Shown: positions 1 to 45,084 of the stretch, piece by piece
Numbering within the stretch: position 1 is the stretch's first letter
How the letters are laid out: every line of letters starts with the position of its first letter
NCBI GenBank assembly: GCA_029564595.1
Contig: JAKQPS010000074.1
Coordinates: 1 to 45,084 of the forward strand
Reading direction: 5' to 3'
From: a bacterium
GTDB lineage: Bacteria > UBP15 > UBA6099
DNA: 45,084 nucleotides
The notes under the pieces: model-generated
Told to the model about the DNA's origin: nothing
Databases searched by the model: none
What the model saw: only the letters and a program-made list of their open reading frames with translations
Made by a program: the position numbers and the translations under genes

Positions 1-261
1 GCCCAAGCGCTCGCTTCCGGCAAATGGATGAAATCCAAACTCGAAGACCTCTACGAGCTTGAATACGGCCTCACCCGCCGCGAACACGAAGAACGGCTTG
101 CCCGCATGAGAAAAGCCGGCGTCGAATTCCCTGATAATAAATCCGCTCCCGCGGCTTTTTCCGAACCGATCCCGACGGATGAAAAATTCGACCGCAAAAA
201 GTTCAGGCGCGAACAAAGCCGTCTCAAAAGATGGGCGTCCTACGCGCCTGCCGATGAATAA
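1..261 (+). CDS. C-terminal part of an unknown protein (truncated by window edge)
   Basis: An open frame runs from base 1 to a TAA at 261, so this is probably the 3' end of a longer gene. Internal ATGs lie at 28 and, in another frame, at 24; neither has a clear ribosome site. The visible 86 residues are highly charged and rich in Arg, Lys and Glu, with a likely helical stretch (LEDLYELEYGLTRREHEER) followed by a Pro/Ala-rich linker and a basic tail. I do not recognise the family. The following 170 bases carry no convincing gene. Confidence 0.5.
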   Translation, partial: AQALASGKWMKSKLEDLYELEYGLTRREHEERLARMRKAGVEFPDNKSAPAAFSEPIPTDEKFDRKKFRREQSRLKRWASYAPADE

Positions 262-433
262 GACAATCGGATAATAAGCCCGAATCCTTCATTCCCACAT
301 CCACTACGAATTCGACACCGGTAAATTGGGCGATCTGAAACCGCCCCACGCTGACCCGAATTTTTTTCATGAAAAACCCGGGTTAACCAGACTACCAAAT
401 AACAAGATTACGAGATAACTGTTTTTCGCAATT

Positions 434-1543
434 TTAAAGCGCCGTATAGCTGTAATTCGATGTGTACAACGTGAGGAAATTCGTGCAATTGAGCGGTATG
501 GGCATGAAAGAATCCAGCGATGCGTTCGCGGCGGTGAGAACGATTACGCGAAGATAACCCGACGGATTGGCGCCGAGAGCAGCGCGATTCACTTTCCCCG
601 CGAACCTTCCGCCTGTCACCGTTCCTTCAGGTTCCGCTTCTACTATCAATCCTTCCGCCATATTGCCACCCATCAAATCCTGAATATCCAATACCATCAT
701 TCCCGTGTTTTTTATTTGATCGATATCTTCCTGCTCGATTTCGCCGTCCTGTTCAAGAATCATTGGCAGAAATTCTTCCTGTACGGTCTCATCATCTTTA
801 ATGAGGGGCATGTTTATCCACAAATCACCGACCATGAGGCCTTCGCTCTGTTCCGTGTCAGGATTCGTTATCTTAATGCCGTATAACATCAAAAAAGGCG
901 GATCAACGGTTCCTCCGGTGATATTGCCCTGAACGTCATATCCGATGTAAAGATAATTAGAATCGTAATTCACCGCAAGATTTAGCAAATCCGCATCGTC
1001 GCCCACGATGTCGGGAGAGTTGTCGATGTCGGGCACTCCTGCGACAAGCCCGCAAGGTGATGAAATTGCTCCGGTTGTCACATTTCCGTTCGTGTCCGCC
1101 GCCCAGATATAAAATTTAACGTTGCTGCCCGCGCTCTTCGCGGGGATCGCTCCCGTCCATGTGCCGTTCCCGTTGTCTGTCATCGCCACGGCGGTCTGTT
1201 GTCCGCTATTCACCGAATATATCAACTTCACCGACCTGATACTTGTAGTTTCACCCTCGTCTGTCAGGGTAAGCGCCGCGGTTACAATTACCGGATTCCC
1301 CGCGGTCGGAGTGTAAGTCACGCTGTCGATTGTTATGAATGTTGTCTCCAGTATATTGCCGAAGGCGTCCTCTTCGCTCGGCTGTTCAACTTCCCAGTTG
1401 CACCATTCATGCCATTCCTCGCTGCACTCCTGCGCGGGAATCTGCGGCACATTTATTGCCACCCTGCCCCCTCCGCATCCCGCTAGGACAAATCCCGCCG
1501 CCAGAAAACACAAACATGATATCAGCAATACTTTTTTGATCAT
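434..1543 (-). CDS. Predicted lipoprotein with Ig-like domain
   Basis: The protein is 369 residues from an ATG at 1543, which has GGAGGGCGG just upstream; a further in-frame ATG at 1561 lacks this. The N-terminus is a lipoprotein signal: two lysines, a hydrophobic core and the lipobox LAGC followed by GGG. Residues from about 45 to 140 resemble an Ig/FN3-type beta domain with an alternating hydrophobic pattern (DNGNGTWTGAIPA, VKFYIWAADTNGN). The C-terminal part contains YDSNYLYIGYDVQG, reminiscent of carbohydrate-binding or DOMON-like sandwich folds, but no enzyme motif is visible. It is probably anchored in the outer or inner membrane facing the periplasm. Function is unknown. It sits alone, separated from the arsenic operon by about 470 bases. 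Confidence 0.8.
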   Translation of the reverse strand: MIKKVLLISCLCFLAAGFVLAGCGGGRVAINVPQIPAQECSEEWHEWCNWEVEQPSEEDAFGNILETTFITIDSVTYTPTAGNPVIVTAALTLTDEGETTSIRSVKLIYSVNSGQQTAVAMTDNGNGTWTGAIPAKSAGSNVKFYIWAADTNGNVTTGAISSPCGLVAGVPDIDNSPDIVGDDADLLNLAVNYDSNYLYIGYDVQGNITGGTVDPPFLMLYGIKITNPDTEQSEGLMVGDLWINMPLIKDDETVQEEFLPMILEQDGEIEQEDIDQIKNTGMMVLDIQDLMGGNMAEGLIVEAEPEGTVTGGRFAGKVNRAALGANPSGYLRVIVLTAANASLDSFMPIPLNCTNFLTLYTSNYSYTAL

Positions 1544-2010
1544 GTCCGCCCTCCGTATCAATCCTAGCTTATTCCAACATTCTCCATGTCAATTTCCGAA
1601 CCGTCATCATCTGTCTTGGAACTGCCAAATTCCATGCAACATCACACGTCAGATTGCGTTATAGCTATGAACCAAGAATTATTTTATCACAAATCTCTCC
1701 TTAAGAGAGGATTTTGCCTGAAAAATTCCGCAAGGCGCATTTTCCCAGTAGAGGCACACCCTGTCTTTAATTGTCGCAGTTGATGAGCGCGGAAACCGCG
1801 CCCCTAATGAGCAAAAAATGCGGCGGCAACGAATTTGTTCGCCGCTATGAACATCGCCCCGGTTTGTGTCGGCTCTATCGACGAATCCGGGATAAAATAG
1901 AGATCATCTCGCAAGGCGTTTAAAAACTCTTGAAGAGTTCCAACGCTGTATCTTTCTCGAAAGGCTCTTTTGACTCGTTCTTATATCCTTTTTCGTTTCT
2001 CTTTTCCGCT
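1544..2010. other. Intergenic region without a gene
   Basis: This 467-base gap separates the ars operon end from the lipoprotein gene. It holds a reverse-oriented REP-like palindrome (about 1770-1807) and a small perfect palindrome at 1925-1939 with 7-base arms (AACTCTT/AAGAGTT). The short frames inside it show no ribosome site or recognisable protein. The lipoprotein promoter should lie near 1560-1640 on the minus strand, but I see no strong match. Confidence 0.6.
1770..1807 (-). repeat. REP-like palindrome (single unit)
   Basis: Read on the minus strand this is TTAGGGGCGCGGTTTCCGCGC followed by a spacer and AACTGCGACAAT. The same palindrome plus the same AACTGCGACAAT tail recurs in plus orientation at 30170-30207. 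The head is a variant of GTAG, the tetranucleotide typical of REP sequences. Confidence 0.65.
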
Positions 2011-3060
2011 CTACGCGCGGGAAGGAACGTTAAAATATTTTCGTTTAAGCGCTAAAGAAACGTTGACGAGGCCTATCAGGACGGGGACTTCGACCAGCGG
2101 GCCGATTACCGCCGCAAACGCCGCTCCGTGGTCTATGCCGAACACCGCCACCGCCACCGCTATGGCCAGTTCAAAGTTGTTGCTGGCAGCTGTGAACGAC
2201 AGCGTGGCGGTCTGTTTGTAGGGAGCCCCTATCTTGCGGCTCATGAAAAACGTGACCGCAAACATCGCCGCGAAATATATCAGAAGCGGGACCGCCACCC
2301 TTGCGACGTCGAGCGGTATCTTCACTATGTATTCGCCTTTCAGCGAAAACATCGCGACTATCGTGAACAGCAGCGCCACGAGCGTGATGGGCGATATCTT
2401 CGGGATAAATGTCTTGTGATACCATTCCTTGTCCTTGATTCTTATCAGCGCGAACCTCGTCGCCGCTCCGGCGATGAAAGGGACTCCCAAATAGATGAAC
2501 ACGCTCTTTGCGATCTCGACTATGGTGATGTCCACCGCCGCGCCTTTGACCCCGAACCAGCCGGGCAGCACGGTGATGAACACATACGCGTACGCGGAAA
2601 AGAAAAGAACCTGAAACACCGAGTTGAACGCCACAAGCCCGGCGCAATATTCCGTGTCGCCGTCCGCTAGATCGTTCCATACGATGACCATCGCGATGCA
2701 GCGCGCCAGCCCGATCATCATCACCCCGACCATGTATTCGGGATAGTCACGCAAAAAGATTATCGCAAGAGCAAACATGAGGACAGGGCCGATTATCCAG
2801 TTCTGAACCAGAGAAAGGGCCAAAATTCTGACGTTGCGGAACACATGGCCGAGTTCCTCGTACTTAACTTTCGCAAGCGGGGGATACATCATCAGGATCA
2901 AACCCGCCGCGATCGGGATGTTGGTCGTCCCCTTCTGAAACGCGGGCTGGGTGATGAAGGCGACCCATCCGTCGCTGAAATATCCTGCGGCCACCCCGGC
3001 GGCCATCGCCATGAATATCCAAAGAGTCAGATGCCTGTCAAGAAAAGACAGCTTTTTCAT
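2011..3060 (-). CDS. acr3: Arsenite efflux transporter, ACR3 family
   Basis: This 349-residue integral membrane protein exports arsenite from the cytoplasm using the proton motive force. It has about ten hydrophobic segments. Family hallmarks are visible: the membrane-embedded cysteine in [15 protein letters not shown] (Cys121), and the conserved acidic residue in [16 protein letters not shown] (Glu297). Length matches the bacterial ACR3(1)/ACR3(2) range of 340-370. It is the last gene of the arsC-arsR-arsM-acr3 operon, 64 bases after arsM. It would remove the arsenite made by ArsC. ArsB is an unrelated transporter and is not what is encoded here. Confidence 0.95.
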
Positions 3061-3124
3061 GTCTCGCCCTCACAAATGCTTAATAGCAATAACATAACAA
3101 TCGCAGGCGTTCTGTCTGTCGCCG

Positions 3125-3988
3125 TCAGCCGCAACAGCATCCGCAGTCGCACTTCGCGCGCGGCTTGACCGCCGCCACCTTTATCGAAGCGACGAAACCA
3201 TCGAACGAACCGCCGGGAGCAGCCGCCCTTATCCTGTCGCTCCCCGGCCCCGGCGCGGACATCAGCGCCGCCCCGAAATCGTCGCAGCTTTCAACCGTCA
3301 CCTCGCCAAGCCCAGCCCGCCACATCTTCTCCAGATAGTCCTCTTTCATCAGAGCGCCGGAAACGCACGCCGACAGCGCCTCCGCGTCGTTCTCGATCTC
3401 TGGCGGCAACTCGCGCAGCTTCACTATGTCCGACACCGCCGCGCGCCCGCCGGGCTTCAAAACCCTGTAGATTTCCGCGAACGCCTTCGCCTTGTCCGGA
3501 ACAAGGTTCAAGACGCAGTTGCTGATCGCCACATCTACAGAGCCGCTCTCGACCGGCAGATTTTCGATTTCGCCCAGCCTGAACTCGATGTTCTTCTCGC
3601 CGGACTCCGCCAGATTCGCGTTGGCCTTCTCAATCATTTCAGAAGTCATGTCAACGCCGATGACCTTGCCGCGCGGGCCTACCGCGCGGGCCGCGATGAA
3701 GCAGTCGAAACCCGCGCCGCTGCCGAGGTCAAGAACCGTTTCGCCCTCCCGCAACCCCGCTGTCGCCGTCGGGTTGCCGCAGCCGAATCCCAGATTCGCG
3801 CCTTCGGGAGCCATCGCCAGTTCCTCGTCTGAATACCCCATCGCGCGGGAAGCCTCGGCCGCAGCAACCGTCCCCGGCGCGCTCGAACAACAACCGCCTC
3901 CGCAGCCGCAGCCGCCCGACACCGCCGCGCCGTACGACCTGCGCACGTCTTCCTTTATCTTCTCTCCGTCCCGTTCTCTTCCGCTCAT
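3125..3988 (-). CDS. arsM: Arsenite S-adenosylmethionine methyltransferase
   Basis: The 287-residue cytoplasmic enzyme methylates arsenite to mono-, di- and trimethylarsenicals. The SAM-binding motif I is VLDLGSGAGFDCFIAA (residues 85-100), and motif post-I is VIGVDMTSEM. Three cysteines in the expected ArsM positions are Cys70 (NLGFGCGNP), Cys158 (SNCVLNLVP) and Cys208 (SACVSG). The N-terminus has a Cys/Gly-rich stretch (GGCGCGGGCC), common in bacterial ArsM, and the C-terminus ends in CDCGCCCG, a second possible As(III)-binding tail. The start overlaps the arsR stop by four bases (ATGA), implying translational coupling. Confidence 0.93.
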   Translation of the reverse strand: MSGRERDGEKIKEDVRRSYGAAVSGGCGCGGGCCSSAPGTVAAAEASRAMGYSDEELAMAPEGANLGFGCGNPTATAGLREGETVLDLGSGAGFDCFIAARAVGPRGKVIGVDMTSEMIEKANANLAESGEKNIEFRLGEIENLPVESGSVDVAISNCVLNLVPDKAKAFAEIYRVLKPGGRAAVSDIVKLRELPPEIENDAEALSACVSGALMKEDYLEKMWRAGLGEVTVESCDDFGAALMSAPGPGSDRIRAAAPGGSFDGFVASIKVAAVKPRAKCDCGCCCG

Positions 3989-4359
3989 ATTTTCTCCCTC
4001 TTTATCTTGTTTCCCGTCACGGCGAAGTAAGCCTCAAGCGTCTCAAGGGCCTCCCGCCGCGCGCGATAATACTGCCACTGCCCGCATTTCGTCGCCTCCA
4101 CCAGCCCCGCGTTCCGCAACTCTTTCAGGTGATGCGAAACCGTCGGCGGCGACACATTCAGCGCTTCCGACAGTATTTCGCACACGCAAACCGAGTCCGC
4201 CGGAGCCTCAGCAGGTCTGGCGTCGCCTGCGCAGCCGCGCTTCCCGTCCGGCCCTTTCCTGATTATCTCGAAAACCTTCAACCGCGTCGGACTGGACAGC
4301 GCCTTGCACGCCTCCGCCACCGACTCGCGTTCAGGCCTCTTTTTTCGCTCTGATTTCAT
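3985..4359 (-). CDS. arsR: ArsR-family arsenite-responsive repressor
   Basis: The 124-residue winged-helix repressor should bind operator DNA and release it on binding As(III). The recognition helix region is VSPPTVSHHLKELRNAGLV (residues 69-87), and the metal site Cys58-Val-Cys60 lies in the preceding helix as in classic ArsR. Between the first helices and CVC there is a Pro/Gly/Ala-rich insertion with one extra cysteine (Cys43), not part of the usual compact ArsR. It overlaps the end of arsC by 29 bases and the start of arsM by four. It is the second gene of the operon, so it is likely autoregulated from the promoter upstream of arsC. Confidence 0.93.
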   Translation of the reverse strand: MKSERKKRPERESVAEACKALSSPTRLKVFEIIRKGPDGKRGCAGDARPAEAPADSVCVCEILSEALNVSPPTVSHHLKELRNAGLVEATKCGQWQYYRARREALETLEAYFAVTGNKIKREKI

Positions 4360-4777
4360 CCACTATCTTCTCCAGTTCTGACATCTTTCTCCTTATGATA
4401 TACGCTGTCTCCCTGAATGACTCTTTGACCTCCGCCGCGCATCCGGGAACCGCCCCGGGATCCGCCAGTTCCCAGTGCAGAACCACCGGCGCTCCCGGAA
4501 ACACCGGACACGTCTTCTTCGCGTTGTCGCACACCGTTATCACCACGTCTATGTCCTTGTCCATAAACTGCTCTAAACTTTTCGGTTTGTGTCCGGAAAT
4601 ATCAATCTTAAGCTCCTTCATCACTTCCACGGCATAGGGATGCACCCTGTCTGCGGGCGAAACGCCGGCGCTGTATGCGTCCACTTTATCGCCCAACTCC
4701 GCGCGTATCAGCCCCTCCGCCATCTGGCTCCGCCTCGAATTCCCCGTGCATATCACCAGAACGCTGACCTTATCCAT
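4331..4777 (-). CDS. arsC: Arsenate reductase, thioredoxin-coupled (LMW-phosphatase fold)
   Basis: The 148-residue enzyme reduces arsenate to arsenite. The phosphatase P-loop is CTGNSRRSQMAEG with nucleophile Cys10. The two further redox cysteines of the thioredoxin-coupled family are Cys83 and Cys90 in VCDNAKKTCP, giving the standard three-cysteine relay. This is the Staphylococcus pI258 type rather than the glutaredoxin-coupled E. coli type. It is the first gene of the operon, with a GGGGGCGG ribosome site upstream of the ATG at 4777, and is preceded by a well-formed promoter and palindromic operator. Confidence 0.93.
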   Translation of the reverse strand: MDKVSVLVICTGNSRRSQMAEGLIRAELGDKVDAYSAGVSPADRVHPYAVEVMKELKIDISGHKPKSLEQFMDKDIDVVITVCDNAKKTCPVFPGAPVVLHWELADPGAVPGCAAEVKESFRETAYIIRRKMSELEKIVDEIRAKKEA

Positions 4778-4804
4778 AAGCGCCGCCCCCGCTTTTATTA
4801 GATA

Positions 4805-4822
4805 GTTAGATAATCATCTAAC
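4805..4822. promoter_or_regulatory. Probable ArsR operator
   Basis: A perfect inverted repeat GTTAGAT-AATC-ATCTAAC (7-base arms, 4-base spacer) lies between the -10 box at 4832-4837 and the arsC start at 4777. It covers the expected transcription start near 4825. ArsR proteins bind short palindromes of this kind, so repressor binding here would block the promoter. The ArsR assignment is inferred from position. Confidence 0.7.
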
Positions 4823-4831
4823 TTTGTTCTC

Positions 4832-4861
4832 ATTATATCGCCCCTCATTCCGTCGCGTCAA
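4832..4861 (-). promoter_or_regulatory. Sigma-70-type promoter of the ars operon
   Basis: On the minus strand a -35 box TTGACG (4861-4856) and a perfect -10 box TATAAT (4837-4832) are separated by 18 bases. The predicted start near 4825 lies within the ArsR palindrome and about 48 bases upstream of the arsC ATG. Confidence 0.75.
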
Positions 4862-4899
4862 CCTCCAGACAAAAAACAACTATTAAGAACAAGAAATAC

Positions 4900-5033
4900 A
4901 AGATTCCTCTGAAAACCCTTTCCCAGCATCTTTTCACATGATACGCGCCGAAGGCGAAGGCGCAGCCCCGCATTCGGCGCTAGCTTAAAACGTTTTGAAA
5001 GGGATTTTAAGGGAAAACTATTTCCTTTGCCTT
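4900..5033 (-). repeat. Composite inverted-end repeat, copy A (left module only)
   Basis: On the minus strand the module starts about 12 bases after the TPR gene stop. It has AAGGGAAAAC, then AAAATCCCTTTCAAAACG, then a GC-rich type-2 hairpin (GCTAGCGCCGAATGCGG...), then GTGAAAAGATGCTGGGAAAG. The right module is missing. The first hairpin is degraded compared with the other copies. A 66-codon open frame across it is a by-product of the repeat. Confidence 0.75.
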
Positions 5034-5045
5034 TGCCGACGTTGT

Positions 5046-6101
5046 TCAGACGGGCCATTCGTATTTGATTTTATCGAGCGCGGCGGAGGCTTCCTGAGCG
5101 TTGTCGCCGTCGGGATCGATGGAGAGGCAGAGTTTGAACCTGATGGCGGCTTCAAGCTCCTGCCCTGAGTCTAGGCAGGCGCGGGCGATCCAGAAGTGCG
5201 GGTCGGCGTTTTCAGGGTCAAGCTCGGACGCGCGCCGCCACGCGCTCACCGCCTCGTTCGCCTCGCCGAGCATGTAGTAGGCGTTGCCGAGGTTGAGAAA
5301 TGTTTCGGGCAATTCCGGGTTGACGTCAGCCGCGTTGTTGAAGAGGTCGAGCGCGCGGCGGTAGTCCTCGTCCTCGTAATAGATTTCTCCCAGAGCGTTG
5401 AGCGCGTCTGCGTTTTCCGGGTCGAAACGGATAGCCAGATTCAACTCGTCGACGGCGTCCTGAAAAGGCATGCCCGGATGATTGCGGCAAGCGTTGGCGA
5501 GGTTGAGGTGGGCGTTTGAGTATCCGGGGACGGCGGCGAGAGCGCGCCGGAACGCGGCGATTGCGGCGTCCCAGTCCTCGTTGTCCGAATGGAGCAACCC
5601 GATGGCGTTGAGGGCGGGCGCGTGTTCTGGGTCGATTTCGACCGCCTTTTCGTACATCCGCATCGCCATATCCTGCATATCGTTGTCGTCGTAAAGGTTG
5701 CCGAGTTCATAAAGTGTTTCCGGGTTGTCGGTTTCGATGTCCGCCGCTTTTTTCATAGCGTCGAGCGCGCCGGCGGAGTCGCCGTCCTCGGAGAGGATTT
5801 TTCCGAGAAGTTCGAAGGCGGGGGCAAATGAAGGATGGGCGGAATTGATGTCGCGCAGCATGGCAACGGCCTTGGCGCGCTGCCCGTCGTTGACGTAAAA
5901 CGAAGCGAGAGCGAACTGCGCCGTCGGGGAATCGGGCGCGGCGTCGAGCGCTTTTTCGTACATGAACAGCGCCTCGTCGCGCATCTTCAGATACATGTAA
6001 CAGCTTCCCAGCAGCCGCATCGCGTCAGCGTCCTTGAAAGAGCCGCGCAGTTTTCCCTTCGCCTCGTTTATTGTCGCGTCAATATCGTCCTGCCTTGCCA
6101 T
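5046..6101 (-). CDS. Tetratricopeptide-repeat protein
   Basis: The 351-residue protein is made almost entirely of about nine TPR units of 34 residues, with the usual pattern of small residues and aromatics (for example NPETLYELGNLYDDNDMQDM, ENADALNALGEIYYEDEDYR). There is no signal peptide or membrane segment, so it is probably a cytoplasmic scaffold for protein-protein contacts. It lies 45 bases after the PlsC gene and seems to be the last gene of the tkt-URO-D-plsC-TPR run. A specific partner cannot be named from sequence. A composite repeat follows its stop codon. Confidence 0.9.
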   Translation of the reverse strand: MARQDDIDATINEAKGKLRGSFKDADAMRLLGSCYMYLKMRDEALFMYEKALDAAPDSPTAQFALASFYVNDGQRAKAVAMLRDINSAHPSFAPAFELLGKILSEDGDSAGALDAMKKAADIETDNPETLYELGNLYDDNDMQDMAMRMYEKAVEIDPEHAPALNAIGLLHSDNEDWDAAIAAFRRALAAVPGYSNAHLNLANACRNHPGMPFQDAVDELNLAIRFDPENADALNALGEIYYEDEDYRRALDLFNNAADVNPELPETFLNLGNAYYMLGEANEAVSAWRRASELDPENADPHFWIARACLDSGQELEAAIRFKLCLSIDPDGDNAQEASAALDKIKYEWPV

Positions 6102-6146
6102 AGAGCAACCTCCGCGCGCCGTCGCGCCTCTTTTTTCGTCCGCGAT

Positions 6147-6860
6147 CTATCGTTTGCGCCCGCGCATCTCGTCCAGCATGTCCGAAATTACGTCCCGAAG
6201 GCGTTCGGATTCGCGGGCGTTGACTTCTCTGTCGTCCGCCGCCGCCGGGTCCACCTTGAACGGCTTGCCGATTCTGACCCGCACCTTGACCGGGAGCGCG
6301 GACGGTATCCAGAAGCCTTTGTCCGGCCCGCCCCAGTCATGGTAATTGATGACGTTGGCGACCACCCAGCGCGTGCCCGTCATCGCCACAGGCATGATGG
6401 GGACGCCCGCCTGAGCCGCCAGCCTCGTGGCCCCCGGCTTGAACTCGTCCAGTTCGTCCCCTCCGGGCCGTATCCAGTGTTTGATCGTTCCTTCCGGGAA
6501 TATCACGCACAGTTCGCCCGCCTTCAGCAGGTCTCTCAACGTGTCCAGTTTTTCGCGAACTTCGTTTTTATCTTCCGCCACGCCGTAGCTTTCGTGTATC
6601 GGGTGCATAGTTCCGATGCGGGAGAACAGCGGGCCGACGAGCGGCATCTCCGCGATCCCGTGCCACGCCAGAAAGTGCATCACCCTGTCCTCCACCGCCG
6701 CGCCGAGGAAGAACGGGTCGGAGTAATTCGTGTGGTTGGGACAGACGAGCGCGCCGCCGGACGGTATGTTTTCCGTCCCCGACACTTCCATCCTGTTGTT
6801 AAACTTTAAGAACGCGGCCAGCGCGTCCCGAATCATGAAATAAAGTTTTTCGTCCGCCAT
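6147..6860 (-). CDS. 1-acyl-glycerol-3-phosphate acyltransferase family (PlsC-like)
   Basis: The 237-residue protein carries the acyltransferase block I NHTNYSDP (the HX4D catalytic pair) near residue 41 and block III FPEGT near residue 121. The family transfers an acyl chain to lysophosphatidic acid in phospholipid synthesis at the inner membrane face. The exact acceptor is not determinable. It starts 18 bases after the URO-D-like gene stop and is probably co-transcribed. A second PlsC-like gene in this window (19823-20581) has a different block III. Confidence 0.88.
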   Translation of the reverse strand: MADEKLYFMIRDALAAFLKFNNRMEVSGTENIPSGGALVCPNHTNYSDPFFLGAAVEDRVMHFLAWHGIAEMPLVGPLFSRIGTMHPIHESYGVAEDKNEVREKLDTLRDLLKAGELCVIFPEGTIKHWIRPGGDELDEFKPGATRLAAQAGVPIMPVAMTGTRWVVANVINYHDWGGPDKGFWIPSALPVKVRVRIGKPFKVDPAAADDREVNARESERLRDVISDMLDEMRGRKR

Positions 6861-6878
6861 AAATTCGTCTCCGAAAAG

Positions 6879-7982
6879 TTATTTTTCCACCGCGCCGCCT
6901 ATGGGATACGCGCCGTGCCTGCGCGCCGCGCGGAACATCGCTATCGCGTTTTCAGGCTTCACGTCCGGGTGAATCGTGTTTGACGACGACAAGATGTATC
7001 CGCCGCCGGGAGCGGCTATTTCTATGGTTTCCTTCACCGTCCGCTCGACTTCCTCCACGCTGCCGGAAGTGAGCAGGTCGACGCAGTCGATGTTGCCGAT
7101 GACGCAGGCGCGTCCCGCGCACTTCTTCTTCGTCTCGGCGATATCCATGCATTGAGGCTGTATCGGATGCACGGCGTCGAACCCGATTTCGAGCAGGTCG
7201 TCGAGGATGGCGTTGAGGTTGCCGTCGGAATGTTTTATTGCGGGCAGCCCGGCCGCGTGGACGACATCCACAATCTCTTTATATCTCGGTTTGAGATATT
7301 CCCTGAAATGAGCGGGGGACATGATGGTCGCCTCGTTCATGGCGATGTCTCCGGGCAGCACGACCGCGTCCACCCCGGCGGCGACAGCCCTTTCGAACAC
7401 CGCGAGGCAAATCTCGGTGGCGAGTTTTGCCGTGTCGTGGGCGAACGCCGGATTGTCGATGTACGCGATGAGCGTGTTAATCATCTCGCCGCGCAAGGCC
7501 CAGCTTATCTTGAACGGGTCGGGCATCATCAGCACGTTTGCGATTCGGCCTTTGAAATGCGATTTTGCGAACATAGCGGCCATGAGCCACGAGTCGTCGA
7601 CTTTGGGAGGCTTGTAAGATTTTAGGTCGGCGGGAGTTTTTATCGGGCCGTCGAAGGGGATGGGGTCGCCGTGCCAGCCGACATGCTGGATTACGCCGAG
7701 CCTGTCCTTTATGATGTCGCCCTCGATGTGTTCGCGCCCTAGCAGAGTCGGCATAGTCAGCCCGTCGAGGTCAAGCTCCTCGGCTATGAGAAACAGCGCC
7801 CGCATTATCGCCACAAGGTCGTTTGCGTCCATCTGATGAAGCAGTTTCAGCGGCGGCACATTGTCAGTGAAATGCTTGGCGATGTTGACTATGCTCGGCT
7901 CGTTGAAAGCGAGGTCCCAGATGGGGACCATATCCGGCGTCCCTCTGTTCAGCGCGGTCAGGAATCTTTCTTTTCCGGTCAT
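6879..7982 (-). CDS. Uroporphyrinogen decarboxylase (URO-D) family protein
   Basis: The 367-residue protein has the URO-D/MtaA-type TIM barrel pattern: MTGKERFLTALNRGTPDMVPIWD at the start (shown in part), a middle LPGDIAMNEATIMSPAHF, HSDGN, and a C-terminal GGGYILSSSNTIHPDVKPEN. These features match the URO-D-like branch related to methyltransferases (MtaA, CmuA) rather than the heme enzyme HemE; the HemE N-terminal arginine motif is not seen. It may act on a corrinoid or other methyl carrier, but the substrate is unknown. Its ATG overlaps the transketolase stop by four bases, suggesting translational coupling. Confidence 0.85.
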   Translation of the reverse strand: MTGKERFLTALNRGTPDMVPIWDLAFNEPSIVNIAKHFTDNVPPLKLLHQMDANDLVAIMRALFLIAEELDLDGLTMPTLLGREHIEGDIIKDRLGVIQHVGWHGDPIPFDGPIKTPADLKSYKPPKVDDSWLMAAMFAKSHFKGRIANVLMMPDPFKISWALRGEMINTLIAYIDNPAFAHDTAKLATEICLAVFERAVAAGVDAVVLPGDIAMNEATIMSPAHFREYLKPRYKEIVDVVHAAGLPAIKHSDGNLNAILDDLLEIGFDAVHPIQPQCMDIAETKKKCAGRACVIGNIDCVDLLTSGSVEEVERTVKETIEIAAPGGGYILSSSNTIHPDVKPENAIAMFRAARRHGAYPIGGAVEK

Positions 7983-10027
7983 GACGCGGAGCCCCCGTTC
8001 TTAGTTTTCTGTTTAGCGACAACGCGCCGCGCCGCGTCCGCCACCGCGCCGGGGACGAAGCCGAACTTCTTGAACAGGGCGGAAGCCGGGCCGGAGGCCC
8101 CGAAGCCGTCCATGCCGACAATCTCGCCGTCAAGCCCGGCGTATCTTTCCCAGCCAGTGCGTATGCCCGCCTCGACCGCGACCCGCGCGCGGACGGCGTC
8201 CGGCAGCACGCTCTCTTTATATTCGGGCGTCTGGGCGTCGAACAGTTCCCATGACGGCATGGACACCGCGCGGGCGTTAACGCCCTCTTCCGCCAGAGCG
8301 CGGGCGGCGGCGAGCGCGATTTCCACTTCGGAGCCGGTGGCGATGATAATCGCGTCCGGTGCGCCTTCCCTCGCCTGCCACAGTGTGTACGCGCCTTTGT
8401 GAAGGTTGGCGGCAGACGGATATTCAGCGCGGTCAAGACACGGCAGGTTCTGCCTCGAAAGCACTAGGGCGGTCGGCCCGGACGAGTTCAACAGAGCCGC
8501 TCGCCACGCTTCGACCGTCTCCGCCGCGTCCGCGGGCCGGATAACCGTCACATTCGGCATCGCTCGCAGCGACATCAGATGTTCCACCGGCTGGTGCGTC
8601 GGCCCGTCCTCCCCCACTCCTATGCTGTCGTGCGTGAACACGTATATCACACGGACGCCCATAATGGCCGCGAGCCTTATGGACGGCCTCATGTAGTCGG
8701 CAAAAGTGAAGAACGTGCCCGCGTATGGAATCAGTCCGCCGTGCAGCGCGATCCCGCCGCACACGGCTGCCATCGCGTGTTCTCTGACGCCGAAGTGGAT
8801 GTTATTCGCCGCGCGGTCGGTCGCGCTGAAGCTTCCAGACGCGGCCAGCCGCGTGTTGTTGCTGGGGCCGAGGTCGGCGGAGCCTCCGATTAGGTTCGGC
8901 AACTTTGCGAACAGCGCGTTCAGCGCCTTGCCCGACGCCGCCCGCGTCGCCATCGGTTTCGAGTCTGCCGGGACAACTCCCTCAAGCGCCGACTCCCATC
9001 CTTGCGGCAACTCGCCTTTCATCGCGGACATGAATTCCTGCGCGTCCGCCGGATAAAGTTTTTCATAAACCGAGAACAGCTTCGACCATTTAGACTCGGC
9101 GCGTTTGCCGCGGGCGACCGCCTTGCGCATGTGAGCGGCCACTTCCAGCGGCACGATGAATTCCGGTTCGAGCGGCCAGCCGAGCGCCTTCTTGGTGGCG
9201 ACCGCGTTGTCCGCTCCGAGCGGAGAGCCGTGGGACTTCTCGCTGTCCTCCAGCGGGCTGTGCCGCCCGATGATGGTCTTGCAGATTATGAGAGACGGCT
9301 TGGAGGCATCCCTGCGCGCGCGGCGCAGCGCCTTTCTCACCGCCGGGATGTCGAACCCGTCCACCGGCCCTATCACCTGCCAGCCGAGGGCCTTGAACTT
9401 CGCCGCCACATTCTCTCCAAACGCCAGACTCGTCCGGCCTTCGATCTGAATTCCGTTGTCGTCGTAAAGGCAGATGAGTTTCCCGAGCGCGAGATGTCCC
9501 GCCAAGCTTGCCGCCTCGGTGGAAAGTCCCTCCTGAATATCTCCGTCAGAACAGACGACATACGTGTTGTGGTCCACGATATTGAAGCCGGGTTTATTGA
9601 AGCGGGCGGCGAGCCGCGCCTCCGCGAGCGCCATCCCCACCGCGTGCGCCAGCCCCTGCCCCAGCGGCCCTGTCGATATCTCCACGCCCGCCGCAAGGTC
9701 TCTCTCCGGATGTCCCGGAGTCCTGCTGCCAAGCTGCCGGAAGTTCCTCAACTCGTCCAACGGCAGGTCGTAGCCTGTGAGATGCAGCAGCGAATACAGC
9801 AGCATCGACGCATGCCCGGCGGACAACGCGAACCTGTCGCGGTCCGGCCACTCCGGGTTCGCCGGGCTGTGCTTCATGAACCCGTCGAAAAGCGCGTATC
9901 CCATCGCGGCCATTCCGAGCGGCGCGCCGGGATGCCCCGAATTGGCCTTCTGCGTGGCGTCCACCGCCAGCATCCTTATCGTGTTCACGCATTTGATTTC
10001 CAGTTCCGTTCCGATGTCTTTCATCAT
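7979..10027 (-). CDS. tkt: Transketolase
   Basis: The 682-residue full-length enzyme interconverts pentose and triose/hexose phosphates with thiamine diphosphate. Seen motifs include GHPGAPLGMA near residue 32, ISTGPLGQGLAHAVGMA, the ThDP/metal motif SDGDIQEG...YDDN near residues 155-190, and the second-domain GVREHAMAA and FTHDSIGVGEDGPTHQP. Length is typical (650-690). The ATG at 10027 follows GGGGGACGG; the next codon is also ATG. It heads a minus-strand run with the URO-D-like, PlsC and TPR genes. Confidence 0.96.
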   Translation of the reverse strand: MMKDIGTELEIKCVNTIRMLAVDATQKANSGHPGAPLGMAAMGYALFDGFMKHSPANPEWPDRDRFALSAGHASMLLYSLLHLTGYDLPLDELRNFRQLGSRTPGHPERDLAAGVEISTGPLGQGLAHAVGMALAEARLAARFNKPGFNIVDHNTYVVCSDGDIQEGLSTEAASLAGHLALGKLICLYDDNGIQIEGRTSLAFGENVAAKFKALGWQVIGPVDGFDIPAVRKALRRARRDASKPSLIICKTIIGRHSPLEDSEKSHGSPLGADNAVATKKALGWPLEPEFIVPLEVAAHMRKAVARGKRAESKWSKLFSVYEKLYPADAQEFMSAMKGELPQGWESALEGVVPADSKPMATRAASGKALNALFAKLPNLIGGSADLGPSNNTRLAASGSFSATDRAANNIHFGVREHAMAAVCGGIALHGGLIPYAGTFFTFADYMRPSIRLAAIMGVRVIYVFTHDSIGVGEDGPTHQPVEHLMSLRAMPNVTVIRPADAAETVEAWRAALLNSSGPTALVLSRQNLPCLDRAEYPSAANLHKGAYTLWQAREGAPDAIIIATGSEVEIALAAARALAEEGVNARAVSMPSWELFDAQTPEYKESVLPDAVRARVAVEAGIRTGWERYAGLDGEIVGMDGFGASGPASALFKKFGFVPGAVADAARRVVAKQKTKNGGSAS

Positions 10028-10104
10028 TTGCCGTCCCCCGTTCGATGTTGATACGCTTTGCTGATTTTAGTTTAAATGACAGGCGATAGTAAATAAGGGC
10101 GGGT

Positions 10105-11268
10105 TTACGGCAACGCGCCGCCCTGCCCCGCGCCGTAACCTGCAAGCTCCGTGAAAACGTCTCCCGACAGCCGTTCGCCGTCGATCACCGCCTCCGCACT
10201 GCCGAAGCCCGCCCATGTCCCGCCGCGCGCCGGGCCGAACGCCTTCGTCTCCTGATAAGGCATATCCTGCCTGATGGTCAGATGCGCGCGCAACGACGGC
10301 GCCGCCACCGCCCATTCAACCGGATAAACTATCCCCGTCTCAGAACTCTTCCGCCAACTCAGAGGCTCCAACACGATGTCCCGCGCGACCGAAACCCGGC
10401 CGTCCGCCCATTTAATCGTCGCCATCCTGTGAAACCTCTCTCCGGTGTCCGGCCTGCGGGCGACGAACAAATTTATGTCCGTTCCGTCTTCCATTTGGAC
10501 GCGGAACCATTCCCACCCCGCGTTCTTGCCAGCGGCCCCCGCGGCGCCGTACTTATGGTCATACCACAGCGCTCCGCGCGCGCGCCTCGCCTCGCCGCCT
10601 ATCCTCAACTCCCCCTTCGCCGTCATTCGCGCGAACGAATACATAAGAAAATTCTCGTCCGGATTCAGCCCGGCGCTTCCCGCGCCGCCCATGAAAAGCG
10701 GCCCTCGCTCCGGCTTCATCTCCAACTCGACCTCGAACCCTTCGCCCGCCAACCTCGCGCCGTATCTCCAGTCCTCCCAGTCGCGTCCGGGGCTTTTCTC
10801 GTTGACGAAATAATTGCCGTCGAACATCAGCCCCAGACTCTCGCTAATCGCCACTGGCTCTTTCTTCATCAAGACGCGGCTCTTCTCGTTTTCATTCGCG
10901 TCAAACATTTCCGGGCGCGGCGCGGCGCTGTCTTCCGCCGCAAGCTCCGCCCCCGCCTTGTCCATCAACGCGACGCCGTGGAACTTGCCGGCTGCCTTCT
11001 CCGTCAGACTGTAGAAAATAAAATGCGCCGGCGGCATGCCTCCGCGCCTCGCGATGACATACTCCGCCGATACCCCGTATCTTCTTCCTTCGTCGTCTTG
11101 GAGAACCCCGCACAAACGCCACTCTTCCACAGGAGAGCCGGCGTGCGGCTTTTCGTCGTCCGGAAGATTTATCAACGGAAGCGTCAGAGATACTTGAGCC
11201 GGAGCCGGGGCAGCGAACATTACCGCCGCCGCCACAACCGTCATCGCAGTTATTGTTATTCTCCGCAT
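10105..11268 (-). CDS. Secreted AttH/CrtC-like lipocalin-fold protein
   Basis: The 387-residue protein begins with a cleavable signal peptide (MRRITITAMTVVAAAVMFAA, then PAPAQ), so it is exported to the periplasm. The remainder has the AttH/hydroxyneurosporene-hydratase pattern: EEWRLCGVLQDDEGRRYG, ARRGGMPPAHFIFYSLT, WYDHKYGAAG and WEWFRVQMEDGTDINLFVAR. Such proteins have a double lipocalin fold and are often called predicted secreted hydrolases; in phototrophs related CrtC hydrates carotenoids. No carotenoid genes are nearby, so the substrate is open. A GGAGG lies nine bases before the ATG. The gap to tkt is 77 bases. Confidence 0.82.
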   Translation of the reverse strand: MRRITITAMTVVAAAVMFAAPAPAQVSLTLPLINLPDDEKPHAGSPVEEWRLCGVLQDDEGRRYGVSAEYVIARRGGMPPAHFIFYSLTEKAAGKFHGVALMDKAGAELAAEDSAAPRPEMFDANENEKSRVLMKKEPVAISESLGLMFDGNYFVNEKSPGRDWEDWRYGARLAGEGFEVELEMKPERGPLFMGGAGSAGLNPDENFLMYSFARMTAKGELRIGGEARRARGALWYDHKYGAAGAAGKNAGWEWFRVQMEDGTDINLFVARRPDTGERFHRMATIKWADGRVSVARDIVLEPLSWRKSSETGIVYPVEWAVAAPSLRAHLTIRQDMPYQETKAFGPARGGTWAGFGSAEAVIDGERLSGDVFTELAGYGAGQGGALP

Positions 11269-11447
11269 TTCTATTCCTCCGCCTCAAAGAGCCGCGCGCG
11301 TTTTGCGGGCCAACGTTAATTATACCAGAGCAAAGAGCGCTGAATGACATTCCGCCCAAAGCCGCGCGATGGGTTTTCCGGACGGCGCGCGTCAAACAGT
11401 GGCGCTATTGCTTTCGTTCGTTATACTAAAACAAAAACGGAGCCTAT

Positions 11448-12512
11448 ATGGGCAATCAGGATATGAAACGCGATAAACCATATATCGCTGTCGCGGCTAT
11501 TCTGGGCGCGATAGTGTCGATCAGCCTGCTGCATTACCTTACGGACTTGCATCAGCACCTTATGCACGCCGCGTACCAGCGTCTCTATTACGTGCCGATA
11601 ATATTCGCCGCGTACAAGTTCGGAGTGAAAGGCGGGCTGGCCGCGTCGGCAGCCTCAACCGCATTCTACCTTCCTCACATTTTTTTGCAGTGGGGCATGG
11701 GACACCACTTCGGAGACCAGATATGCGACATCGTTATGTTCAACATCATCGGTTGCGTTACAGGGCTGTTCTCGCAGAAGGAAAAGGAAATGAGCAGCAA
11801 GTACAAGGAAGCATACGAGATGCTGCAAAGCTCGTTTGAGAAGGCGAAGAACGCGGACCGGCTGGCCGCCATCGGCAGTCTTGCCGCGGCCGTCGCTCAT
11901 GAGATACAAAACCCCATCAACGGCATCAAAGGCGCTCAGGAAATCGTCTTCGAAAAGTTCACCCCCGAAGACAAAGAATTCAAGTTCATCGGAATCGTCA
12001 GGAAAGAGATGTCCCGGCTGGAGGACATCGTCTCGGAGATATTGAATTTCGCGAGGCCGCGCGAGCCTAACATGCGCAGAACGGACATCGGCGCGGTGGT
12101 CTCTTCCGTGGCAGACATGTGTTGCAACCACGCGGCGGCTAAAGGCGTGGGGCTGCGAGTCGAGCCGAGCGCCGGCGACATTCACGCGAACGCGGACGCG
12201 GACATGATAAAACAGGCGCTGCTCAACCTCGCCCTTAATGGCATCGACGCGTGCGGCCCCGGCGGAGAGATTTCTATCAGCGTCGAGAAAGAAGACGGTC
12301 AGGCCGTCATCCGTGTGCGCGACAACGGCTCCGGCGTTTGCGTGGCCGACTTGGAAAAAATCTTCGAGCCGTTCTTCTCCACCAAAACCGCCGGAACAGG
12401 GCTGGGGCTGGCGGTCAGCCGCGGCATAATCGAGAAACACGGCGGAGACATCTCCGTCAAAAGCAAACAGGGCGAAGGGAGCGTTTTCGAGGCGCGCCTC
12501 GACGCGGAATGA
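11448..12512 (+). CDS. Membrane sensor histidine kinase
   Basis: The 354-residue kinase has an N-terminal membrane part (hydrophobic segments about 12-31, 46-75 and 92-108), a short coiled linker and a complete kinase core. The H-box is VAHEIQNP with the phosphorylated His151; the N-box is LNLALNGIDA, G1 is DNGSG and G2 GTGLGLAVS. A cluster of histidines (29, 35, 37, 40, and 86-87) flanks the membrane segments, which could bind a ligand such as a metal; this is conjecture, as related kinases share some of these. The start has CGGAG six bases upstream. Its stop overlaps the ATG of the response regulator (ATGA), so the two form a coupled two-component pair. Confidence 0.93.
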   Translation: MGNQDMKRDKPYIAVAAILGAIVSISLLHYLTDLHQHLMHAAYQRLYYVPIIFAAYKFGVKGGLAASAASTAFYLPHIFLQWGMGHHFGDQICDIVMFNIIGCVTGLFSQKEKEMSSKYKEAYEMLQSSFEKAKNADRLAAIGSLAAAVAHEIQNPINGIKGAQEIVFEKFTPEDKEFKFIGIVRKEMSRLEDIVSEILNFARPREPNMRRTDIGAVVSSVADMCCNHAAAKGVGLRVEPSAGDIHANADADMIKQALLNLALNGIDACGPGGEISISVEKEDGQAVIRVRDNGSGVCVADLEKIFEPFFSTKTAGTGLGLAVSRGIIEKHGGDISVKSKQGEGSVFEARLDAE

Positions 12513-13888
12513 TTATGGCTGAAAAAAAGAAAAAAGCGCTTTTCGTCGACGACGATCCAAGTCAGGTCGAAGTCGCAAAATACAGGCTTGAAGAAGCCGG
12601 GCACATAGTAAGAACCGCCTCAAACGGAACAGAGGCGTTCGACGCTTTCCTCGATTTCCGGCCCGATGTCGTCATCACCGACCTAAAAATGCCCGAACTT
12701 ACAGGCATGGAGCTTATGGTAAAAGTGAAAAGCGTCTCCCCGGACACCGTCTTCATCGTCATAACCGCGCACGGCTCAATCGATTCGGCGGTCGAGGCGA
12801 TGAAAGCCGGAGCTTACGATTACATACAGAAACCCTTCGACCACAAGGCGCTGTTATTGTGCGTTGAAAAAGCGATGCGCGTCTCCAGCCTCATCGAAGA
12901 GAACAGATATCTGCGACAGGTGGCGATGGAGAACTTCCGATTTGAATCAATCGTCGGCGCGTCGAAGAAAATGAGAGAAGTATTCGGAGTCGCCTCGCAG
13001 GTGGCCCCGAAGAACGCCACCGCGCTGCTTCTGGGCGAGAGCGGCACGGGCAAAGAACTTCTTGCTAAAGCCATTCATTTCAACAGTCCGAGAAAAGACA
13101 AACCCTTCGTCGCGATCAATATGGCCGCCATACCGGAGAACCTGATCGACTCGGAGCTGTTCGGCCACGAGAAAGGCTCGTTCACGGGAGCGCACGCGGC
13201 GAGAACGGGCAAATTCGAGTTAGCAGACGGCGGCACGCTTTTCCTAGACGAGATCGGCAGCATGAAGCCTGATCTTCAAGCCCGGCTTCTGCGCGTCCTT
13301 CAGGAAAGACAGATAGAAAAAGTCGGCGGCTCCCGCCCCATCGACATCGACGTAAGGATTATCGCCGCCACAAATGAAAACCTTGAAGAGAAGATCGCCG
13401 CCGGCGAGTTCAGGGAAGACCTTTTCTACAGATTAAACGTGGTGACGATAACTCTGCCCCCGCTGCGCGAGCGGGTGGACGATATACCCATGCTCATAGA
13501 CCGTTTCGTCGAAAAATTCAGCGTCAAGTTCGGCGCGCCGCGCATCAGGTTCTCAGACGACTCTCTCAGAGCGTTGCTTCAATACCCTTGGCCCGGCAAC
13601 GTCAGAGAACTCGAAAACGTCATCGAGAGCTGCGCCGCAGTGAGCGCCTCCGGCGCTGTTTCCGCCGCCGACCTGCCAGAAAAAATACGCCGCCCCGGCG
13701 GAACCGCCGGACGCATCTTCATTGACCTGCCAGACGACGGCATTTCCCTCTATCAAATCGAAAAAGCCGCCATCGAGCGCGCCCTCGAAAAAAACAACTT
13801 CAACCAATCGAAAACCGCTCGCTTCCTTCAAATCCCTAGGAACACTCTTATCTACCGAATGGAAAAACTGGAGATACCGAAAAATTAG
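12509..13888 (+). CDS. Sigma-54-dependent response regulator, NtrC family
   Basis: The 459-residue protein has the three NtrC-family domains. The receiver has the acidic pocket VDDD (14-16) and phospho-acceptor Asp58 in VVITDLKMPE. The AAA+ domain has Walker A GESGTGKE, the sigma-54 contact loop GSFTGA (the usual GAFTGA with Ala replaced by Ser), and Walker B GGTLFLDEIG. The C-terminal Fis-type helix-turn-helix is NFNQSKTARFLQIPRNTLIY. It activates RNA polymerase bound to -24/-12 promoters from upstream sites. A 13-base-arm palindrome and a sigma-54 promoter lie directly downstream, before the CxC-protein gene. Start at 12509 is set by the ATGA overlap; an alternative ATG is at 12515. Confidence 0.95.
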   Translation: MIMAEKKKKALFVDDDPSQVEVAKYRLEEAGHIVRTASNGTEAFDAFLDFRPDVVITDLKMPELTGMELMVKVKSVSPDTVFIVITAHGSIDSAVEAMKAGAYDYIQKPFDHKALLLCVEKAMRVSSLIEENRYLRQVAMENFRFESIVGASKKMREVFGVASQVAPKNATALLLGESGTGKELLAKAIHFNSPRKDKPFVAINMAAIPENLIDSELFGHEKGSFTGAHAARTGKFELADGGTLFLDEIGSMKPDLQARLLRVLQERQIEKVGGSRPIDIDVRIIAATNENLEEKIAAGEFREDLFYRLNVVTITLPPLRERVDDIPMLIDRFVEKFSVKFGAPRIRFSDDSLRALLQYPWPGNVRELENVIESCAAVSASGAVSAADLPEKIRRPGGTAGRIFIDLPDDGISLYQIEKAAIERALEKNNFNQSKTARFLQIPRNTLIYRMEKLEIPKN

Positions 13889-13971
13889 CGGCCTCACAGA
13901 AATTTTTTGACGCCCTGTTTTAACAATTTGAATCTTTCGAATGGATTCCCTCTTTTTGCTTCGGAATGACC

Positions 13972-14008
13972 GATATTCGTCAGAGCATCTGACGAATATC
14001 CGTCAAAA
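13972..14008. promoter_or_regulatory. Upstream activator palindrome for the sigma-54 regulator
   Basis: A perfect inverted repeat with 13-base arms, GATATTCGTCAGA and its complement, lies at 13972-13984 and 13988-14000 around a 3-base centre. A further half-site (ATATCCGTCAAA) overlaps and extends to 14008. Its centre is about 96 bases upstream of the predicted start site, the usual distance for an NtrC-type enhancer. Binding by the adjacent regulator is inferred. Confidence 0.75.
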
Positions 14009-14054
14009 CGCAATGGCTAAATATAATTATCCCTTTAATCAAAACGTTTTTTGC

Positions 14055-14072
14055 TTGGCGCGTTTTTTGCTT
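14055..14072 (+). promoter_or_regulatory. Sigma-54 (-24/-12) promoter
   Basis: TTGGCGCG followed by TTTTTTGCTT places GG at 14057-14058 and GC at 14069-14070 with exactly ten bases between, the required RpoN spacing. The predicted start is near 14082, giving a leader of about 120 bases before the CxC-protein ATG. Confidence 0.82.
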
Positions 14073-14139
14073 ATTAACTGGCATGACGATTTTGACGGCA
14101 TCAACTCAACTCCCGACTGAAAGCCCGGTTCTGTTTTGT

Positions 14140-14163
14140 CCCGCGAAGACGCGGATTCGCGGG
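14140..14163 (+). promoter_or_regulatory. Leader hairpin upstream of the CxC protein
   Basis: A perfect 8-base stem, CCCGCGAA paired with TTCGCGGG, encloses an 8-base loop within the untranslated leader. It ends about 30 bases before the AAAGGAG ribosome site. It is not followed by a T-run, so it is not a plain terminator. It may stabilise the mRNA or control translation; this is unproven. Confidence 0.5.
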
Positions 14164-14204
14164 TTGCGCATAAATCATTTAATAAAACAAAAAGGAGACC
14201 TGTT

Positions 14205-14762
14205 ATGAAAAAAGATTTTCTCAGAAAGCCGGCCCTGCTGGCGCTCGCCATGTTTGTCAGCGTATTCATGTTCTTCTCCGCCGCTTCGCCGGGAAGCGCG
14301 CTCGATTCAGCGGGCAAGGAGAAAGCAAAGATTAGCGCGGCTAAAGACGCTGCGGCCAAAGCCGACGCGAAATACTCCGAGTGTTCATGCAAAAATGGCG
14401 GGGAATGCAAATGCGACGGCAAGTGCGAATGCAAACCTGCCTCCAACTGCAAATGCGGCGGCGGCTGCGACTGCGATGGAAAGAAGGATGGGAAAGACTG
14501 CAAGTGCGGCAAGAACAAATCCGCCGCCAACTGCGACTGCGGCAAAGGCTGCGGATGCGAAGGAACGAAAGCGGGAGCCGACTGCAAATGTGGCAAGAAC
14601 AAATCCGCGACTAATTGCGATTGCGGCGGCGGCTGCGACTGCAAGGGCGAATGCAAATGCAAAAAAGGCGGCAACTCTGAAAAAGCCGCCTGCTCCTGCG
14701 GAAAAAGCTGTCCCCATGGCAAGGACTGCGCCTGCGGCTCCAACTGCAAATGCGGCAAATAA
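14205..14762 (+). CDS. Exported cysteine-rich CxC-repeat protein (metallothionein-like)
   Basis: The 185-residue protein starts at an ATG with AAAGGAG eight bases upstream; an earlier in-frame ATG at 14136 has no ribosome site. Residues 1-34 form a signal peptide (KKDFLRKPALLALAMFVSVF, ending near SPGSALD). A short Lys/Ala-rich helix-forming linker follows. The rest contains 31 cysteines, 30 of them in 15 Cys-x-Cys pairs separated by Gly, Lys and Asp, plus one lone cysteine near a histidine (SCPHG). An internal duplication is visible around DCKCGKNKSA-NCDCG, twice. Such density of CxC pairs suggests thiolate binding of soft metals outside the cytoplasm, or a disulfide-rich coat protein. It matches no classical metallothionein I know. 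Control by sigma-54 and the adjacent two-component system is inferred from the promoter. Confidence 0.85.
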   Translation: MKKDFLRKPALLALAMFVSVFMFFSAASPGSALDSAGKEKAKISAAKDAAAKADAKYSECSCKNGGECKCDGKCECKPASNCKCGGGCDCDGKKDGKDCKCGKNKSAANCDCGKGCGCEGTKAGADCKCGKNKSATNCDCGGGCDCKGECKCKKGGNSEKAACSCGKSCPHGKDCACGSNCKCGK

Positions 14763-14803
14763 TCCGATTCGGTTCCGGCCGCGACCGGGAATCAACGCAA
14801 ATG

Positions 14804-14842
14804 AAAACGCCGCTCCCGATTCTTGCGGAGCGGCGTTTTTTT
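14804..14842 (+). terminator. Rho-independent terminator
   Basis: An 11-base perfect stem (AACGCCGCTCC at 14806-14816 with its complement at 14827-14837) is followed by a T-run to 14842. It ends the CxC-protein transcript about 40 bases after the stop. Confidence 0.9.
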
Positions 14843-14997
14843 GCGCTCTCATGTGTCTGCTTCGCTGTTTGTCCATTTTCACCAATGCGGGTTAGGCTAT
14901 TCAGGAACAAGTTTGGGGGGCGCGAACCTTTTTGTCACAGATTTTAGAGTTTATTCTATTTTCGGATTTTACTCGCAAAAAAAACTAGGCTAAGCGC

Positions 14998-16158
14998 TTA
15001 TCGTTCGTAATCGGATTCGATTTGGCGCATGACGGAGCGGATGCTGAAAAGGTTTTCGATGCGCGCGCGGGCCGCGAGGGACATCGAGGAGCGGAGTCCG
15101 GGGTCAGACGCGAGCCGGACAAGCGCGGAGGCGAACGCCTCTGTGTCCCGTTCGGGAACGAGCAGCCCGGTTTCGCCGTCGGCTGTCACTTCGGGGATGC
15201 CAGCGTGCAGGGTGGAAACGCAAGGGACGCCCAGCGCGCCAGCCTCTATGAGGACGGTGGGCGTGCCTTCCATGTCTCCGTCTGCCGCGGTTATCGAGAA
15301 TAGCGCGAATATGTCAGCGTCCCGGACGGCGGAGATGATTTCCGCGCGGGGCCTGTGGCCGAAGAATGAAATCCTGTCCGCGAAACGGCATGCGGAGGCG
15401 CGGGCAGAGGCCTGTTTTTCGAGAGGGCCGGAGCCGAATAGATGAAGCTCGGCTTCCGCCCCACCCGAGACGGCTTTTTCAAAAGCGTCTATCAGAAGCT
15501 CCATCCCCTTTTTCTCTACGAATCTGCCTGCCGAAACGATTCTGACTCGCGCGCGGTCGGTTGCTGGCGCGGGCGTCAGCGCCTCCGTGTCCACCGCCAG
15601 ATGGTGTATTCTTATTTTTTCTTCCGGGCATCCGGCGTCCGCCAGACGTTCCGCCATGTCGGCGGACAGCGCGGAGACGACCGAGGCGGTCTTGAACATC
15701 CGGCGGTAACGAGCGGCGTGTCGCGGGTCTCTCAGGAATGCGGACGCGTCTATGCCGTAGAAAGAAACGGTCAGGGGGATGCCTGCCGCTTCCGCCGAGG
15801 GGGCGACCGCCGCGCCGACAGGCCCGTAATGCGCGTGGACGGCGGCGGGTTTTTCCCTCTTAAGCGCCGCGGTGAAATACGGCGAACTGTTCGCCGCTCT
15901 CCTCGCGAGCGCGTCCGCCTTCCTCTCCGTCAGCGAGCGCTCCGCAAGCGTGTGTACCGGGCCTCCAAACGGAAACATATCCATGTTTATGACCGGCTCG
16001 TTTGTAAGGATGAACGGCGAATACCGGATATGGTTGACCAACCTGTCGTATATGAAAGTTTCCGTCGGGCGGATATAGGGAATCAGAACGTGGGCTACGC
16101 GGGGCGAATCCGCTGCCTGCGGGGCTTCGGGATCGCTGTTATGGTTTTCCGCAACCAT
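14998..16158 (-). CDS. Glycosyltransferase, GT4-like (group 1)
   Basis: The 386-residue enzyme has a GT-B fold: an N-terminal acceptor domain with HAHYGPVG and the C-terminal donor domain IVSAGRFVEKKGMELLIDAF, then LHLFGSGP and the EX7E-like EGTPTVLIEAGALGVP and DTEAFASALVRLA. These features are typical of retaining GT4 transferases that build cell-surface polysaccharide or lipid-linked sugars. The start at 16158 has AAAGG upstream and follows the GT2 gene stop by 25 bases; a longer frame to 16287 would overlap that gene and is less likely. Donor and acceptor are unknown. Confidence 0.87.
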   Translation of the reverse strand: MVAENHNSDPEAPQAADSPRVAHVLIPYIRPTETFIYDRLVNHIRYSPFILTNEPVINMDMFPFGGPVHTLAERSLTERKADALARRAANSSPYFTAALKREKPAAVHAHYGPVGAAVAPSAEAAGIPLTVSFYGIDASAFLRDPRHAARYRRMFKTASVVSALSADMAERLADAGCPEEKIRIHHLAVDTEALTPAPATDRARVRIVSAGRFVEKKGMELLIDAFEKAVSGGAEAELHLFGSGPLEKQASARASACRFADRISFFGHRPRAEIISAVRDADIFALFSITAADGDMEGTPTVLIEAGALGVPCVSTLHAGIPEVTADGETGLLVPERDTEAFASALVRLASDPGLRSSMSLAARARIENLFSIRSVMRQIESDYER

Positions 16159-16183
16159 TATTTTGCCTTTAATTCGGTTTTCG

Positions 16184-17101
16184 CTATTTCTCGAACAGCT
16201 TGAAAACATCCTTGTCTGATAGAATCGAAGCGGCGGCTTGTTTTCTGGCCTTGAGGACGTCTGGCAGACGGGCCAGAGCGCCGGCAAGCCCTTTTAGATA
16301 GTGAGAATCGCCTTTGATAGCGGCGCGCGCCGCCTGCGGCGCCGCCCACGCTATGAGCGACGCTGTCATCCGGGGATCATGTATGTTCTTCCAAGCGAAA
16401 GTGATGAGGTTTTTCTGAATCATAGAGAGAATTTCGTCTCTGGAGAAAAGCCTGTCGGCGGTGACGGCGCCGAAGTGGATCATCTCGGCGGCAGGCTCGA
16501 AAATGATTTTCCAGCCGCGCCGCATGGCGCGCCATGAGAGGTCCAAGTCTTCCTGATAAAACGGAGAGAACAGAGGGTCGATGCCGCCGAGGGCGAGGAA
16601 TTTCTCGCGGCTAACGACGGATTGTCCGCCCAGCGCGTGGAGAGTCAGCCCGCGCGCGCCGTCTTCTCCGGTGTCCACGTACCAAAACCTGCCCCGCTTG
16701 AACTCCGGGCGGCGGCGAGTGGCCTGAAGAGAGCCGTCCCGCCTGAAGACTTTCCCGGTGACCGCGAACGCGTCCGGGTCGTCAAAAGGCTCAAGCAGCG
16801 CCTCCAAGCATCCGGGGCGCAGAAGCATGTCGTTGTTCAGCAGAAAAAGATGTTCCCGTTCAGCAACTCTCGCGCCGTCGTTCAGGGCGAATATCGCTTT
16901 GTTTTCCGGCAGCCGGACGACCCGGCACTGAGGATAGTTTTCGGCGATGAATTCAGCCGTGCCGTCGCCGCTCGCGTTGTCCAGAATGATAATCTCGTCG
17001 TCCGCGCGCCTGTCCGTCGCGGCGTCCACTATGTTCGGCAGGCATTGTTCAAGTATGTCTCTGCCGTTGTATGTCGGTATCAGAATCGAACAGTTTCTCA
17101 T
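16184..17101 (-). CDS. Glycosyltransferase family 2
   Basis: The 305-residue protein starts with the GT2 signature CSILIPTYNGRDILEQCLPN and continues with the nucleotide-sugar region EIIILDNASGDGTAEF, LLNNDMLLRPGCLE (DxD-like) and ALGGIDPLFSPFYQEDLDLS (acidic catalytic region). It is the rhamnosyltransferase-like inverting GT-A type commonly used in O-antigen or capsule assembly. It lies upstream of the GT4 gene on the same strand, so the two are likely co-transcribed and act in one polysaccharide pathway. Confidence 0.88.
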   Translation of the reverse strand: MRNCSILIPTYNGRDILEQCLPNIVDAATDRRADDEIIILDNASGDGTAEFIAENYPQCRVVRLPENKAIFALNDGARVAEREHLFLLNNDMLLRPGCLEALLEPFDDPDAFAVTGKVFRRDGSLQATRRRPEFKRGRFWYVDTGEDGARGLTLHALGGQSVVSREKFLALGGIDPLFSPFYQEDLDLSWRAMRRGWKIIFEPAAEMIHFGAVTADRLFSRDEILSMIQKNLITFAWKNIHDPRMTASLIAWAAPQAARAAIKGDSHYLKGLAGALARLPDVLKARKQAAASILSDKDVFKLFEK

Positions 17102-17279
17102 AGTGATACGCAGAGCGTTTTATTCACCGGGAGGCTAAGCTGAACAACCCGCATCAGCGACGCCGCTTGAACGGGATTATTAGAGTCTCCGGGTGTTGCG
17201 CAAAACAAAAACAGCTTTGCCGACGCACAGATTTCGGCAATCCGATAACTAATTATACTATATCTCAGAGCCGAACGTT

Positions 17280-18338
17280 TTATAATGCCGGCGGAGAGAA
17301 TTCCGATTTCAGTTTATCGATGATGGACACATCCATCAAGCCCTCGTCCCGCATCCAGTCTACCGTTTCGATGACGCCGATGCGCACATCCGGGTACTCA
17401 AATTCGTAGCCGAGGTCTCGGATTTTGCGGTTGCTGATGTCAAGCGAGGTCGGGAAGAAGCGGAGCGGTTCTTTTTCTAGGAGCGGGCGTTTTTTGGTTA
17501 CGTGTTTAGCGAGAAGTTCGGAGATTGTGGCCGCGACAAGGCCCATTTTTGCCGACAGTTTGGGAGGCACGTAGAGAGGGATGGTGTTTTTATTCATCGC
17601 CGCGGCGATGTACCGGAAGAATTCGGCGATGGTGACGTCCGAGTTGTCCACAACGCCGTAAATCTGTCCGACCGCTTCGGGCTTAGTGGCGGCGAAGAGC
17701 GCGGCGCCGCCGATGTCTCGCGCGTGGATGGTTCCGAGTTTGTACTTGTCGAAATTCACGGGGATAGGAATAACCGGAAGCATGGCGAACGTGTCGAAGA
17801 ACTGCATGGCGCCGTACTTGGCGCGCGGGCCGTAAACGATTCCGGGGCGGATGATGGTGGTGGGCAGCCCTTCCTCGGCGCAGTATCTAAGAGCGATTTT
17901 ATCCTGTTTGTGTTTGGAGATGCTGTATTTGTCGATGGGCTTGACGGGGTAGTCCTCGCAGATGGGGAGAGTGTCGAACTGCTGGTTGCCGTACACGCCG
18001 CTTGTGCTCCAAGAAACGAAGCGTTTGATCCCCGCTTTTTTCGCGGCGGCGCACATGTTTTCCATGCCTGTGACGTTGACGGCGTTGAGCTGTTCCTCTG
18101 TGGCGGACCAGTCGAAGATGGCCGCCGGGTGAAGCACGATGTCTATGCCGTCCATGAGCGGCTCGACCTCGGCGAGGTTCGTGATGTCAGCCGGAACGAA
18201 CTCGCAGTCCGGCGGCAGCCACTGCCGGTTCGCCCCGGCTATGTCGGTGGCCCTGAACGGGATGCCCCGCTCGTAAAGCAGGTCGCAAGTGTGAGAGCCT
18301 GTGAAGCCGCAAGCTCCTGTGACAAGATATTTATCCAT
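17280..18338 (-). CDS. NAD-dependent epimerase/dehydratase (extended SDR)
   Basis: The 352-residue protein begins MDKYLVTGACGFTGSHTC, the extended-SDR Rossmann GxxGxxG motif. The catalytic Ser and YxxxK are in SWSTSGVYG and DKYSISKHKQDK, and NAD-pocket residues in IIRPGIVYGP follow. It probably acts on a sugar nucleotide or a steroid-like substrate; family members are diverse. The ATG at 18338 is preceded by GGGAGGAG, so the longer frame to 18380 is not preferred. It lies 178 bases upstream of the glycosyltransferase pair, same strand, with which it may cooperate. Confidence 0.85.
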   Translation of the reverse strand: MDKYLVTGACGFTGSHTCDLLYERGIPFRATDIAGANRQWLPPDCEFVPADITNLAEVEPLMDGIDIVLHPAAIFDWSATEEQLNAVNVTGMENMCAAAKKAGIKRFVSWSTSGVYGNQQFDTLPICEDYPVKPIDKYSISKHKQDKIALRYCAEEGLPTTIIRPGIVYGPRAKYGAMQFFDTFAMLPVIPIPVNFDKYKLGTIHARDIGGAALFAATKPEAVGQIYGVVDNSDVTIAEFFRYIAAAMNKNTIPLYVPPKLSAKMGLVAATISELLAKHVTKKRPLLEKEPLRFFPTSLDISNRKIRDLGYEFEYPDVRIGVIETVDWMRDEGLMDVSIIDKLKSEFSPPAL

Positions 18339-18526
18339 ATCGGTCTCCTCCCGCAAACCCATTTGTGAATTTTGTAACACACGCTCAGCATATCACACAT
18401 CAGCATCCCGCACAACAAGCCGCTTATTTCGGCGCGCTCTTTAATGTCGCAGTCAAAAGCTTATAATGATTGGCGACGCGGGGGCGCGTTCGCGCCGCTC
18501 CCCGGACACGACGAAAGCGGCTTCTT

Positions 18527-19387
18527 ATGGACGGCGTCAGCGGAAATGAATTGCTTTTCGACACCGAGATTGTGGTGTTCGACCTCGAAACGACGGGACT
18601 CAGCCAGAGGTTCGGAGACGAGATAGTGGAGATAGGCGCGGTGAAGGCGCGCGGCGCTCGCGTGGTCGGCGAGTTCCAGACGCTTGTCAACCCGCGCCGC
18701 CCGGTGTCGCCGGGCGCTTCGGCGGTGAACGGCATTACGGACGACATGCTATCCGGCGCCCCGCTCATAACCGAGGCTCTGCCCGCTTTTCTCGACTTCA
18801 TCGGCCAACTGCCGCTGGTGGCCCACAACGCCATGTTCGACATCGGGTTCGTCGCTTGGAAGATAGCCGAGCTGAATATGCCTAAAGCGCGCAACCCGGT
18901 GTTCGACACCGTGAGGATGGCGCGCGCGCTGCATCCCGGGCTTCCCGGCGGATACAGCCTCGCGTCGATGGTTTCCCATTTCGGTCTTGAGGCCGGGCAG
19001 ACACACCGCGCCTCCGGGGACACTATGGCCACTTGGCAACTGTTCCGCGCGCTGCTCGAGCCTGTCGCCGCCGCGCCGAACCCGCCTCTCACGCTGCGCC
19101 GCGCCCTTTCGCTTCAGGGCGGCTCCATGCAGTGGCCCCGCGTCGGCTTCGAGGACATCGTCTTCGCTCCGTCTTCAGCGGCTGAAAACATCCTCGCGCG
19201 CGCCATCGAAGGCAAATCCACCGTAGCCATCGCCTACAAATCTTCAGGCAACTTCCTCAGCGAACGGAACATCAAACCGATTAAGTTGTTCCGCTCATGC
19301 GGCAGAACATACGTCACCGCCGACTGCCTCCTGCGCAACGAACAACGCATCTTCCGCCTCGACCGCATAACTCATATAAAAGAATGA
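18527..19387 (+). CDS. DEDDh 3'-5' exonuclease fused to a WYL-like domain
   Basis: The 286-residue protein has a DnaQ-like exonuclease core: ExoI VVFDLETTGL (Asp and Glu), ExoII HNAMFDIGF and ExoIII HRASGDTMATW. This core covers about residues 1-185. The last 80 residues (ILARAIEGKSTVAIAYKSSG, then RNIKPIKLF, YVTADC and RIFRLDRI) match the pattern of a WYL ligand-binding domain, usually found in transcription regulators and CRISPR/defence-linked proteins. The ATG at 18527 is chosen; a TTG at 18470 would add 19 residues. It may trim DNA or RNA under control of a bound nucleic-acid or nucleotide ligand. A composite repeat follows 37 bases after the stop. Confidence 0.82.
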   Translation: MDGVSGNELLFDTEIVVFDLETTGLSQRFGDEIVEIGAVKARGARVVGEFQTLVNPRRPVSPGASAVNGITDDMLSGAPLITEALPAFLDFIGQLPLVAHNAMFDIGFVAWKIAELNMPKARNPVFDTVRMARALHPGLPGGYSLASMVSHFGLEAGQTHRASGDTMATWQLFRALLEPVAAAPNPPLTLRRALSLQGGSMQWPRVGFEDIVFAPSSAAENILARAIEGKSTVAIAYKSSGNFLSERNIKPIKLFRSCGRTYVTADCLLRNEQRIFRLDRITHIKE

Positions 19388-19424
19388 ATAAAAGAATGAA
19401 TAAAAGATGAATGGAAGGAATGTT

Positions 19425-19765
19425 AAGGGAAAACTTTTGAAAAAGTTTTCCCTTAAAATCCCTTTCAAAACTTCTCCTTGCGCGCGGCGAAGCGGGCGCG
19501 TTCGCGCCTTCTCTCCGCCGCGCTCATGTAAAAAGATATTGGGAAAGAGCTTTCAGTGGAATCTGTTTCTTAAAATGATTTCGGCAAGAAAAGAATCGTA
19601 GGGTCGACCCGTCGGGTCGCCCGGATAGGATGGCTCATTGGCATCTGTTTCTAAATGAATTTACATGGGGCGTCGGTGAGGAAGCGCGGCAGCGATTCAC
19701 TCCCGACGCCCAGTGAAACGTTTTGAAGAGATTCAAAGAGAAACTTTTTCAAAAGTTTCTCTTTG
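19425..19765 (+). repeat. Composite inverted-end repeat, copy B (complete, with nested REP)
   Basis: The left end is the hairpin AAGGGAAAACTTTTG/AAGTTTTCCCTT plus AAAATCCCTTTCAAAAC. A type-1 GC hairpin (GCGCGCGGCGAAGCGGGCGC...) and AAAAGATATTGGGAAAG follow. The right module has the CGTCGG/CCGACG stem and ends in GAAACGTTTTGAAGAG plus a hairpin AAAGAGAAACTTTTT/AAAAGTTTCTCTTT. The right end is nearly the reverse complement of the left end. A REP-like unit sits in the middle at 19598-19622. Confidence 0.85.
19598..19622 (+). repeat. REP-like palindrome
   Basis: GTAG head followed by GGTCGACCC GTC GGGTCGCCC, a near-perfect palindrome. It is nested between the left and right modules of composite repeat copy B. 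Confidence 0.65.
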
Positions 19766-19822
19766 TCTTTTCTATTCGCTTTTTTTGATGTTTACCAGCC
19801 GCAGGCGCAATCCAGCCACAGT

Positions 19823-20581
19823 TTATTCGGGATCGTCGAAGAGGGCGCGGGCGGCTTGTTCGAGACGCGCCGCTTCCGCCTTAAGCTCTTCATGCGGGGA
19901 GTCCATAGAAAGGCTTTTTTTGACTCGGAACGGTTTTCCGAAACGCACTTTTACCTCGACGGGGGTCCAGACGGGGAGCGCGGCGTAAACCTTTTTGTCC
20001 CGGATTGACACGGGGGAGAGCCACGGAAAAATCGCGTTCGCGCCGCGCGCCCACGCGGGAACTATGGGGACGCCGGTCTCTATGGCCAGCCGGATGACGC
20101 CTGTCTTGAAGGGGAATGTGGAATTGCCCTCAAAGAATGGGTGGATGACTCCCGCCGGGAAGATGCCTACGGTGCCGCCCGCGTTCAACACCTCCGCGGC
20201 CGCCGCCATAGCCTGTTTCACCTGTTCCGGGTCCGTGCTTTTTCCCCTGTTTGAAGCGATGGGGATGCAGCCTAGTTCCTTTAGGACGCCCCCTATGACG
20301 GGAGCCTTGAAAAGGTCGTCTTCGGCGACCCAGCGGACGGCGCGGCCTTGGCTTGCCGCTCCGACGGATATCAGCGCGGCGTCCAGAGGCCCGTTGTGGA
20401 TGCCCGCGACTATCACCCCGCCTTTTCCGAACTGGGGCAGTTTCTTGTGGTCTATGATTTTAACTCTGTGCATCCGGCGGATCGGAGGCGCGAGAACCTT
20501 CAGCAGCCGCCAGTAAAGATCAGGCGCGTCTTCCCGGTAGTACGGCGATTCCGCCGGCGTCGGCTCCGCTTTTATCTCCAT
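19823..20581 (-). CDS. PlsC-like acyltransferase with altered block III
   Basis: The 252-residue protein has the block I HX4D motif (HNGPLD near residue 62) and a typical acyltransferase layout, including VPIVPAWARGANAIFPW. Block III, normally FPEGT, reads FPAGV: the conserved glutamate is replaced by alanine. That change usually harms substrate binding, so the enzyme may use an unusual acceptor or have lost activity. The start at 20581 follows GGTGAGGG. It is separated from the upstream acyl-CoA dehydrogenase by a terminator, so it is probably transcribed on its own or by read-through. Confidence 0.83.
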   Translation of the reverse strand: MEIKAEPTPAESPYYREDAPDLYWRLLKVLAPPIRRMHRVKIIDHKKLPQFGKGGVIVAGIHNGPLDAALISVGAASQGRAVRWVAEDDLFKAPVIGGVLKELGCIPIASNRGKSTDPEQVKQAMAAAAEVLNAGGTVGIFPAGVIHPFFEGNSTFPFKTGVIRLAIETGVPIVPAWARGANAIFPWLSPVSIRDKKVYAALPVWTPVEVKVRFGKPFRVKKSLSMDSPHEELKAEAARLEQAARALFDDPE

Positions 20582-20658
20582 AGCGTTTCCCTCACCCTGT
20601 AAAGCTTCTATTAGATATATTCGAAAATATTATACCACAAAAGAGCCTGTTGAAACGA

Positions 20659-20690
20659 AAAAGCCCCCGGCTGAGAGGCCGGGGGCTTTT
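20659..20690 (-). terminator. Strong terminator (bidirectional shape)
   Basis: AAAAGCCCCCGGC (20659-20671) pairs perfectly with GCCGGGGGCTTTT (20678-20690) around a 6-base loop. On the minus strand this ends the acyl-CoA dehydrogenase transcript with a T-run. The mirror layout could also stop transcription coming the other way. Confidence 0.9.
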
Positions 20691-20743
20691 GATTGCTTGA
20701 TGTTTGCCGTCCGCGTCTGAAGCGCGGCGGCTGGAAAACCGGA

Positions 20744-22627
20744 TTACACGAGTTGTTCGAACACGTCGGCCATGGGGCTGATGTCCATATTCATGATGCC
20801 GGCTTCGCGCCAGTAAACGCGCGGGAGCAGGTTCTTCACGAAGAACTCGGCGGTCTTCGTCTTGGAGAAGTAGAACTTCGCTTCGGAGTTGTCGGCGATG
20901 ATGGCGGCCTGAGCCTTTTCATCGGCGGCGCCCTTTTCGGCGAAGATGGCTTTCAGTTTGGCGTCCGCGACGGCGGCCTGTTCGGTGAGGAACACGGCGA
21001 GGATGACGTCGCCGAACATTTCAAGCAGTCCGCAGGCGTTGATGAGCGGAACGAATGCCTTCATGCTCTTTTCGCGTCCGAGGGACATGAACTTCATGAT
21101 GACGCCGTCGAGTTTGGCTTTGGCGGCGCGGGTCAGGTCGGACAGCTCTTTGGTGGCTTCGTTCTTTGCGAGAGCGTCGAGGCGGTTGTTGAGTTCCATG
21201 ACGAAGCTCATCAGAACGGAGCCTTTCTTCATGGCCATCTTGCGGCCCAGAAGGTCGAGCGCCTGAATCCCGTTGGTTCCTTCGTAGATTGCGGTGATCT
21301 TCGAGTCGCGGCAGTTCTGTTCCGCGCCGTACTCGGTGCAGTAGCCGTATCCGCCGTGGGCTTGAATGGCCATCTGGGTCACTTCGAAGCCGTTGTCGGT
21401 GCAGTAGGCTTTGCATATCGGGGTGAACAGTTCAACCCAGCCGCCGCACTTTTCGCGCATCTTCTCGTCTTCGTGGTGATGGGCAATGTCGATGTATTTG
21501 GCTGTGGTGTAAAGGAGCGCCCTCATGCCTTCGGTGTAAGCCTTCATGGTCATGAGCATGCGGCGGACGTCCGGGTGGTTGATGATGGTGACTTTGGGGG
21601 CGTCCGGGTCCTTCATGTTGCGGATGTCGGAGCCTTGCACGCGCTCTTGGGCGAACTTGAGGGCGAGCTGGTAGGCGCCTTGCGCGAGGGCGTGGCCCTG
21701 CATGCCGACCATCAGCCGCTCTTCGTTCATCATCAGGAACATGTACTTGATGCCGCTGTAGATGTCGCCGATGAGTTCGCCTTCGCAGTCATTGTTGTCG
21801 CCGAAGTTCAGGGTGCAGGTGGGCGAGCCGTGGATGCCCATCTTGTGCTCGATGCCGCTGCACACCACGTCGTTGGAGCCGGTCACTTTTCCGCTCGCGT
21901 CGAACTTCATCTTGGGAACGATGAAGAGGCCGATGCCTCTGGTGCCCGAGGGGGCGCCGGGGGTGCGGGCCAGCACGAGGTGAATGATGTTCTCGGTCAT
22001 ATCGTGGTCGCCGAAGGTGATGAAGCTCTTCGTGCCGACGATTTTGTAGAAGCCGTCTTTCCCCTCGATGGGGGTGGCCATAGTCTTGGCGGCGCCCACG
22101 TCGGAACCGGCCTGCGGCTCAGTCAGACACATCGAGCCGCCCCATACGCCGGTGAGCATCTTTTCGAGGTATGTGGCTTTCTGGGCGTCCGAGCCGAACA
22201 CGTCGATGACGGCGGCGGCGGACTTGGAGAGGCCGGGCAGCATGGTGAACGAGGTGCAGGCTCCGGTGAAGATTTCGCCGGCGGCCGTGTTGATGATTTC
22301 GGGCGCGCCCATCCCGCCGTATTCCGGGTTCGCGGGCAGCGCTCCCCAGCCGTTCTGCACGTACAACTGGTACGCTTCCTTGAAGCAGTCCGGGGTGGTC
22401 ACTTCGCTTGTTTCTTTGTTGTACTTCGCGCCTTCCTGATCCGACGTTTCATTCATCGGAGCGACTTTCTCGATGGAAAGCTTTCTGGCCTGTTCGACCA
22501 TGTCCAACAGCATCTCAGGATCGAAACCTCTCTCCTGAAACACGGGCAGACTGCACAAATCGTTCAGGTCGAGATACTCGTTCAGGCAGAACCTGATGTC
22601 CCTGATGTCAACGCGGTAATCTGGCAT
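20744..22627 (-). CDS. Acyl-CoA dehydrogenase, DmdC/AidB-like long form
   Basis: The 627-residue flavoprotein oxidises an acyl-CoA at the alpha-beta bond. It has the extra N-terminal segment of the long form (YRVDIRDIRFCLNEYLDLND), the FAD/substrate region MCLTEPQAGSDVGAAKT, then QIHGGYG-like IQAHGGYGYCTEYGAEQNCR, and the catalytic glutamate in AIYEGTNGIQALDLLGRK. A C-terminal helical extension completes it. This architecture matches 3-methylmercaptopropionyl-CoA dehydrogenase (DmdC) and its many uncharacterised relatives, so the true substrate is uncertain. GGAGGAG precedes the ATG. A 702-codon antisense frame covers the same DNA but has no family features and is rejected. Confidence 0.93.
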   Translation of the reverse strand: MPDYRVDIRDIRFCLNEYLDLNDLCSLPVFQERGFDPEMLLDMVEQARKLSIEKVAPMNETSDQEGAKYNKETSEVTTPDCFKEAYQLYVQNGWGALPANPEYGGMGAPEIINTAAGEIFTGACTSFTMLPGLSKSAAAVIDVFGSDAQKATYLEKMLTGVWGGSMCLTEPQAGSDVGAAKTMATPIEGKDGFYKIVGTKSFITFGDHDMTENIIHLVLARTPGAPSGTRGIGLFIVPKMKFDASGKVTGSNDVVCSGIEHKMGIHGSPTCTLNFGDNNDCEGELIGDIYSGIKYMFLMMNEERLMVGMQGHALAQGAYQLALKFAQERVQGSDIRNMKDPDAPKVTIINHPDVRRMLMTMKAYTEGMRALLYTTAKYIDIAHHHEDEKMREKCGGWVELFTPICKAYCTDNGFEVTQMAIQAHGGYGYCTEYGAEQNCRDSKITAIYEGTNGIQALDLLGRKMAMKKGSVLMSFVMELNNRLDALAKNEATKELSDLTRAAKAKLDGVIMKFMSLGREKSMKAFVPLINACGLLEMFGDVILAVFLTEQAAVADAKLKAIFAEKGAADEKAQAAIIADNSEAKFYFSKTKTAEFFVKNLLPRVYWREAGIMNMDISPMADVFEQLV

Positions 22628-22845
22628 AACTCCTCCTCTTTATACTTGAAAGTATTTGATTTGAACTCCTTCTCCACGGTGGCCGGGAGGGCGGTCGGCG
22701 CGCGGCTTGTTGATTTTTTCACAAGCCTCGCTCTAAAAAAAACGCCTCCCCTTTCCCAGCGCACGTTAGACTATATTCATATTCGCGCGGCGTGTCAATG
22801 AAAATATCCTATTAATGCGGCCTTGCGGAGAGGCGCGCGCAGGGG

Positions 22846-23898
22846 TCAGAATCGGGCGTCCATCATCTCCGCCACGCCTATCGCGTTCTCCACTTTCATC
22901 CTCCGTCCTCCGACCGCTTCGATGTGCCCGTTGAACACTCCCGCCGGCTGGAAATAGTTTATTCCGGCCCCCGGTATGACGAACTTCTCATGCTTGTCGT
23001 GCAAGGGCGTGAAAACGACGTCCGCCCGCCCGCTTTCATCTGATATCCGCCACGGTTTCATGCGCCGTTTCGGGTCCATCTCGAACCTCGCCGCGCCCAA
23101 GAACGAAATCGCGTTTTGCGTCCACACACAGTTTTCGTTGTTCGCCGATTTGTTGTCGGCGGTTTCGTGGTCGCCGATGTTCAGCCCGGCGATGCCGCCT
23201 TCGGGGTCTCGGAAAGCGAACGTGGCCCACCGCCACACTGTGCGGCGCGGGAACACGGACTTGTGCTCGTCCATTATGGCTATGTCCCGCTCCGGGTCGA
23301 GTTCGATTTTCTGTCCGCCTATCCTTACGCGGCCTCCGGCGGGCATCGCCGCCTTGTGGGTGTATATGAAACATCCCTCGTCTCGCAACGGGAAACACGC
23401 CGTCAACGGTTGCGTCTCGGAAAAATCCTCCCGGACGCATATCTCCATCTCCGCCGAGGGCGTCCGCGCGTCTCCGTCTATGGCCACCGATATCTCGTGG
23501 ATTCCCTTGTCGAGCGCGCCTTTCGCCTCCACCTCGAACCCGCGCGCGCGGCATTCGCTGACGCCGCCGTATGCCGACCGTCCGAGACGCGCGGTGCGGC
23601 CGGGCGCGCTTTTCATCCACCTGAGCATCTTGCCCGTCTCAAGGTTCACCGCGTACACGTTCGCCGAGCCGAGATATTTCGCGTCCTGCAAAAAGACGGT
23701 GAACATCCAGCCGGGGGCCGTGATAACGAAACCGAGCCACTCCTTGAGGCGCGCCTCCCGGAGCGGGCGGAAAGCGAGAGGCCCGCTGGGCCGCGCGTCG
23801 CTCAGGTTCATCCGCCTTACGGGCGCGTCGAAAAAACCGAAGTTCATTTTTCCGCCGCTCACTATAGAAGCGGGCGCTTTCTCCAGTTTCCTGTCCAT
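22846..23898 (-). CDS. DUF2804 family protein
   Basis: The 350-residue protein matches the DUF2804 pattern: an N-terminal GFFDAPVRRMNLSDA, LKEWLGFVIT, a central DEHKSVFPRRTVWRWATFAF and GLNIGDHETADNKSANNEN. There is no signal peptide, so it is probably cytoplasmic. The fold is expected to be beta-rich and distantly like the AttH/CrtC lipocalins, one of which is encoded at 10105-11268. Function is unknown. The ATG at 23898 has GGAGGGAG about ten bases upstream; a TTG at 23907 is the alternative. It faces the FN3 lipoprotein gene across a short divergent promoter region. Confidence 0.82.
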   Translation of the reverse strand: MDRKLEKAPASIVSGGKMNFGFFDAPVRRMNLSDARPSGPLAFRPLREARLKEWLGFVITAPGWMFTVFLQDAKYLGSANVYAVNLETGKMLRWMKSAPGRTARLGRSAYGGVSECRARGFEVEAKGALDKGIHEISVAIDGDARTPSAEMEICVREDFSETQPLTACFPLRDEGCFIYTHKAAMPAGGRVRIGGQKIELDPERDIAIMDEHKSVFPRRTVWRWATFAFRDPEGGIAGLNIGDHETADNKSANNENCVWTQNAISFLGAARFEMDPKRRMKPWRISDESGRADVVFTPLHDKHEKFVIPGAGINYFQPAGVFNGHIEAVGGRRMKVENAIGVAEMMDARF

Positions 23899-24036
23899 CT
23901 CCGTCAACTCCCTCCGTCTCCGAAATCATAATCCGGCTCCGCCGCTCCGTCTCGAATTGCCGCAAATATTTTCATGCGGGAGCAATGCGGGTAGAATGAT
24001 AGAAGACAGAATATTAGAACTAGTTAGAGGAATAAA

Positions 24037-25434
24037 ATGACTGAAAAAAGAGCGGCAGGCGAACGAACGCGGCGGACATCGATCAAAAAACTCCGCGCGG
24101 CGTGTTTTACTCGGCTGCTGACAGTGTTGGTCGCGGCTGTCTTTGTTGCGGGATGCGGCGGCGGGACATCTACCACATACGCCGTCGCGACATCCGCGCC
24201 GCCCGCTGTCGCTATCAACGCCCCGGAAATACTTTCGTCGACATCCGCGAGGCTCAGTTGGTCTATGAGCGCGTCTCCCAAGTTCCACAGCTACAAGCTC
24301 CGCCGCTCCACGTCTCCCGGCGTCACAGAAAGCTCGACGCTTGTGGCGGCGATAAGCGGCGCGGCTCAGACATCCCGCGACATTTCGGGGCTTTCGAGCG
24401 CGGCGACATATTATTTCAAGGTGTATGTGTGCGACTCCGCCGGATTATGCTCAGGCAGCGCGGAGGTTTCGGTTAGAACAAGCGAGAGGCTGACAGCGCT
24501 GCAAACCGTAGACGCGAACGCGGAAGGGGCGTTTCAGAACGGCTGTTTCTGCCGCGTCTTCCATAGAAGCTCGACTAACCGGTTCGTCGTCACATTCAGT
24601 TCCGGGCTGGCGGAGGACCCGTACAACGCGTACAAGGAATACGGAGCGGGCTTCGGCGCGCCGGTCGCATCGGGAGCGTTCAGGACGGTCTTCGGAGGCG
24701 ACTACGCCGCGGCGATGGTGGCCGACTACTACTATTTGCTCACCGGCGGGCCCGGCGGCTGGCTCCTGATTAAATATGACCCCGCTTGGAACGAGGTCGC
24801 TTCCGTCAGCGTCCCCGTGGATTTGCCTGTGGAGAAAAACAACGACCAGATGCTCGCTTATGTAAACGGACTGCTGGTGGCAAGCTCGCTGCATCACGAC
24901 CCGGACGAACCATCGGATTTCGAAGGCACACACCACCGATTCTACACGACTAATCTTGTCTACCAAGGCAAACGAATACTCAAGGACGTCCGGCATGTGA
25001 ACGGATCGTCGATGCTGTTCGCCGACGGGGCATACCACCTCTTCTCGTCTGAATCATGGCATGGCCAACTGCTCTCGCTGAGCTACGATTCGAACTGGAA
25101 CTTTATCGGTTCGCGGGAGCTTACATCCGACGGCGGCAGATGGCCCCAAGGCGCGTTGCGCATCGGCGACATATATTACGTCGCTTACGTGACGGACGCA
25201 GCCAACCCGCCTGCCGGGATAAAACTTGCCGCGCTGGATTCGGACTGGAACCTGCTGGAGACAGTCCGAGTGTTCGACGACCCCGATTTTCTCACCGCGT
25301 CAGACAGGCCGTGGCTGTTTCATAAAGACGGCGTCCTTTACGTCTCCTATGACGTCGCCACATTCAGCGACCCCGGCAGAGTCGAAAACAGGGATTGGAC
25401 CTGCCACATCAAGTCGTACAGGATAAATTACTGA
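24037..25434 (+). CDS. Lipoprotein with FN3 domain and beta-propeller-like region
   Basis: The 465-residue protein has a basic N-terminus, a hydrophobic core and the lipobox FVAGC followed by GGG. Residues about 62-150 form a fibronectin type III domain (APEILSSTSARLSWSMSASP, SGLSSAATYYFKVYVCDSAG). The remaining 300 residues show repeated blades of the form YDPAWNEVASV, YDSNWNFIGSREL and LDSDWNLLETVRV, consistent with a beta-propeller. It is expected to be surface- or periplasm-exposed and involved in binding; no catalytic motif is visible. AGAGGAATAAA precedes the ATG. Confidence 0.83.
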   Translation: MTEKRAAGERTRRTSIKKLRAACFTRLLTVLVAAVFVAGCGGGTSTTYAVATSAPPAVAINAPEILSSTSARLSWSMSASPKFHSYKLRRSTSPGVTESSTLVAAISGAAQTSRDISGLSSAATYYFKVYVCDSAGLCSGSAEVSVRTSERLTALQTVDANAEGAFQNGCFCRVFHRSSTNRFVVTFSSGLAEDPYNAYKEYGAGFGAPVASGAFRTVFGGDYAAAMVADYYYLLTGGPGGWLLIKYDPAWNEVASVSVPVDLPVEKNNDQMLAYVNGLLVASSLHHDPDEPSDFEGTHHRFYTTNLVYQGKRILKDVRHVNGSSMLFADGAYHLFSSESWHGQLLSLSYDSNWNFIGSRELTSDGGRWPQGALRIGDIYYVAYVTDAANPPAGIKLAALDSDWNLLETVRVFDDPDFLTASDRPWLFHKDGVLYVSYDVATFSDPGRVENRDWTCHIKSYRINY

Positions 25435-25759
25435 CGGATAACGGGGCTTCGACCCGGCTGAGCTTGGCGAGGCCGGCCCAGCGCAAAACAACGAGCATGG
25501 CGAGGCCGGTCATCGGACGTTTCATGAATTGCCTTCCGATTAGCTCGCTTTTTCGTCTATTCGGGCTGAAATCGAAGAGTGGCATGCGACGCTTGGCGAA
25601 TCGAGCGAGACCGAGGCAGCATGTTGTCTCGGATTCGACCGAGTTCCTGTCTACGTTTCAACGGGGTAAATCGCGCTCATTCGATTCTTCAGTTTTTTCA
25701 TGTGAAATATCCGGGTTAGACCTGATATGCCGTTCCGATATGCGGATGAAACAGGGGTT

Positions 25760-25787
25760 GTACGGGCGACCCGACGGGTCGCCCGTG
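25760..25787 (+). repeat. REP-like palindrome
   Basis: A palindrome ACGGGCGACCCG-ACGGGTCGCCCGT with a GTAC head lies eight bases before the left end of composite repeat copy C. Confidence 0.6.
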
Positions 25788-25795
25788 TCGCGCTT

Positions 25796-26054
25796 AAGGG
25801 AAAACTTTTGAAAAAGTTTTCCCTTAAAATCCCTTTCAAAACGTTTCATGCTAGCGCCAAAGTCAGAGCTTCGCTTCTGACTTCGGCGCGTGTCATGTGA
25901 AAAGATATTGGGAAAGGATTTTCAAGAGGAATCTCGTTCAAAAATGTCTTGCATGGGACGTCGGGAGAGAAGCGCGTCAGCGATTCTCCCCCGACGGCCA
26001 GTGAAACGTTTTGAAGAGATTCAAAGAGAAACTTTTTCAAAAGTTTCTCTTTGG
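25796..26054 (+). repeat. Composite inverted-end repeat, copy C (complete, 259 bp)
   Basis: This is the cleanest copy, with no insertion. Left hairpin, CCCTTTCAAAACGTTTC, then a type-2 internal hairpin with stem AAGTCAGA/TCTGACTT, GAAAAGATATTGGGAAAG, the right CGTCGGG/CCCGACG stem, and the right end GAAACGTTTTGAAGAG plus hairpin. It lies between two convergent genes, 69 bases from the portal stop. Confidence 0.88.
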
Positions 26055-26122
26055 CCTTTTTCTTCACTTCGTTTTTCCTCCGTCTTCCCTCCTTTTTCTC
26101 CCTCCCCCTTTTTTCGCGCGAA

Positions 26123-27445
26123 TCAGGCGGCTTGAGGAGCGGCATCGGGAGGGAGGTCCACCCTAGCGCGCAGGATATTGCGGTCCGCCTCGGTGGCGAT
26201 TCCCGCGTCCATCAGGGCGACGATGTCAGAGACGGAGGCGAGAACCACTTTTTCCCTTCTGGGCCGCCATTCGAACGACGGGTAGCTTTCGACGTCCGCG
26301 AAGTTGAAGTCCACCAGCCGCCTTATTACCTGTTCGGACATCACGGATTCGGCGATGTCGCGTCGCAGGAACGACACATAGTCTTCGAGAGTGTCGGCGT
26401 GGACGCTGCCGAGGGCGTAGGAGCCGCAATGAGCGCCTTCGCCGGTGGTGAGGGTCTGACCGAGGATGCCTTTGACTATCTGGCGGTCGTGGTACTCGAC
26501 GGCGGACTCGAAGCCCGCGTCGCCCGCCGCCGATATGAACTCGATGTCCATGTCGTCGGGAATGGTAATGGCGGTATTGTTGACGATGTCGCGCAGGACG
26601 CGTTTGAGGTCGGCCTGACGGGATTCCGGGGTGGCTCCGGCAGGATATTTGCCGACGCGCGTGGGAGCGCCGTACGTCTCAAGATAGATGTTCCACCACT
26701 TCAATAGGAAATCCTTGCTCCACCAGTGTTTGTAGACCGCGCGCAGGTCGGAGCGGCCCCACGGACGGTTGAACTCCGGCAGATAGGTGTACACCACGAA
26801 CTTCCAGAGCGGCAGCTTCGAGCGCCGCCCGTTCTCGTCGATCAGCTCAAGCCCGGTCAGGTTGCCGAACGGGTCGATCTCGAACTCATAGTCGCGGGGA
26901 TGCTTGGGTTTGATCGCGTCGATCCGCCATCTGCCCGCGTCCTCGCCCGATTCGACGGGCTTGAACACCATTTCGGAAATGCTGTAGCCGTGGACCAGAG
27001 CGTTCATCACCCCGAAAACGGTCTGAACGACGGAGCCGCGCATGAGTTCAAGAGAGCGTTTGGCGAACGCGGCGATGTCGGCGTCGCGCTTGCCGGGACC
27101 GCCGGGAACCACGTCCCAGTCGGCGCTTATCACGGCGAACCTTTTGTAGTTGATCGCCATGCGCACCTGCGCGTCGGTCATCATGCGGTCGTAGGTTTCT
27201 AGCCCTTTTCCGGCGGCAAGCTCGTCCGGGTTGACGAAGCCCGTGAAACCGCCGGGGCCGCGCTGGCGCGCAATCTGCGAATCGACGCCGCGCTCGCGCT
27301 CCGCTCCCGCCGGGACGCTCCCAGCGCCAGCGCTTTCGCCCTCCGCTCCTCCTTCGGCGCGCGCGGAGTATTCGGCGACGCGCCCTTCCGCCCTCGCGGC
27401 TCTCCTATTCCTAAAAAGATTCCCTATCGTTTCCATAGCTTTCAT
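26123..27445 (-). CDS. Phage portal protein, DUF935 (Mu gp29-like)
   Basis: The 440-residue protein matches the DUF935 family of Mu-type portals, the ring at the capsid vertex through which DNA enters. Seen features are KHPRDYEFEIDPFGNLTGL, LPLWKFVVYTYLPEFNRPWG, SDLRAVYKHWWSKDFLLKWW and GILGQTLTTGEGAHCGSYAL. The ATG at 27445 follows GGGGGAAAGAGA; an earlier in-frame ATG at 27505 is less likely. It is somewhat shorter than Mu gp29 (about 510). No downstream head genes follow; composite repeat copy C begins 69 bases after the stop. Confidence 0.88.
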   Translation of the reverse strand: MKAMETIGNLFRNRRAARAEGRVAEYSARAEGGAEGESAGAGSVPAGAERERGVDSQIARQRGPGGFTGFVNPDELAAGKGLETYDRMMTDAQVRMAINYKRFAVISADWDVVPGGPGKRDADIAAFAKRSLELMRGSVVQTVFGVMNALVHGYSISEMVFKPVESGEDAGRWRIDAIKPKHPRDYEFEIDPFGNLTGLELIDENGRRSKLPLWKFVVYTYLPEFNRPWGRSDLRAVYKHWWSKDFLLKWWNIYLETYGAPTRVGKYPAGATPESRQADLKRVLRDIVNNTAITIPDDMDIEFISAAGDAGFESAVEYHDRQIVKGILGQTLTTGEGAHCGSYALGSVHADTLEDYVSFLRRDIAESVMSEQVIRRLVDFNFADVESYPSFEWRPRREKVVLASVSDIVALMDAGIATEADRNILRARVDLPPDAAPQAA

Positions 27446-27482
27446 TCTCTTTCCCCCTTTTGAGTTGTGGAGCGAGAGGCGT

Positions 27483-27830
27483 TCAGGCGGCAGCTTCGTC
27501 CGCACCGTCTTCCCCGACGCTCAGAATTCTTTGCATCTCCCTTATGCTTTCCTCCCTGCGCTCCCGCATGATTGCGGCGTCCGCCATGCGCGAGAATATC
27601 CGCTTGAGTTTCCTCGAAAGCCCGGACTGGCTGACGCCGTAGTAAGAAGCGATTTCGCGCGAGGTGTATCCGAGTTGGCTGAAACGCAACACGATGCGCT
27701 CGGCCTCGTCGAGGCGCGCGCGGGCGAACGTCTCAAGGTCAAGCTGTCTGGCCAGCCGCTCCTCCCAGTCGGGCAGAAGCGCCAGAGCGTGATAAAACCC
27801 TTCCGACCTGTCGAACAACGGATAGTTCAT
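27483..27830 (-). CDS. Small helix-turn-helix phage protein
   Basis: The 115-residue protein contains a sigma-70 region 4-like helix-turn-helix in the middle: LDEAERIVLRFSQLGYTSRE followed by IASYYGVSQSGLSRKLKRIF (residues about 39-79). The C-terminus is charged and acidic. It lies between the terminase and portal genes, so it may be a packaging-related DNA-binding protein or a late regulator. GGGAGATATCT precedes the ATG. The specific role is not determinable. Confidence 0.7.
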   Translation of the reverse strand: MNYPLFDRSEGFYHALALLPDWEERLARQLDLETFARARLDEAERIVLRFSQLGYTSREIASYYGVSQSGLSRKLKRIFSRMADAAIMRERREESIREMQRILSVGEDGADEAAA

Positions 27831-27857
27831 AGATATCTCCCGGCGGAGTCTAACCGG

Positions 27858-28178
27858 TCAGGAGCGAAGCCGCTCGACCGTTATCCCCGTCCCCGCCGCT
27901 TTCGCGGCCTTCACCTTTTCCGCCATCGTCCTGAGCCTCGACACGAACACCCGCCGCGCCAGCCCCAGAACGAGCGCGTTCCGCGTCGAATCCCCCGTCG
28001 GCGACCTCTCGAAATCCGCTATGTCGCGCTCGATGTCCGCCAGAGCCGCGTCAAGCGCCTCCGCCGGCAGTTCGCCGTGTATCGCGTGCCTGTCGCACAG
28101 CTTCGCCGCCATCTCCATCTGCGCCATCTCCCCCAGATGCCCGCACGAGCGCTCTTCAGCTTCCTTTCTTGTCTTCAT
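27858..28178 (-). CDS. Small phage-module protein of unknown function
   Basis: The 106-residue protein is charged and helical (ALDAALADIERDIADFERSP, GLARRVFVSRLRTMAEKVKA), with a Cys/His-containing N-terminal third. No family is recognised. The ATG at 28178 has GGGAGATG upstream; the longer frame to 28208 is not preferred. It lies 27 bases upstream of the helix-turn-helix gene, in the same phage-derived operon. Confidence 0.65.
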   Translation of the reverse strand: MKTRKEAEERSCGHLGEMAQMEMAAKLCDRHAIHGELPAEALDAALADIERDIADFERSPTGDSTRNALVLGLARRVFVSRLRTMAEKVKAAKAAGTGITVERLRS

Positions 28179-28286
28179 GCTCACATCTCCCTTCTTTGAA
28201 ATTCGCAATTTCTCATTGATTTATTACGCTTTTTTGAGCAGTTATTTCGCAATTCAATGTTTTGGCATTCCGTAATACCTGCAAAG

Positions 28287-30062
28287 TCACCAGTTTTCCA
28301 TCTCTTTTTTAATGAAAGGCTCGTCTGAAGGCGCGCGCGCGGATTTCGCCGCCGGAGGGACGCGCGGAGAATCAGTGGGGGAGGATGCGACCGATTCGCG
28401 TGGGCCGGAGTCCAGCACGCCGGAAAGGATGTCGCCGAGCGAGCGCCCGCGCCGCGCGCCCGCCAACTGGTCGTAGCAATCGGCGTGGCGGAAATGGTCG
28501 GCCCCCCGTTTCGCCCACTCGTACCCCTCGATATCGCCGTTTTCATCTCTGACGGGCCTTCTGACCATCGCCCCCATCTGGGGTTTGAACAGGTCTTCGA
28601 TGACGGGGGCTTTCGGCAGCCTGACCTCAAGCCTGCGGTATGCGGCGGCCGCGGCGTCCAGCGCTTCCGTCCGGTTCACCGCCACCGAGCGCTCGGAGAC
28701 GTTCCACCTCGGGCCGCCCCGGGCCGATTCCACATAGTGGCAGAGGAAAACTCTGCCGGGAAACATCGCCGCGAAGTCCCGCGCGGAATGCGTGTTCGGC
28801 ATGGCGTCGATTACGCAGGAGCGGACGTCGTAATTGCGCATCAGGCCGGGCAACCCGCCGAACCCGTCAAGAACGCCCGCCCACACGACCCGCCGTATCC
28901 CCTGCTGCCGTTCGGAAATCACCACATGCAGTTCGTCGCCCTGATCCACGCCCATCGTGCAGGCGGACCCGCGAGGCGCAAGCCCGTAGTCGCCGTCGCA
29001 CGCGTCGAGCGCGTCCCGCGTCAGAGACGTCGTTTTATCCTCATAAGGAAGCCCTATTCTGGAATTCCAAAAATCCGCGATATGGCGCGTATTACGGAAA
29101 TCGTCGAGAATTGCGCGGGTCATCGGAGCGCCCCGCTGCACCACCTGAGACCAGAGTTGAGAGAACTGGAAGCCCGCGATGTCGCGACCGGGCATCTCTG
29201 CCACCCAGCGCCCGGAGGCGGCGTCCAGCGGGGCCGCGCACGCCGCGCACCCCAGATAGACCTCCCCTCCCCTCTCGTACAGCGTCCGCTCCGGCCCCCC
29301 GTTCTCCCTGAACTCCAGTTCCGGGCGATTCTCTTTTCCGCAACGCGCGCACCGCAGCGTCCAATGCCTCTTGTCCGACCGCTCGAACAGCGCGTCTATG
29401 CCGATTCCCGACACGGTGGGGGTGCACGCCTCCCGCACCAGCGCAAGCTCCGAGTGCGAAACCCTTTTCAACGCCAACTCGTAGTCCGCGGTGGACACCT
29501 TGTCGCGCTCGTCTATCATTATCAGGTCAGCCGGGACGGAGGATGTTGACACTTTGGATTTCATGCCTCTGAAATAGAGCGCGCCGGACACCGCGCCGAA
29601 GGCGTCCGTGAACTGGGTGTATCCGGCGTTGTCGATGCCGCGCGAGCGGGCGGACAGTCGCGCGCTGCCGGAGATGATGGGCTTGACCCTGTCGTGAGCG
29701 AAATCGCGGATGTCCCGCGCGGTGGGAAAAAAATAGATGGCGGTCCGCGCCTGCCCGGTGTCCAAAGCCCACAACGCGTCAAGAATCCCGAACAGTGAAC
29801 CGCCCATCTGCGCGGCCTTGCGTATCACTATGTGCGGAGCCTCGCACTCGTAGACGCCCCTCTGATACTCGTGCCCGGCGAATGAAAAAGGACCGCCCGC
29901 CAGCGTTATGTTGCGCGTCGCCCACTCGACGCGGGACACCCGCGCGCCCGCCCGCCCCGCAGCAAGCCGCAACCCTATCTGCTCGGCGGACGCCCGCAAC
30001 TCCTCCAGCACCGCCTTCTGAGGCTCCGTCAACGCCGCCGCCCTGCCCGCCGCTCTCGCCAT
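28287..30062 (-). CDS. Phage terminase large subunit, GpA-like
   Basis: The 591-residue protein is the ATP-driven DNA packaging motor of a tailed phage. The adenine/Walker A region is IVIRKAAQMGGSLFGILDAL, and the Walker B-like acidic motif is ADLIMIDERDKV. Two CxxC pairs (CARCGKEN and CAACAAPLD) and GFQFSQLWSQ match the zinc-bearing linker of GpA terminases. The C-terminal nuclease part has MGVDQGDELHVVI and CVIDAMPNT. Length fits the family. It begins with GGAGAGAGAGG upstream of an ATG at 30062. A REPIN-like repeat lies just upstream. Confidence 0.88.
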   Translation of the reverse strand: MARAAGRAAALTEPQKAVLEELRASAEQIGLRLAAGRAGARVSRVEWATRNITLAGGPFSFAGHEYQRGVYECEAPHIVIRKAAQMGGSLFGILDALWALDTGQARTAIYFFPTARDIRDFAHDRVKPIISGSARLSARSRGIDNAGYTQFTDAFGAVSGALYFRGMKSKVSTSSVPADLIMIDERDKVSTADYELALKRVSHSELALVREACTPTVSGIGIDALFERSDKRHWTLRCARCGKENRPELEFRENGGPERTLYERGGEVYLGCAACAAPLDAASGRWVAEMPGRDIAGFQFSQLWSQVVQRGAPMTRAILDDFRNTRHIADFWNSRIGLPYEDKTTSLTRDALDACDGDYGLAPRGSACTMGVDQGDELHVVISERQQGIRRVVWAGVLDGFGGLPGLMRNYDVRSCVIDAMPNTHSARDFAAMFPGRVFLCHYVESARGGPRWNVSERSVAVNRTEALDAAAAAYRRLEVRLPKAPVIEDLFKPQMGAMVRRPVRDENGDIEGYEWAKRGADHFRHADCYDQLAGARRGRSLGDILSGVLDSGPRESVASSPTDSPRVPPAAKSARAPSDEPFIKKEMENW

Positions 30063-30169
30063 CGTCCCGACTCCTCTCTCTCCTCAGCCCGAATTCGTCG
30101 ATAGAGCCGCCGAACCGGGGCGATTTTCACAGCGGCGAACTGCTTCGTTGCTGCCGCGTTTTTTGTTCG

Positions 30170-30233
30170 GTAGGGGCGCGGTTTCCGCGCCCAATAACTG
30201 CGACAATTTGGGGCGGGGCAACCCCGCCCCTAC
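30170..30233. repeat. REPIN-like inverted doublet
   Basis: A GTAG-headed palindrome (GGGCGCGGTTTCCGCGCCC) is followed by a 20-base spacer and a second palindrome (GGGGCGGGGCAACCCCGCCCC) in reverse orientation that ends in CTAC. Two REP units facing each other is the REPIN arrangement. The left unit plus AACTGCGACAAT also occurs at 1770-1807. Confidence 0.7.
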
Positions 30234-30308
30234 TTCGAAAGCGCGTCTTTAGCCTCGCATTTCATCCGCTCTGAACAATCGCTGCCGAATCCTAACAGCG
30301 AATTCGGC

Positions 30309-30857
30309 TCAATCTTCCTTGCCGTCTTCCCCGCGCCCTGCCAGACTGACCGAATCAAACGCGATCGCCAGCCGCCCCGCCATCTCCGCCGGCGACGCCC
30401 CGGCGTCCATCGTCTCCACTGCCTCTATCACCCTCTCCCTCAACTCCGCCACCAGCGCCGCGACCTCCTCGCCCGTCATCAGCCGCCTCTGCCTCTCCTC
30501 TATCCGCCCCACCTTGTCTATCGCCGCGAACAACTCCCCCGACAGGCTCTGAAGCCTCTTGCCGTGAATGTCCAGCGCCCCGTTGTAACTGTCTATCTCC
30601 CCGCTGCGTATCATGTCCAGCCTCGAAAGATGCTCGTCCATCAGCGTCCTCAACGTCGCCACTCCGGACTTCAATTCCATCAGCGCCGGGTCGTCCCGCC
30701 ACGCGTTTATCCTGTCTTTCAGCCTCTTTCCCCTGACCGCCACGCCGCCATGATGCGCGCGCCTTCCGCTCTCCCTCGACGCCTTCTGCCTGCATCCCTC
30801 TCCCGTCTTCTCTGAAATTTCCGAACACTGATTCTCAATTCCCTGATTCTCTTCCAT
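30309..30857 (-). CDS. Coiled-coil-rich phage-module protein
   Basis: The 182-residue protein has a basic, Cys-containing N-terminal region and a long helical part (LKSGVATLRTLMDEHLSRLD, LAAIDKVGRIEERQRRLM-type pattern, VAALVAELRERVIEAVETMD). It is encoded just upstream of the terminase, the usual site of a small terminase subunit or accessory DNA-binding protein, but no DNA-binding motif is visible. The ATG at 30857 follows AGGGGAGAGA; the longer frame to 30962 is not preferred. Confidence 0.65.
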   Translation of the reverse strand: MEENQGIENQCSEISEKTGEGCRQKASRESGRRAHHGGVAVRGKRLKDRINAWRDDPALMELKSGVATLRTLMDEHLSRLDMIRSGEIDSYNGALDIHGKRLQSLSGELFAAIDKVGRIEERQRRLMTGEEVAALVAELRERVIEAVETMDAGASPAEMAGRLAIAFDSVSLAGRGEDGKED

Positions 30858-30962
30858 CGAAGTCTCTCCCCTGAAACGCGCAGCCCGCGCGCTTGTTTTG
30901 TGTTTCCGTATTACATAATTGCCACTTCTGATGGGGTTTTTTCTCTGCCACCCCGCAGACAA

Positions 30963-31301
30963 TCAGGCCGCAGCCCCTGACGCTATCCGCTCAAGGCAAT
31001 CCATGCATACGTCGCCTTCAGCAATCGCGCCACTGACCAGACTCATCCGCCTGAACGCTCCTCCGCAAACCGCGCAGGGCGCAAACCCGAACGGCGCTCG
31101 CGGCCTCGTCCTGCGAACCGGCGACAGCTTCAACGGCTCGCTCATCCTCGCGCCGCAGCGCGAACATGCGAACTCCTCCCTTTCACGCTCCCTTTTCCCC
31201 GTGCCGACCCAGTAGTGGACGCATCCGGGATTCCCCCTGACAATCCACTCGCGGCATTGCGCCGCGCCCGCCGCCGCCGTTACCTGCTGTGATAGATTCA
31301 T
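30963..31301 (-). CDS. Small zinc-ribbon protein
   Basis: The 112-residue protein has cysteine pairs CSRCG, CAVCG and CMDC arranged like a zinc ribbon or treble-clef (residues about 46-101). It heads the minus-strand phage-derived gene run and could be a DNA-binding or regulatory protein. GGAGGAAGGG lies directly upstream of the ATG. No exact family is recognised. Confidence 0.65.
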   Translation of the reverse strand: MNLSQQVTAAAGAAQCREWIVRGNPGCVHYWVGTGKREREREEFACSRCGARMSEPLKLSPVRRTRPRAPFGFAPCAVCGGAFRRMSLVSGAIAEGDVCMDCLERIASGAAA

Positions 31302-31554
31302 TCCCTTCCTCCGACAAGTTTTCCGCCGCTTCCTCCTCGATCCGGCAGAGGAATAACGGATTATTTGTTTTTATATTGTTATTCACGCCCGCCTTGCCCG
31401 GCGCTATAATAAACGAGGCAAAGCAGGCGGCCGGCCCTTGATCCAGCAGCAGCGGGCCTCCCCGCCGGGAACACATTTCCGGCGCTCGGAGCGCCGGAGG
31501 GCTGGCCTACTGCTTATGCCAACTATATTACCGGATTAGGTAGGTGGTTGTCAA
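31302..31554. promoter_or_regulatory. Divergent control region of the phage fragment
   Basis: The zinc-ribbon gene (minus) and the regulator-like gene (plus) start on either side. Inside is a perfect palindrome with 9-base arms, CCGGCGCTC-G-GAGCGCCGG (31479-31497), and an AT-rich -10-like CTATATTA near 31523-31530. The palindrome could be an operator or a transcript hairpin. No complete -35/-10 pair was found. Confidence 0.45.
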
Positions 31555-31941
31555 GTGGGCGACAGAAATATTTTTTCTTCCCGGCTCCACGAAATCGTCA
31601 TGGACTTAGTCGAGGGAACAGGCAGGGCGCAGACGGCGGCCGACCTCGGCCTCACAAACAACTTCTTCTCTCCCAGCAAATACAGCGCGGACAAATTCGC
31701 CGGAAAGCACATCGGCCATCTCGACGCGCTGGAAGAATATTTCGGAGTAGACCTGCTGGGCGGAAGCGCGAGCGCTCTTGCCCGCGAGATCGAACGCGCA
31801 GAGTCGGACGGCAAACTTACGCGACACGACCGCAACGCCATACTCTCAATCGTCCGCGCCGCGCGCGAAAGGGCAGACGCCCCTCTGCGCGGCAAATCCG
31901 CCGTAGATGAAATCGCCAAACGCGGACGCTCAGGCCGCTGA
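31555..31941 (+). CDS. Regulator-like small protein
   Basis: The 128-residue protein begins at a GTG (31555) preceded by GGTAGGTGG. The N-terminal half (IVMDLVEGTGRAQTAADLGL, then TNNFFSPSKYSADKFAGKHI) resembles the helix-turn-helix of phage repressors, with an ALEEYFGVDLLGG linker. The C-terminal half is helical and basic. Its divergent position next to a packaging module suggests a repressor of the phage genes. Family assignment is tentative. Confidence 0.6.
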   Translation: MGDRNIFSSRLHEIVMDLVEGTGRAQTAADLGLTNNFFSPSKYSADKFAGKHIGHLDALEEYFGVDLLGGSASALAREIERAESDGKLTRHDRNAILSIVRAARERADAPLRGKSAVDEIAKRGRSGR

Positions 31942-32000
31942 CACAACGACCCGCATGAGCGCTGATAGGCGCGCCGCCTCTCTTTCCTCCCGCCCTCTCT

Positions 32001-32144
32001 TCATTTGGGCAGATACACAGAGATGCACACCCAGTCTCCTACGCACTCTATGTTTTCACGGTAGATATCTTTTCCAGCAAGTATCCATCTGACTATCTCT
32101 TCTCTCTTCTCCTCGTCAAACTCTTCTATTTGTCTGTCCAACAC
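32001..32144 (-). CDS. Small 47-residue protein, unknown
   Basis: A short frame opens with GTG at 32144, preceded by AGGGGGAGG four to five bases upstream, and closes at 32001. The product is acidic in the first half (LDRQIEEFDEEKREEIVRWI) and ends in a Trp/Cys-containing segment (CVGDWVCISVYLPK). The good ribosome site and balanced composition suggest a real gene, but it lacks relatives I can recall. A terminator stands just upstream (32210-32260). Confidence 0.5.
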   Translation of the reverse strand: MLDRQIEEFDEEKREEIVRWILAGKDIYRENIECVGDWVCISVYLPK

Positions 32145-32209
32145 CGCACCTCCCCCTAAGAGGCGCTGTACGCGCGTTCAGTACCCCGATTGTATCAGAC
32201 GGTTGTGAC

Positions 32210-32260
32210 AAAAAAAGCCGCCGCCCGGCAATAAACGCGCCGCTTATCCCGGACGGCGGC
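32210..32260 (-). terminator. Terminator-like hairpin
   Basis: On the minus strand GCCGCCGTCCGG (32260-32249) pairs with CCGGGCGGCGGC (32228-32217), one mismatch, with a loop of about 20 bases, and is followed by seven T. It would isolate the 47-residue gene from upstream minus-strand transcription. Confidence 0.75.
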
Positions 32261-32382
32261 CCCCTGCCGCTGTCGCGGCAAGGCGATAAGTGCATGTCAC
32301 ATCTAAAGCGGCGCGTTTCTCCCCTATTCTGCCACTCCCCGCTTAACAGCGCCGTTAAGCGTTTTAAAAAAGAAAAAAGATT

Positions 32383-32580
32383 AAGGGAAAACTTTTGAAA
32401 AAGTTTTCCCTTAAACCCTTTCAAAACATTTCCTTGCGCGCGGCGGAGCGGGCGCATCCGCGCCTTCGCTCCGCCGCGCTGATGGGAAAAGATATTTGGA
32501 AATGGCTTCAGAGGAATTCTGTTCATGGCGGTTGGCGTCGGCGGAACCGTATAGGCGACCCGCCGGGTCGCCCGGAGAGG
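32383..32580 (+). repeat. Composite inverted-end repeat, copy D (left module with REP)
   Basis: Left hairpin (AAGGGAAAACTTTTG...), CCCTTTCAAAACATTTC, a type-1 GC hairpin, GAAAAGATATTTGGAAATGG, then a REP-like palindrome with a GTAT head at 32549-32573 (GGCGACCCGCCGGGTCGCC). The right module is absent. Confidence 0.78.
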
Positions 32581-32745
32581 TTGTCAATTTTCCCCGTTGC
32601 CTAAGCCACCTTGGCAACGTTGTGCAAGCAACGCCGATTATTTTTATGATGATTATTAATGGAAAGCGTGAGTAATGAAGTGTATTGTATTACTGTCTTT
32701 TTCGAATAATCTCTTTGCCGCTCTCATATTAAATAGAATACAAAA

Positions 32746-34374
32746 CTAATATTTAAAATGGTACAGTCCAAAATACGATGAAATGAAAGCGGATCTCGTT
32801 GGCGGGTAAATTTCAATTTCACGAATATAATAATCGACAAATACTTTTTTATGCTTATTTGGCTGACCTAGTTCAATTACATCTACAAAACCGTTGCACA
32901 TGCTTCCTGCAAAAAGAGTGTTGTTCTTTTCGTCCAACTTAATATTTCTTACTCCGAATACGGTAGGGATCACATTCTTTTTGCGCAATGTTTCTCTGTC
33001 GAGAACTAAAATTTCAGATTTGAGTGGCAGCGCTATATATAATTCATTTTTTTTGCTGGAGATTTCTATTGCTCCCTGATACAGCCCGGTTTGAAAATCT
33101 TGGACCTGATTCTCTTTCACATTGTAAACAATAGAATAATTGTATCCTCTATAATGCGTCAAATAATACACAGGTTCATCGGGGTCGGAATCAATATACT
33201 CATTTGTCCATACTGTTTCTGGACTTCTGAAAGAAGTCACAGTTATCGGGTCTAGGGTGTCTGCATCCAGAACCCATGCGTAGTCATCTTCCGCAGTTAC
33301 AATAATTGTTTTCGATTTCTCATTGTATTCAACTCTTCGAGAACCATTTCCAAAGAGTTCATTCGATACATTGACCTTTTCCAGTGTGTCAAGATTGAAT
33401 ACATGAAGCCTTGAATCATATCTGGAGGCATGATACAATTCGCGTCTTTTCTCGTTTATGAGTAAATCCTGCAATTCAGTATTTAACATGGGTTTTACTA
33501 AAGGTTTTTTGTCAAGATTAGAAACATCAAATATCATCAATTCAGCGCCGTCCATTTTACAAGCAAACAATCTATGCGTGGTCTCATCTACTTCAAGTGA
33601 GTAGAAACAACCTACTTCTAAAGTTGATATTTTGTCGTCTCTCTTAGTTTCGAAAAAACCTTGCCCAACAATAAGTGGCATTGTACATGCAATAATGATG
33701 CTTCCTCCAACAGACAGGGATAAAATATCTGCAATATGACGGCGCCTGCTTTTTACAGTGATGTTAAAAATATGGAGTTTAGAGTTTTTGAATATATATA
33801 AAATAAATGAAGGAAAAAAGATTTCAAAAATACCCGGAATTATCATAAACACAGTAAATAGAATATTAATGATTCTAGATCGAGCCATTATTAAATCAAG
33901 CTTTTCGAAATCAACCTTGTTTAACATAAAAACAACCCAAAGGAGTATTACTGGCAGAGGAAGCAGAAAAATATGAAGTTTATTCGTTTTTGTATATCCA
34001 TATAGAATTACAACAAAAAGAAACAGGATTGAAATGATAAATATTGGAGCTTTGAGATTATTCTTAAATGCATAGACCATGAAATATATCATGGACGAAA
34101 CTATTATCAACTTTAAAAGAAAGATAAAAAAATATTTGCAATAATAATATGCTCTAAACAACTCTATTGAGCGAAAAATGCCCTGTTTGTCTGCGTAAAT
34201 ACCAAACAAACTCATAATATATTGAATGTTTTCCGATGAAGATAGTAATTTGTCAAAGTTGATAAATATAAAGATGCCTGTGAATATTGTTATAAAAAAA
34301 AGAATTCTCGTGAACTGAAAAAGAAACAAGCAAGCGGGTTGGTAAAATGCATAACAAATACTTTTTTTTAACAC
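32746..34374 (-). CDS. Multi-pass membrane protein with beta-propeller-like domain (AT-rich)
   Basis: The 542-residue protein has about seven hydrophobic segments in its first 250 residues (for example LFFITIFTGIFIFINF, FFIFLLKLIIVSSMIYFMVY, GGSIIIACTMPLIVG). The following 290 residues show repeating units (VGCFYSLEVDETTHRLFACK, LQDLLINEKRRELYHASRYD, IEISSKKNELYIALPLKSEI, IKLDEKNNTLFAGSMCNGFV) that look like a YVTN/WD-type propeller. The base composition is far richer in AT than its neighbours, which suggests recent transfer. It is not a family I can name. A role in envelope sensing or defence is possible but unsupported. Confidence 0.75.
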   Translation of the reverse strand: MLKKSICYAFYQPACLFLFQFTRILFFITIFTGIFIFINFDKLLSSSENIQYIMSLFGIYADKQGIFRSIELFRAYYYCKYFFIFLLKLIIVSSMIYFMVYAFKNNLKAPIFIISILFLFVVILYGYTKTNKLHIFLLPLPVILLWVVFMLNKVDFEKLDLIMARSRIINILFTVFMIIPGIFEIFFPSFILYIFKNSKLHIFNITVKSRRRHIADILSLSVGGSIIIACTMPLIVGQGFFETKRDDKISTLEVGCFYSLEVDETTHRLFACKMDGAELMIFDVSNLDKKPLVKPMLNTELQDLLINEKRRELYHASRYDSRLHVFNLDTLEKVNVSNELFGNGSRRVEYNEKSKTIIVTAEDDYAWVLDADTLDPITVTSFRSPETVWTNEYIDSDPDEPVYYLTHYRGYNYSIVYNVKENQVQDFQTGLYQGAIEISSKKNELYIALPLKSEILVLDRETLRKKNVIPTVFGVRNIKLDEKNNTLFAGSMCNGFVDVIELGQPNKHKKVFVDYYIREIEIYPPTRSAFISSYFGLYHFKY

Positions 34375-34704
34375 TAGTTTATTCCTTTTTAGAAAAGATC
34401 TTATATCCTCTAATTATTTCCCGCGTCTATTTTGACAGATTTGTGCAATGCTATCACGAAACCTACAACAAATCCAGCGCCATCAAAACTAAAATGCTTG
34501 TTACAGCAATCGACATCTTGCGCTGTTCGATTATGGGCGGGGTTGAGGGCGGATTAATTTGCGGCGGGAGAAGAAGCGCGGAAGCGATTCGCTCCCGACG
34601 GCTATTGAAACGTTTTGAAGAGATTCCAAAGAGAAACTTTTTCAAAAGTTTCTCTTTGGCCGCCGGAGGCGCGGCATAGACTTCTGTTTTGACATCGGCT
34701 TTTT
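34375..34704. other. Intergenic region between the propeller and radical SAM genes
   Basis: About 330 bases. The end near the radical SAM gene holds repeat copy E (right module only). The rest is AT-rich and should contain the promoter of the membrane/propeller gene, but I see no clear -35/-10 pair and no further gene. Confidence 0.5.
34561..34671 (+). repeat. Composite inverted-end repeat, copy E (right module only)
   Basis: Contains CAGCGATTCGCTCCCGACG-type sequence (as AAGCGATTCGCTCCCGACGG), GAAACGTTTTGAAGAG, the hairpin AGAGAAACTTTTT/AAAAGTTTCTCT and CCGCCGGAGGCG. Read on the minus strand it starts about 34 bases after the radical SAM stop. Confidence 0.78.
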
Positions 34705-36000
34705 TCAAAGTCTTTGAAACAAATAGAGAAAAACATCGGCGCGGGAGGCGCGTTTAATTTCCATGAGGCGGCGTATGGTGTCCCTGCGCGGGGAAGCTCC
34801 TATGAGAGGAGCCAGATAGACAGTGTTGCGGGCGCGTCTGAGGGCGGGGTCGGAGAGCGCTTTCTTTATCTCGTCGTAGTGCCGTTCCGGCAGGGCGTCG
34901 CCGACGACGAAGTTCACAGAGACGCGCAGGTTTTTCATTGAAGAGTTGATGGAGGAAGCGCGGGCGAGCGCCTCGCGGGCGTCCGGCGCGGAGAGAGGCT
35001 TTCCGAGCGCCCGCAGCGTTTCTTCGTCCAGCGATTCCAGTCCGACATTGACGACGGACTCGAAAGGGAGAGCGTCAAGCGTTTTCAGGTCTGCGGCGTC
35101 CGCGCCGAGCAGCGCCCCGGCGGAGCCGAACATGAACAGCCTCGCCCCGTTGTGATAAGAGCGCGCGAAATTGAAGCGTTCATAAGCCGCGAGCGCGGCC
35201 CTCTCTATCGTCTCAGCGCCCGCCGCGAGAGCGTCGTTGCCGGCGGCCAGCAACGCGTTGTGGTTGACAAGGTCGGCCCCGTAGAAATCCGCCAGCGCGT
35301 CTATCTGCGAGAGGATGTTTTCCGGGGAGCGGACGTTGAACCCCGGCTCTCTGAAACCGCAGAATCCGCACTGGTAGCAACAGCCGTCCGCCACCGCGAC
35401 CGGAACCACCTCGTAATCGACTTCTATGGCGTCCGGGGGCAGAACGGGCACGGAGCAACCGATGATGTCGCGCAGCCGTTCGGCGGACGCGGCTAGGGCT
35501 TCGCGCCCGTTGCGGCCCGCCAGCGACAGAAATTCGACGGCGCGCGGATGAGAGCCGGGAGGCGGAGACGCGGAGATATCGCGCGCGGCGTCTGCCAGAG
35601 CCTCGAAAGCGGCGAGCGCCTCCCCGATGAACGACCTGTCGAAAGGCCGCTCGTTGAACACTTCGGGGTCGTCGCGCCCGGTGTACGGCACGTAGTAGGC
35701 TCCCGTCAGCGCGCGGGCGGACTCGTACCCGAAGACGGCGTAGTACACGAAATCGTTTGCGGCGGTGCGTTTAAGCCTCTCGCGCGCGTCCGGCCACGCG
35801 GGCGGTTTGCCGCCGACCCATTTAAGTTGACCGTTCAGATTGAAGTCGAACTCGAACCCGCGCCACTGGACCCGCGCGAACAGGCCGTAGTCCGCCGGGT
35901 AGCTGAGTTTCAGCCAGTCTCGGCGTCCCGCACCGAAACAAACCTCAATGCCACCAGCGCGAAACTTCTCCATGCGGAATATTATCCCGCATTTTTTCAT
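34705..36000 (-). CDS. Radical SAM protein
   Basis: The 431-residue protein carries a CX3CX2C motif (Cys207, Cys211, Cys214 in GCCYQCGFCGF), which binds the 4Fe-4S cluster that cleaves SAM. Downstream are features of the SAM barrel (VNVGLESLDEETLRAL, NFVVGDALPERHYDEI). The first 190 residues form an unusual N-terminal region rich in aromatics (LFARVQWRGFEFDFNLNGQL), not seen in standard families. No product or substrate can be named. The start at 36000 lacks a clear ribosome site; an ATG at 35973 is possible. It is separated from rloB by about 50 bases and could be co-transcribed with the defence pair. Confidence 0.8.
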   Translation of the reverse strand: MKKCGIIFRMEKFRAGGIEVCFGAGRRDWLKLSYPADYGLFARVQWRGFEFDFNLNGQLKWVGGKPPAWPDARERLKRTAANDFVYYAVFGYESARALTGAYYVPYTGRDDPEVFNERPFDRSFIGEALAAFEALADAARDISASPPPGSHPRAVEFLSLAGRNGREALAASAERLRDIIGCSVPVLPPDAIEVDYEVVPVAVADGCCYQCGFCGFREPGFNVRSPENILSQIDALADFYGADLVNHNALLAAGNDALAAGAETIERAALAAYERFNFARSYHNGARLFMFGSAGALLGADAADLKTLDALPFESVVNVGLESLDEETLRALGKPLSAPDAREALARASSINSSMKNLRVSVNFVVGDALPERHYDEIKKALSDPALRRARNTVYLAPLIGASPRRDTIRRLMEIKRASRADVFLYLFQRL

Positions 36001-36050
36001 CGGCTATAATGCAAATATAAAAAACATAACAAGAGAGAACTTGATTTTCG

Positions 36051-36716
36051 TTAAACGCAACCGCTGATTTTGCTAGGCTTTTCCCTGATGTTTGACAGGC
36101 GGCTAATCAATCTGTCAACGCCTGTCGAAGGATTGCATGTTTCGCGGTTGCCATCGCCCGCGTGTTTTTCCCTCAACTGAACCGATCGTTGCGCCGCCGC
36201 TTCGAGTCTGCTTTCAAGCTCTATAAACAGCCCTTTCATGTTCTTGGCGTATCCCGGAATCCATTCATATTTCAGGATTCTCGCGACATTGTGACGATCA
36301 ATGTGAGCAGTCTGATCCTGAAAATGCAGAAGATACCATAGCTCGAAGCAAGGATTGGATGCAGCCGCTCCAAAGCCGTTGTCAACAGCCATCTTTACGG
36401 CTTCATCAAAAGAAGGATGATCGTCTCTGTCGAACACGCACCAAACATCTTCTTTCTTTATTTCCAGCTTGCCCTTTGCAAGCTTGTTGAATTCCTTTTT
36501 AGCATGCTCAACTATTCCTTTGGGAGCAGTGCCACATTCATCGCTGCCGATTATCCTCACATCCATCGATGTCAGATTCCACGCGCGTTTGATATCTTCG
36601 AAATAATAAGGCTCGGTCTTTTCTCCTTCGCACAAGATGAGGATCAGAGGTTTCAAAGGCAAGAAAGCGGTTCTGTTTCGAAGCTTTTTGCGTTTTCGCG
36701 ATGACATATCCTTCAT
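36051..36716 (-). CDS. rloB: RloB-like protein (TOPRIM-type, partner of AAA ATPase)
   Basis: The 221-residue protein matches the RloB family. The TOPRIM-like motif residues are CEGEKTEPYYF (Glu30) and the DxD in CVFDRDDHPSF (Asp96, Asp98), as in OLD-family nucleases. SNPCFELWYLLHF is another family signature. It lies six bases after the ATPase gene stop and is surely co-transcribed. Pairs of this kind (AbiLi/AbiLii, RloA/RloB) act in phage abortive infection, so a nuclease or tRNA-targeting effector role is plausible. Target unknown. Confidence 0.85.
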   Translation of the reverse strand: MKDMSSRKRKKLRNRTAFLPLKPLILILCEGEKTEPYYFEDIKRAWNLTSMDVRIIGSDECGTAPKGIVEHAKKEFNKLAKGKLEIKKEDVWCVFDRDDHPSFDEAVKMAVDNGFGAAASNPCFELWYLLHFQDQTAHIDRHNVARILKYEWIPGYAKNMKGLFIELESRLEAAAQRSVQLREKHAGDGNRETCNPSTGVDRLISRLSNIREKPSKISGCV

Positions 36717-36721
36717 GCCGA

Positions 36722-38050
36722 CTATTTCTCCGTATCGTCGTAAATGTCGAACTTTTGAAGAATCGGAACTGCTCCGTATCTGCCATCAAGATAGTTTTTT
36801 CTAAAATTCTCTTCTTTTCGAACGTGCTTGAAGTCAGCCAGAGAGAAAAGATGAGACGCGTTTGTGGAACGGTTCTTTTCCACAAACCATATTTGATCTC
36901 TCCGCATGAGTTCAGGAGACAGCAACTCTGTGTTGTGTGTCGTAAAGATCAATTGAGAAGTCGCTTTCTCTTTGAATTTGTGAAACAAATCAATCATCCA
37001 CGCGATTAATCGTGGATGCAGTCTTAAGTCGATTTCATCGGAAAAAATAGTTAGGTTATCTAAAATTGTTAGTATTATATACCCTGCGATTTCATAAAAC
37101 CTTTGCGTTCCACTTGATTCACGATCAAATCTTATCTGAGTTCGCTGTTCCTCGCCTGAGCTATTTATTGTTTTATGAACAAACCATAAATCATATTCAA
37201 TAAAAGTGCCAGATGTTGTGCTTGAAATGGTTGGCATTTTTTTCCCGCTTGGGTCTATCATAGAAAACAACTCTTGGAGTAGAAAATCAGCCTTCTTGTC
37301 AATTTCTTTTTCTTTTTTAACATATACAATATCGTCTATTTCAAGATCGGCTTTTTTTAAAAACGATAGCACCATATCTTTGATGTCTTTATTTTTAGAG
37401 AATAAGTCCGATGTGAAGAAAGGAGATGACGATGTTATCAACGGCAACTGACGAAATGACGAAAACCAACTGTTTACTTTTTTTGCAAAATCAACATTTA
37501 GTTGAGTTGCGACAGTAAGAAAAAGACTGTTCTGCCGCGTATTTCTAGATAACTCTGAGAGTCTTTTTTTTTGCTCTCGTGTAAATTTGTACAATTGTTC
37601 GAAATTCTCATTGGCACTTCTTTCAAAGAGTAAAGCTTGCTGACCTCTAGGAAAGTGATATAGCCATTCGTTATGGACCATTCTTTTGTCGGCGCTGAAT
37701 CCATAAATATATCTTGTTCCATCTTGAATGAAGTCCAATTCAAACGTGCTCGGTTTATTTGAACAATCGCTATCAAAGGCGAATGGTTCAATGCCGATTA
37801 TGGTCTCATTGTCTCCGTTGGTAGAATTCCTGACAAAACTCTCCACGAAAGATAATGCGCTTAAGAAATTCGATTTGCCCGACGCGTTGGCTCCATATAT
37901 GACTGCGCTTTTTAACAGCCTGTGTTTAAATGTTCCAGAAGGCTCAATTACATTTTGTGGTAGCGTCTGCTTATCGTTTGACGCGACCATGCTCAAAACG
38001 GTTTCTTCTTTGAATGAAAGGTAGTTTTTAACCTTGAACTCTATCAACAT
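36722..38050 (-). CDS. rloA: AAA/ABC-type ATPase, RloA-like (AbiLi-like)
   Basis: The 442-residue ATPase has the SMC/OLD-like layout: FKVKNYLSFKEETVLSM at the start, Walker A YGANASGKS (residues 52-60), a central helical region, the Walker B motif FSDEIDLRLHP and the switch histidine TTHNTELLS. Such ATPases sense phage components and activate a partner nuclease. Its partner is rloB directly downstream. The DNA has lower GC than the surrounding housekeeping genes, as is usual for defence genes. Confidence 0.87.
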   Translation of the reverse strand: MLIEFKVKNYLSFKEETVLSMVASNDKQTLPQNVIEPSGTFKHRLLKSAVIYGANASGKSNFLSALSFVESFVRNSTNGDNETIIGIEPFAFDSDCSNKPSTFELDFIQDGTRYIYGFSADKRMVHNEWLYHFPRGQQALLFERSANENFEQLYKFTREQKKRLSELSRNTRQNSLFLTVATQLNVDFAKKVNSWFSSFRQLPLITSSSPFFTSDLFSKNKDIKDMVLSFLKKADLEIDDIVYVKKEKEIDKKADFLLQELFSMIDPSGKKMPTISSTTSGTFIEYDLWFVHKTINSSGEEQRTQIRFDRESSGTQRFYEIAGYIILTILDNLTIFSDEIDLRLHPRLIAWMIDLFHKFKEKATSQLIFTTHNTELLSPELMRRDQIWFVEKNRSTNASHLFSLADFKHVRKEENFRKNYLDGRYGAVPILQKFDIYDDTEK

Positions 38051-38231
38051 AGCGGATCAACCTCATTGATTGTTACAATTGTTCTGCGATATATTTACAA
38101 ACACATGTTGATTATTGCGCAAAAACAGCAAAAATGCAAGTTGCGCTGCAAGATAATTGCAATAACGCAGAACCGATCCTTATCTTTACGATGCGAAAAA
38201 AAGCGGCGCGGGGGGGGCGCGTCGGCGCGCG

Positions 38232-38894
38232 TCAGGAGTATATTTTCCAGAGTTTGTCCTGAGAGTAGCTCATGTAGTAGGCGAGGGCTTCGAGCTTGGT
38301 GGTGAGGTCGACGGACAGACAGCGGACGTTTTCGTCCAACTGCACGGCGACCGGCGCGAAGTTGAGTATCGCCGTCACTCCGCTCTCGACCAGTTTGTCC
38401 GCCACAGCCTGCGCCGCGGCGGCGGGCACGGCGATTATCGCCATCTCTATCTTATTTTGCTTCACGAAATCGTCTATGTTGTCGTACGGCAAAATCGGCG
38501 TCCCGTTTATCTCCTTGCCGATTTTCTTCTCGTCGTTGTCGAATATGGCGGCAATGTTGAAACCGCGTTTCTCGAAGCTGTCGTAGTTCGCCATAGCCGC
38601 GCCTATGTGCCCGGCTCCCACTATCACCACCGACCACTCCCTGTCCAGTCCGAGTATGTACTTCAGCTCCTTGAGCAGGTACTTCACGTCGTATCCCATG
38701 CCGCGTTTGCCGAAGTCGCCGAAATACGACAGGTCTTTCCGAATCTGGGACGATTTGATGTTGAGCTTGCCGCCGAGGGCTTCGGACGACACCGTGTCTA
38801 TGCCGCGCTTTGAGAGGTCTTCCAGCGCGCGGAAATAATATGACAGCCGCTCTATCGTGGTTTTGGGGAATTTGTACTTTTTTCTTCTCGCCAT
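38232..38894 (-). CDS. rex: Redox-sensing transcriptional repressor Rex
   Basis: The 220-residue repressor reads the NADH/NAD ratio and controls fermentation and respiration genes. The N-terminal winged helix (SEALGGKLNIKSSQIRKDLS) is followed by the Rossmann motif VVIVGAGHIGAAMANY and a domain-swapped C-terminal helix. Start: ATG at 38894 has GAAGGT upstream and lies just below a Rex-type palindrome; an ATG at 38915 falls inside that palindrome. It lies on the same strand as tatA but is separated from it by a terminator. Confidence 0.94.
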   Translation of the reverse strand: MARRKKYKFPKTTIERLSYYFRALEDLSKRGIDTVSSEALGGKLNIKSSQIRKDLSYFGDFGKRGMGYDVKYLLKELKYILGLDREWSVVIVGAGHIGAAMANYDSFEKRGFNIAAIFDNDEKKIGKEINGTPILPYDNIDDFVKQNKIEMAIIAVPAAAAQAVADKLVESGVTAILNFAPVAVQLDENVRCLSVDLTTKLEALAYYMSYSQDKLWKIYS

Positions 38895-38914
38895 CGTTTT
38901 TACCTTCTCACCCA

Positions 38915-38930
38915 TGTGAAAATTTTAACA
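38915..38930. promoter_or_regulatory. Probable Rex operator (autoregulation)
   Basis: TGTGAAAATTTTAACA has the TGTGAA/TTAACA half-sites around AATT, matching the Rex consensus of the form TTGTGAANNNNTTAACAA. It lies 21 bases upstream of the rex start codon at 38894. It is embedded in a longer perfect repeat (AAAATTTTAAC ... GTTAAAATTTT, 38919-38947). Confidence 0.65.
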
Positions 38931-39047
38931 TACGCCGTTAAAATTTTTTTAGTATTCTAATATTTAATTTCCTACGGTTGCCGGACAAGTATGCAATTTC
39001 TGATTTCCAATACTTGAATGGTACTCAGAAAAGGGGCGTAAGTCAAT

Positions 39048-39073
39048 TAAAAAAAAGCGCGGCGGGCCGCGCG
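39048..39073 (-). terminator. Terminator after tatA
   Basis: On the minus strand GCGCGGC (39072-39066) pairs with GCCGCGC (39063-39057) and is followed by a run of T. It separates the selB-tatA transcript from rex. Confidence 0.7.
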
Positions 39074-39087
39074 TGAAATTGCGGATT

Positions 39088-39345
39088 CTAAGCCTTGTCG
39101 TCAGTTTCGCGGGGCGCGGATGCGGCTGGCTGTGAAGCCTCCCCGGCGGGCTTGGAGCCGCTTTCTTTTATCGATTCCACCACGTCCGTGGTCACGGATT
39201 TCTTCACTTGATCGATTTCGTTTCTGACTTTGAAATATGAGCCGCCGACGGAGCGGGCCAGAGAGCCGATCCTCGCGGGGCCGAATATCAATATCGCCAC
39301 AATTGCGATTATGGCTATTTCGAGAGGTCCGAGTTTGCCGAACAT
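39088..39345 (-). CDS. tatA: Sec-independent protein translocase TatA/TatE-like
   Basis: The 85-residue protein has a single N-terminal membrane helix (PLEIAIIAIVAILIFGP), the FGP turn, an amphipathic helix (IGSLARSVGGSYFKVRNEID) and an acidic, Ala-rich tail. This is the pore-forming subunit of the twin-arginine pathway, which exports folded, often cofactor-bearing proteins. It lies 61 bases after selB on the same strand; selenoprotein and Tat export often go together in anaerobic respiration, but no direct link is proven. Confidence 0.9.
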   Translation of the reverse strand: MFGKLGPLEIAIIAIVAILIFGPARIGSLARSVGGSYFKVRNEIDQVKKSVTTDVVESIKESGSKPAGEASQPAASAPRETDDKA

Positions 39346-39406
39346 TTGGTCCGCCTTTCGCGCGCGTTCCGCGCCGGGTTTATGCCGGGTTTTTCGACGC
39401 CCCGGA

Positions 39407-41323
39407 CTATTTGAACGGGTACACTATCCTTTCGTCGCCCTGTCTGAACGTCACCTTTTCCCTGTCGAAATACTCCATAAGAGGCACGGAGAACTTACGG
39501 GAAGTCCCCAGAATGTCGCGCGCTTCGGCGACGGTTATCTTTCCATTTTTTTCGAGATGCCCGATTATCGCGGCGCGGGCTTTTTCAACGGCTTCCGCGT
39601 GAAGGAACGCGCGCGGGCCGAGCTTCACCAGCGTCCCGGCTTCGACTAGAGTGTTGTATATCTCGCCGATGTCCAGCGCGGCGGATTTGATCGCGGCGGC
39701 GACCTCGTCGGCGTCCGGCGCGTTGAACTGTTTTTCGGCGTATATGGCGGAAATCTCCTCGCGCAGCCGCGCCTCTTCCGCCAGAGCCGCCTCGCTGTCT
39801 TCGGCGTGCCTCACTCCCCGCCCGGAGACCGATGCGCGCGCGCGCCCTTCCTTCTCCAGAGCCTCCAGCGCGAACTCGTAAATCTTATTGTCGGTTTTTC
39901 CGAAGTATTTCGTTTTTAGTTCCCTTCGCGACACCCACGGCTTTTTCGGAAACAGCCCAAAATATTCCTTCATCCTAGATATGATTTCGCTCTTGAAGCG
40001 TTCGAGCGCGGGCGCGGAGATCAGCCTGCCCGTTTCCGGAGCCTCGACCAGTCTGCCCGCGGAGACAAGCGACCGTGCCAGTTCGGAAACTGTTTCCGGG
40101 TCCATGTTGATTTTCACCGAGATGTCCTTGACCGCCGGAGCGGCTAAGCCGAAGTCGCTGACGGCTTGCTCGACGGAGTCCTCCGAGCTGCCGCTCAGTT
40201 TCTTCCGCAGGTCCGCGCATATCTCTTCTTTGGGCCTTCGTTTCAGGTTGGGCGCGGCGTCCAGAACGACGCCGCCGCCTGCGGTCTCCTGCGCTGAGAA
40301 AGTCCTGATGATGAAAGCGTCCTTGTGAGCGCACACCGCCGGGGAGTCCAGCCTTATTCTGGCCAGCGCCTCGCCGCCGGACTCGACTTTCTCGCAGTCG
40401 AGAAGAGACAGGCGTCCGAAAAGCTCCTGAGCGCCGATGTGAACTCTGACGCGAGACCTGTTTTTCAATGGGCGCGAGAGCCTCGGCACGGCGCGCACCG
40501 CCGCGTCTATGGTTAGCGCCGCCGTCGCCGCGCCCGGCTGCGCCAGCACGTCCCCGCGAGATATATCGCCGACGTCTACCCCGACGATATTGACGGCGAC
40601 CCGCCTTCCGGCTCCCGCCTCGGCCGACTTTTTTCCGTGCGACTGTATCTGACGGATTCGCGCCGGGCGGCCCTGCGGCAGCAACTCAAGTTCCTGATCC
40701 AGCCGGATGGTTCCGGAAATCAACGTGCCCGTCACCACCGCGCCCGCGCCCTTCATCGTGAACGCCCGGTCCACCGGCAGCCGGGCCAGACCCCACTCGT
40801 TGCGCGGGACAACCTTCGACGCCACGCCTCGAATCGTCTCGGCCAGCGCCTCGATTCCGCGTCCGTCCGCAGATGACACCGGGCACACCGGCGCGCCTTC
40901 CATGAACGTCCCCTTCATCGCCTCGCTCGCTTCCTCGGCCATCATCTCCACCCAGTCCGGCTCGACTAGGTCGATTTTAGTGAGCGCGATGACGCCCCTC
41001 TGGATTCCGAGCAGGTTGCAGATGTCCAGATGTTCGAGCGTCTGAGGCATCACACCGTCGTCGGCCGCCACCACCATCAGCACGAAGTCTATGCCGGAGA
41101 CGCCCGCGAGCATGTTCTTGATGAAACGCTCGTGTCCGGGCACGTCCACCACGCCGATCACCGAGCCGTCCGCGCCGTCCATCCGCGCGAACCCGATGTC
41201 GATCGTTATCTCCCTCTCTTTTTCTTCCGCCAGCCTGTCGCAGTCGATCCCGGTGAGCGCCTTTATCAGAGACGTCTTGCCGTGGTCGACATGTCCGGCT
41301 GTTCCCATCACCACATGTTTCAT
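39407..41323 (-). CDS. selB: Selenocysteine-specific elongation factor SelB
   Basis: The 638-residue GTPase delivers Sec-tRNA to UGA codons with a SECIS element. G motifs: GHVDHGKTS, switch [21 protein letters not shown] and SSADGRG. Two EF-Tu-like beta barrels follow, then several winged helices at the C-terminus that bind SECIS RNA (ending [20 protein letters not shown]). Start: ATG at 41323 begins [16 protein letters not shown]; the longer frame to 41365 has no support. Presence implies the host makes selenoproteins; selA, selD and tRNA-Sec are not in this window. Confidence 0.96.
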
Positions 41324-41647
41324 GTGCCCTGTTTCCGTTCCCGCGCGCGGCGCGCATGATTCCACCCGGATTCGCAGATGCCGCCGACACAGCCGGGTTC
41401 ATTCTAGATGATTATACACGAGCCGGAAAAAATCAAACGCATCCGCTCTTCCGCCGCGCGGCATCCTTGCCGCGCGACGCCTTCCTTAATATAGATTAAA
41501 GCAATAGTTAATATGCTTTTAACAAATGGTTGACATCGATTTGAAAATATTATAAATCTATCATGCTTATAGCAATAATGTATTGTGCGCGGATAAACGC
41601 CGCGTTGAAACGCGGCTAAAAAAAAGAGGATGAAAGGAGGCGGAAAG
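41324..41647. other. Divergent region between selB and the selenium cluster
   Basis: About 320 bases with a plus-strand promoter candidate at 41530-41556 and a leader hairpin GCCGCGTTGAAACGCGGC near 41600-41617 just upstream of the yedE ribosome site. The hairpin is followed by A, not T, so it is not a terminator for yedE. Small frames here are not credible genes. Confidence 0.5.
41530..41556 (+). promoter_or_regulatory. Candidate promoter of the yedE-yedF-csd operon
   Basis: A consensus -35 TTGACA (41530-41535) and TATAAA (41551-41556) are 15 bases apart, slightly short. The leader to the yedE start would be about 85 bases. Confidence 0.45.
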
Positions 41648-42766
41648 ATGAAAGCGGGATTTTTTGCGACACGCTGGGGAATAGTGGCGGTCGGGCTTTT
41701 CATCGGAGTGGCCGCCGCGCTGCTGCAGTATTTGGGGAATCCCCCGAACATGGGAGTGTGCGTGGCGTGCATGGAGCGCGACATCGCGGGCGCGCTCGGA
41801 CTTCACCGCGCTGCGGTGGTCCAGTATCTGAGGCCGGAAATCATGGGCTTCGTTATCGGAGCATTGATCGCGGCGCTCATATTTAAGGAATACCGCGCGC
41901 GGTCGGGATCGGCCCCGATAGTGAGGTTCTGTCTGGGCATGTTCGCCATGATAGGCGCTCTGGTGTTTCTGGGATGCCCGTGGAGGGCGTTGCTGAGGCT
42001 GGCGGGCGGAGACTGGAACGCGTTGGTGGGTATCGCGGGCCTGACCGTCGGGATCGGAGTAGGCGTGCTGTTCCTCAAGGGCGGCTACAATCTCGGAAGA
42101 ACATATAAGGCGAAGCCTTTCGCGGGTCTGATAATGCCGTTGATAATGGTCGCGCTGTTTGCGATGCTAATGGCGAAACCGTTGTTCGGAAGAGCGAAAC
42201 AGGTAGTGGACGGGGTGGAGACGATAATCATCACCGGGCCGGTGTTTTTCAGCGCGGAAGGCCCCGGCGCGATGGCGGCTCCGGTGGCAGTTTCGCTGCT
42301 GGTCGCCATTGCAATCGGTTTTCTGGCGCAACGCTCCCGCTTCTGCACTATGGGCGCGGTCCGCGATGTCATCCTCACGCGGGACTTCCATCTCGTTTCC
42401 GGGATAGTCGCGCTGGTTGTCGCGGCGTTCGCCGTGAACCTTGTAGTGAAGCAGTTTCATCCCGGCTGGGAAGGCCAGCCGATAGCGCACGCGAACCATC
42501 TGTGGAATTTCATGGGCATGGCTCTTTCAGGACTGGCGTTTTCGCTCGCGGGCGGATGTCCGGGCAGGCAGTTGATTCTCTCCGGCGAGGGTGACGGCGA
42601 CGCGGCGGTGTTCGTCCTCGGAATGATAGTCGGCGCGGGGTTCGCGCATAACTTCACGATGGCAAGCTCGCCCGCCGGGCCGGCTTTGTTCGGGCCTGCC
42701 GCAGTGGTCATCGGCATCGTGTTCTGCCTGATTGTCGGATTCTCGATGCGGGAAAAATTTGCCTGA
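41648..42766 (+). CDS. yedE: YedE-family putative selenium transporter
   Basis: The 372-residue membrane protein belongs to the YeeE/YedE family; the branch found with yedF is annotated as selenium-related. Family marks are NPPNMGVCVACMERDIAGAL, QYLRPE, LGCPWRALLRLAGG, RSRFCTMGAVRDV and LAGGCPGRQLILSGEGDGDA, with cysteines inside or beside membrane segments. About nine hydrophobic segments are seen. The ATG at 41648 follows AAAGGAGGCGG; the frame opens earlier at 41630. It is the first gene of a plus-strand operon with yedF and a cysteine desulfurase-like gene. Confidence 0.9.
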   Translation: MKAGFFATRWGIVAVGLFIGVAAALLQYLGNPPNMGVCVACMERDIAGALGLHRAAVVQYLRPEIMGFVIGALIAALIFKEYRARSGSAPIVRFCLGMFAMIGALVFLGCPWRALLRLAGGDWNALVGIAGLTVGIGVGVLFLKGGYNLGRTYKAKPFAGLIMPLIMVALFAMLMAKPLFGRAKQVVDGVETIIITGPVFFSAEGPGAMAAPVAVSLLVAIAIGFLAQRSRFCTMGAVRDVILTRDFHLVSGIVALVVAAFAVNLVVKQFHPGWEGQPIAHANHLWNFMGMALSGLAFSLAGGCPGRQLILSGEGDGDAAVFVLGMIVGAGFAHNFTMASSPAGPALFGPAAVVIGIVFCLIVGFSMREKFA

Positions 42767-42786
42767 TTTGAAAGGGGGCTGACGAA

Positions 42787-42999
42787 ATGAAACAGATAGA
42801 CGCCAGAGGTTTGTCCTGTCCGCAGCCTGTCATTATGGCCCGCAAGGGCATGGCCGACATGAGCGGCGGCAAACTGGAAGTGCTTGTGGACTCCGTCACT
42901 TCGAGGGATAATGTGATGCGGGCGGCCCGGCTTGAGGGCTGCGAGACGGAGGTCTCCGCAAAGGGCGATGAGTTCAGTGTCATCATCAGCAAGAAATAA
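42787..42999 (+). CDS. yedF: YedF/TusA-like sulfurtransferase-type protein
   Basis: The 70-residue protein is a single TusA-like domain (IDARGLSCPQPVIMARKG) with the conserved Cys11 in CPxP. The family passes persulfide sulfur or, in the yedE/yedF context, possibly selenium. Long YedF proteins have a second domain; this is the short form. AAAGGGGG precedes the start at 42787. It lies 20 bases after yedE, and the next gene begins within its 3' end. Confidence 0.88.
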   Translation: MKQIDARGLSCPQPVIMARKGMADMSGGKLEVLVDSVTSRDNVMRAARLEGCETEVSAKGDEFSVIISKK

Positions 43000-44161
43000 C
43001 GGTTTGATATATTTCGACAACGCGGCGACAAGCCATCCGAAGCCGCCCGAAGTGGCGGCTTCGGTTTTTTCTTTTATAAACGAAATCGGGGCGAGTCCGG
43101 GCAGGTCGGGACACCGGCTGTCCATCGAGGCTGGAAGAGTGGTGTTCGAGGCGCGAGAGCTTGCCGCCGCCCTGTTCAACGCCCCCGACCCTATGCGGGT
43201 GTCGTTCGGTCTGAACGCCACCGACGCTCTCAATCTGGCGATAAAAGGCGTTCTGCGCCCCTGCGACCATGTCGTCACGGGCGGCATGGAACACAATTCG
43301 GTGATGCGCCCGCTGCGCGACATGGAGCGGCGCGGCGTTCAACTCTCCGTCGCGCCGGTCTCGCCGGACGGAACGCTCGACCCGGACGACATCCGTAAAG
43401 CGATTCGCCCGAACACACGGCTGGTGGTTCTTAACCACGCATCGAACGTCACCGGGGTCGCCGCGCCCATCCGCGAGGTCGGTCGTTTCTGCTCGGAGTC
43501 CGGGACTCTGTTCCTCGTGGACGCCGCCCAGACGGCCGGGTGTTTCCCTCTGGACATGCAGGCCGACTTTATAGACCTGCTGGCGTTTACCGGACACAAG
43601 GCTCTGCTCGGGCCGCAGGGCACGGGCGGGCTGGTTGTCGGCGAAAGTGTGAATCTCAACGAGTTCGCAACGCTCAAGCAAGGCGGCACGGGCAGCCGCT
43701 CCGAGTTCGAGACTCACCCCGACTTCGCTCCGGATATGTTCGAGGCGGGCACGCCGAACACTGCGGGCATCGCCGGGCTTCTGGCGGGCCTTCGCTTCGT
43801 GTCCGGCGAAACAGTCGAAAAGATTCACGCGCGCGACGCCGCTCTGGCCGCGCGGCTCCTCTCAAGCCTGAAGGAAGTCCCCGGTCTGAGAATCATCGGC
43901 GAAGCTCCCGGCTCTCCCCGCACCGCCACCGTCAGTTTTGTCATAAACGGCCTCAGCCCGTCCGATATCGGACTTCGGCTGGACGAAGAATTCGGCGTCC
44001 TGTGCCGCGTCGGACTTCACTGCGCTCCCGCCGCCCACAAGTCCGTCGGCTCTTTCCCAGACGGCTCCGTCAGATTCGGCCTCGGCTACTTCAACACCGA
44101 GGAACAAATCGACCTCGCCGTATCCGCGCTTAAAGAGATTGCTATGTCGGAGGGGAGTTAA
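42968..44161 (+). CDS. Cysteine desulfurase / selenocysteine lyase-like enzyme
   Basis: The 397-residue class V aminotransferase-fold enzyme has YFDNAATSHPKPPEV at the N-terminus, PLP-binding lysine in FTGHKALLGPQGTGGL and the catalytic cysteine in RVGLHCAPAAHKSVG near the C-terminus. This matches the branch of cysteine desulfurase family proteins (TIGR01977-like) that occurs with selenium genes. It would release sulfur or selenium for yedF. The ATG at 42968 overlaps the yedF end by 32 bases; earlier in-frame ATGs exist (42932) but lie deeper in yedF. The stop TAA is embedded in the start of composite repeat copy F. Confidence 0.9.
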   Translation: MSSVSSSARNNGLIYFDNAATSHPKPPEVAASVFSFINEIGASPGRSGHRLSIEAGRVVFEARELAAALFNAPDPMRVSFGLNATDALNLAIKGVLRPCDHVVTGGMEHNSVMRPLRDMERRGVQLSVAPVSPDGTLDPDDIRKAIRPNTRLVVLNHASNVTGVAAPIREVGRFCSESGTLFLVDAAQTAGCFPLDMQADFIDLLAFTGHKALLGPQGTGGLVVGESVNLNEFATLKQGGTGSRSEFETHPDFAPDMFEAGTPNTAGIAGLLAGLRFVSGETVEKIHARDAALAARLLSSLKEVPGLRIIGEAPGSPRTATVSFVINGLSPSDIGLRLDEEFGVLCRVGLHCAPAAHKSVGSFPDGSVRFGLGYFNTEEQIDLAVSALKEIAMSEGS

Positions 44162-44592
44162 GGAAAACTTTTGAAAAAGTTTTCCCTTAAAAACCCTTTC
44201 AAAACGTTTCTATGCGCGCGGCGAAGCAGGCGCGTTCGCGCCTTAGCTCCGCCGCTCTCATGTGAAAAGATATCTAAAAAAGAACTTTCATGAGAATGCC
44301 TGTGCTTCGAATACCGCTGAGAATCGGGAGATATCTTCGTAGGGGCGACCCGGTGGGTCGCCCGGATAGAATTGCAAGCGGCGGGCACAAGGGCGATCCA
44401 GCGAATCGCCCCTACAATTCGAACGAGCTGTGAATCCAGACGATTTTAGACGGAATCTTGTTCATAAATGATTTTACATGGGGCGTCGGGAGAAGAAGCG
44501 CGACAGCGATTCGCTCCCGACGACCAATGAAACGTTTTGAAGAGATTCCAAAGAGAAACTTTTTTAAAGTTTCTCTTTGGCCGCCGGAGGCG
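44158..44592 (+). repeat. Composite inverted-end repeat, copy F (complete, with REPIN inside)
   Basis: The left hairpin (AAGGAAAACTTTTG...AAGTTTTCCCTT) starts at the csd stop codon itself. A type-1 GC hairpin and GAAAAGATATC follow, then a REPIN-like doublet (44339-44415), then ATTTTACATGGGGCGTCGGG, the CGTCGGGAG/CTCCCGACG stem, GAAACGTTTTGAAGAG and the right hairpin, ending CCGCCGGAGGCG. Confidence 0.85.
44339..44415. repeat. REPIN-like inverted doublet inside copy F
   Basis: GTAG plus GGGCGACCCGGTGGGTCGCCC, a 25-base spacer, then the reverse-oriented GGGCGATCCAGCGAATCGCCC ending CTAC. Two REP units in opposite orientation form the REPIN layout; it splits the left and right modules of copy F. 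Confidence 0.7.
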
Positions 44593-44611
44593 CTTTAAAA
44601 GCATGTCGATT

Positions 44612-44867
44612 AAGGGAAAACTTTTGAAAAAGTTTTCCCTTAAAATCCCTTTCAAAACATTTCACGCTAGCGCCGAATGCGGAGCTTCGCTTCCGCCTTT
44701 GGCGCATATCAAGTGAAAAGATATTGGGAAAGAGATTTTCATGAAATCTTCTTCATAAATATTTTCACAGGAGCGACGGGACGCGACGCGCCAGCGATTC
44801 GCTTCCGACGCGCAGTTTGAAGGATTTTCAAGGAAACTTTTCAAAGTTTTCTTGAACCGCCGGAGGC
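44612..44867 (+). repeat. Composite inverted-end repeat, copy G (complete, diverged right end)
   Basis: Left hairpin, AAAATCCCTTTCAAAACATTTC, a type-2 internal hairpin (GCTAGCGCCGAATGCGGAGC...), GAAAAGATATTGGGAAAG, then a diverged right module ending in GGAAACTTTTCAAAGTTTTC and CCGCCGGAGGC. It follows copy F after 20 bases, so two copies lie in tandem. Confidence 0.82.
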
Positions 44868-45084
44868 ATCTCATTGGCCTTTTTGTCTTTACTGGCGCTT
44901 TTAGCTCCGTTTTTGTGACAAAAAAGTCACAGGCGAGTGGACAAAAAAGTCACAGTTTGGCCTTTAATCTGGAATACCGAAAGAGCGGCGAAAAAAATAT
45001 CGGCTTTAATAAACGGTTTCTTTTTAGGGGTATTTGTCGCAAGTTGGCAACAATTTTGATATATATTTATCGGGCAGCCTTGTT
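44868..45084. other. AT-rich window end with short direct repeats
   Basis: Contains two copies of GACAAAAAAGTCACAG at 44917-44932 and 44940-44955 (23-base period); the first is part of the palindrome TGTGAC-AAAAAA-GTCACA. No gene is visible. The AT-rich final 100 bases look like the promoter region of a gene beyond the window. Confidence 0.5.

Follow-up and report, generated by a model that had tools for sequence, protein, structure and literature searches.

A putative exported, Cys-x-Cys-rich, Cu-thionein-like protein encoded next to a sigma-54-dependent two-component system in a UBP15 bacterium

RESULTS AND DISCUSSION

We analyzed a 45,084-nucleotide stretch of DNA from a UBP15 bacterium (here called the window) and found that it encodes a protein in which nearly all cysteines are arranged as Cys-x-Cys (CxC) dyads. 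The reading that we favor, and hold to be fairly probable, is that this CxC protein is inducible, is exported, and acts as a Cu(I)/Ag(I)-thiolate sponge of the Cu-thionein kind, under the control of the two-component system encoded immediately upstream. An apparent copper-type sensor system seems to control the gene, and the protein therefore probably sequesters copper, or else silver, in an extracytoplasmic location.

The CxC protein

The gene and its product have the following features.

14192 to 14197, plus strand: Shine-Dalgarno sequence AAGGAG, read from the sequence, about 7 nt 5' of the ATG.
14205 to 14762, plus strand: open reading frame of the putatively exported CxC-rich protein (185 residues; 31 Cys, in 15 CxC dyads plus 1 lone Cys).
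14205 to 14300, plus strand: predicted Sec-type signal peptide (approximately residues 1 to 32), from sequence reading and a hydropathy scan.
14432 to 14646, plus strand: tandem duplication with a period of 84 bp (28 residues), 2.6 copies and 76% matches; unit CKC-x8-CDC-x3-CxC-x8.

The open reading frame is real, starting with the ATG at 14205 and with its stop codon inside the end coordinate, and its cysteines are specified by 28 TGC and 3 TGT codons. Our recount agrees with the cysteine and dyad totals given in the initial annotation, and the internal duplication reported there corresponds to the 84-bp repeat. The lone cysteine is C169. Successive dyads are separated by 5, 3, 5, 3, 8, 8, 3, 8, 8, 3, 3, 10, 9, and 3 residues, the arrangement CxC-x5-CxC-x3-CxC occurs twice, and the protein has an odd number of cysteines and neither a CC nor a CxxC motif. 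When the Cys-rich region was shuffled with its composition kept, at least 15 CxC motifs appeared in 0.04% of shuffles, and at least 15 CxC motifs together with the absence of CC and CxxC in 0 of 200,000. Because this joint state was never reached, the cysteine pattern exceeds what composition accounts for. The mature protein is 20% Cys and rich in Cys, Lys, Gly, Ala, and Asp, with one Tyr as its sole aromatic residue and one His, and Lys adjoins 16 of the 31 cysteines. In its very high Cys content, its few aromatic and His residues, and its CxC motifs, this composition is that of a metallothionein in the functional sense.

The putative signal peptide has an n-region (KKDFLRK), a hydrophobic core of about 18 residues, and candidate cleavage sites at SAA and GSA, with no twin arginine and no lipobox; a Lys/Ala-rich linker (residues 33 to 59) joins it to the Cys-rich region. 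AlphaFold, run on the single sequence, gave no confident fold (mean pLDDT of 47) and predicted helix only in the signal peptide. Such a lack of fold is expected of an apo-thionein and equally of any disordered chain.

Searches for homologues

The initial annotation had judged the protein a poor fit to SmtA/BmtA and had proposed a profile search. The judgment is borne out, in that the protein matched no characterized family in searches of Pfam, NCBIfam, and PDB sequences. None of the Pfam and NCBIfam metallothionein profiles (SmtA/BmtA type) matched at E values up to 1 or 10. No homologues were found in plasmids, GTDB contigs, or IMG/VR, in the other genomes of its own phylum (seven searched, including the window's own, which is 97% complete), in the 29 genomes behind the kinase loci described below, or in 395 genomes from the phylum of genome G008; some of these searches lose power through the low-complexity filter of BLAST, but the self-match of the CxC protein survives SEG. 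At the DNA level, the pattern CxC-x3-CxC-x3-CxC was present in the phylum only in the CxC gene itself and in simple tandem repeats in genome G005. The search for Cys-rich open reading frames near 69 kinase loci yielded no credible CxC-rich protein. One candidate paralogue, at C173 in the window's genome, was rejected for its low score (E = 0.41) and internal stops. With no homologue at hand, conservation of the cysteine pattern cannot be judged. As far as its sequence indicates, the protein is metallothionein-like and belongs to no named family, and we found no exported or periplasmic bacterial equivalent of a metallothionein described in the open-access literature (subscription papers were outside the scope of this search).

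The upstream kinase and regulator

Two genes precede the CxC gene.

11448 to 12512, plus strand: membrane sensor histidine kinase of 354 residues (HisKA and HATPase_c domains by Pfam, after a short N-terminal transmembrane sensor domain).
12509 to 13888, plus strand: sigma-54-dependent response regulator of the NtrC/AtoC/ZraR type (receiver, AAA+, and Fis-type helix-turn-helix domains), overlapping the stop codon of the kinase gene.

These kinase and regulator domains, the -24/-12 promoter described below, and the RpoN encoded in the window's genome are the components of an NtrC-type bEBP two-component system. Both proteins fall short of the NCBIfam equivalog cutoffs for ZraSR, the kinase scoring 199.9 bits against a cutoff of 479 for ZraS and the regulator 370.3 bits against 760 for ZraR. 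The sensor domain has weak MASE1/DUF4118-like Pfam matches, and in an alignment of six orthologues its His29, His40, His77, and Met97 are invariant, making these residues candidate metal ligands. Upstream of the kinase, and with no evident link to metals, lies a gene on the minus strand (10105 to 11268) for an exported CrtC/lipocalin-like (AttH-type) protein, beside a transketolase gene.

The promoter region and terminator

The following elements flank the CxC gene.

13967 to 13982, plus strand: first palindromic 16-bp putative regulator site, TGACCGATATTCGTCA, an inverted repeat; the arrangement recurs at position 8546 of locus L023.
13990 to 14005, plus strand: second palindromic 16-bp putative regulator site, TGACGAATATCCGTCA, 23 bp from the first.
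14056 to 14071, plus strand: putative sigma-54 -24/-12 promoter, TGGCGCGTTTTTTGCT, matching 11 of 12 consensus positions.
14804 to 14842, plus strand: intrinsic terminator, ACGCCGCTCC...GGAGCGGCGTTTTTTT (RNA fold of -31.3 kcal/mol, z of -6.1).

Between the regulator gene and the CxC gene, TGACCGATATTCGTCA and TGACGAATATCCGTCA together form an inverted repeat with 18-bp arms. The putative promoter lies about 55 to 60 bp beyond the palindromes. Nowhere else in the window is a match of 11/12 reached, and the region yielded no promoter of the sigma-70 type. The CxC gene, directly after the kinase-regulator pair and closed off by the strong terminator, appears to be a transcription unit of its own. 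Across seven genomes, zero-mismatch matches to the site consensus occurred only at this locus and at L023 in G005, a result that speaks for the specificity of the sites and not for their independent discovery, the consensus having been built from these same two loci. Single mismatched copies of the site are few elsewhere in the window's genome, and we claim no regulon. The leader of about 120 nt between promoter and start codon folds no better than shuffled sequences; it contains a perfect 8-bp hairpin (CCCGCGAA/TTCGCGGG) at 14140 to 14163.

Orthologous regulators adjoin Cus-type pumps in related bacteria

Full-length orthologues of the kinase are encoded in G005 (54% by BLAST) and in G002, G004, and G006 (about 40%), and a regulator orthologue (55 to 65%) adjoins the kinase wherever the contig continues, the G004 contig ending after the kinase. 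In each of these four genomes (4/4), one kinase orthologue lies beside a CusCBA-type operon encoding one or more outer-membrane efflux proteins, a CusB-type adaptor with heavy-metal-binding domains, a CusA-type RND protein, and a small exported protein of the DUF3347 type. The closest orthologous pair, with 54% for the kinase and 65% for the regulator, is that at L023 in G005. There, two sites (TGACGGATATCCGTCA and TGACCAATATGCGGCA), also 23 bp apart, are followed by a sigma-54 promoter (TGGCATGAACCTTGCA) and then by the gene order DUF3347-DUF2231-CusC-CusC'-CusB-CusA. The sites of the window and of L023 match at 15 of 16 positions, a value reached in none of 2,000 shuffles of the L023 intergenic region. 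The G005 pump scored 1,233 bits against Escherichia coli CusA versus 558 bits against ZneA, and it keeps the Cu/Ag-binding residues Met573, Met623, and Met672 of CusA.

The CusCBA/CusF and DUF3347 operons thus resemble the system in the window in their orthologous regulator and, in G005, in having the same sites and promoter type; they differ in serving efflux rather than sequestration, and their genes are absent beside the window's two-component system. In G005, the gene that comes first after the matching promoter (L023, 8878 to 9504) has a small, exported, DUF3347-like product whose tail is rich in Cys and His (KCKCHDKHEHG...); this product may be a counterpart of the CxC protein. A second kinase-regulator copy in G006 (L027, 8305 to 10759) has no pump and is adjoined by genes for a PP2C-type phosphatase and a Ser/Thr kinase-like protein.

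The window's genome encodes a Cu-type P1B ATPase, CopA, scoring above the family cutoff, and no heavy-metal RND protein above its cutoff, the best RND reaching 543 against 701 bits. By sequence, the window's two-component system is nearer to that of G005, a member of another family, than to those of its genus mates (about 40%), so that simple synteny does not describe a replacement at this locus; the system may have arrived by a separate acquisition instead of having stayed at one locus while its output was swapped. The coincidence of an absent pump with an exported sponge is a correlation from a single genome. In one genus mate (ADurb.Bin236; G002), a noncanonical SepRS homologue and a SepCysSn-SepCysS operon have been described (PMC5424206), and RNA-dependent Cys synthesis is therefore possible in the genus that also encodes the CxC protein, with its very high Cys content.

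Proposed mechanism and alternatives

In the scheme that we infer, the upstream membrane kinase would sense excess Cu(I)/Ag(I) and phosphorylate the NtrC-type regulator, which would bind the paired palindromes and activate RpoN-polymerase at the -24/-12 promoter. The CxC protein would be secreted unfolded by Sec, to the periplasm or outside the cell, where its dyads would wrap around Cu(I) to a load of perhaps 20 to 24 Cu(I) per chain, a figure extrapolated from the Cryptococcus metallothioneins discussed below. It would buffer the copper that CopA pumps out, because the genome is without a CusCBA pump, and would do part of the job done by CusCBA in relatives; with CopA moving copper to the periplasm and the usual Cus route missing, an exported sponge is plausible. 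For CxC thiols to stay reduced in an oxidizing periplasm, the habitat would have to be anoxic or the protein would have to be loaded with metal rapidly. More tentatively, and with rather less confidence than in the sponge itself, we suggest that this lineage, duplicating a short unit of CxC type, may have convergently arrived at a long, exported Cu(I)-thionein, placed it under a sigma-54 copper two-component system, and used it instead of the RND efflux of its relatives.

Metal-thiolate binding by an exported protein is the better of the two ideas in the initial annotation, and this putative activity now draws support from its genomic context, in the metal-type two-component system, the sigma-54 promoter, and the orthologues beside CusCBA; the evidence that weighs most thus comes from beyond the coordinates given in that annotation. 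The other idea, a disulfide-linked layer, found no support. The predicted export, the richness in Cys and Lys, and a periplasm that may oxidize thiols would suit a protein that forms a disulfide-linked layer in the envelope or outside the cell, or one that buffers thiol redox state, and the low-confidence AlphaFold model fits this as it fits any disordered apo-protein. However, strict CxC spacing with an odd cysteine count and no CC or CxxC, metal-type regulators and sites upstream, and the absence of adjoining genes for cell envelope structure all make such a role unlikely, and we give it little weight.

A greater, if still doubtful, chance belongs to the reading that the exported protein is metallothionein-like but handles a different metal, soft or divalent (Zn, Cd, Hg, or As), under ZraSR-like control. 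CxC dyads are also present in Zn/Cd metallothioneins, the kinase and regulator do score, below cutoff, to the ZraS and ZraR models, and ZraR acts at a sigma-54 promoter to express a periplasmic protein that binds Zn (PMC4987338). Against this, the pumps beside the orthologous systems are of the CusA (Cu/Ag) type and not of the CzcA type, the three methionines of CusA are kept, and the cysteine pattern is that of the Cu-thioneins. The gene arrangement follows the same logic as zraP-zraSR, which raises the further idea of an accessory periplasmic metal binder acting mainly in kinase feedback or protein folding and not in storage. This seems improbable for a protein with no sequence match to the ZraP-type families in Pfam and with 31 cysteines, far more than a feedback sensor requires.

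Comparison with known systems

The sponge that we favor resembles the fungal Cu-thioneins (Neurospora and Agaricus metallothioneins, Cryptococcus CnMT1/2, and Tremella TmMT). In the sections of PMC4755600 that describe these proteins, the Neurospora and Agaricus Cu-metallothioneins have the spacing CxC-x5-CxC-x3-CxC, and Cryptococcus (Cu5 per 7 Cys) and Tremella (57 Cys, binding up to 45 Cu(I)) have proteins in which this unit has been multiplied in tandem. The CxC protein shares the spacing, the tandem amplification, the placement of nearly all cysteines in CxC, and the small residues and Lys between them. The fungal proteins differ in being eukaryotic, in having no signal peptide reported in those sections, and in showing no sequence match; the CxC protein, for its part, is without the CPP/CP signatures and the 7-Cys block ending described there. 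Its two copies of CxC-x5-CxC-x3-CxC are never followed by the x2-C that completes the family 8 unit, [CxC]-x5-[CxC]-x3-[CxC]-x2-C, and it matches no profile of that kind. In the ciliate Tetrahymena, the copper-induced metallothionein subfamily 7b (CuMT) likewise has essentially no CC clusters, has Lys next to many cysteines, and is preferentially induced by copper (PMC1808422), whereas its CKCxxCKC unit is missing from the CxC protein, which has no x2 spacing; subfamily 7b is eukaryotic and shows no homology. The likeness to these fungal and ciliate proteins appears to be one of pattern only, homology being neither claimed nor detected, and its best reading is convergence.

Among bacterial proteins, SmtA/BmtA/PmtA and MymT share with the CxC protein the idea of a Cys-rich metal-thiolate but are short, and it has no match to their Pfam or NCBIfam models. 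The predicted capacity of MymT is at most six Cu(I) (PMC7558416), and PmtA has been observed on the cell surface, which it probably reaches by a nonclassical route (PMC11237414). Csp1 is an exported, Cys-based Cu(I) store, but it is a four-helix bundle exported by Tat (PMC7558416), whereas the CxC protein has a Sec-type signal with no RR motif, CxC dyads, no bundle in its low-confidence model, and no Pfam match. In ZraSR-ZraP, a two-component regulator of the sigma-54 type turns on expression of a protein that binds metal in the periplasm (PMC4987338); that system differs in its sensor domain, in its response to Zn, and in the sequence of ZraP, which is unrelated, ZraP-type profiles in NCBIfam likewise giving no match to the CxC protein. 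The bacterial metallothioneins described so far are short, and the copper store known to be exported by bacteria is a folded helix bundle, so a long secreted CxC thionein, if confirmed, would be a third solution for bacteria. It would also suggest that the fungal and ciliate Cu-thionein pattern has evolved repeatedly and would show that a regulator can exchange efflux for sequestration, or the reverse, as its output. The sites, promoter, protein, and pump-less host make up a testable set.

The sensor domain in other phyla

Scanning GTDB contigs with the sensor domain recovered 69 loci (L053 to L121) in Geobacteraceae, Acidobacteria, Chlorobi, and others, 49 of which have a strong regulator match. 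A heavy-metal-type RND gene is within reach at 19 of the 69 loci and at 11 of the 32 with full flanks, or at 20 of 69 and 12 of 32 if L053 is counted (this locus is from G005, and its stretch ends before CusA). Some relatives of the kinase have no metal gene within reach. The short multi-His membrane domain carries the motif [YF][DQ]RL[YF]Y[IV]P[IV] and heads sigma-54-coupled kinases, and it may represent a new family of metal sensors.
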